Shown: one piece after another, positions 1 to 37,063 of the stretch
Layout of the letters: each line of letters starts with the position of its first letter
How positions within the stretch are numbered: position 1 is the first letter of the stretch
Assembly: GCA_012965955.1 (NCBI GenBank)
Contig: DTRK01000093.1
Coordinates: 1 to 37,063 of the forward strand
Direction: 5' to 3'
DNA length: 37,063 nucleotides
DNA from: Flavobacteriales bacterium
Lineage (GTDB): Bacteria; Bacteroidota; Bacteroidia; NORP154
Notes under the pieces: model-generated
Seen by the model: the letters and a program-made list of their open reading frames with translations, nothing else
Told to the model about the DNA's origin: nothing
Databases searched by the model: none
Translations under genes and position numbers: made by a program

Positions 1-440
1 GTATAGCCTGCACCAGGTCCTCTCATTGCATTCCGTCCCATTGCTATATTGTAATCATTACCAGTTGTGGCATTATACATTGAATAATATCCGGAAGCAG
101 TATTGTAAGTACCAGTTGTGTTTGAATAAAGGCTGTTCCTGCCTACAGCAACGTTATTGTCACCTCCATTAATTGAGTATAAACTAGAATACCCAAGTGC
201 TATGTTATAATCAGAATTTGTATATGCTGCTGTCCCTCTCATTGCATTACTCCCAATTGCTGTATTATAATCATTCCCCGTTGTAGCATTGTACATAGAA
301 TACGAACCGAAAGAATTATTATTACTACCAGTAGTATTCGCCCTTAAGGCATATCGGCCTACAGCTGAATTATAATCACCAGTTGTGAGGGCATTGAGTG
401 AACTAACCCCAACCCCCACATTATAATTACCATTTACAAT
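1..440 (-). repeat. In-gene repeat, about 216-bp period, encoding head-like modules
   Basis: The motif cctctcattgcatt starts at 19 and again at 235, and surrounding sequence matches at the same offset, giving a 216-bp period (72 residues, three ~24-residue modules). It lies inside the fibre-like gene and probably continues beyond the window edge. Confidence 0.6.
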
Positions 441-3053
441 ATTGGCTGCCCCAGCTGCATCTCCAAGAAATACATTACTTAATCCTAAACCAACACTACC
501 ATCTGTCAGTTCATCAATACCAATGGCGCTTATATTGGAGATCTGGCCATCTACATAGGTTTTAACAGCCTGTTCCGTAGGCAGGGCATCATCACTATTG
601 TCACCTAAAGTACCATCAATAGAAAATTCATTGACTCCCGTTCCGCTGGTTAAAGCCACATAGCCATTGTTTCTTTCAATGGAGAGATGAGGGCCGTAAA
701 TAGTGCTGTTTGACTCTCCATAAACATACATTTTATCATCTCCACCATCGTACTTAATGGACATCCCAAACGTGTAATCATCATCCTCTCCAAACAAAAT
801 TTCTGAATCATCTCCACTGATAGATTCACTAGGTGTAATCAAAATTGAGCCGAGTGTGGCACTTCCATTTACATGAAGATTGGCCAAAGGACTTGTTGTT
901 CCAATGCCTACATTGCCGCCGTCAAATATTGCGGCGTAGTTCGTGGTTCCACCAGCTACGGTTACATAAAGCCCCCTGTTAATAGCACCAATTCCGTTCC
1001 AGGTCCCAGTTGATTGAACAAGAAGGCCCGTTTTAACTATGCCAGCGGTTGATGAGGTGCCAGAATTATATAAGGCAACCCCGGAATAGGCAAGCGTTTT
1101 AGCTCCAGTAGCTACTGTGTGCAATATACTTTTGGGTACGGGCGTTCCAATACCCACATTGCCATCTTCATCGATCACCATTCGTTGAGACAACCCTGTT
1201 CCAATGCCATCAGGGGTGGTGTGAAACTGCAATTCTGTGGGGTAATCATCAACACCGCCACCCCATCCTGAAATCGCATGGGCGGTGATCCTGGCGCCTA
1301 CCCCTGCTGCGGTTTGATCTTGCCCGTAAAATTCAAGTGAGCCCAGTGTAGTACCTGCACCGATGGTGCTGGCAGTATTGTAGGTCCAGGATATTCTCGC
1401 TATCCCCGCTTCTTCAGCTCCATAGACCCTGAACCGTTCATGCCTGTACCCGTCATCGTAAGTATCAAATGCCATATGGGCTTCCCTTACGGTAGCAGTG
1501 CTGGACGCATTGCTCAAGGCACCGGTTATAAAACCGATATTGTGCAATGACCCACCGTCTCCTTCCGCCCGCAATCTTATTCTTGCGCCTATTCCATCAG
1601 CGCCATTCCCCCCATTGTAGCTGTGGTCAATACTCAATACATTCACTGCACTGCTCTGATTTGCATCGTCTAAAACCACCTCTAATTTAGTGCCGGGGGC
1701 ATTAGTGCCAATTCCTACATCGCCGGCATTGGTTATTATCATTTGAATGTCTCCTGTGTTGGTGTTATCTGCATTAGCAGAAAACGCCATGTCACCCGTG
1801 TGGCCAGGAGCCCCACTTGCTGCGAAATTGATTGTTTGATTCGCTGTAATATTAGAAGCTCCAGAAAGGGCTTGATTCGTCATGGCTATTCTCAACCGGT
1901 TGTCGTGTGGTGATCCAGTACGCTCAAAAAGGGCAGGGTCTCCTGTACTAGATACATGAAATTTAGCGCCGGGGGCATTGGTGCCAATTCCGGCGCGATC
2001 GTTTCCTGCATCTAGAAAGAACAGATTATCATCCGTAAGGCCCATTGCTCTCAGGTCATAATCTTCCCCATCAGCATTAAAAAGGGTAGGGCCATCTGTT
2101 TGAAGTGCATCTCCGCCGTTCTCGGCAATTCCCTTGACCCCAACAGATGTAAAGGGAGAACTGCCATCAGCCTGACCGACGATTCCATAGCCGTCGATAG
2201 CATTGGCATTATAACCATAGATCGAGATTGTAACTACGCCCGTAGTTATGCTTCTAATACCACGTACAGCTGCTGAAACATCCAACTTATATACAGGAGC
2301 AGTCGTTCCAATGCCCACATTGCCGCCCGGTTCTATATGAAATATGCCGTCCTCAGCTTGAGTGAGCCCTATATGAAAATCATTAAGGTTGGCTGTTGGC
2401 AGGTTTTTAACCCCTATATACCAATCTTGATTTTGAGAGTTAATATGGAGAAATTCATCAGTCCCATCATAATCGGCAGCGCCTCCTCCTATCTCTACAT
2501 CACCAGCCACATCAAGCATTTGCCCAGGGTCTGATGTGCCTATGCCTACAAATCCTTCATTGGGATCCGCTACACCGTTTACCCGAATTCTTTCAGTGTT
2601 ATTTGTGTAAATCGCAAGATCAACGGCATCAGTAGTGCCGAGAAAGTTTGTCCCTGTAGTTGTGCCTGCATTACCGGTTAGCTCCCAGCCACTTGACGGG
2701 GTACCTCCAAAGAGCTTTACCCAGGCTGGGGTAGTAGTTGAGCTTGTGTTGTAGTAAAATCCTTGGCCATCGGTACCTGCATCCGTTTGGTACACCAATA
2801 ACCCTTGCGCAGCTGCTGCCAGGTTACCTAATCCGTCGAGCATACCGTCAGGACAGGCAGGAGCGACCCGATGACAAAAAGTAACGCGGGGGATAAGCAG
2901 GCCTTTGCTGGTGCCATCCATATCAAGCAATGCGCTGGCATTAGGAGCATTACCCGTTGCGTTGATCGCTACATTCTGCGCGTACACAGAGCTGGAAAAC
3001 AACGAGACGAAAACAAAACAGGACCTAACCCATATCTGTACAGCCGTTGACAT
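1..3053 (-). CDS. Secreted fibre-like surface protein with VGIGT and head repeats (partial, 3' end outside window)
   Basis: The reading frame is open from the ATG at 3053 to the window edge, about 1,017 residues, with an in-frame TAA just upstream of the ATG fixing the start. The N-terminus is a signal peptide ending near VYAQ, so the product is exported. A region near residues 15-120 resembles the usual start of Bacteroidota fibre proteins (ALLDMDGTSKGLLIPR). At least six VGIGT/AGIGT-xxP-xxxLxV modules follow; these are beta-strand repeats typical of long surface or tail-fibre-like proteins. The last ~150 visible residues (positions 1-440) are ~24-residue repeats of the type N-x-A-x-G-x-x-S-L-x-x-x-T-G, like trimeric autotransporter heads. 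Such proteins often end in a peptidase S74 chaperone or a sorting domain, but that end is not visible. Adhesin or fibre is an inference. Confidence 0.85.
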   Translation of the reverse strand, partial: MSTAVQIWVRSCFVFVSLFSSSVYAQNVAINATGNAPNASALLDMDGTSKGLLIPRVTFCHRVAPACPDGMLDGLGNLAAAAQGLLVYQTDAGTDGQGFYYNTSSTTTPAWVKLFGGTPSSGWELTGNAGTTTGTNFLGTTDAVDLAIYTNNTERIRVNGVADPNEGFVGIGTSDPGQMLDVAGDVEIGGGAADYDGTDEFLHINSQNQDWYIGVKNLPTANLNDFHIGLTQAEDGIFHIEPGGNVGIGTTAPVYKLDVSAAVRGIRSITTGVVTISIYGYNANAIDGYGIVGQADGSSPFTSVGVKGIAENGGDALQTDGPTLFNADGEDYDLRAMGLTDDNLFFLDAGNDRAGIGTNAPGAKFHVSSTGDPALFERTGSPHDNRLRIAMTNQALSGASNITANQTINFAASGAPGHTGDMAFSANADNTNTGDIQMIITNAGDVGIGTNAPGTKLEVVLDDANQSSAVNVLSIDHSYNGGNGADGIGARIRLRAEGDGGSLHNIGFITGALSNASSTATVREAHMAFDTYDDGYRHERFRVYGAEEAGIARISWTYNTASTIGAGTTLGSLEFYGQDQTAAGVGARITAHAISGWGGGVDDYPTELQFHTTPDGIGTGLSQRMVIDEDGNVGIGTPVPKSILHTVATGAKTLAYSGVALYNSGTSSTAGIVKTGLLVQSTGTWNGIGAINRGLYVTVAGGTTNYAAIFDGGNVGIGTTSPLANLHVNGSATLGSILITPSESISGDDSEILFGEDDDYTFGMSIKYDGGDDKMYVYGESNSTIYGPHLSIERNNGYVALTSGTGVNEFSIDGTLGDNSDDALPTEQAVKTYVDGQISNISAIGIDELTDGSVGLGLSNVFLGDAAGAANIVNGNYNVGVGVSSLNALTTGDYNSAVGRYALRANTTGSNNNSFGSYSMYNATTGNDYNTAIGSNAMRGTAAYTNSDYNIALGYSSLYSINGGDNNVAVGRNSLYSNTTGTYNTASGYYSMYNATTGNDYNIAMGRNAMRGPGAGY

Positions 3054-3528
3054 ATATTATTCTCGGCTGTATACTATGAGAAACTAACTTTGAACACCGG
3101 TAATAGGTTTAAGCACTTTTTCAATGATACACAAGTATCTCCTGGTTATCATCTTGATCCTACAATATAGTGTAAATATTTTATATTATGAACTATCATT
3201 TCATTTGGGTTTCTGCAGCAAGCATTTTTATTAGTTTTACTTTATTGCTATCATCCGCTGCAACGCCAAATCCACTTGTTAAACTGTATTTGTGATCTGG
3301 TGCTGGGCATGTGTATCCGCAAAGGCGAATCCGAGCGAACCTGTAATCATACTTAGAACAACAACTGTATTAAACCAATTTACGCGTGGCTTAAAATCAC
3401 ATTGTGCAGACCGAAAGGGAATAGAATTAGAGTAATTATGCGATGTAGAATGCCCATGGTCCTTCGGTTTCTAGTTGAAGGGACAAATATATAGGGATCG
3501 GTAGATCTTCCTAAAAGTATACGCTTAA
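3054..3528. other. Intergenic stretch without a convincing gene
   Basis: AT-rich region between the surface-protein start and the small membrane-protein stop. It holds a 35-codon plus-strand frame (3188-3295) that looks like an isolated signal peptide, and a minus-strand open frame (3279-3470) with a hydrophobic stretch but an ATG only at 3350. Neither has a recognisable family. It should also contain the promoter of the surface protein, but no exact TTTG/TAnnTTTG pair was found. Confidence 0.5.
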
Positions 3529-3723
3529 CTAAATGTAGAAGGAGGCTAAATAAGCGCCCAACATGAGAAAGAGGGCAATTATTATCATGAACACTATCTT
3601 ATTGCCTCTTTTGGAGTCTTTGGTCGCCAATAAGTCGAAATTCGTGTACAGACGACTGTCCTTCCGTGTGAAGCGGTCTTCAGTTTTCTGCTTTTCTCTT
3701 TTTGTTTTTAGTTCTACGGGCAT
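3529..3723 (-). CDS. Small single-pass membrane protein, unknown function
   Basis: A 64-residue protein with a charged Lys/Arg-rich N-terminal half (residues 1-40) and one hydrophobic helix at about 42-63 (IVFMIIIALFLMLGAYLASF). It would be an inner-membrane protein with its N-terminus in the cytoplasm by the positive-inside rule. It begins with ATG 54 bp after the moaC-moaB stop on the same strand, so it may be the last gene of the molybdopterin transcript. I do not recognise the family. The composition is plausible for a real gene but the length is short, and no Shine-Dalgarno sequence is evident. Confidence 0.5.
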   Translation of the reverse strand: MPVELKTKREKQKTEDRFTRKDSRLYTNFDLLATKDSKRGNKIVFMIIIALFLMLGAYLASFYI

Positions 3724-3777
3724 GTGAGAGTATGGCTCTAATTAATACTTCCAATGAGAGCTAAATATACGTAACTA

Positions 3778-4689
3778 TCAGTGCGCAAAAGCGGTATCCT
3801 GTACTTTGAAAATGTGCAATATCCCCGGGAGTAATGCGTCCATGGTTTCCTTCGCTCCGTTGGTAGAGCCTGGAATTGCAAGTATCAAAGTATTTTTGTG
3901 CATCCCGGCAACTCCTCGTGAAAGCATCGAGTAGGGGATGCGGTCCTGTCCATGGGCCCTGGCTGCTTCCATAATACCTGGTACTTCCTTGTCGATCAGG
4001 GATTTCAGTGCTTCAGGCGTGTTGTCTCTTGGCGACAATCCTGTTCCACCCGCGACAATTACCAGGTTCATTCCACCCTTGCAAAAGCCCTCAACGGTGG
4101 CTGTAATCTTGTCTGTATCATCAGGAATTATCACATACTCAGGCGAAAGAATATCAAATGCTTCTAACTTTTCAATAATAGCTTTGCCCGCTTTATCCTC
4201 TTTATCGCCAGCTGATATGGTATCAGAACAGACCACCACGGCTGCCTTTAGCTGTTCGTCAAGGAGGTTTTTGAAGTCTGATTTGCCACCCCTTTTCTTA
4301 ATCAGTCTGATATTCTCTATTTCAATGCCTTTATCGATGGGCTTGAGCATGTCATACATCGTAAGTGCCACTACTGAGGCTCCGTGCATGGCTTCTACCT
4401 CTACACCTGTTTTGTAAATAGTCTTCACAATGATCTTCACCCGGATGGTGAGCCCTTCAATCTCAAAAGTGATCCCAGTGTATTCCACCGGCATTGGATG
4501 ACAGTCCGGGATCATCTCTGCCGTCTTTTTTACAGCGAATAGCCCCGCCGTCTTTGACATCTCAAATACATCACCTTTCTCAACTGTCTTACTGGTAATC
4601 GCATCAATAGTATCCTGAGTGCTCACCCTTACGGTTGCTTCGGCCATCGCGGTTCTGAGCGTATTGGTCTTGTGGGTGATGTCTTTCAT
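3778..4689 (-). CDS. moaCB: Bifunctional MoaC-MoaB molybdenum cofactor biosynthesis protein
   Basis: A 303-residue fusion. Residues ~1-150 are MoaC, cyclic pyranopterin monophosphate synthase, which converts the MoaA product to cPMP: it has KGDVFEMSKTAGLFA, IPDCHPMP, GVEVEAMHGASV, TMYDM and the terminal KRGGKS motif. Residues ~150-303 are a MoaB/MogA domain (molybdopterin adenylyltransferase type) with VVCSDTISAGD, GGTGLSPRD near residue 215 and PGSTNGAKE. Each half is close to the length of the free-standing enzyme (about 160 residues). The ATG overlaps the moaE stop by 4 nt (ATGA), indicating translational coupling. The fused enzymes act at separate steps of one cytoplasmic pathway. Whether the MoaB half is active cannot be told from sequence alone. 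Confidence 0.95.
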   Translation of the reverse strand: MKDITHKTNTLRTAMAEATVRVSTQDTIDAITSKTVEKGDVFEMSKTAGLFAVKKTAEMIPDCHPMPVEYTGITFEIEGLTIRVKIIVKTIYKTGVEVEAMHGASVVALTMYDMLKPIDKGIEIENIRLIKKRGGKSDFKNLLDEQLKAAVVVCSDTISAGDKEDKAGKAIIEKLEAFDILSPEYVIIPDDTDKITATVEGFCKGGMNLVIVAGGTGLSPRDNTPEALKSLIDKEVPGIMEAARAHGQDRIPYSMLSRGVAGMHKNTLILAIPGSTNGAKETMDALLPGILHIFKVQDTAFAH

Positions 4690-5138
4690 CTATTTTCCTT
4701 CCATTGGTGGGTATCGTCAGTAAAGAGCTCCTTCCCAAAGATTGGTACTTTCTCCTTGATCTCGTTTACCAGATATTCAATCGCTTCAACTGCGTCTTTC
4801 CTATGGGATGTAGATACGAATACAAATAGGGAGATCTCTCCAGTCTTAACCAATCCGAGGCTGTGATAAATATGCATGCAGACGATGTCGAACTTATCAA
4901 ATGCTGCTTCCCTTATGTTGTAAAACTCCTTTTCTGCCATTTCCTCGTAGGCGGTGTATTCTATTCCCGCGACCTCCTTGTCTTCCATGGCATCGGCTCG
5001 CACCTGGCCCAGGAAAATATCATGCGCGCCTATACTCGTCTTGGATGCGTGTTTGGCGATTGAATCGGCGATGAATTGAGGGGCAATTGGGCCCTGCCTG
5101 AAGACTGGTTTGGGTTTCTTTTTTATGACTTCCATCAC
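4686..5138 (-). CDS. moaE: Molybdopterin synthase catalytic subunit MoaE
   Basis: MoaE, the large subunit of molybdopterin synthase, which with thiocarboxylated MoaD puts two sulfurs on cPMP. A 150-residue protein with the expected core: GQVRAD near residue 46, GIEYTAYEEMAEKE, CMHIYHSLGLVKTGE, STSHRKDA and a C-terminal KVPIFGKELF carrying the conserved lysines. The frame opens with GTG at 5138 followed directly by ATG at 5135; either could be used, and the ATG seems more likely. It starts within 3 nt of the clpS-like stop and overlaps moaCB by 4 nt. The first ~15 residues are basic and not part of the core fold. Confidence 0.95.
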   Translation of the reverse strand: MMEVIKKKPKPVFRQGPIAPQFIADSIAKHASKTSIGAHDIFLGQVRADAMEDKEVAGIEYTAYEEMAEKEFYNIREAAFDKFDIVCMHIYHSLGLVKTGEISLFVFVSTSHRKDAVEAIEYLVNEIKEKVPIFGKELFTDDTHQWKENR

Positions 5139-5420
5139 TCAATACTGAACTTCTGTGCTTAGGCCTATTTTTTCCAATATGCAACTTATATTCAGACACT
5201 TATGTAAATCACCTGAATAGATAGTTGATTTACCTTTTGTATGTACTTCCCAGGTCTTGGCCTGTGCTTTGGCTGTGCGATATCCTGTGGCAAGTATAAT
5301 CTGATCAATCACCTCCTCAAAGGTATGCCATTCATCATTAAACAATATGATTCTTGCACTAATATCTTGAGTTGACTTAGTTTTGGTTTTGACCTTGGTA
5401 TTTTGCTTAATATCACTCAC
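5139..5420 (-). CDS. clpS: ClpS-like Clp protease adaptor inside the molybdopterin operon
   Basis: A 93-residue protein. After a Lys/Thr-rich N-terminal tail (1-20) it matches the ClpS fold: [20 protein letters not shown] corresponds to the ClpS VILLNDD...MEFVV segment, and EVHTKGKS to the EVHxxG segment. The Asn-Asp pair and His that form the N-degron pocket in ClpS appear to be kept. ClpS delivers N-end-rule substrates to ClpAP/ClpCP. It starts with GTG at 5420, 38 bp after moaD, and ends abutting moaE, so it is co-transcribed with sulfur-transfer genes. It has no established role in cofactor synthesis. ClpS is a good call; its partner protease and substrate are unknown. Confidence 0.8.
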
Positions 5421-5458
5421 GAAAATCTCAAATAATACATATCAAAACCCCAAATTGC

Positions 5459-5692
5459 CTATCCTCCTGCAAAAGGGGGTAGTAGCGCTACCTCATCCTC
5501 ATCATATACATCTACATTCTCCTTATAGATCGTCTGATTCACCGAAATATTGCACTGCATACCCTGTAAAGACGGAAATCTTTCGATTAGTTGCCTCATA
5601 ACTTCATCGGTGTTCTCAACATCTGCCACCTCCACGCTGAGTGCACCGGCCTTTTCCGATAACATTCCAAACAACTGAACTTTAATCTTCAT
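5459..5692 (-). CDS. moaD: Molybdopterin synthase sulfur carrier subunit MoaD
   Basis: A 77-residue ubiquitin-like protein ending in the diagnostic Gly-Gly (LLPPFAGG), whose C-terminal carboxylate is adenylated and converted to a thiocarboxylate that feeds MoaE. The start MKIKVQLFG and the length are typical of MoaD. The ATG at 5692 lies inside the last codons of mobA (11-bp overlap). No MoeB-type activating enzyme is in this window, so adenylation must be done by a gene elsewhere. Confidence 0.95.
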   Translation of the reverse strand: MKIKVQLFGMLSEKAGALSVEVADVENTDEVMRQLIERFPSLQGMQCNISVNQTIYKENVDVYDEDEVALLPPFAGG

Positions 5693-6266
5693 CGCTTATT
5701 CGTTCTAATGCATGCAAATCTTCGATCGTATTGACATTTCTAAACAAATATGGGGAATAATAGGGCATATTCTCATCTATATCGATGAATTTTACCTTAT
5801 TGTATTGTATAAAGCCATGTAAGCTTAAATCACTGGAAGTAGCCGCCTTTTCAATCAGCAGTAGGCAGTCCCTGTGATAAATTGCACAAAGCGGTTCAAG
5901 CTGATCTCCATGTCGCGGGACCACTATCAGATCTTCTTCTGAGCATTGATCTAAGAGAAATTGGAGAAAGTCTGCGTTGAGCATAGGTAGGTCGCATGCC
6001 AATACAAGGTTATGGGCAGTATTGGAGTGAGTGAGACCTGAATGAATTCCCCCTATCGGCCCCTTTTCCTTGAGGATGTCATGATGAACGGGATAACCAA
6101 ATTGCTCATAACCCTCTTTATTTGCTATGATGATGATATCATCGGCCAGTTCTGAGGCAAGCTCAAGGCTCCTCTGTATCATAGCCTTTCCCCTGAATTG
6201 GATGAGCCCTTTGTCCATTCCCATGCGAGAGCTGAATCCACCGGCAAGAACAATAGCTGACACCAT
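5682..6266 (-). CDS. mobA: Molybdenum cofactor guanylyltransferase MobA
   Basis: MobA attaches GMP to molybdopterin to make the guanine dinucleotide form used by DMSO-reductase-family enzymes. It has the N-terminal nucleotide-binding motif AIVLAGGFSSRMGMDK, a GPIGGIHSGL segment, LACDLPML with the metal-binding Asp, and a C-terminal FRNVNT segment. About 194 residues, normal for the family. I chose the ATG at 6266; a GTG at 6272 overlaps the moeA stop as GTGA and would add two residues. It overlaps moaD at its 3' end. Related MocA or other NTP transferases are possible, but the operon favours MobA. Confidence 0.92.
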   Translation of the reverse strand: MVSAIVLAGGFSSRMGMDKGLIQFRGKAMIQRSLELASELADDIIIIANKEGYEQFGYPVHHDILKEKGPIGGIHSGLTHSNTAHNLVLACDLPMLNADFLQFLLDQCSEEDLIVVPRHGDQLEPLCAIYHRDCLLLIEKAATSSDLSLHGFIQYNKVKFIDIDENMPYYSPYLFRNVNTIEDLHALERISDED

Positions 6267-6268
6267 TA

Positions 6269-7453
6269 TCACTGTATCAAATGAAATTCAACCATATCTC
6301 CCGCTTCATATACCCTTGCTTCAGGAGGCAATACAACAAGCCCCTCAGCAGCAGTCATGGAGCTCAACATATGTGACCCTTGAACATTTAGCAATGTTGC
6401 CTTGCCATCCTGTACAGCTGCTGCCAGGAAGTGTGTACGCTTGTCATCCTTCTTGTTAAAGGAGACAGCTAGCGGTAACCATAGCTGGCTGAGGATAGGA
6501 TTGTCGCTGCCCATGGCTTGCATTATGTATGCTCTCACATATTCAAAGAAACAAATCAATACGGCACGTGGGTTCCCAGGGAGCCCGAATGCAGTACAAC
6601 GCCCTTTAGTTGTGAAGAGCAGGGGCTTGCCGGGCTTCTGGCTGATCTTATGGAAGATCGTTTCAAAACCATTGGCCTCCAAAGCCGGCACGGTAAAGTC
6701 GTAGTCGCCTACTGAAACACCTCCTGTGATCAGCAACAGATCACATTGGCTCTCCCTCAGGGCGATAAGGTCAGTTAAGGCCTTCAAATGGTCCGTGCAT
6801 ATTTCGTATTCTGCTTTGATCCCTAATTTTGAGAGACAGGACACCAACATGTGTCCGTTAGATTCAAATATTTTTCCCTTTCCCAGGTCATCTTTGTTCT
6901 CTGCGAACTCATTGCCTGTGCAAACTATATGAACTTTTGGATACCTCGCTACCCTTACCGTGTCTATCCCTAATGAGGCCAGGAATCCTATCGCCGCACT
7001 GTTGAGAATACTCCCTTTAGCTAAAGCGACCTTACCCTTTTGAAGTTGCTCTCCAGCGACACGGACATTGGCGCCTGCTTTTAATTCCGGATTGGTTAAC
7101 GTGATTTGATCTCCATCCACCGCTGTCTGCTCCTGCATTATTACCGTATCGCAGGAAGCGGGCAATTTAGCGCCCGTAAATATTCGAGCGCATTCTCCCG
7201 GCTCGATCTTAATATCCGAATCACCCCCAGCCTGAATTTCCCCACGCAGTTTTAGCACTGATGTCCGTGACATGCTGCTGTGGCTAAAGCAGTACCCGTC
7301 CATAGCCGATTGGTCAAAAATGGGGTGGTCAATAGGTGATCTGACTTCAGCGGCAAGCACTCGATTAACTGCTCCGTCTACGTCAATATCCTCTGATGAG
7401 AGAAGCTTTGCGTGCTTCAATATGAGTGCTCCTGCTTCTTCCCTGGAAATCAT
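6269..7453 (-). CDS. moeA: Molybdopterin molybdenumtransferase MoeA
   Basis: MoeA inserts molybdate into adenylated molybdopterin. About 394 residues, the usual length. Key segments are IFDQSAMDGYCF near residue 50, the domain with GAKLPASCDTVIMQEQ, the MoaB-like domain with VCTGNEF and LLITGGVSVGDYDF, and the substrate-loop region KPGKPLLFTTKGRCTAFGLPGNPRAVLICF. The C-terminal beta domain ends VYEAGDMVEFHLI. The ATG at 7453 is preferred over the TTG at 7459. It is the first gene of the operon; the 109 bp upstream should hold the operon promoter, but no exact consensus is visible there. Confidence 0.95.
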   Translation of the reverse strand: MISREEAGALILKHAKLLSSEDIDVDGAVNRVLAAEVRSPIDHPIFDQSAMDGYCFSHSSMSRTSVLKLRGEIQAGGDSDIKIEPGECARIFTGAKLPASCDTVIMQEQTAVDGDQITLTNPELKAGANVRVAGEQLQKGKVALAKGSILNSAAIGFLASLGIDTVRVARYPKVHIVCTGNEFAENKDDLGKGKIFESNGHMLVSCLSKLGIKAEYEICTDHLKALTDLIALRESQCDLLLITGGVSVGDYDFTVPALEANGFETIFHKISQKPGKPLLFTTKGRCTAFGLPGNPRAVLICFFEYVRAYIMQAMGSDNPILSQLWLPLAVSFNKKDDKRTHFLAAAVQDGKATLLNVQGSHMLSSMTAAEGLVVLPPEARVYEAGDMVEFHLIQ

Positions 7454-7562
7454 GGGCAAAAGGTAGTAAAATCTTGTGTAGAAAAACTGGTTCTAGCCAT
7501 TCTCTTCCTCATGATACAGATGCTGGAATGGGATATGTAACCGTTATCAACAGAGGCTGCTA

Positions 7563-8327
7563 TTAGCTGCCAAATTTCATCTCTTCATAGATCTTGTAAT
7601 CAAATTCTTTGGTCACGCGTTGGGCCATTGGGGTCATGAGTTCAAGGCCTTCAGCGCGCGGGTTTTTGATATCTGCTGAAATGGGGTAGGCGTTCATGAG
7701 GTCTGAAGGGTAAGGGTTTAGGAGGCCTGTTACTTCCTCTACCGGCGTTTCGTTATCCAGCCAGGTATTCTCGTCTTCTTTATTCAGAATAACCGGAGTG
7801 CGATGATGGGGGAGTTTTTGCAGCAGCGTATTGGCCGTCGTGGTAATGATGGCAAAGGAATTCAGCAGCTCACCGGTTGTTTTATCTGCCCAGCTGTCCC
7901 AGATACCTGCGAAAGCAAATGGGCGCCTGTTCTTGAGATATACCACATACGGTTTACTCAGTTTTTCCTTGGTCGTACCTTCAATAAAGCAATCGGCTAC
8001 TACCAGGCATCTTTGAGAGCGAATGGCTTTCCTGAATGCCGGTTTTTCGGTAATGGCCCTGCTGCCTTTATAGTTTGGGTCGTTGTCTTTGTTCTTGTCT
8101 CCCTCGGAGCGTGCATTGAACCAGTACGTCGGCTTATCTGCCCAGAAAGGTGTAAACCCAAAGCTGAACAGCTGTAACTCCTTGGGCTTATCATTCGTAA
8201 TCACCGCCGCCTTTTGCCCCGGAGAGATGTTGTAGCTTTGAAATTGCTCCATATCTCCAGGGGCCTGTACATCGAAGATCTTTTCGATGGCGTCAATTTT
8301 TTGGATGCTTACGTATCGGCCACACAT
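7563..8327 (-). CDS. yedK: SRAP-family abasic-site DNA-protein crosslink protein (YedK/HMCES type)
   Basis: A 254-residue SOS response-associated peptidase domain. The start MCGRY places the catalytic Cys at position 2, exposed when Met is removed. The other family residues are visible: Asn in WFNARSEG (~70), Glu in ADCFIEG (~116) and His in LPHHRTPVIL (~173). YedK and human HMCES form a thiazolidine crosslink with abasic sites in single-stranded DNA and protect them. It ends a same-strand run of DNA-repair genes, 45 bp after the degenerate paralogue. The family is known for genomic linkage to SOS polymerases, as seen here. No S24 operator-like palindrome was seen directly upstream. Confidence 0.95.
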   Translation of the reverse strand: MCGRYVSIQKIDAIEKIFDVQAPGDMEQFQSYNISPGQKAAVITNDKPKELQLFSFGFTPFWADKPTYWFNARSEGDKNKDNDPNYKGSRAITEKPAFRKAIRSQRCLVVADCFIEGTTKEKLSKPYVVYLKNRRPFAFAGIWDSWADKTTGELLNSFAIITTTANTLLQKLPHHRTPVILNKEDENTWLDNETPVEEVTGLLNPYPSDLMNAYPISADIKNPRAEGLELMTPMAQRVTKEFDYKIYEEMKFGS

Positions 8328-8372
8328 ATGCTTGTTCTATTCCGTCATTGGTAAGTTACACATTTTCATAAT

Positions 8373-9086
8373 CTAATGCTTCATGGATTTCCGATTCGCT
8401 CTTTCCTCCTGAAAGTCAATCTCACTGAGTTTATCATCCCTTGCCTTCATCTGCTGCAAGGACATTCCCAGAGGTACAAGCAGGTCCTTGTCATTGGAAG
8501 TTGACGCCAATATATCGGTACTCACTTTAAAGAAGTCGAACCAGTGTCTTCCAGCTTTTGCAGCGAAGTTCATGATGGTAAAGGTGTGCTCTGATTGCAG
8601 CCATATATGCAAGCGTTCGTGGGTAAAAACAAGGGGCATGTCATCCATCAAGCCTGCCAGCACATCTGCAGAAGCAGTTTTGAGCATAGCGAATCGGTAT
8701 TCATTACCTTCCTGAACATAGATGCCACCTATGCAAAATAGCCTTGGGCGTATCAAGCGTATCAGGTAGGCTTCCTTTTTGTGCTCTGTAAAAAAGCAGT
8801 TCGCCAGAATAGCGCAGCGCTGTGTTTGCATTAATACATTAAATGGCGGGGTGCGCAGAATCTTGTCGGTAGAGATCACATTGACCTGGTTCTTTTCTCG
8901 TGTCATGGACTCAATGCCCCACGTAGCCATGACCAGCCTTGACTCCACTTTGTCCTTGATCAATATAGGTAAATGCATACCCGGCCGGGCTTGAAAGATG
9001 GCGTCGTACTTAAACGACTCATGAATCTGGCAGAGATCCATAATATGTTGTGGTTTGGATGCTATGGTGTAGATTTCAATCATCAT
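8373..9086 (-). CDS. Degenerate SRAP-like protein coupled to dnaE2
   Basis: A 237-residue protein resembling SRAP in outline: ATWGIESM, the VNVISTDKI segment where SRAP has NARSE, RCAILANCFFTEH where it has RCLVPADGFYEW, GGIYVQ, and DDMPLVFTHERLHIWL where it has HxRMPVIL. The key residues are lost: the protein begins MMIEIY with no Cys2, the Glu aligns with Thr, and the active-site His position is not His. It is therefore unlikely to crosslink abasic sites and may instead bind DNA or a polymerase. The start codon overlaps the dnaE2 stop (ATGA; a second ATG follows directly), so it is translated with the polymerase. The family call rests on this motif alignment by eye. Confidence 0.75.
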   Translation of the reverse strand: MMIEIYTIASKPQHIMDLCQIHESFKYDAIFQARPGMHLPILIKDKVESRLVMATWGIESMTREKNQVNVISTDKILRTPPFNVLMQTQRCAILANCFFTEHKKEAYLIRLIRPRLFCIGGIYVQEGNEYRFAMLKTASADVLAGLMDDMPLVFTHERLHIWLQSEHTFTIMNFAAKAGRHWFDFFKVSTDILASTSNDKDLLVPLGMSLQQMKARDDKLSEIDFQEERANRKSMKH

Positions 9087-12000
9087 CGTTCCAATCTTAA
9101 CATGGGCTTATTTGTCTGGTAATAGGTGTCTGTGGATCTTAGCCTTGTGGATTTATTGTCCATACTCACCGTATTCAATCTGTGCAGTTCCATCACTTCA
9201 ATGCTGATAAAGCCAAACTCATTTACCACCTTGCCCTTGATGACATAGCATCCAGGTCCGCGGAAGGGATAGCGCCGTGCTACATCAGGAAATTGTACTG
9301 AATCCACCCATTCTCCGCGCTGGTCCACAAATACGCCGAAACTCATGTAGTCTTTTTTGCTGGTGCTGGTGCCCTTGACATGAATGAGGTACCCTACAAT
9401 GGTCACGACCTTATCCACATGAAAGGGAATGTCCCGTGCAGAAAAGGGGATGTCGGGCAGGTTCTCCACCAGGGTAAAAGGTGAGGTGTTTAGGGGGAAG
9501 TTCAGGATTTCTATTTCGTCAAAAGCCGCTTCCAGCCGGTGATAATGGAGTGGGGGGAGTTTAAACGCTTTAGGTGCTGCATTGAAAAGTGTTTTTGCTG
9601 GAACCGTTTTTTTGACATTTCCCATCATGAAATGGGCATCCCAGAGCAACTCTTTCTTTCCCTTGTCGGTAAACCGAAAGGCGCCAATTCGGATCAGGAG
9701 TTTGAGCTGCTCCAACGAGATGGCCACGCGGTTGACGAAGTCTGCTAAATTGCTAAATGGCCCGTCTTCATGCCGCGCGATGAGTAGCGATCGTATGGAG
9801 TCCACGTTGAGGCCACGCATCAGCCCAAATCCCAAATGGATCACCTTACCGCGGATATTGGTCTTTCCATCACTCATGTTCACGCAGGGTGCTTCAATCT
9901 GCGCCCCGTGCATGCGGGCTTCGTGTACGTACAATTCCGGACGGTAAAATCCTCCGCCATTGTTGATGGTTGCCACGAGGTATTCCAGGGGGTAATGTGC
10001 CTTGAGGTAGAGCGCCTGATAGCTCTCCACAGCATAGGAGGCTGAGTGTCCCTTCGAAAAGGCATAATTGGCGAAGCTCTCTATCTGCTTCCACACCTCA
10101 TTGATAACGGCCCTAGGGTAGTTCTTTGCATCGCAATTGGCAAAGAATTTATCCTTAACCTTGTCGAATTCGCTGCGCTGCTTATACTTCCACGACATGC
10201 CCCGTCGCAGTACATCTGCCTCAGCGAGGGTGAGTCCGGCGAAGTAGTGTGCCACTTTGATCACGTCCTCCTGGTACACCATCACACCATAAGTTTCTGC
10301 CATGATATCGTAGAGTTCAGGCAACTCCTGTCGTGCGGCGGCGCGCCTTTCGGGGTGTCTGTACCGCAGAATATACTCCCGCATCATTCCGCTTTTGGAG
10401 ACTCCCGGCCTGATGATGGAGCTGGCAGCGACCAGTCTCAGGTAGTCGTCGGCCTGTAGCTTTTTGAGGAGCATGCGCATGGCAGGAGATTCCACATAGA
10501 AGCAGCCGATGGCCAGTCCGTTGCGCAATAGTTCTTTGACTTTTTTGTCTTTTTTGAATTTCTGAAAGTCGTAGATATCGACCGTGTCGCCGGTATTGTC
10601 TTCAATGAGTTTGATGGAGTCTTTGATCTTGCTAAGTCCTCTTTGTCCGAGCACATCAAATTTGGAGAGGCCAATATCCTCGGCTTCTATCATGCTGAAA
10701 AATACGGTGGGAAAACCTTTGGGAGGCATCATCGTGGCGCCATAGGTGCTGATGGTTTCATCAGATATAATTATGCCGCTGGAATGCACACTCAGGTGGC
10801 TGGGAAAACCGTTGATCAGTTTACTGTATTTTACCACGAGGCGTGATATGTCATCCATGCCCGCAAAGCTCTTTGCAGCCTGTATCCTGTCGATCTCCCT
10901 GGCCGGAAGGCCGAACACTTTTCCCAGCTCCCGCAGCATGGAGCGGTATTGAAAGGTGCTATAGGTCCCCACCAGCGCTGTATGGTTCCAGCCGTGGGTA
11001 TCGAAGAGGTATTTGGTGACATCATTTCTATCGCGGGAGGAGAAGTCGATGTCAAAGTCGGGCGGACTACTCCTGTAGGGATTGATGAAGCGCTCGAAGT
11101 ACAGGTCGAGTTCCAGTGGATCTACATCGGTGATGCGCAGCAAATAGGCCACCATGCTGTTGGCGCCACTGCCCCGGCCTACATAGCAATAATCCTTATG
11201 CCGTGCATAGCTCACCATGTCCCAATTGATGAGGAAGTAGGAGCAGAAATCCAGCTGCAGGATTACGGATAGCTCTTTTTCCACCCTGTCGAGCACCGAT
11301 TTCGAGGGATGGTTTCCAAAGCGGTATTGCAGGCCTTTGGTACATTCCTGTTTGATCAATGCAATGTCTTCGGCAGGAGAGCTGGTGAAGGTCTTTTTGT
11401 TTTTGGCTGTTTTATATTCGAATTCTATACTGCATTCTTCCAGGATGTTCTTCGTGTTTTGGATGAGGGTGGGGTAGTCTTTGAAGATTTCCTCCAACTC
11501 CTGGTTTGTGTGCATGATTTCATCCGGCCGGGCTTCCTCAAGGCGGTCGAGTTTGCTGAGGAGTACATTATTGTCGATAGAGCGCAGGAGGCGGTGTGCG
11601 TTGAAGTCTCTGCTATTGCGAAAGGTGACAGGCTGTAGTATTGCCACCTTGCCCTGTGTATTGCTCCAGGGTGAGAAGCGAAATTTATTGAGCTCTGAAC
11701 AGCGAATTCCTATGAACTCGTTGGGTCGCAGGGTGGAGTAGGGTATTGTGCTGAAGGGGTAGATGATGAAAGCATTCTCAAGGCTCGGCGCCCTGGGCGG
11801 GACAGAGGCTTTTGCGTGGAGGTAATAGCTCAGGCACTCATTGAGCTCACGGAAACCTTGGTTGTTCTTCGCAATTCCTACGAATTGTTGTTTGGCGCCT
11901 TTTCGAAAATCTATACCTACTACCGGCTTTATCCCTTGCTGCGGACACAAGCGGATGAAGTCGAGGCAGGCCGAAGTGCTGTTGATATCTGTAAGCGCAA

Positions 12001-12097
12001 TAGTTTCCAGCCCTTTGGAACTGGCTTCATTTAATAGATTTTCGATGGAGAGCGTCCCGTATTTGTAACTGTAATATGTATGGCAATTGAGGCTCAC
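9083..12097 (-). CDS. dnaE2: DnaE2-type error-prone DNA polymerase III alpha subunit
   Basis: A 1,004-residue C-family polymerase, the length of DnaE2 rather than the longer replicative DnaE. The N-terminal PHP domain (1-~200) is degenerate: LNCHTYYS and ALTDINS where metal-binding forms have LHxHS and LTDHG. The palm has YVGRGSGANSMVAYLL and the catalytic PDFDIDFSSRD near residues 345-355, plus KFDVLGQRGLSKI for the third Asp. The YGVMVYQEDV, AFSKGHSASYA, helix-hairpin-helix and OB-fold regions follow. DnaE2 enzymes carry out damage-induced mutagenesis with ImuB/DinB partners, which fits the neighbours. The start is GTG at 12097; no in-frame ATG exists upstream before a TGA. Confidence 0.93.
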   Translation of the reverse strand: MSLNCHTYYSYKYGTLSIENLLNEASSKGLETIALTDINSTSACLDFIRLCPQQGIKPVVGIDFRKGAKQQFVGIAKNNQGFRELNECLSYYLHAKASVPPRAPSLENAFIIYPFSTIPYSTLRPNEFIGIRCSELNKFRFSPWSNTQGKVAILQPVTFRNSRDFNAHRLLRSIDNNVLLSKLDRLEEARPDEIMHTNQELEEIFKDYPTLIQNTKNILEECSIEFEYKTAKNKKTFTSSPAEDIALIKQECTKGLQYRFGNHPSKSVLDRVEKELSVILQLDFCSYFLINWDMVSYARHKDYCYVGRGSGANSMVAYLLRITDVDPLELDLYFERFINPYRSSPPDFDIDFSSRDRNDVTKYLFDTHGWNHTALVGTYSTFQYRSMLRELGKVFGLPAREIDRIQAAKSFAGMDDISRLVVKYSKLINGFPSHLSVHSSGIIISDETISTYGATMMPPKGFPTVFFSMIEAEDIGLSKFDVLGQRGLSKIKDSIKLIEDNTGDTVDIYDFQKFKKDKKVKELLRNGLAIGCFYVESPAMRMLLKKLQADDYLRLVAASSIIRPGVSKSGMMREYILRYRHPERRAAARQELPELYDIMAETYGVMVYQEDVIKVAHYFAGLTLAEADVLRRGMSWKYKQRSEFDKVKDKFFANCDAKNYPRAVINEVWKQIESFANYAFSKGHSASYAVESYQALYLKAHYPLEYLVATINNGGGFYRPELYVHEARMHGAQIEAPCVNMSDGKTNIRGKVIHLGFGLMRGLNVDSIRSLLIARHEDGPFSNLADFVNRVAISLEQLKLLIRIGAFRFTDKGKKELLWDAHFMMGNVKKTVPAKTLFNAAPKAFKLPPLHYHRLEAAFDEIEILNFPLNTSPFTLVENLPDIPFSARDIPFHVDKVVTIVGYLIHVKGTSTSKKDYMSFGVFVDQRGEWVDSVQFPDVARRYPFRGPGCYVIKGKVVNEFGFISIEVMELHRLNTVSMDNKSTRLRSTDTYYQTNKPMLRLER

Positions 12098-12200
12098 TTC
12101 GTTTGCGTAATTCTGCTCCCGTTGGTCGCGTCATTTGGCGCTTTGCGCCGTTATTCACTCGCTGTCGCTCGTGCAATTCGCTCACTTCGTTCGCGTTATT
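12092..12200. repeat. GC-rich repeat and hairpin element between dnaE2 and the S23 gene
   Basis: Two near-identical copies of gctcacttcgttcgcgttatt (12180-12200) and gctcacttcgtttgcgtaatt (12092-12112), in direct orientation, bracket ~67 bp containing a perfect hairpin GGCGC-TTT-GCGCC (12137-12149) and a further cactcgctgtcgctcg segment. Composition is clearly different from the neighbouring AT-richer DNA. The inner copy contains the GTG used to start dnaE2. It looks like a REP/MITE-like palindromic element associated with the four-helix-bundle gene. Confidence 0.55.
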
Positions 12201-12565
12201 TAATTGCTTTTTGTTTTGACTTTAATAGAAGTTATATAGTTGTTAAGCTTGACTCCAAGGTCTTTTAATGACTGTTCGAATGTTGTCAAGCCTTCATCTG
12301 ATAGGAGGTTTCTTTGATTTGCTTTTCTGAGCCAGGTTGTTGTTTCGAATAATGATCCTCTGGCATAGTAGTAAAACACCCTCGAGTCCCTGTAGTGATA
12401 TCTTCCAAATCCCTCAGATATATTGGCTGCAATAGAATCTGCAGACCTGACCAATTGCTTTCCAATAGTATTTTTTGAGAAGTCATCCCAGTTATGAGTG
12501 AGTTTCCAGATTTCCGCCCCAATTTCCATTGATATCTTATATACTCTTAAATCATCTAGTTCCAT
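12200..12565 (-). CDS. Four-helix-bundle protein of the S23 (23S rRNA intervening sequence) family
   Basis: A 121-residue all-helical protein with the family's hallmark segments: LDDLRVYKISMEI near the start, IGKQLVRSADSIAANISEGFGRYHYRDSRVFYYYARGSLFETTTWL in the middle (residues ~44-90), and a final helix FEQSLKDLGVKLNNYI. The family was first seen inside 23S rRNA intervening sequences and is related in fold to the Avd protein of diversity-generating retroelements; its molecular function is unknown. Here it sits between dinB and dnaE2 on the same strand, flanked by an 11-bp tandem repeat upstream and a hairpin/direct-repeat element downstream, as if inserted into the cluster. No reverse transcriptase or template repeat was found nearby. 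Confidence 0.9.
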   Translation of the reverse strand: MELDDLRVYKISMEIGAEIWKLTHNWDDFSKNTIGKQLVRSADSIAANISEGFGRYHYRDSRVFYYYARGSLFETTTWLRKANQRNLLSDEGLTTFEQSLKDLGVKLNNYITSIKVKTKSN

Positions 12566-12600
12566 ATCACCACTGAATCACCACTGAATCACCACTGAAT
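12566..12600. repeat. 11-bp tandem repeat (ATCACCACTGA, about 3.2 copies)
   Basis: Three perfect copies of ATCACCACTGA followed by AT, directly upstream of the S23 gene's ATG (12565) and before the dinB stop (12615). On the transcribed strand it covers the S23 translation-initiation region, so copy-number change could affect expression. Confidence 0.9.
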
Positions 12601-12614
12601 AACATCCTGCCCAT

Positions 12615-13832
12615 TCAAGCACGTCTATGTGCTGGAATTACAGGAGGTAATCCATTAAAAGGATTGCTCATCTGTCCGATTCCCCGTGTATCCATTGTCA
12701 CTACCCGCCGTACAGCATTCTGCCCGAAACGGTTTCTAATCTTGTCCATAGCCTGATAGAGGTTGATTATCTCCTCTGTATCCTCAAATAAGTTGATTTG
12801 GTAAGCACCTTCTACCAAATGGCTGTACCGTACACCTACCAATCGTACCAACACCCTGCGCTGATAGAGCTGATCAAATAATGACATCACCTTTTCAATA
12901 AGGGTATGATCACAGGAAGTGTATGGAACCCGCACCTGCCTGCTGCGCGTATCAAAATCAGAATAGCGCACCGTTACCGTCACACAGGAAGTGAGCTTCT
13001 TCCCATTTCGCAGGTAAAAGGCCAGCTTCTCCGCCATGGTGGAGAGGATATCCTTCAACTTGCGGACATCAATAGTGTCGCGCTCAAAGGTGATCGATGA
13101 GGAGATAGACTTTCTTTCATTATAGGGAATGACAGGTGTATGGTCTAGACCTTGTGCCTTTTTCCAGATGGAGATTCCATTCTTTCCAAGCAGGCGGTCC
13201 ATGAGTTCAACAGGCATTTCCTGTATGGTGTGTATGTGCTCAATGCCCATTCCCTGCAGTGTTTTATAGGTCTGGTCGCCCACCATGGGGATCTTTTTGA
13301 TAGACAGGGGTGCGAGAAACGGCTTCTCTTCTCCCTTGCACACCTCTATATAGTTATTGGGTTTTGCCTCGTTGGTACTCACCTTCGCTACTGTCTTATT
13401 GGTGGAGAGTCCAAAAGAAATGGGAAGCCCTGTCTCCCTTATGATAGTGCTGCGTAACTCCTTGGCCCATTTATAACAACCATGAAAGCGATCCATGCCA
13501 CTTATGTCTATATAAAACTCGTCTATGGAAGACTTCTCATATAAAGGCGATTGCTCCTTAATGATTTCTGTTACCGCGTCGGAATACTTACTGTAGATGC
13601 CGGCGTTACCTTTTATCACAATGGCGTCAGGACAGAGCTGCTGGGCCATACGCATGGGCATGGCGGAGTGGATGCCATAGGCACGGGCCTCATAACTGCA
13701 AGCTGCCACCACACCGCGACCACTTGTGCCTCCAACCAATACTGGTTTCCCATTCAAACTCGAGTCAAGCAAGCGCTCACAAGCAACGAAAAAGGCGTCG
13801 AGATCTATGTGTATAATTGATCGGCTTTGCAT
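12615..13832 (-). CDS. dinB: Y-family DNA polymerase (DinB/UmuC-like, Pol IV type)
   Basis: A 405-residue translesion polymerase. The start MQSRSIIHIDLDAFF (ATG 13832) gives the canonical first catalytic motif; longer starts upstream would read through the promoter and are rejected. Further signs are the steric region VVAACSYEARAYGI, catalytic SSIDEFYIDISG near residue 105, a helix-hairpin-helix segment around KKIPMVGDQTYKTLQGMGI, and a little-finger domain. Near the C-terminus QINLFED resembles the beta-clamp-binding QLxLF motif. It is transcribed divergently from the S24 autoprotease with 73 bp between, an arrangement equivalent to umuDC. Together with DnaE2 it likely makes up a damage-inducible mutasome. 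Confidence 0.95.
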   Translation of the reverse strand: MQSRSIIHIDLDAFFVACERLLDSSLNGKPVLVGGTSGRGVVAACSYEARAYGIHSAMPMRMAQQLCPDAIVIKGNAGIYSKYSDAVTEIIKEQSPLYEKSSIDEFYIDISGMDRFHGCYKWAKELRSTIIRETGLPISFGLSTNKTVAKVSTNEAKPNNYIEVCKGEEKPFLAPLSIKKIPMVGDQTYKTLQGMGIEHIHTIQEMPVELMDRLLGKNGISIWKKAQGLDHTPVIPYNERKSISSSITFERDTIDVRKLKDILSTMAEKLAFYLRNGKKLTSCVTVTVRYSDFDTRSRQVRVPYTSCDHTLIEKVMSLFDQLYQRRVLVRLVGVRYSHLVEGAYQINLFEDTEEIINLYQAMDKIRNRFGQNAVRRVVTMDTRGIGQMSNPFNGLPPVIPAHRRA

Positions 13833-13862
13833 CGCTTTAAAATTTTGTTTAAATATATTACG

Positions 13863-13875
13863 TTTTGTAACAAAA
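13863..13875. promoter_or_regulatory. Palindrome TTTTGT-A-ACAAAA in the divergent promoter (possible operator)
   Basis: Perfect 6-bp arms around a single central A, midway between dinB and the S24 regulator. It overlaps the region where a -33 element for the regulator would lie (TTTTG). Candidate operator site for the S24 protein; alternatively just part of an AT-rich promoter. Confidence 0.45.
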
Positions 13876-13882
13876 GAATACA

Positions 13883-13890
13883 TATATTTG
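13883..13890 (+). promoter_or_regulatory. Candidate -7 element TATATTTG of the S24 regulator
   Basis: Exact match to TAnnTTTG, ending 15 bp before the ATG. A TTTG lies upstream at 13864-13867, but with only 15 bp between, shorter than the usual ~19, so the -33 assignment is uncertain. If right, the transcript starts only ~10 nt before the start codon. Confidence 0.5.
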
Positions 13891-13906
13891 TGATAAATAA
13901 TCACAA
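13888..13906. promoter_or_regulatory. Perfect palindrome TTGTGAT-aaata-ATCACAA (probable autoregulatory operator)
   Basis: Seven-bp perfect inverted arms separated by 5 bp, overlapping the -7 element on one side and the first base of the S24 gene's ATG on the other. This is the expected place and shape for a dimeric HTH repressor site. Binding would block transcription of the regulator and could affect dinB. No second full copy was found elsewhere in the window. Confidence 0.65.
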
Positions 13907-14676
13907 TGAGTATATTTTCAGATAACATAAAACTTTTAAGGACAGAGAAATCCTTGACCCAACAACGGCTTGCAGACGATTTAATCATTACACGTGACCG
14001 TTTAGCGTCCTACGAAGCGGGTAGAAACGAGCCACCATTTGAGATCCTTAATAGGATATCGAGATATTTCCACAAGAGCATTGATGTGCTCATCAACGTC
14101 GAGCTAAATAAGGTGCCTTATGAGGATCTTGTGAATCTGGATAACAACAGGATTTTGATGCCTGTTGTGGTGGACAGTGAAGGCAACGACTTAATAGAGG
14201 TAGTACCTGTCAAGGCTTCAGCAGGCTATTTGAATGGTTATGCTGATCCAGAGTACATAGAGAGCTTGCAGCGCATGAAGCTGCCCTTTATGCCGGTAGG
14301 TAAGCACAGGGCATTTCCCATTACTGGGGATTCCATGCTGCCTGTCCAAAGCGGTTCTTATGTTGTGGGTCGTTTATTAGAGGGATTTCAGAACATTAAA
14401 GATGGAAGAACCTATATCTTGGTCACTGAGTCTGACGGTATTGTGTACAAACGCGTATATAATAAGGTACACGAAGATGGAAGTTTGCACCTGCATTCAG
14501 ATAATAAAGTGTATGATCCATATACGGTTAATGCACAGGAAGTATTAGAGATGTGGGAGTACGTTTGCCTGATCAATACCCAGGAGTACGCCGCAGAAGA
14601 CCTGAACCTCGATAGTGTAATGGGAATGCTCCGCGACCTCAAGGTAGAGTTGGCACAGGTGAAAGGCAATAAATAG
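13906..14676 (+). CDS. LexA-like XRE-family repressor with S24 autoprotease domain
   Basis: A 256-residue regulator. Residues ~5-60 are an XRE helix-turn-helix (LTQQRLADDLIITRDRLASYEAG). The C-terminal half is a peptidase S24 domain with every expected element: cleavage bond Ala106-Gly107 in KASAGYLNGY, nucleophile Ser143 in TGDSMLP, and general-base Lys182 in IVYKRV. By analogy with LexA and UmuD, activated RecA would trigger self-cleavage and derepression. The tail (235-256) is a short predicted coiled coil. Divergence from dinB and the palindrome at its own start codon indicate control of the polymerase and itself. Whether it also regulates the distal dnaE2 and SRAP genes is inference. Confidence 0.93.
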   Translation: MSIFSDNIKLLRTEKSLTQQRLADDLIITRDRLASYEAGRNEPPFEILNRISRYFHKSIDVLINVELNKVPYEDLVNLDNNRILMPVVVDSEGNDLIEVVPVKASAGYLNGYADPEYIESLQRMKLPFMPVGKHRAFPITGDSMLPVQSGSYVVGRLLEGFQNIKDGRTYILVTESDGIVYKRVYNKVHEDGSLHLHSDNKVYDPYTVNAQEVLEMWEYVCLINTQEYAAEDLNLDSVMGMLRDLKVELAQVKGNK

Positions 14677-14842
14677 GATGTAAGATCGCTATCTGCCCGA
14701 GGATGTCGTACAGGCAGGCGCTGTAAGAAGTAAAACGTCTGGTAGTTAAGTTGCTTCCTGAGCGGAGGCGAACGACAATACTGCTTACATCTAAAATTCT
14801 TGGTCGTCCCAAACTTTTTCCCCACATTCGCATTCGCGGATA

Positions 14843-16309
14843 ATGAGCACTTTCGACATCATCGTAATAGGAGGAGGGCACAATGGCCTTACTGCGGCAA
14901 CTATGCTGGCAAAAAGGGGTAAGCGCGTTCTGCTGCTAGAAAAACAGGGGCAGCTTGGAGGTCTTGCAGCTGCTGGTATCTTGCATGATACGAGTTTAGT
15001 TCGGGCATCCATAGTGAAAGCACTTGGCCTGGAGAAGCATGGATTGGAACTCTTAGGTTCCAGGGTGCCAGCGGTGCTGCTTGGTAAAGAAGGCCAGGAA
15101 TTGCTAATTACTGGCAACCACAAGGAGACAGCAGAGCGCATAGCGGTGTTCTCTGAGAATGATGCAGCAGCGTATTTGAAACTACGCGCTTTTTTGGACA
15201 AGGTCACGCCCTTGCTAAGTGGCCTTATGAATGAAGTTCCACCCAATGTTAACAACCTTGGAATGAAGGAGGTTTGGAGTCTGGGAAAGAAGGCGTTGAG
15301 CCTGAAGATGCTCGGTAATGCAACGATGTTGGAGTTTCTAAGGATAGCGCCTATGTGCGTTGCTGATTATCTGAACGAGTGGTTTGAAACAGATTTCTTG
15401 AAAGCCGGCCTTGCTGCACCGGCACTATATGGCTCTTTCACGGGTCCATGGTCGGCGGGCAGTAATTTGAACTTTCTTCTTTATGAATGTCTGGCTGGAG
15501 AGGAGGTGCAGGGAGGAGCACTGGCCCTGATAGCTGCTCTTGAGAAAGCTGCGGGAAGCTACGGGGTGGAGGTCAGAACCAATTCAGAGGTTTCTGAGAT
15601 TGTAATTGAAAATGGAGCGGCCATAGGAGTTCGGGTGGACGGGAAGTTGCTCATCGCCAACACAATAATGAGCTCATGTTCTCCAAAACAAACGATGTTG
15701 GAATGGATCACACCTGCCGAGGTGAGCTTTGACACGGAGATGCAGTTGAACGTGCTCAGATCAAGGGGAACGACGGCTATCGTGAACATGACATTTGATC
15801 AGCCGGTGCGGTTCAAAACTGGTGAGAAGCAGGCTGGAGTGTATCGAACAGGGAACTCCTTTGATGAAATGGAGAAAGCATTTGATAATTCAAAATACCG
15901 GGAGTACTCAGTGCATCCATTGCTGGAATTTAGAGTGTCCGATGATAACAAGACACTGAATATTATGACCCATTATGCTCCGTTTGACCTGGAAACTGGC
16001 TGGAACGAGAAAGCGAAAGCTGGATTGCTAGAGAATGTTAGCAGGGAACTCTCTCTATATACAGATCAGCAGGCCAGGGTTCTGCACTCAGAAGTTATCT
16101 CTCCTAAAGACATGGAAGAGCGCTTTGGAATACCTGGAGGACATATATATCATGCTGAACATGCTATTGATCAGCTGATTACCCGTCCGTTCCCTTCATT
16201 TATGCAGTATAAAACTTCAATTCCGGGGCTTTACCAATGTGGTAGTGGAGCCCATCCCGGCGGCGGACTCACTTGCGCACCAGGCTATTTAGCTGCTTCT
16301 ACGCTGTAG
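14843..16309 (+). CDS. PYROXD2-like / phytoene-desaturase-type FAD oxidoreductase
   Basis: A 488-residue flavoprotein. The N-terminus FDIIVIGGGHNGLTAATMLAKRG with LLLEKQGQLGG is the FAD-binding Rossmann motif, and the C-terminus LYQCGSGAHPGGGLTCAPG is the signature shared by PYROXD2-like and carotenoid-desaturase-type enzymes. It has no signal peptide or membrane segment. It stands alone on the plus strand, 166 bp after the S24 repressor; no carotenoid or lipid genes are nearby, so the substrate is unknown. No convincing promoter was seen upstream; a T-run follows the stop (16326-16333) without a clear stem. Confidence 0.88.
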   Translation: MSTFDIIVIGGGHNGLTAATMLAKRGKRVLLLEKQGQLGGLAAAGILHDTSLVRASIVKALGLEKHGLELLGSRVPAVLLGKEGQELLITGNHKETAERIAVFSENDAAAYLKLRAFLDKVTPLLSGLMNEVPPNVNNLGMKEVWSLGKKALSLKMLGNATMLEFLRIAPMCVADYLNEWFETDFLKAGLAAPALYGSFTGPWSAGSNLNFLLYECLAGEEVQGGALALIAALEKAAGSYGVEVRTNSEVSEIVIENGAAIGVRVDGKLLIANTIMSSCSPKQTMLEWITPAEVSFDTEMQLNVLRSRGTTAIVNMTFDQPVRFKTGEKQAGVYRTGNSFDEMEKAFDNSKYREYSVHPLLEFRVSDDNKTLNIMTHYAPFDLETGWNEKAKAGLLENVSRELSLYTDQQARVLHSEVISPKDMEERFGIPGGHIYHAEHAIDQLITRPFPSFMQYKTSIPGLYQCGSGAHPGGGLTCAPGYLAASTL

Positions 16310-16374
16310 TCACCTGATAAAATCGGTTTTTTTGGCTCAATTTGTCATTTAGGCATAAAAAATGATGTAAAACC

Positions 16375-16405
16375 TTTGCTATATTGATATTTGTGTGTAC
16401 TTTTG
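16375..16405 (+). promoter_or_regulatory. Bacteroidota-type promoter, TTTG-N19-TActTTTG
   Basis: TTTG at 16375-16378, exactly 19 bp, then TACTTTTG at 16398-16405, a full match to the TTTG/TAnnTTTG consensus. Transcription should begin near 16411, giving a ~75-nt leader before the GTG at 16488. It is the clearest promoter in the window and drives the first of three paralogous envelope genes. Confidence 0.8.
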
Positions 16406-16487
16406 CAGAATATTAGATGGTATTACTATTGCATTTCAGAATTAACACAAAGTAATTAATAGTAAGACTTAGTAAAAATATCAAAAA

Positions 16488-17477
16488 GTGACCAATTTAC
16501 AGAATATAATAAACGCAACATTTAAAAAGGTAGCAGTGCTATGCCTTTTTACTCTGCTGGCCATGATCGTTGTGGCAGATGATGATTGGAAGATCAAAGT
16601 CAATGGTCGCGTTACAGAAGACAAGGAAAAACTCGAAGGAGCTGTAGTGAGTTTGATTAATAACTCACGATTGATGCAGGAAATTATTACTTCTGGAAAC
16701 GGTAAGTTTGTGTTTGTTCTGAAGCCCGGCAACGATTATTTGATTGAAGTAGCCAAACCAGGTTATGCAAGTAAATCCATTGCATTTTCTACCAAGAACG
16801 TTCCGCAGGAAAATGTACGAGGAGGTTTTCCGGATTTTCCAATTGAAATCGTTTTATATCAGGAAATTGAAGGCGTGAATACTGCTGTCCTCGATAATCC
16901 AGTCGGAAAAATAATATACTCTGCAAGCGCTGATGACTTTACTATAGACATGCAGTATCATAAGTCAGTTAAAGCTGATTTAGCTCGACTTAACAAAGAC
17001 ATGAAGATGGCTCTGGCAAGGGCAAAGAAAGAGCACAGAATGAATGAAGAAGAGCTCGTTGAGAATGACAATAGTTATTACACCACCCCTAATGGCGAAT
17101 CCGGCAACTCGATCATTCCAGAGATTGTTGTGGAGGCCAATAATCTCGTACGCGAAAAATCGGTACAGTGGTCGGATCGTCAGGGCGTGGGTTTATTTAC
17201 TGGTTTAGAACTGCTTGAACAAAAGCGATCGAGGATACGTGAGGAATTAGATTATTTGCCAGCGTCACTCGTCAGTGTTAATACTTACAAAGACGGTGAG
17301 AAAGAGGTTCTTATTCGAATAGTGCACCGTACGGATATTTATACTGAATACAAGCGCGTAATCCAATCATGGGGCCCACGATTCTATTTCAAAGATGATA
17401 TCATCATTACTGAACACTTGTTTCAGCTCGAATCTGACCTGGAGGCTCTTTTAGAGTCTAAGACGTTTAAGTTTTAG
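16488..17477 (+). CDS. Exported paralogue 1: N- and C-terminal domains without TPR-like repeats
   Basis: A 329-residue protein of a family I cannot name. It starts at GTG 16488 (an in-frame TAA lies 15 bp upstream) with a hydrophobic signal segment at ~13-30. Residues ~31-165 form a carboxypeptidase-regulatory-like beta-sandwich: WKIKVNGRVTEDKEKLEGAVV, NGKFVFVLKPGNDYLIEVAKPGY, FSTKNVPQENV, FPIEIVLYQEIEG. A ~90-residue charged linker follows, then a C-terminal domain (~265-325) with VLIRIVHRTDIYTEYKRVIQSWGPRFYFKDD. Both end domains recur in the next two genes. Envelope or periplasmic location is inferred from the signal segment; a scaffold or surface-attachment role would be speculation. Confidence 0.85.
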   Translation: MTNLQNIINATFKKVAVLCLFTLLAMIVVADDDWKIKVNGRVTEDKEKLEGAVVSLINNSRLMQEIITSGNGKFVFVLKPGNDYLIEVAKPGYASKSIAFSTKNVPQENVRGGFPDFPIEIVLYQEIEGVNTAVLDNPVGKIIYSASADDFTIDMQYHKSVKADLARLNKDMKMALARAKKEHRMNEEELVENDNSYYTTPNGESGNSIIPEIVVEANNLVREKSVQWSDRQGVGLFTGLELLEQKRSRIREELDYLPASLVSVNTYKDGEKEVLIRIVHRTDIYTEYKRVIQSWGPRFYFKDDIIITEHLFQLESDLEALLESKTFKF

Positions 17478-17637
17478 TTCTATTCTATACTCATTGCGGC
17501 TCTTACCCACTTCCCTTCTGATTATTTCAGGCGCTATTTTTTTATAATTTCGTAGCTTAGCATCTTGCTTTATTGGCAATGTTTGTGTTGTCAAATGGCA
17601 CCCTTAACATACAGATACGGCTTTGGCTCAGTTTTGG

Positions 17638-20574
17638 ATGGATATTTTTGTGAAAAAAGCACTGAATTTGCATCGTTACAATACCGTGAGGTCCCTGTTC
17701 ATTATACTGACGCTAGTTATCGCTACAGGATTATGTAGCGCTCAGGGCACCTGGACCCTGGTTATTGATGGGCGTGTAATGGAAGGTTCCAGGAAGCTCG
17801 ATAAAGCTATGATTACTCTTACCAAGAACGGTGTTTTCGACAAGAAAACGCGCACTGCTTCTAACGGCAAATTCTCTCTTGTCCTGCAACCTGACAATGA
17901 CTACATAATAGATATCTCCAAGAACGGGTATGTTTCTAAGTTAATTAGTGTCTCTACAAAGGGGGTTCCTGAGGATAAGGTGGGAAAGGGATTTCCGGCT
18001 TTCCCAATTGAGATTGGGATATTCAAAGAAATGCAAGAATTAGACACGGAAATCCTGAAGAAACCGATAGGCAAGATAATGTACTACGAAAAGGATGACA
18101 ACTTTAATTATGATAAGAGCTATGTTAAACAAGTAAAGGCCAAGCTGGACAAACTGGCAAAAGAAGCTGAAAAGCTTACCATTGAGAAAGAAGCAGAGGC
18201 AGCGGCCAGGGCCAAGGCTGAAGCAGAGGCAGTCGCCAAAGCCAAGGCTGAAGCAGAGGCATCCGCCAAAGCCAAGGCTGAAGCAGAGGCAGCCGCTAGG
18301 GCCAAGGCAGAAGCAGAGGCATCCGCCAAAGCCAAGGCAGAAGCAGAGGCATCCGCCAAAGCCAAGGCAGAAGCAGAGGCAGCCGCCAAAGCCAAGGCAG
18401 AAGCAGAAGCAGCGGCCAGGGCCAAGGCAGAGGCAGAGGCATCCGCCAAAGCTAAGGCAGAAGCAGAGGCATCCGCCAAAGCCAAGGCAGAAGCAGAGGC
18501 ATCCGCCAAAGCCAAGGCAGAAGCAGAGGCAGCCGCCAAAGCCAAGGCAGAAGCGCGGGCTGTGGCAGAGGCTAAGAAGAATGCGGCCCTGGGAAAAAGC
18601 TATAATGCTGCGATATCTGAAGGTGATATAGCCCTGGGAAAGAAAGATTATGACTACGCTATCAATATGTATAAGAAGGCACTAGGGTTAAAGCCATCTG
18701 AATCGTATCCGAAAGACAAAATAGAGGAGATAGAGAAGGCTATACAAAAGGCGGCCAGGCAAAAGGCTATTACTGAAGCCAAACAAAGAGAGGTGAGTCA
18801 ACGCTACGACGCCTTGATTGGGGATGCTGATAAAGCAATGAAAAGTGGAGATTACACGAAAGCAAAGTCTGAATACACCGAAGCAGCCAAGATACTACCC
18901 GAAGAAGAGTATCCCAAAAAACAACTCGCCATTGCTGAAAAGAAACTCAGAGAAATTGAAGAGGCAAATTTGGCTGCAGCGGCAGAAGCGAAGAGAAAAG
19001 CCGAAGAAGCTGCCAAAGCGAAGGCGGATGCTGAGACGAAAGCCGCTGCGGAATCAGAAGCGAAGAGAAAAGCTGAGGAGGAAGCAGCCACAAAAGCCGC
19101 CAATCAGAAAAAAATTGATGATGCTTACAATGCAGCGGTGGCATTGGGAAATAAATATCTAAAATCGGAGAAGTACAATGAGGCAATTGCTGCTTATCAG
19201 GAGGCAAAATCGGTGAAACCTTCAGAATCTTATCCCCAGACTAAGATAGCAGCGATAGACGCCTTACTGGCCGCAGATGAAGCGGCAAGACTAGATGCAG
19301 AAAACCGAAATGCGGAAATAGAGAAGAAGTACAAATCTGCTGTGGCAAATGCGGATATGTCAATGAAATTCAAAAAGTATGGTGAGGCAAAAACATTCTA
19401 CAAAGAGGCAGCAGGTATTAAACCTTCTGAGGCCTATCCGAAGGATAAGCTAAAGGAGATTGAGGATATTGAGATAGCAGCCAGGGATGCCGAGATGGCT
19501 GTTGTTGGGAAGAAATATGATGATGTAATATCAGCTGCGGACCTCTCCTTTCAGGGTGGAAATTATGGCGAGGCAAAAAAGAAATATGAAGAGGCCTCAG
19601 TGCTGCAGCCAGATAAAACCTACCCAAAAGAGAAGATTACTGAGCTAGAGGGATTGATTGCGGCAGCGGCAAAAAGCGAAGCAGAAGCAGCAAGAATCGC
19701 CAGGCAACGAGACGAAAAATACAGGACAGCGATTACAAAAGCAGATGATGCTATGGCGACTAAAAACCTGGATGCTGCAAGAAGCGGTTATGAAGAGGCC
19801 TTAGGCATCAAGCCTGATGAGGTATATCCAAAAAATAGGATTGCCGCGATTGACAAACAAATTAAGGATGCTCGATTGGCGAAAGAAGCAGCTGCTAAAG
19901 CTAAACTTGACGCTGAGGCCAAAGCAAAAGCAGATGCCGAGGCAGAAGCCAAGGCAGCAGCAGATGCTGAGGCCAAGAGAAAGGCTGAAGAATTAGCTGC
20001 GAGGTTAAAGGCAGAAGCGGATGCTAAAGCCAAGGTAGATGCAGAAGCAAAGAGACTAGCTGAACAGGCAGCCGCGGCCGAAGCCAAAAGAAAAACCGAT
20101 GAAGAGGCTGCAAGGCTAAAAGCAGAAGCTGACGCTAAGGCCAAAGCGGAGGCCGATGCAAAGGCCAAGGCAGATGCAGCCAGAAGAGCTGAAGCTTTGA
20201 GGAAACTACGTGAGCAAAAAGAGAAAGACAGGTTAGCAGAGATTGAGAAGGCAAAAACAGATAAAGCATCCATTGAGCTGGAAGCTAGCGAAAGAGCCAG
20301 GCATATTCGTCAAATGCGGGAAGAGGCTCACAAAGGAATGACTGAAGAAGAACAGCAGCGTTATTTAGCAGAGGTTGCCCTCGAGTATCCCCCGGGATTA
20401 ACGGAGGAACGCTATATGGATGCTAAGAAGCAGGTAACTATACGTATTGTAGTCAAAGATGGGCATGCCGCCATGTTTAAGAAAGTGATACAGCCCTGGG
20501 GCCAGACCTTCTATTTTAAAAATGGCATGAATACCACCAAATACCTCTGGGAATCAGAATCAACCCCAGATTAA
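17638..20574 (+). CDS. Exported paralogue 2: long Ala/Lys/Glu helix plus six TPR-like repeats
   Basis: A 978-residue protein. The ATG at 17638 is preferred to a TTG at 17623; the signal peptide ends near LCSAQ (~residue 36). The same N-terminal domain as its neighbours follows (WTLVIDGRVMEGSRKLDKAM, NGKFSLVLQPDNDYIIDI, FPIEIGIFKEM). Residues 186-305 are twelve 10-residue Ala/Lys/Glu repeats, a probable long single helix or coiled coil. Six ~47-residue TPR-like repeats lie between ~320 and ~750, each ending in KPxExYPKxKIxxIE, broken by one more charged helix; a second Ala/Lys/Glu-rich stretch reaches ~870. The C-terminal domain holds IRIVVKDGHAAMFKKVIQPWGQTFYFKNG. Likely an extended periplasmic or cell-surface rod. 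Function unknown. Confidence 0.88.
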   Translation: MDIFVKKALNLHRYNTVRSLFIILTLVIATGLCSAQGTWTLVIDGRVMEGSRKLDKAMITLTKNGVFDKKTRTASNGKFSLVLQPDNDYIIDISKNGYVSKLISVSTKGVPEDKVGKGFPAFPIEIGIFKEMQELDTEILKKPIGKIMYYEKDDNFNYDKSYVKQVKAKLDKLAKEAEKLTIEKEAEAAARAKAEAEAVAKAKAEAEASAKAKAEAEAAARAKAEAEASAKAKAEAEASAKAKAEAEAAAKAKAEAEAAARAKAEAEASAKAKAEAEASAKAKAEAEASAKAKAEAEAAAKAKAEARAVAEAKKNAALGKSYNAAISEGDIALGKKDYDYAINMYKKALGLKPSESYPKDKIEEIEKAIQKAARQKAITEAKQREVSQRYDALIGDADKAMKSGDYTKAKSEYTEAAKILPEEEYPKKQLAIAEKKLREIEEANLAAAAEAKRKAEEAAKAKADAETKAAAESEAKRKAEEEAATKAANQKKIDDAYNAAVALGNKYLKSEKYNEAIAAYQEAKSVKPSESYPQTKIAAIDALLAADEAARLDAENRNAEIEKKYKSAVANADMSMKFKKYGEAKTFYKEAAGIKPSEAYPKDKLKEIEDIEIAARDAEMAVVGKKYDDVISAADLSFQGGNYGEAKKKYEEASVLQPDKTYPKEKITELEGLIAAAAKSEAEAARIARQRDEKYRTAITKADDAMATKNLDAARSGYEEALGIKPDEVYPKNRIAAIDKQIKDARLAKEAAAKAKLDAEAKAKADAEAEAKAAADAEAKRKAEELAARLKAEADAKAKVDAEAKRLAEQAAAAEAKRKTDEEAARLKAEADAKAKAEADAKAKADAARRAEALRKLREQKEKDRLAEIEKAKTDKASIELEASERARHIRQMREEAHKGMTEEEQQRYLAEVALEYPPGLTEERYMDAKKQVTIRIVVKDGHAAMFKKVIQPWGQTFYFKNGMNTTKYLWESESTPD
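18193..18552 (+). repeat. 30-bp tandem repeat, twelve copies, in frame
   Basis: Twelve consecutive 30-bp units, each reading EA(A/S/V)A(K/R)AKAEA. Copies differ by a few bases, mostly in the residue 3 and 5 codons. Units are whole codons, so gain or loss changes rod length without a frameshift. The antisense frame is also open but only as a low-complexity shadow. Confidence 0.95.
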
Positions 20575-20741
20575 AGCTACCCCATTTCAATTTCGTCTGA
20601 CGATATTAACAATTTACCTGAGTAGTTTAGGTACTTGTCGTATATTGGGTGCACTACTTGCGTTGATTATGTAAATTTAGATGTTGAATCAATGGATTGG
20701 AACGATTTTAGCCGCTAGATTGTGCGAATAGATTAGGAAGG

Positions 20742-22169
20742 ATGTTTCCTCAACGGCATATACTGCTTACAATTAGCTGCTTGTTGCTGAGTGCGTTTGC
20801 CTATGCTCAAGAAGACTGGACGGTGATGCTCAATGGTAAAGTAACTGAAGATGACAAACCATTGGGGCGAGTAGTGCTTATCCTCAAAAAGAATCGGGAA
20901 GAGGTGCAAAAGTTGTTTACTGCACCTAACGGAAAGTTCATCCTTGAACTTGATTCCGACAATGAATATCAACTCTACTTTACCAAAAAAGGGTATGTGA
21001 CTAAATTCATAGAATTTAATACCAAAAATGTTCCAGAGGATAAAGAGGCAGGTCTTTATAGTGAATTTATCTTTGAATTAGACCTGTTTAAGGAAATGGA
21101 AGGTTTGAATACCTCTATTTTAGAGTTTCCAGTTTTTAAAGTAAAGTACTATCCTGGTCTTCAGAACCTGGATTACGATAAAAGGCACGAAGCAAAAATA
21201 AGATCACGCCTGAACTTATTGTTGAAAGACTATAGGGCGATGAAAGAGCGAGAGCTTAGAGATATTGAGAAGGCCGAAGAACTAGCAGACCAACAAGAAA
21301 AGAATCAGGCATATAACAAGCAAATTGCTATCGCTGATGGTTTGGCCAAGAAGAAGAAGTACGAAGAGGCCCAGGATGCTTATGAAATAGCACTCGAAAT
21401 AAAACCCAAAGCTCCATTTCCTAAAGATAAGATTGTGGCAATAGAGAAGCTAATCAAAAAGCGGGATGCTGAGAAAAAACTGTCAAAGGAGATGGAGGAG
21501 CGTTACGCGATATTGCTCAAATCTGCGGATGAAGCATTCAATAATGAAAAATATGCCTCCGCCAGAAGCTTATACAAGCGCGCAGCATTGATAGCTCCTG
21601 AAAGAACCTACCCTATAGATCGAATTTCCAGAGTAGAGGACGAGTTGTCATTGACCAGGAGTGCTATTCCCTTTAATAAAGTTACTGATCAAAAGTATGA
21701 TCTCATTATTTCACGGGCAGATAACGAATACATGGGTGAGGACTATGTGAGGGCAAGATATAGTTACTTATCAGCCCTGAGGGTCAAGCCCGGTGCCCAG
21801 CACCCTAAGTCGCGGATACTTGAAATAGATAGCATTGTTACTGCCACCAAGGTACAGATGACGGAAGCTGGACCAGGCAGTAAGACGAAAAAGCCCAAGG
21901 TCAAGAAGGGTGCTAAAGGCAAGACGCCACCGGCTAAAACTGAAGAGGACGGGCTCAATGAGTATCTCATCACATTGGCTGCGAAATATGATGAAGGCAT
22001 TACTGAGGAGATCGAAGTTACCGGTAGTAAAAAAGTAACAAGAATTATTGTAGTCAAAGATGGCAAGGCCAATGAATACAAAAAGGAAGTATTTTCATGG
22101 GCGACTTATTATAAAAAGAACAACAAGACCATTCCCAGATACGTGTTTGAAAATGAAACCAAACAATAA
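20742..22169 (+). CDS. Exported paralogue 3: three TPR-like repeats
   Basis: A 475-residue protein, third member of the tandem family. ATG 20742 is preceded by aggaagg, one of the better ribosome-binding sites here. The signal peptide ends at FAYAQ (residue ~22). The N-terminal domain (WTVMLNGKVTEDDKPLGRVV, NGKFILELDSDNEYQLYFTKKGY, TKNVPEDKEAG) is clearly homologous to the two preceding genes. Three TPR-like repeats span ~182-365, with the characteristic KPKAPFPKDKIVAIEK ending. A Lys/Pro-rich low-complexity stretch (~375-400) separates them from the shared C-terminal domain (TRIIVVKDGKANEYKKEVFSWATYYKKN). Intergenic gaps of ~160 bp between the three genes suggest each may have its own promoter; none is exact for this one. 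Confidence 0.87.
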   Translation: MFPQRHILLTISCLLLSAFAYAQEDWTVMLNGKVTEDDKPLGRVVLILKKNREEVQKLFTAPNGKFILELDSDNEYQLYFTKKGYVTKFIEFNTKNVPEDKEAGLYSEFIFELDLFKEMEGLNTSILEFPVFKVKYYPGLQNLDYDKRHEAKIRSRLNLLLKDYRAMKERELRDIEKAEELADQQEKNQAYNKQIAIADGLAKKKKYEEAQDAYEIALEIKPKAPFPKDKIVAIEKLIKKRDAEKKLSKEMEERYAILLKSADEAFNNEKYASARSLYKRAALIAPERTYPIDRISRVEDELSLTRSAIPFNKVTDQKYDLIISRADNEYMGEDYVRARYSYLSALRVKPGAQHPKSRILEIDSIVTATKVQMTEAGPGSKTKKPKVKKGAKGKTPPAKTEEDGLNEYLITLAAKYDEGITEEIEVTGSKKVTRIIVVKDGKANEYKKEVFSWATYYKKNNKTIPRYVFENETKQ

Positions 22170-22246
22170 GACTGCTTTCATCCCTGAGAATAAGGGCAAT
22201 CTTATAGGGAACTCGGTTAGAGGGAATAGTCGTACATCTGTATAAA

Positions 22247-23017
22247 GTGGAATACCTCATACCTGTCATTGCTCTTTTTGCATCTCTGCTCACCTTTTTC
22301 TCAGGATTTGGCCTGGGGACTATTATGGTACCCGTTTTTCTCCTGTTCTTTCCTGTGGAATTAGCGATAACGCTCTCTGGAATTGTTCACTTGCTGAACA
22401 ACATGTTCAAAATATCGCTTGTATGGAAATTTATTGATAAGTCAGTGTTGCTTCGTTTCGGGTTACCCGCGCTGCTTGCTGCATTTTTAGGAGCGCAACT
22501 CCTATCTGAATTGGCAGATTCAAAAGAGTATATTAATTACTCGATCGCAGGATATGACAGGCAGACTTCAGTACTTAAATTATCGATAGCCGTATTGCTG
22601 TTTGTCTTTGCGATGGTTGAACTACTGCCATTTGCAAAGAAATTTACGGTGTCCAGGGACAAACTTATCCTCGGTGGATTACTCAGTGGTTTTGGAGGGG
22701 GCTTATCAGGGCATCAGGGAGCGTTGCGAACAATATTCCTTGTTAAGGCAGGGATGTCGGCAGAGGGCTTTATTGCAACAGGTATCTCCATAGCGCTTAT
22801 TGTTGACCTGACCAGGATTCCAATTTACTTTTCAGGCATGGACCTGTCTTCCATAACAAACAATGCCTCGCTGTTGATTTCTGCAACATTAGCAGCTTTC
22901 ATAGGAGCGCTGATTGGCAGGTTCTATTTGAAGAAGGTAAAGATTGCAGCCTTGCAAACTTTGGTAGGGGTGCTCATTCTTCTTGTGGCTGTAAGTTTGG
23001 GGTTGGGAATTATCTAG
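22247..23017 (+). CDS. TauE/SafE-family membrane permease
   Basis: A 256-residue integral membrane protein with about eight hydrophobic segments in two inverted-repeat halves: FFSGFGLGTIMVPVFLLFFP near residue 17 and GGLLSGFGGGLSGHQGALRT near residue 145. The TauE/SafE family exports sulfite, sulfoacetate or related organic anions; the substrate is not evident here. It starts with GTG at 22247, 77 bp after the last paralogue, with no clear ribosome-binding site. Its stop overlaps the convergent glycosyltransferase by 8 bp. No sulfur-metabolism genes are adjacent. Confidence 0.9.
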   Translation: MEYLIPVIALFASLLTFFSGFGLGTIMVPVFLLFFPVELAITLSGIVHLLNNMFKISLVWKFIDKSVLLRFGLPALLAAFLGAQLLSELADSKEYINYSIAGYDRQTSVLKLSIAVLLFVFAMVELLPFAKKFTVSRDKLILGGLLSGFGGGLSGHQGALRTIFLVKAGMSAEGFIATGISIALIVDLTRIPIYFSGMDLSSITNNASLLISATLAAFIGALIGRFYLKKVKIAALQTLVGVLILLVAVSLGLGII

Positions 23018-24287
23018 ATCTGTCCAACTCCCGGTATGTTTCCAGCAACACCCCATCACTTCCGTCTGAATTGGCATGGATTGAGTCCAGTAATTCCCTG
23101 GCACATTTCTCTACGGGAACCTCAGGATAAAAGTGTGCTCGCGCAAAGTGGACAAATTTCAATACCGTAAATCCATCAAGCCATGCGTATATTCTCTTCA
23201 AATACGCTGCCTCTGAGGTAGATTGCGCAATACAGCTATTCAGGACGTCATGGAAGTTCTGACTCATTAGAAATTCCTGGATTGAATGGGGGAGGGTTTT
23301 CACTGCGTTAGTATACATCACCGTACCTGTACATTCTCTTAACGCTATTATACTTGCGATGAACTCCTTGAGATCTCTAAACGTCTTGAGGCAATACGTT
23401 TCAAGTTCATGGCTTTGTCCGTTCGATATCTGTTCCTGCCATTTCAACATTGCCAGGCCGGTCCCAAAAGGCACCCTTTCAGATATCCTGGACGATGGAT
23501 AAACCGCAGTTGAGTTCAGTTCTCGAAAACCGCCAAGAGGAATGAGCTTGTGTAAAAAGTAAAAGTCCTCACCAGCTTTTCTTCTGTTCATTCCGCCCGA
23601 CTTGGCATAAGTTATTGCGGATACAGCCATACTTGAACCAATGGTGTGATAGGAGTAGGGGTAACCAGCAAATCGCAAGGCATTGACATAGTACCGTAAG
23701 CCAAGCTCATATTTGCCTATGCCTGAGGGAGTCGCTTCTATATCCCCTTCTAAAGGGTGCTCATAATAGATATTCCCTGCAACAAAATTCTCCGTACAGA
23801 AATTGGATTCGAGCTCCTTGAGATAGCTTTGGTGAACAGTGCAATCCGCATCAAGACACACAATCAACCCATTGCGATCAATTGAAGCAAATCTTCTCAG
23901 AGCTTCATCCATCCCAATTTTTCTAGCTAATCCCACGCCTGCATGCTTTGAGGGTAAATCCAAAGCAGACATTATATGACAGATTAATGAGCTGTTCTGG
24001 AGTTGCTGACCCCAGGCATTTATTGCCTCTATGCTTCTTTGATTCTGTTCCTTGACCTCGTCAGACGCATTTGTAGATTGATTGACCACCAGGATTACTT
24101 CTATTGGCGCATTGGGCGAGTTACATTTATGCAATGAATCCAGTGTTACGGTAATAGCAGGTTCATTGTGAACCGGAATAACAATGATCATTTTGGTATC
24201 TGGAATGAACTTCGGTTCAATATGCTCGGCTTCAAAGCCAAACCTCTCGAAGTAAAAGTTCTCGATATCCTTAATAGTGTTATCCAT
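23010..24287 (-). CDS. Glycosyltransferase family 2-like protein
   Basis: A 425-residue protein with a GT-A fold: MIIVIPVHNEPAITVTLDSL at residues ~33-52, VILVVNQS, the acidic nucleotide-binding region VGLARKIGMDEALRRF, and the metal-binding motif CLDADCT near residue 140. A later segment, GMNRRKAGEDFYFL, matches the acceptor-site ED of the family. The last ~150 residues are helical and not part of the core. No signal or membrane segments, so cytoplasmic. It is alone on the minus strand, convergent with the TauE/SafE gene and divergent from miaE. Acceptor and sugar are unknown. Confidence 0.85.
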   Translation of the reverse strand: MDNTIKDIENFYFERFGFEAEHIEPKFIPDTKMIIVIPVHNEPAITVTLDSLHKCNSPNAPIEVILVVNQSTNASDEVKEQNQRSIEAINAWGQQLQNSSLICHIMSALDLPSKHAGVGLARKIGMDEALRRFASIDRNGLIVCLDADCTVHQSYLKELESNFCTENFVAGNIYYEHPLEGDIEATPSGIGKYELGLRYYVNALRFAGYPYSYHTIGSSMAVSAITYAKSGGMNRRKAGEDFYFLHKLIPLGGFRELNSTAVYPSSRISERVPFGTGLAMLKWQEQISNGQSHELETYCLKTFRDLKEFIASIIALRECTGTVMYTNAVKTLPHSIQEFLMSQNFHDVLNSCIAQSTSEAAYLKRIYAWLDGFTVLKFVHFARAHFYPEVPVEKCARELLDSIHANSDGSDGVLLETYRELDRSR

Positions 24288-24360
24288 AATATATATTACG
24301 CAACATTGTTGAACTTGGTAACAAGTGTATGAAATTTACCTCCATAAATTGAAGCATTCC

Positions 24361-24392
24361 ATTCGTATATTCGTACATATTCGTAATTCGTA
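24361..24392. repeat. Four copies of ATTCGTA just upstream of miaE
   Basis: ATTCGTA occurs at 24361, 24369, 24379 and 24386, spaced 8, 10 and 7 bp, ending 5 bp before the miaE ATG. This falls in the 110-bp divergent region with the glycosyltransferase. It could be a cluster of binding sites or simple slippage-derived sequence. Confidence 0.7.
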
Positions 24393-24397
24393 GTACT

Positions 24398-24982
24398 ATG
24401 AAGCACTCAATAGACTTGAAATGTGAGACCAGTCCTGAATGGGTAAAAACCGTTATGGCAGATTTTGATACCTTTTTACTCGATCATGCCGATTGCGAAA
24501 GAAAAGCTTCAGCTATGGCAATGAGCTTTATTGCTAAATATCCTGATAGAAAGGAGATAATTCCAGAATTGATAGAAACGGCGGTAGAGGAGTTGGAACA
24601 CTTTCAGCTTGTGTTTGATGTCATGCTCAAGAGGGGTGTCGACGTTGGAATGGAAATCGAAAAAGATCCCTATGTACGTCAGCTACTAAAGCTTAGTCAT
24701 TCAAGTGGTGAGAAACGATTTATGGATAAACTTTTAATTGCTTCTGTCATAGAATGCAGAGGAACAGAGCGCTTCAAATTGATTGCAGAAGCATTGGAAG
24801 AAGGAGAGCTCAAAGACTTTTACAAAATGCTTTGGACCGTTGAAGCAAAACACGGAAATGTGTTCGTTAAAATGGCCCTTGAGTATTTCTCCAATGAGGA
24901 GGTCTATAGCAGGCTTGAAGAACTGATGCTTGAAGAGGCCAAAATTGTTGAAAATCTTGAACTTCGTGCAGCAGTACATTAG
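24398..24982 (+). CDS. miaE: tRNA-(ms2io6A)-hydroxylase MiaE
   Basis: A 194-residue ferritin-like diiron enzyme that hydroxylates the isopentenyl group of 2-methylthio-N6-isopentenyladenosine at tRNA position 37. Iron-ligand motifs are present in order: LLDHADCERKASAMA (~residue 29), VEELEHFQLV (~67), ECRGTERFKL (~121) and EAKHGNVFVKMA (~150). Length matches the family. The ATG at 24398 gives MKHSIDL, a normal start. It is monocistronic here. Confidence 0.93.
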   Translation: MKHSIDLKCETSPEWVKTVMADFDTFLLDHADCERKASAMAMSFIAKYPDRKEIIPELIETAVEELEHFQLVFDVMLKRGVDVGMEIEKDPYVRQLLKLSHSSGEKRFMDKLLIASVIECRGTERFKLIAEALEEGELKDFYKMLWTVEAKHGNVFVKMALEYFSNEEVYSRLEELMLEEAKIVENLELRAAVH

Positions 24983-25063
24983 CGAACTGCATTTCTGCGG
25001 ATTACCCTAGGGGTTGAGTTTCTGATTTCCACGGTAAAGTGTTAATATTGTAAGTAGATTAAA

Positions 25064-25109
25064 TCTGATTCGTCACAGCTGGCCTTCTGATATCGTGACT
25101 GCAATCAGA
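25064..25109. promoter_or_regulatory. Long inverted repeat upstream of the pyrimidine catabolism genes
   Basis: Arms TCTGATT-C-GTCAC (25064-25076) and GTGAC-TGC-AATCAGA (25095-25109): twelve perfect pairs interrupted by a 1-versus-3-nt bulge, around an 18-nt loop. It lies 82 bp after the miaE stop and 110 bp before the mmsA ATG, with no T-run after it, so it is not a typical terminator. It could be an operator or an RNA structure in the leader. Confidence 0.5.
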
Positions 25110-25218
25110 CTAGCGAATTTGACTTGTCGATGCTCATTTTATTCCGGAGTTTAGAAGTAGCAACAGAGTGTCAATTGCATAAGTAAAAGGACAGTATTAA
25201 CATCCCGATAATAGAAAT

Positions 25219-26682
25219 ATGTCAACAGTTAAATATCCAGAAGTTCAGAATTACATAGGTGGGGCATTCGAGTCCAATGGGCAAAACAAGATGGATGTGC
25301 ATTCTCCAATTAGCGGGGAGCTGATTTCCACCATGCCACTATCCTCGGGGTCGGATTTGGACAAGGCAGTTCAAGCGGCGGAAGCTGCATATCCATCCTG
25401 GTCTGAAACCCCGGTAAAGGAGCGGGTTCAGGTTTTCTTCCGATACAAGAAACTGATGGAGGAGCATATTCAGGAATTGGCTGAATTGGTTTCTGTTGAG
25501 AATGGTAAAACCTTGGGCGAAGCAACAGCAGAAGTAGAAAAAAGCATTGAACTCACAGAATTTGCATGCTCCATGCCACAGCTTATAGGTGGGGAATTGA
25601 TGGAGGTGAGCAAAGGCGTAGAGTGCAGAATTGAGCATAAGCCGCTTGGCGTCGTTGCTTCTATAGCTCCGTTCAACTTCCCTCATATGGTACCGCACTG
25701 GACCCTGCCCAACGCAATTGCACTCGGTAATACAATGGTTATGAAACCTTCCGAGAAAGTGCCGATTTCAGCAAACCGTATTGCAGCAATGCTCAAGGAA
25801 GCCGGACTGCCAGATGGTGTGTTCAATATTGTGAACGGTGACAAAGAAATTGTTGAGGCGATCTGTGCTCATCCGGGAATCAAGGCAGTTTCATTTGTTG
25901 GGTCGACCAAAGTCGCTCAAATAGTCTATAAAGCTGCAACTTCAACCCTAAAGCGATGTCTGGCTCTTGGGGGCGCAAAGAATCATCTGATTGTATTACC
26001 TGACGCGCATGTGGATATGACTGCTTCTAACGTGGTGGCTTCAATGTCGGGCTGCGCGGGCCAAAGATGCATGGCGGCGGCACAGATGGTTGGAGTAGGG
26101 CCGGTAGACCACATTATTGAGAAAATGATTGAAGAAGCGAAGAAAATAATACCCGGGGAGAATTTGGGATCAGTTATTTCCAAAGAAGCCAAAGACCGAA
26201 TAGAAGGGTATATTACTGATGCTGAAAATGCAGGTGCTACTGTCTTAGTCGATGGTCGTAACTGGACAGTGGATGGACAAGAGGGTGGATACTATGTTGG
26301 TCCTACGATAATCGACCATGTTACTCCAGATATGGCAATAGCTAAAGAAGAGGTATTCGGTCCCGTTATTTCTATTATTCGCACCAAAGACCTGGATGAG
26401 GCCATTGAGCTCGAAAACAGCTCACCTTATGGCAACGCAGCTGCCGTGTTTACGCAGAGCGGGGGCCTGGCAAGGCAAGTAATGGAACGCGCCAGCGCTG
26501 GAATGATCGGTGTTAACATTGGAGTGCCTGTCCCAAGGGAACCGTTCTCATTTGGAGGTTGGAATGATTCTAAGTTTGGCGTTTGTGACATAACCGGGAA
26601 GAGTTCGATTGAATTCTGGACGCAGTTAAAGAAGACCACTACCAAGTGGAATGCTGATGCCAAAACTAATTGGATGAGTTAA
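25219..26682 (+). CDS. mmsA: CoA-acylating (methyl)malonate-semialdehyde dehydrogenase
   Basis: A 487-residue aldehyde dehydrogenase. The catalytic Cys284 lies in SGCAGQRCMA, and the cofactor-binding FNFPHMVPHWTLPNAIALGNT and VGSTKVA segments are those of MmsA-type enzymes, which use NAD and CoA to turn (methyl)malonate semialdehyde into acetyl- or propionyl-CoA with loss of CO2. The C-terminal GVPVPREPFSFGGWNDSKFG is also characteristic. With the following aminotransferase it would finish the breakdown of beta-alanine or beta-aminoisobutyrate from uracil or thymine. First gene of the run; 236 bp precede it, including a strong inverted repeat. Confidence 0.93.
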   Translation: MSTVKYPEVQNYIGGAFESNGQNKMDVHSPISGELISTMPLSSGSDLDKAVQAAEAAYPSWSETPVKERVQVFFRYKKLMEEHIQELAELVSVENGKTLGEATAEVEKSIELTEFACSMPQLIGGELMEVSKGVECRIEHKPLGVVASIAPFNFPHMVPHWTLPNAIALGNTMVMKPSEKVPISANRIAAMLKEAGLPDGVFNIVNGDKEIVEAICAHPGIKAVSFVGSTKVAQIVYKAATSTLKRCLALGGAKNHLIVLPDAHVDMTASNVVASMSGCAGQRCMAAAQMVGVGPVDHIIEKMIEEAKKIIPGENLGSVISKEAKDRIEGYITDAENAGATVLVDGRNWTVDGQEGGYYVGPTIIDHVTPDMAIAKEEVFGPVISIIRTKDLDEAIELENSSPYGNAAAVFTQSGGLARQVMERASAGMIGVNIGVPVPREPFSFGGWNDSKFGVCDITGKSSIEFWTQLKKTTTKWNADAKTNWMS

Positions 26683-26692
26683 GACAATCGCG

Positions 26693-28045
26693 ATGAGTAC
26701 TACTACGATATCAGAAGCAGAGGAGATACTGGCCCAAAACCTTAACCATACTTTGTTCGCCTGGGCGAAGCAGGCAGGGCTTAATCCCATCAATGTAAAA
26801 CGCGGAGAGGGCGTCTATATTTATGATAGGGATGATAAGAAATACATTGATTTTTCATCTCAACTTATTTGTGTCAATATAGGCCATGGAAATAAAAAGG
26901 TTCAGGAGGCTATCCAAAAGCAAATGGATGAAGTATCCTACGTGTTCCCCGGAATGATAACAAAGGCCAGAGGAGACCTGGGGAAAAAACTGGCTGAGAT
27001 TACTCCTGGAAATCTTACCAAAACGTTCTTCACTCTTGGAGGTGCTGAAGCTATTGAAAACGCGATTAAGGTAGCTCGAGTATGTACAGGGCGGTCAAAA
27101 ATAATTACCCAATACCGTTCTTATCACGGTGCTACATACGGAGCTATTACGGCTGGTGGTGATCCCAGGAAGCATGCGGTTGACAGTCAGCAAATGCCCA
27201 ATATCATTCACGTTGAAAACCCTTATTACTACAGGTGTCCTTGGGGAACATCATCTCTTGAGGAATGTGGAGAAATGTGTGCAGACAATATGGAAAGGGT
27301 AATTCAATATGAAAATCCGAGCAGTATAGCGGCTATTATTCTTGAAGGAGAATCTGGGTCTTCGGGTTGCATAAAGTACCCTCCTGGTTATTGGAAGCGT
27401 ATTCGTGGAATAGCAGACAAATATGGAATCATGCTCATTGACGATGAGGTCATGAGCGGTTTTGGAAGGACAGGAAAATGGTTTGGCATTGATAATTATG
27501 ATGTTGTACCCGATATGATGTGCGTTGCAAAGGGTTTGACATCAGGGTACTTGCCACTTGGGGGCTTGATTGTCTCAGATAAGATTGCAGCACATTTTGA
27601 TGACAATGCATTGCCAATTGGGCTTACCTATTCAGCACATGCTGTCTCCTGCGCAGCAGCGTTGGCGAATATTGGAGTATATGAAGAAGATGGACTCATC
27701 GAGAACGCTGCAAAGATGGGGCGTTACGTCGAGGCGAAAGTAGAGGAGCTGAAAGTCAAACATCCTTCAATTGGAGATTTTCGCAATACGGGTTTGCTGG
27801 GTTGTATTGAGCTGGTGAAGAATCGTGAAACGAAGGAGCCGGTTACTCCATGGAATGCCGGACCAAAGGATATGGAAGTAACGAACAGGATGGCAGCAAA
27901 GATCAGGGAGCTGGGCATGTTTACATTTGTGAGGTGGAACTGGATTTTTATTGCACCTCCTCTATGTATAACAGAATCTGAAATTGATGAGGGGATGGAA
28001 ATTATATCACAGGCCATTTCGATAGCCGATGAATATTGCACATAA
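26693..28045 (+). CDS. Class-III aminotransferase, probable beta-alanine (omega-amino acid) transaminase
   Basis: A 450-residue PLP enzyme. The Schiff-base Lys280 is in CVAKGLTSGYLPLGG, the cofactor-binding Asp in LIDDEVMSGFGRTGKWFG, and the fold-type-I GGAEAIENAIKVAR segment at ~residue 115. Beta-alanine:pyruvate transaminases of this class form malonate semialdehyde. The gene starts 10 bp after mmsA, whose enzyme consumes that product, and the same locus makes beta-alanine from uracil. Taurine or GABA transaminase is possible by sequence, but context favours beta-alanine. Confidence 0.9.
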   Translation: MSTTTISEAEEILAQNLNHTLFAWAKQAGLNPINVKRGEGVYIYDRDDKKYIDFSSQLICVNIGHGNKKVQEAIQKQMDEVSYVFPGMITKARGDLGKKLAEITPGNLTKTFFTLGGAEAIENAIKVARVCTGRSKIITQYRSYHGATYGAITAGGDPRKHAVDSQQMPNIIHVENPYYYRCPWGTSSLEECGEMCADNMERVIQYENPSSIAAIILEGESGSSGCIKYPPGYWKRIRGIADKYGIMLIDDEVMSGFGRTGKWFGIDNYDVVPDMMCVAKGLTSGYLPLGGLIVSDKIAAHFDDNALPIGLTYSAHAVSCAAALANIGVYEEDGLIENAAKMGRYVEAKVEELKVKHPSIGDFRNTGLLGCIELVKNRETKEPVTPWNAGPKDMEVTNRMAAKIRELGMFTFVRWNWIFIAPPLCITESEIDEGMEIISQAISIADEYCT

Positions 28046-28066
28046 CCATTCAACCCCGCACCTTCT

Positions 28067-28492
28067 ATGCTTGCAACAGAAGTATCTCCGGAAGTAACTG
28101 AACTGAGAACAGCCAGGCTGCATCTTCGCGAAGACGATATCATTTGTATTCGGGTGAAGGACAATGTCGATATTGAGATAGCCGATGCAAGAGAGACTTT
28201 TACAGAGGTAAAGCGCCTGGCAGCAGGTGAGAAAAAACCGGTACTTGTGTTCACGGGTGCTGGGGGAACAATCAGTAGCGAGGTCAGGAAATTTTCTGCC
28301 AGCTTAGAAGCAGGGGAGCCCACACTTGCAGAAGCTGTAATTGCCAATTCCCTGGCTCACAAACTGGTGGTCAATATTCTGATTAAGTTTGCCAACATAG
28401 GCAGGCCGATGAAGCTGTTTATCAATGAGCATGATGCGGTGGCCTGGTTAAAGGAAGAGAGAGAAAAATATTATAATACACTTGAACAATGA
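28067..28492 (+). CDS. Small STAS-like cytoplasmic protein
   Basis: A 141-residue soluble protein with no signal or membrane segment. Alternating strands and helices (ARLHLREDDIICIRVKDN, DIEIADARETFTEVKRL, KPVLVFTGAGG, LAHKLVVNILIKFANIGRPMKLFINEHDAVAWL) look like the STAS/SpoIIAA-like small proteins common in Bacteroidota. It begins 21 bp after the aminotransferase, and its TGA overlaps the transporter ATG by 4 nt (ATGA). Translational coupling to a membrane transporter suggests a regulatory or scaffold role, but this is inference; I know of no characterised member. Confidence 0.7.
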   Translation: MLATEVSPEVTELRTARLHLREDDIICIRVKDNVDIEIADARETFTEVKRLAAGEKKPVLVFTGAGGTISSEVRKFSASLEAGEPTLAEAVIANSLAHKLVVNILIKFANIGRPMKLFINEHDAVAWLKEEREKYYNTLEQ

Positions 28493-30249
28493 GTAGCGAT
28501 ATAGTAGAATTAGAAGAGGATATATCTGGTTCTCCCTTATACAGCGAGGACCTGGCACCCGTTCCCAAAGAAAAGAGAACCTGGTCTATGTTCAACCTTG
28601 CAGCGATATGGGTTGGAATGGCAGTGTGCATACCAACCTATATTCTCGCTTCATATATGATCAGGTCAGGGCTCAGCTGGTATTCGGCTTTGATTATTAT
28701 AGCTTTTGCCAATTTGATTATTACCGTTCCCATGGTTCTTAATGGCCATGCTGGAGTTAAATATGGCATTCCGTTCCCGGTTTTAGGCCGGGCAGCGTTT
28801 GGCTACAAGGGTATTCATATTGCTTCAATTTTACGGGCCATAGTTGCCTGTGGGTGGTTCGGTGTGCAAACCTGGATTGGCGGACTGGCTTTCTATGCTA
28901 TTTGGAACGCGATTATGGGCGTAGAAGGGAGTACTGATCTTGATTATGGGAAATTCGTCGGATTTGCGGTGTTTTGGGTGGTTAACGTATTCTTTATCTG
29001 GAAAGGCACGGAGAGTATCAAGTGGCTGGAAGATTTTTCTGCTCCCATTCTGGTTCTCATCGGCTTATTGCTAATTGGATGGGGATATCATGTTGGAGGC
29101 GGCTTCAATGTGGTGTTAGACCAAAGCAAGCAGCTCAAGAAACCCGTTGCTACACTGGCCTATGAGTCTGGTATCGACAAATTGGTGTTGTCCTTAAATC
29201 CTTTGCAGAACATTGATGGGACTATAAAAGCGACGCATTATCAACTAACCATACCAACTAATGAGGCCACAGAGCAAGAGCGATGGATGCCTATTGAGGA
29301 AGACCGGGTTCCTATTCTGATCGAGCAGCTATCTCCAAATATTGACAGAGATGCCATAATTGCTGGGGAGAAGAAGATAGCAGTGCAATTTCGGGATGAC
29401 GGTGCAGGGGCTTATGATTTTATTTACTCCAGCATTGTTAAGGTGCCTATAGCAAAAGGAGGAGAGACTGGAGGGCTCGGAGACAGTATTTGGCTGTATT
29501 TGATATGGCTGACTGCGATGGTAGGATTCTGGGCAACCATGGCCATTAGCATAGCGGATATTACCCGATTTGCATCTTCTCAAAAGGATCAGGTACGGGG
29601 GCAATTTCTTGGGCTGCCTGGAACAATGATCTTCTATTCATTTGTGGGAGTGTTTGTTACCTGTGCGGCAGTAATAGGGTTCAAAGATGTCCTTATCGCA
29701 GATGACGCACCTTGGGATCCGGTTTCATTGTTAGGTAAATTTGAGAGTGTTCCATTGGTAATTACTTCACAAATTTTTATGATTATTGCTACATTGAGCA
29801 CTAACATAGCGGCCAATGTCATTGCACCATCCAATGCTTTCTCCAATTTACTCCCTCAAAAGTTGAGCTTTAGAGGCGGTGGGATGGTCACCGCTATTCT
29901 GGGTATAATAGTATGTCCCTGGTGGGTGTTGGGCCATATAGAGGAATACCTCATTTTGTTCAGCGGCCTCTTAGGACCAGTATTGGCCATCTTTATCTGT
30001 GACTATTATATACTCAGGAAGAAAAATCTCGTACTTCCTGACCTGTACAAAAAAACTGGGACCTATGCTTACTCCAACGGGTTTAACGTCGCTGCGATTG
30101 TTGCCTTTGTTGTGGGGGGTGTATTGGCAATATCAGGCAGATGGGTAACGATTCTGGAACCTCTTTACAACCTATCTTGGTTTACCGGTTTTATTGTGGC
30201 GTTTGGAATATATTATCTGATGATGAAGAAAAACTTTTCCTCAGATTAA
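28489..30249 (+). CDS. NCS1-family nucleobase:cation symporter with an inserted loop domain
   Basis: A 586-residue transporter, about 90-100 residues longer than usual NCS1 proteins such as Mhp1. The N-terminus has the family pattern (LAPVPKEKRTWSMFNLAAIWVGM), followed by about twelve hydrophobic segments. NCS1 proteins import uracil, hydantoins, allantoin or related rings with Na+ or H+; next to dihydropyrimidinase the substrate is likely uracil, thymine or a hydantoin-like ring. The extra length is residues ~210-324, between the fifth and sixth helices, and reads as a soluble beta-rich segment (VATLAYESGIDKLVLSL, THYQLTIPTNEAT, KKIAVQFRDDGAGAYDF). By Mhp1 topology this loop faces the periplasm. 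Confidence 0.92.
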   Translation: MSSDIVELEEDISGSPLYSEDLAPVPKEKRTWSMFNLAAIWVGMAVCIPTYILASYMIRSGLSWYSALIIIAFANLIITVPMVLNGHAGVKYGIPFPVLGRAAFGYKGIHIASILRAIVACGWFGVQTWIGGLAFYAIWNAIMGVEGSTDLDYGKFVGFAVFWVVNVFFIWKGTESIKWLEDFSAPILVLIGLLLIGWGYHVGGGFNVVLDQSKQLKKPVATLAYESGIDKLVLSLNPLQNIDGTIKATHYQLTIPTNEATEQERWMPIEEDRVPILIEQLSPNIDRDAIIAGEKKIAVQFRDDGAGAYDFIYSSIVKVPIAKGGETGGLGDSIWLYLIWLTAMVGFWATMAISIADITRFASSQKDQVRGQFLGLPGTMIFYSFVGVFVTCAAVIGFKDVLIADDAPWDPVSLLGKFESVPLVITSQIFMIIATLSTNIAANVIAPSNAFSNLLPQKLSFRGGGMVTAILGIIVCPWWVLGHIEEYLILFSGLLGPVLAIFICDYYILRKKNLVLPDLYKKTGTYAYSNGFNVAAIVAFVVGGVLAISGRWVTILEPLYNLSWFTGFIVAFGIYYLMMKKNFSSD

Positions 30250-30288
30250 AGAGTTAAATGCAAAGTGAACAGGCATATTTTCAAGCTG

Positions 30289-30341
30289 CCTGCCGGCATT
30301 TCTCACTTAAGCTTTAGCAACTGATGTAGGCAGGTTTTTTT
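30289..30341 (+). terminator. Possible terminator after the NCS1 gene
   Basis: CCTGCC (30289-30294) pairs with GGCAGG (30329-30334), followed directly by TTTTTTT (30335-30341). The loop is long (34 nt) and contains further partial pairing around ttaagcttta. It would separate or attenuate transcription between the two transporter genes. Confidence 0.4.
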
Positions 30342-30363
30342 CGATTCTCTATTTGACCTTTCC

Positions 30364-31854
30364 ATGGTTGTCAAGTACACAATTCTTTTCCTATACTTCC
30401 TTATCCTATTCCTGATAGGTGTATTCGCTTCCCGAAAAATAAAAGGGCTTGAAGATTACTACGTCGGAGGGAAGAAGCTAGGATATTGGGTAGTAGCGTT
30501 CTCGGCACGGGCCACTGGGGAATCTGCCTGGCTCTTACTGGGCCTGACGGGGCTTGGAGCCATGATAGGTGTGTCAGCCTTCTGGGTAGTTGCAGGTGAG
30601 TTATTAGGAGTGGGAGTAGCATGGTTCCTTATGGCAAGGCCATTCAAGGCACAAACTGATGCGTACGGTTCCATTACAATTCCGGATTACCTGGTCTCTA
30701 GATTTCAGTCATCCAGCCATCTGCTTCGCATTGTGGCCGCAGCGACCTTAACTGTATTCGTCACCATTTACGTGAGTGCCCAGATTGATGCTACTGGTAC
30801 CGCATTTGAGAATTTCTTAGGGTGGAATTACTATGTAGGGGTTTTTGTGGGTTTTGGAATCGTGGTGATGTACATTCTCTCAGGTGGTTTTGTTGCTGTA
30901 GCCTGGTCAGATCTCTTTCAGGGACTCCTTATGCTGATGGGTTTGGTACTCCTGCCCATCGTAGCTTTCCTCTATCTTGGGCCGGAAGCAGATGTAATGG
31001 GCACCTTGGAAAGAGTGGATCCCGGCCTGGTCGATATTTGGGGCAGTGGAGGCTTCTCTGCCTACAACGTGGTCACCGTTATTGGTTTGGCCCTGATAGG
31101 CCTGGGCTTCATGGGGTCGCCTCAATTATTTGTAAGGTTCATGTCGATCAAGGATGACAATGAGATTTTAAAGGGGAGATGGGTGGCGATTGTATTTACC
31201 TTGCTTACAGATTCTGCAGCAGTACTCATTGGGATGCTCGGAAGGTATTTGTTCACTGAATCCGGGCAGCTACCTGAGGATATCCTCGGCAATGGGGGAC
31301 AGCAAGTACTGCCGATGTTAGTTGACCTTGTCATGCCTTCATTAATTGTGGCCATGTACATTGCTGTGGTGCTGGCAGCCATTATGTCAACTATCGATTC
31401 ACTTCTTGTAGTGGCCTCTTCTGCCATTACGCGCGACTTCTATCAGCAGGTTTACAACCCAGAGCTGGACAATGATAAAATGGCGGGTATATCCAGAATC
31501 ATCACCGTGATTCTGGCGCTGGTAGCACTGGGGCTTGCACTAGCTGTAGCCACAATTTCACCGACACGTACAATATTCTGGTTTGTCATATTTGGATGGT
31601 CGGGTATAGCCGCTACGTTCTGCCCGGTGATGATATTGTCTCTTTTTTGGAAAGGGTATACCGAGAAGGGGGCCCTGGCATCAATGGTGACAGGTTTTAT
31701 CTCTGTTCCCGTCTTTAAGTTTCTGGCTCCACAAATTCCTGAATATGGCGTGTATTTCGATAAGCTGGCTGAACTCCCGCCATCCTTTGCGATTGCTTTG
31801 CTGTTTGGTATATTTGTTAGTAAGCTGGATAGAAAGGGAAACCTCAGAACTTGA
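30364..31854 (+). CDS. SSS-family sodium:solute symporter (PutP-like)
   Basis: A 496-residue membrane protein with ~13 hydrophobic helices. It starts with an N-terminal ILFLYFLILFLIGVFASRKIKGLEDYYVGGKKL typical of the family, and FSARATGESAWLLLG corresponds to the Na+/substrate region near TM2 of PutP. Later SGGFVAVAWSDLFQGLLMLMG and STIDSLLVVASSAITRDFYQ match the SSS signature. The substrate cannot be told; the location suggests a pyrimidine-derived compound such as beta-alanine or an intermediate. It follows the possible terminator, and its TGA overlaps the next gene's TTG (TTGA). Confidence 0.92.
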   Translation: MVVKYTILFLYFLILFLIGVFASRKIKGLEDYYVGGKKLGYWVVAFSARATGESAWLLLGLTGLGAMIGVSAFWVVAGELLGVGVAWFLMARPFKAQTDAYGSITIPDYLVSRFQSSSHLLRIVAAATLTVFVTIYVSAQIDATGTAFENFLGWNYYVGVFVGFGIVVMYILSGGFVAVAWSDLFQGLLMLMGLVLLPIVAFLYLGPEADVMGTLERVDPGLVDIWGSGGFSAYNVVTVIGLALIGLGFMGSPQLFVRFMSIKDDNEILKGRWVAIVFTLLTDSAAVLIGMLGRYLFTESGQLPEDILGNGGQQVLPMLVDLVMPSLIVAMYIAVVLAAIMSTIDSLLVVASSAITRDFYQQVYNPELDNDKMAGISRIITVILALVALGLALAVATISPTRTIFWFVIFGWSGIAATFCPVMILSLFWKGYTEKGALASMVTGFISVPVFKFLAPQIPEYGVYFDKLAELPPSFAIALLFGIFVSKLDRKGNLRT

Positions 31855-33839
31855 ATATTCTTTCAAAAATATATGCTGAAATTGGGCTTGCTGCCTTGGT
31901 AGTGGTGCTTTCTTGTGGTTCGCTTCAGGCGCAGCCGGAGAATGATGATATGGCCAATGCCCTGGAGATTGAGGATCTGTTGCATTGGTGTTCACCATTG
32001 GCGGGTTTGAGTAACAAAGGAGCCACTGAGGACGGTGCCAGGATTGGCTGTATGACCAATGACGGCCCCAATTACAATGTATGGTTCAAGTTCAGGGCCA
32101 GTACGGACAACGTGCAAGTTGTGGTGAGTACCGGAGATGTGTTTGGGACAATGAAGTTTGCCAACGTTGCCCTCATTGATGAGTATGGCACACAGCTAGC
32201 CTGTGATGAGTACAATGATGAGTATGGCGATGTGGGATTGACCTATACAAACTTGAACTTAGGCAACTGGTATTTCATTCAGGTTGACCATGCGAACACC
32301 TCTTCTTATCCAGGCACATTCACCCTGTGCGTGACAGATGAGCTGGGCTATGATTACCAGGATGGTGCCAAAGAGTTGATGAACTTGTCAAACTGGTGCT
32401 CCCGGGATGCGGAGTTCTCCACCTGGAAAGGATCTCCTGATGGAGGCACTGGGACCTGCCTCAAAACGGGACCGAATTTCAATAAGTGGTTCAAGTTCTA
32501 CGCCCGTTCGGAAGAGATTGAAGTTAATGTGATCACGGGAGGGGAAAAGGGATCCTGCCAGTTTCCCGTGGTAATGTTGTGGGACGCCAACTTTAATGAG
32601 GTGGCTTGTGGTAAATGGAAGTCAGAGTCTGCTGATGAGTGCAGCCTGACAGGTACCGGGCTAAAGGAGAAGAACTGGTATTACATCTCCGTTGATCATA
32701 TATTAAATGATAAATATCCAGGTTCATTTACGCTGTGCCTTGATAAGGGAGGAACGGTTGAAACTGTGGGAATTAAGGAGAAAATTTCAATCCGTGGCAG
32801 GCTGTTGTACAACTTGTTTGAACCGGTTAACAGTAAGATCACCTTGCTAGGAGAGAATGATGAGGTGTTGACAAAAACAGAAACTGACAACACGGGGAAA
32901 TTTAGATTTGATGATTTGCGCCCTGAAGTTGATTATACAGTGGTGGTAGAGGATTATAGCCCGGGACAGGACGTGTCAATTGTGCAAACAAATTACAAGG
33001 GGCGAATAATAAAGAAAGCGCAAAGGCAAGAGAAAAACATATTCAGGTTTCATATGTTACCTCCTGATTGCTATGGCCTGGGATTACTCAGCTGCGAAGA
33101 TCCGGGATTGCTGCCCGACGCAGGTACAGTAGGTTTATTGGGAATTGTAACTGACAAAGACGACCCTTTAGGCGGTAAGGAGAATGTTAACATTGGGCTA
33201 TATAAGGACGCGGAAACGTTGTTAGAGGAAACCCAGACCGACCAAAGCGGTAGTTTTAAGTTCAATAACCTTCCTTATGACGCTGGCTATATGATCAGGG
33301 TAGATAATATCTCAGATGACCTATATGTAGAGATGCTCATGGTAAATGATGAAGGCAACTCAATCATGGCTACAACCATGGAGAACCTTGACGAAAATGG
33401 GTTTTTCAACTTCCAGGCACTGCCGTATATGCAAGTCTATTTGAGCAAGCTGAAAATTGATGATTTGGCTGACCTAACGCTTGTTGACCTGACCATTGGA
33501 ACGCCCATTAAGTTGAATAATGTCTATTTCCTATTGGGGAAATATGATCTTCTGCCATCGTCAAGTGCTGAATTGGACAAGCTCGTAGGATTGCTGAACG
33601 ACAATGAGGATGTTAAAATTGAGGTTGCAGGGCATACAGACAACAGTGGTACCATGAAATTTAATATTCTGCTCTCGGCAAATCGGGCAAAAGCAGTTAT
33701 GGACTATTTAATTGCTAAAGGAATTTCACCTTCACGACTCACCTATAAAGGTTATGGCAGCAAAAAGCCAATATCTCGGAATCACAGTGAAGCTGAGCGC
33801 AAGAAAGACAGACGCGTAGAATTCACAATTGCGGAATAA
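31851..33839 (+). CDS. OmpA-family envelope protein with PPC-like and carboxypeptidase-regulatory-like modules
   Basis: A 662-residue exported protein. The only possible start is a TTG at 31851 overlapping the symporter stop, since an in-frame TAG lies just upstream; a signal peptide ends near SLQAQ. Two related ~125-residue domains follow, each with NxxWFKFxA, a GNWYFIQVDH or KNWYYISVDH core and YPGxFTLCV; these resemble bacterial pre-peptidase domains. Two ~90-residue beta-sandwich repeats come next (ISIRGRLLYNLFEPVNSKITLL; GIVTDKDDPLGGKENVNIGLY). The C-terminal ~110 residues are an OmpA peptidoglycan-binding domain (VAGHTDNSGTMKFNILLSANRA, YGSKKPI, RRVEFTI). It would anchor the outer membrane or surface modules to the wall. 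Confidence 0.9.
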   Translation: MNILSKIYAEIGLAALVVVLSCGSLQAQPENDDMANALEIEDLLHWCSPLAGLSNKGATEDGARIGCMTNDGPNYNVWFKFRASTDNVQVVVSTGDVFGTMKFANVALIDEYGTQLACDEYNDEYGDVGLTYTNLNLGNWYFIQVDHANTSSYPGTFTLCVTDELGYDYQDGAKELMNLSNWCSRDAEFSTWKGSPDGGTGTCLKTGPNFNKWFKFYARSEEIEVNVITGGEKGSCQFPVVMLWDANFNEVACGKWKSESADECSLTGTGLKEKNWYYISVDHILNDKYPGSFTLCLDKGGTVETVGIKEKISIRGRLLYNLFEPVNSKITLLGENDEVLTKTETDNTGKFRFDDLRPEVDYTVVVEDYSPGQDVSIVQTNYKGRIIKKAQRQEKNIFRFHMLPPDCYGLGLLSCEDPGLLPDAGTVGLLGIVTDKDDPLGGKENVNIGLYKDAETLLEETQTDQSGSFKFNNLPYDAGYMIRVDNISDDLYVEMLMVNDEGNSIMATTMENLDENGFFNFQALPYMQVYLSKLKIDDLADLTLVDLTIGTPIKLNNVYFLLGKYDLLPSSSAELDKLVGLLNDNEDVKIEVAGHTDNSGTMKFNILLSANRAKAVMDYLIAKGISPSRLTYKGYGSKKPISRNHSEAERKKDRRVEFTIAE

Positions 33840-33865
33840 CCACCTCCATTTTTTTATTTTCCCTA

Positions 33866-33896
33866 TTGCCATTCTCAATTTATTAGAGTAGTATTG
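33866..33896 (+). promoter_or_regulatory. Candidate promoter before hydA, TTG-N20-TAgtATTG
   Basis: TTG at 33866-33868, 20 bp, then TAGTATTG at 33889-33896, one mismatch from TAnnTTTG. It lies in the 117-bp gap after the OmpA-family gene and would start a transcript ~55 nt before the hydA GTG. Confidence 0.4.
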
Positions 33897-33956
33897 TTAT
33901 AGAGTCAGATCAGATGATGCCTCCAATTTCGCTAACAGATAAATTCAATTGATAAA

Positions 33957-35336
33957 GTGTCGGTACTAATAAAGAACGGAAGGGTAGTAACTGCGGTAGA
34001 TGATTACCATGCAGATATTTTCATTGAGGATGAAACCGTTACGACAATAGGTAAAGCGCTTGATGTAAGTGCCGATGAAACAATCGATGCCGAAGGGAAA
34101 TTGGTTTTACCGGGTGGCATTGATCCCCATGTGCATTTGGAGATGCCTTTCATGGGCACCTATTCCAGTGATGATTATGAAACAGGAACACGATCCGGGT
34201 TGTTTGGAGGGACCACTTCTGTAATTGAGTTTATACTCCAGACACAGGGTGATACCTTGCATAATGCCCTGAAAACATGGCAGGAAAAATCCATTCCAAA
34301 AGCGGTCGGCGACTTCGGTTATCACATGGCGGTTACAGATTTCAATGATGCTGTTGCCAAGGAAGTGGTGCAGATGATCGAGGAAGAGGGAATCACTTCC
34401 TTTAAGACATTTATGGCCTATAAAGGAGCATTGATGATCGATGATGGGCAGATGGTGCAACTGATGAAGGTCGTGAAAAAGCATGGGGGAATTGTCACTG
34501 TGCATGCCACCAATGGAGACATGATAGACTCTCTGATCTCGAAGAACCTGGAAGCAGGCAATACAAAGCCGTTGTACCATTACCTGTCACAGCCAGAAGT
34601 TACAGAGGCAGAAGCATCCGGAAGATTTTGCGACATGTTGAATTATACGGGTTGTCCGGGATACATTGTGCACATGACCTGTGAAGGAGCCCTGAATGCT
34701 GTTAGGAAAAGGACCCAGCGCAACCAAAAGGTATTTGTGGAAACCTGCTCTCAATACCTGATGCTGGATGCTTCTTTATACGAACAGGAAGATGGGGCTA
34801 AGTGGGTCATGAGCCCGCCATTGAGAGAGAAAAAAGACCGGGAAGCACTGTGGAGTGGAATTAACCAGGGGTTGATTCAGGTGGTGGGAACGGATCACTG
34901 TCCATTTAAATTGGGGCAAAAGGACATGGGGAAAGACAATTTCGCAAAGATTCCCAACGGCCACCCGGCTATTGAGCACAGGATAGAATTCATGTATTCT
35001 GAAGGAGTTAGAACGGGTAAGATATCACTTAATAAATTTGTTGAGGTTTGTTCAACCAATGCGGCAAAGATCTTTGGAATGTATCCTCGAAAAGGTACGA
35101 TCTCTATTGGTGCCGATGCAGATATTGTCATTTTTGACCCCAATAAGGAGCATGTGGTTTCTGTAGACACCCACCACATGAATTGTGATTACTCCAGCTA
35201 TGAAGGGTGGAAGGTAACAGGGAAAACGGAAACAGTACTATTGAGAGGTAAAGTAGCCATCAGCAATAATGAATGTCACTTAAATCCTGGTGACGGGCAA
35301 TTTATTCCCCGGGGGAAGGCCTCAAAGGTCATTTAG
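33957..35336 (+). CDS. hydA: Dihydropyrimidinase (hydantoinase)
   Basis: A 459-residue cyclic amidohydrolase that opens dihydrouracil to N-carbamoyl-beta-alanine. The binuclear metal site is visible: Asp56-Pro-His58-Val-His60 in GGIDPHVHLE, carboxylated Lys150 in SFKTFMAYKG, His in VTVHATNGD, His in IVHMTCEGA and Asp in VGTDHCPF. Length matches the family. The Glu of the usual HAENGD motif is Thr here. It starts at GTG 33957. It follows the OmpA-family gene by 117 bp and is followed 18 bp later by beta-ureidopropionase, the next enzyme in the pathway. Other hydantoinases are possible, but the neighbours specify pyrimidines. Confidence 0.94.
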   Translation: MSVLIKNGRVVTAVDDYHADIFIEDETVTTIGKALDVSADETIDAEGKLVLPGGIDPHVHLEMPFMGTYSSDDYETGTRSGLFGGTTSVIEFILQTQGDTLHNALKTWQEKSIPKAVGDFGYHMAVTDFNDAVAKEVVQMIEEEGITSFKTFMAYKGALMIDDGQMVQLMKVVKKHGGIVTVHATNGDMIDSLISKNLEAGNTKPLYHYLSQPEVTEAEASGRFCDMLNYTGCPGYIVHMTCEGALNAVRKRTQRNQKVFVETCSQYLMLDASLYEQEDGAKWVMSPPLREKKDREALWSGINQGLIQVVGTDHCPFKLGQKDMGKDNFAKIPNGHPAIEHRIEFMYSEGVRTGKISLNKFVEVCSTNAAKIFGMYPRKGTISIGADADIVIFDPNKEHVVSVDTHHMNCDYSSYEGWKVTGKTETVLLRGKVAISNNECHLNPGDGQFIPRGKASKVI

Positions 35337-35354
35337 TAATTTAATTTTTTAGAT

Positions 35355-36221
35355 ATGCCAAGAAAAGTAAAGTCAGGACTGATCCAGCTAAGCCTTCCCA
35401 TGACAGAGGGCGAAGGATCCATACAGGAGATTGTGGATGCCATGTATGACAAGCACATCCCCTATATTGAAGAAGCGGGAGAGAAGGGAGTTCAGATACT
35501 CTGTTTGCAGGAAATCTTCAACACTCCATATTTCTGCCCCGGGCAGGATAAGAAATGGTATGAGTCCGCTGAGCCCATTCCAGGGCCAACTACCGAGAGG
35601 TTACAGGAATATGCGAAGAAGTACGACATGGTCATGATTGTTCCTCTGTACGAGAAAGAGCAGGCAGGAGTGTTGTATAATTCAGCTGCGGTTATTGATG
35701 CGGGTGGTGAATATCTGGGAAAGTATAGAAAGAACCACATTCCACATACTACGGGGTTCTGGGAAAAGTTCTTTTTCAAGCCAGGTAATCTTGGATACCC
35801 GGTTTTCGAAACCAAATACGCCAAGATCGGTGTTTATATCTGTTACGACAGGCATTTTCCCGATGGTGCACGGTGCTTGGGGCTCAACGGCGCGGAGATC
35901 GTTTACAACCCTTCAGCGACTGTGGCAGGCCTGTCTCAATATTTGTGGAAGCTGGAACAACCTGCTCACGCAGCCGCTAACGGGTACTTCATGGGATGTA
36001 TCAACAGGGTTGGTGAGGAGAAGCCATGGAACCTGGGGAAATTCTACGGAACGTCGTATCACGTGGACCCGAGAGGGCAGATCATTGATGAAGCTTCAGA
36101 GGACAATGATGAGCTACTAATATCTGAATTAGACCTTGACCTGATTGATGAGGTGAGATCGACATGGCAGTTTTTCCGTGATCGGCGTCCTGAGACGTAT
36201 GACAAGTTGGTTGAGCTATAG
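35355..36221 (+). CDS. Beta-ureidopropionase (N-carbamoyl-beta-alanine amidohydrolase), nitrilase superfamily
   Basis: A 288-residue nitrilase-fold enzyme that hydrolyses N-carbamoyl-beta-alanine to beta-alanine, ammonia and CO2. The catalytic triad is Glu53 (LCLQEIFNTPYF), Lys126 (YRKNHIPH) and Cys163 (GVYICYDRHFPDGAR). The early CPGQDKKWYESAEPIPGPT segment is shared with N-carbamoylputrescine amidase, so that is the main alternative. The dihydropyrimidinase 18 bp upstream and preT downstream decide for the pyrimidine role. ATG 35355 is the first in-frame start. Confidence 0.92.
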   Translation: MPRKVKSGLIQLSLPMTEGEGSIQEIVDAMYDKHIPYIEEAGEKGVQILCLQEIFNTPYFCPGQDKKWYESAEPIPGPTTERLQEYAKKYDMVMIVPLYEKEQAGVLYNSAAVIDAGGEYLGKYRKNHIPHTTGFWEKFFFKPGNLGYPVFETKYAKIGVYICYDRHFPDGARCLGLNGAEIVYNPSATVAGLSQYLWKLEQPAHAAANGYFMGCINRVGEEKPWNLGKFYGTSYHVDPRGQIIDEASEDNDELLISELDLDLIDEVRSTWQFFRDRRPETYDKLVEL

Positions 36222-36363
36222 ACAGGTTGCTGATAATGTCCAGACTACCGATATTCAATAAATGCTAAAGTGATATAATTTGGTTAACTCAATTAAGGTG
36301 TTTCTTAGGTTTTGATCGGGTCGGATACTGATCTTATAACTGCTACCTTTCACTATATTAACA

Positions 36364-37063
36364 ATGTCAGAATACAAAAAACCATCATCGGAAAAAGCGT
36401 TCGGGGAGAATTTCGCACAGATCAAACCCTTAATGAATGACACACAGGCCTTTTATGAGAGCTCCCGTTGTTTGTTCTGTTTTGATGCGCCCTGTGTGGA
36501 TGCCTGCCCAACGGGCATTGATATTCCGTTATTTATCAGGCAGATATCAACGGGCTCCAATGACGGCGCTGCGAAGACCATCTACGACTCTAATTGGTTT
36601 GGGCATTCCTGTGGACAGGTTTGCCCCACTGAGGTGCTTTGCGAAGGTGCATGTGTCTATAATAACCAGGATGTTACGCCGATTGACATTGGGAGACTGC
36701 AGGCCTACGCTACCGACAAAGTAATACAGGGCAAGAAGAATTTGTTCCTGGTCGGCAAGCCCAATGGGAAAAAAGTAGCGATCATAGGGGCGGGGCCCGC
36801 TGGAATATCCTGCGCCTGTGAGCTCAGAACTTATGGATACGAAGTGGATGTTTATGAGGCTAAATCGAAGCCCTCGGGCCTGACAGTGTACGGAGTAGCT
36901 CCTTACAAGATCACCAACAAGGCAGCCTTAGATGAAATGGCCTATTTGCAGAAGCAGTTTGACTTCCACATTCACTATAATTCTCCTATTACTTCTGAGA
37001 AAGACCTCAAAAAACTAGAGAAGAATTACAAGGCCATCTTCATTGGCATTGGTTTGGGAGCTA
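36364..37063 (+). CDS. preT: NAD(P)-dependent dihydropyrimidine dehydrogenase subunit PreT (partial, 3' end outside window)
   Basis: The first 233 residues of a glutamate-synthase-small-chain-like flavoprotein. The N-terminal helical iron-sulfur domain has CLFCFDAPCVDACPTGIDIP and CGQVCPTEVLCEGACVYN, and an FAD Rossmann motif KVAIIGAGPAGISCACEL begins near residue 139, followed by YEAKSKPSGLTVYGVAPYK. In PreTA this subunit takes electrons from NAD(P)H for PreA, which reduces uracil and thymine. The ATG is 142 bp after beta-ureidopropionase. PreA should follow beyond the window edge. Without it, a general FeS/FAD oxidoreductase cannot be strictly excluded, but the locus makes PreT very likely. 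Confidence 0.92.
   Translation, partial: MSEYKKPSSEKAFGENFAQIKPLMNDTQAFYESSRCLFCFDAPCVDACPTGIDIPLFIRQISTGSNDGAAKTIYDSNWFGHSCGQVCPTEVLCEGACVYNNQDVTPIDIGRLQAYATDKVIQGKKNLFLVGKPNGKKVAIIGAGPAGISCACELRTYGYEVDVYEAKSKPSGLTVYGVAPYKITNKAALDEMAYLQKQFDFHIHYNSPITSEKDLKKLEKNYKAIFIGIGLGA

Follow-up and report, generated by a model that had tools for sequence, protein, structure and literature searches.

How three adjacent genes come to encode exported proteins that share both ends and differ in what lies between them, and what such proteins might do, is the question raised by a trio on the plus strand (16488-22169) of the 37,063-nucleotide stretch of Flavobacteriales DNA analysed here, hereafter the window. 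A first-pass annotation had described tandem paralogous exported proteins with common end domains and 0, 6 and 3 TPR-like repeats, and had proposed that they form a graded-length set. Our data bear out the described architecture and place it in a different setting: the three genes belong to a large family of exported proteins, so far uncatalogued, in environmental Bacteroidia. The host assembly is 3.1 Mb in 316 contigs and ~92% complete.

Gene 1 (16488..17477), defined by its open reading frame, domain profiles and an AF2 model, encodes a predicted exported protein of 329 aa in which an N-domain (16596..16991; profile score 165 bits) and a C-domain (17301..17435; 63 bits) flank a 43-residue helix and no TPR unit. 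Gene 2 (17623..20574; the ATG at 17638 is a likelier start than 17623) encodes a predicted exported protein of 983 aa. Its N-domain (17764..18156; 161 bits) is followed by a minisatellite of 12.2 copies of 30 bp (18189..18554), which encodes an EAEAAAKAKA-type single-helix stalk, by six TPR-like units (18601..18744, 74.8 bits; 18805..18948, 70.0 bits; 19126..19269, 70.0 bits; 19330..19470, 77.8 bits; 19516..19659, 74.7 bits; 19720..19863, 77.4 bits), by a second K/A/E-rich helical stretch recognised in the sequence by its composition and short tandem repeats (19870..20337, boundaries approximate), and by the C-domain (20425..20562, or 20362-20571 with the upstream strand; 70 bits). Gene 3 (20742..22169; 475 aa, predicted to be exported) combines an N-domain (20829..21215; 146 bits), three TPR-like units (21312..21455, 67.9 bits; 21504..21647, 70.4 bits; 21696..21839, 73.0 bits) and a C-domain (22029..22160; 60 bits).

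The common ends withstand comparison with shuffled sequences (500 shuffles): pairwise alignments of the three N-domains give z = 38-50 and those of the C-domains z = 7.6-22.6, and even for the weakest C-domain pair, that of genes 1 and 3, the score of 56 exceeds the highest shuffled score, 42. Profiles of the two domains match genes 1-3 and a fourth paralogue in the same genome; because these profiles were trained on the same four paralogues, independent support comes from other genomes, in which the two domains are again found together. The N-domain, previously described as beta-sandwich-like, is now identified as a CarboxypepD_reg-like domain (PF13620), at a score above the Pfam cut-off of 32.3 bits in gene 1 alone (35.4 bits, 1.4e-8) and under it in genes 2 and 3 (21.7 and 20.0 bits). 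The AF2 model of gene 1 (51 sequences, mean pLDDT 80) consists of a transthyretin (TTR)-like sandwich, a helix at residues 155-197, a disordered link and the C-domain, and its leading PDB matches are TTR-like, prealbumin-like folds, which fit the N-domain. In fold and sequence the N-domain thus resembles CarboxypepD_reg/transthyretin-like domains (PF13620, PF13715); it differs from them in a conserved extension (LF...EG...PVGKI.Y....FDYD..Y) and in its frequent pairing with the C-domain.

The C-domain, ~46-70 residues long, is confidently predicted to be a separate fold. It is modelled with a pLDDT of ~90-95 across most of its length in gene 1, and the last 70 aa of gene 2 modelled alone (71 sequences, mean pLDDT 84) give a beta-beta-beta-beta-alpha arrangement. 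Searches of Pfam and NCBIfam with 48 members found no relative of this domain, nor did a comparison of its profile with PDB sequences, and a fold search against the PDB gave nothing better than E 0.045. Resemblances to an SMC head or a PUR-like sheet, all at E 0.045 or worse, were therefore set aside as likeness of topology only, and hits to DUF4138 in 4 of the 48 members (best 0.025) were taken as chance.

As for the middle, a profile of the repeat unit finds exactly the 0, 6 and 3 copies described (68-78 bits each). The unit is a genuine TPR, as had been suspected, with Pfam matches above cut-off in gene 2 (TPR_8, 6.3e-9; TPR_1, 9.3e-9) and one under it in gene 3 (TPR_2, 22.6 bits; cut-off 27); its length is 48 residues and not ~47. 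In the host genome, genes 2 and 3 share the unit with just one further gene (47-78 bits), and since the next matches lie at ~20 bits or less, it appears to be a specific unit and not a generic TPR. Protein length is not set by the number of TPR units alone: gene 2 is lengthened as well by its K/A/E helices, which the first-pass annotation did not mention and of which the minisatellite encodes one.

Beyond the host, the N-domain profile matches 23 and the C-domain profile 21 of 30 relative genomes. Counting all loci examined in the class Bacteroidia, both ends occur together in 136 distinct proteins. The middles of these two-ended proteins range from 82 to 1505 aa (median 319) and consist of TPR units and/or long K/A/E helices; 93 proteins have no TPR unit, 37 have at least two, and the maximum is 21. 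In the loci read, the N-domain stands at the start and the C-domain always at the extreme C-terminus. A broader profile detected the C-domain in 134 of 295 genomes of an even, class-wide sample of Bacteroidia, and an earlier profile in 3 of 297 genomes of a phylum sample, two figures that are not directly comparable given that sample and profile both differ. By a simple scan, 142 of 148 family members have a signal-peptide-like N-terminus without a lipobox and five have a lipobox-like motif; near the N-domain, 103 of the 148 have an AQ motif of the kind seen at cleaved signal peptides. Three exported coiled-coil giants of 1920-3124 aa (L215:1525-10896, L216:2141-8878 and L217:5152-10911) carry the C-domain at their end and lack the N-domain. 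What is new here is a two-ended, length-variable exported family with an uncatalogued C-terminal domain. No description of it was found in a literature search that was mostly blind to subscription journals, and the family has probably been overlooked because nearly all named bearer records are metagenome-assembled genomes of uncultured organisms, namely Flavobacteriales or other Bacteroidetes.

The conserved surroundings of one paralogue suggest an origin without repeats. The fourth paralogue of the host (L010:6553-8214) has both end domains, a purely K/A/E helical middle and no TPR unit, and such a helix-only core paralogue is oriented divergently to a set of three small genes for exported proteins (c2, c0, which has TPRs, and c1). 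Across 77 named loci all three of these neighbours are present in 65 of 81 testable cases and at least two in 79 of 81. From this conserved divergent four-gene cluster we infer that the repeat-free core paralogue is the ancestral family member. The small exported genes of the cluster, at L010:8375-9769 in the host and at the 77 named loci, encode a 140-aa protein, a 189-aa TPR protein and a 131-aa Cys-rich protein; the 140-aa and 131-aa proteins have no Pfam match.

The trio itself is conserved within the host's own family only. There it recurs in full, in the same order and between the same flanking genes, in two genomes (G002, with 0/7/3 units, and G003, with 0/7/2), and G006 and G005 have the long and the mid-length gene as a pair at contig ends. 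Elsewhere, tandem pairs of a short and a long gene recur at other loci, and outside the host's family most members are single. The expectation of conserved, multi-copy tandem clustering, which we followed by searching with profiles of the end domains, is thus borne out inside this family and in the recurring short-plus-long pairs, and fails elsewhere, where members are mostly dispersed. In the tree the repeat-free gene forms a clade (100/98; five rows, one from another family), as does the long gene (98/93); in the other genus, the mid-length genes group with the long gene and not with gene 3 of the window. The proposal that the trio is a special set of three graded steps is not supported by these observations: the family has more than 100 mostly dispersed members whose middles measure 82-1505 aa, C-domain proteins reach 3124 aa, the number of units drifts (6 or 7; 3 or 2), and the mid-length gene of the other genus does not pair with gene 3 in the tree. 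Near the trio in G003 lies a 378-aa N-domain protein (L073:13895-15028) that lacks the C-domain and has a hydrophobic segment close to the C-terminus.

A link to a known system is suggested by the one other gene of the host genome that carries the specific unit. This gene (L011:5138-6889; G000:C2) adjoins a CHU_C adhesin and encodes a PorP_SprF barrel (2.1e-69) fused to three TPR-like units and a terminal SPOR-like domain (0.0024, slightly short of the Pfam cut-off); the same fusion with detectable units recurs in G002, G003, G005, G006 and G013. The fusion and its relatives (f1) share the unit with the trio at 47-72 bits and would extend as a single chain from a barrel in the outer membrane towards peptidoglycan, with the difference that they have the barrel and the SPOR-like domain where the trio has the N- and C-domains. 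At the level of whole genomes, PorP/SprF genes are more numerous in lineages that have the C-domain than in those that lack it (median 12 versus 5, p = 5e-4; 15 versus 8, p = 3e-6, in first-look candidate counts over 72 families), and so are CHU_C genes (43 versus 22, p = 0.0014); SusD goes in the opposite direction and genome size shows no difference (p = 0.21). These associations are correlational, with relatedness controlled solely by taking one genome per family. By a rough estimate, CHU_C adhesins in the neighbourhood of the family (cluster c3, nine loci) are not above chance. PorP is present in all 30 nearest relatives, those that lack the family included, so the family is neither a core component of the type IX secretion system (T9SS) nor essential to it. 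Further PorP/SprF barrels, at L204 and L197, appear from their sequence ends to have a carboxypeptidase-regulatory-like or OmpA-like C-terminal extension.

Combining these data, we tentatively favor the possibility that the proteins are soluble envelope scaffolds, probably periplasmic, that are linked to the anchoring of type-B adhesins; periplasmic location, scaffold role and adhesin link are each what we infer from the domains and their distribution. In this model, each protein would begin with a signal peptide and a transthyretin-like N-domain and end in a beta-beta-beta-beta-alpha cap; the spacer between them, free to vary in length, would be built of TPR units, of single alpha-helix segments or of both. 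The end domains would bind fixed envelope partners, or one another in oligomers, and the middle would set the reach and offer TPR surfaces. The likeliest context would be the periplasmic scaffolding of the type IX secretion/type-B adhesin (PorP/SprF-CHU_C) apparatus, and where lineages have many PorP/SprF adhesin anchors, the family would then be a concrete candidate for what underlies them. Counting against the model, none of the trio's immediate neighbours (an FAD oxidoreductase, a TauE-like permease, a glycosyltransferase and MiaE) shows an evident connection to the T9SS, and the conserved neighbours of the core paralogue are uncharacterised. A bolder version, which we regard as improbable, is that the family forms a new system of exported filaments or scaffolds in environmental Bacteroidia: the two end domains would join monomers whose spacers range from fewer than 100 to more than 1000 residues, and would help to anchor or route type-B adhesins.

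The scaffold would act in the manner of PorE, a periplasmic protein associated with the outer membrane in the T9SS of P. gingivalis, which has TPR, propeller, carboxypeptidase-regulatory and peptidoglycan-binding domains and bridges PorP, itself bound to a type-B adhesin, to peptidoglycan (PMC9143113). Like PorE, the trio combine TPRs with a carboxypeptidase-regulatory-like domain (CRD) in an exported protein, and a weak local NCBIfam similarity to PorE is confined to the trio's CRD (0.016). However, the NCBIfam T9SS_PorE model scores 13.4 bits on the trio against a cut-off of 600, the domain order differs, and the trio lack a lipobox, a beta-propeller (none by Pfam in the three proteins or in the model of gene 1) and an OmpA domain (none by Pfam in the three proteins, a CHU_0125_OmpA match being confined to the CRD); conversely, the uncatalogued C-domain of the trio is absent from PorE.

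The same architecture could serve outside the cell. The invariable position of the C-domain at the extreme C-terminus would suit a new sorting or attachment signal, with the variable middle projecting like an adhesin stalk from surface or extracellular fibres, and the exported coiled-coil giants of 1900-3124 aa without an N-domain would be too long for the periplasm; the abundance of surface adhesins in family-bearing lineages points the same way. Known T9SS C-terminal sorting domains are beta-sandwiches, from which the predicted fold of the C-domain differs, and no Pfam or NCBIfam model of a type A or type B sorting domain matches the C-termini of the trio or of 48 family members. Moreover, a sorting signal is expected on many unrelated architectures, whereas 27 of 33 C-domain proteins with an intact start (one locus set) also have the N-domain, the giants being among the remainder. 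On balance we consider surface fibres unlikely, if still credible. The giants nonetheless restrict any model: fully extended, C-domain proteins of 3124 aa would span hundreds of nm, so at least some would need to run parallel to the envelope or be extracellular. End domains that stay constant around a helical middle free to expand, these same giants and the recurrence of tandem long-plus-short pairs would also be in agreement with a filament or cytoskeleton parallel to the envelope, in which the end domains drive head-to-tail or side-by-side assembly in the periplasm and so stiffen the envelope or form a track. Given that no filament former matches in sequence or structure and that TPR stretches more typically serve as platforms for binding, we regard this as improbable.

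Two readings in which the proteins act across the periplasm fare worse. That 0, 6 and 3 units are set on common ends might suggest a radial ruler in which the three proteins fix three distances between outer membrane and peptidoglycan. Unit counts shift to 7 and 2 in close relatives, however, 93 of the 136 members have no unit, and the minisatellite adds length of its own; an alpha-helix rises 0.15 nm per residue, and because the longest members (more than 3000 residues) would at that rise far exceed the periplasm, a ruler is very improbable. The long K/A/E-rich helix of gene 2 resembles that of TolA and matches the TolA model (3.8e-9, 36.3 bits), as a TolA/TonB-like force transducer might; yet the match lies in a compositionally biased helix and falls short of the cut-off of the NCBIfam model tolA_full (59.45), the AQ motif in 103 of the 148 members would suit a cleaved signal peptide, a folded domain stands at the N-terminus in place of an inner-membrane anchor, and the C-domain is unrelated to that of TolA, no TonB or TolA C-domain being among the PDB fold matches listed. 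We therefore give a force transducer hardly any credence. Soluble scaffolding of the envelope, linked to PorP/SprF and type-B adhesins, remains the reading we tentatively favor.

No terminator-like site was found between the genes of the trio. Upstream of them lies a promoter-like site of the Bacteroidota type, TTG-N19-TAnnTTTG (16376..16405, plus strand, no mismatch). The window has two such exact matches and, with those of one or two mismatches included, 175 in all versus 161 by chance; because this total is near chance, the site is no more than suggestive. Further along the window (31851-33836) is a gene for an exported OmpA-family protein with CarboxypepD_reg-like repeats and a distant likeness to CHU_0125 and PorE.
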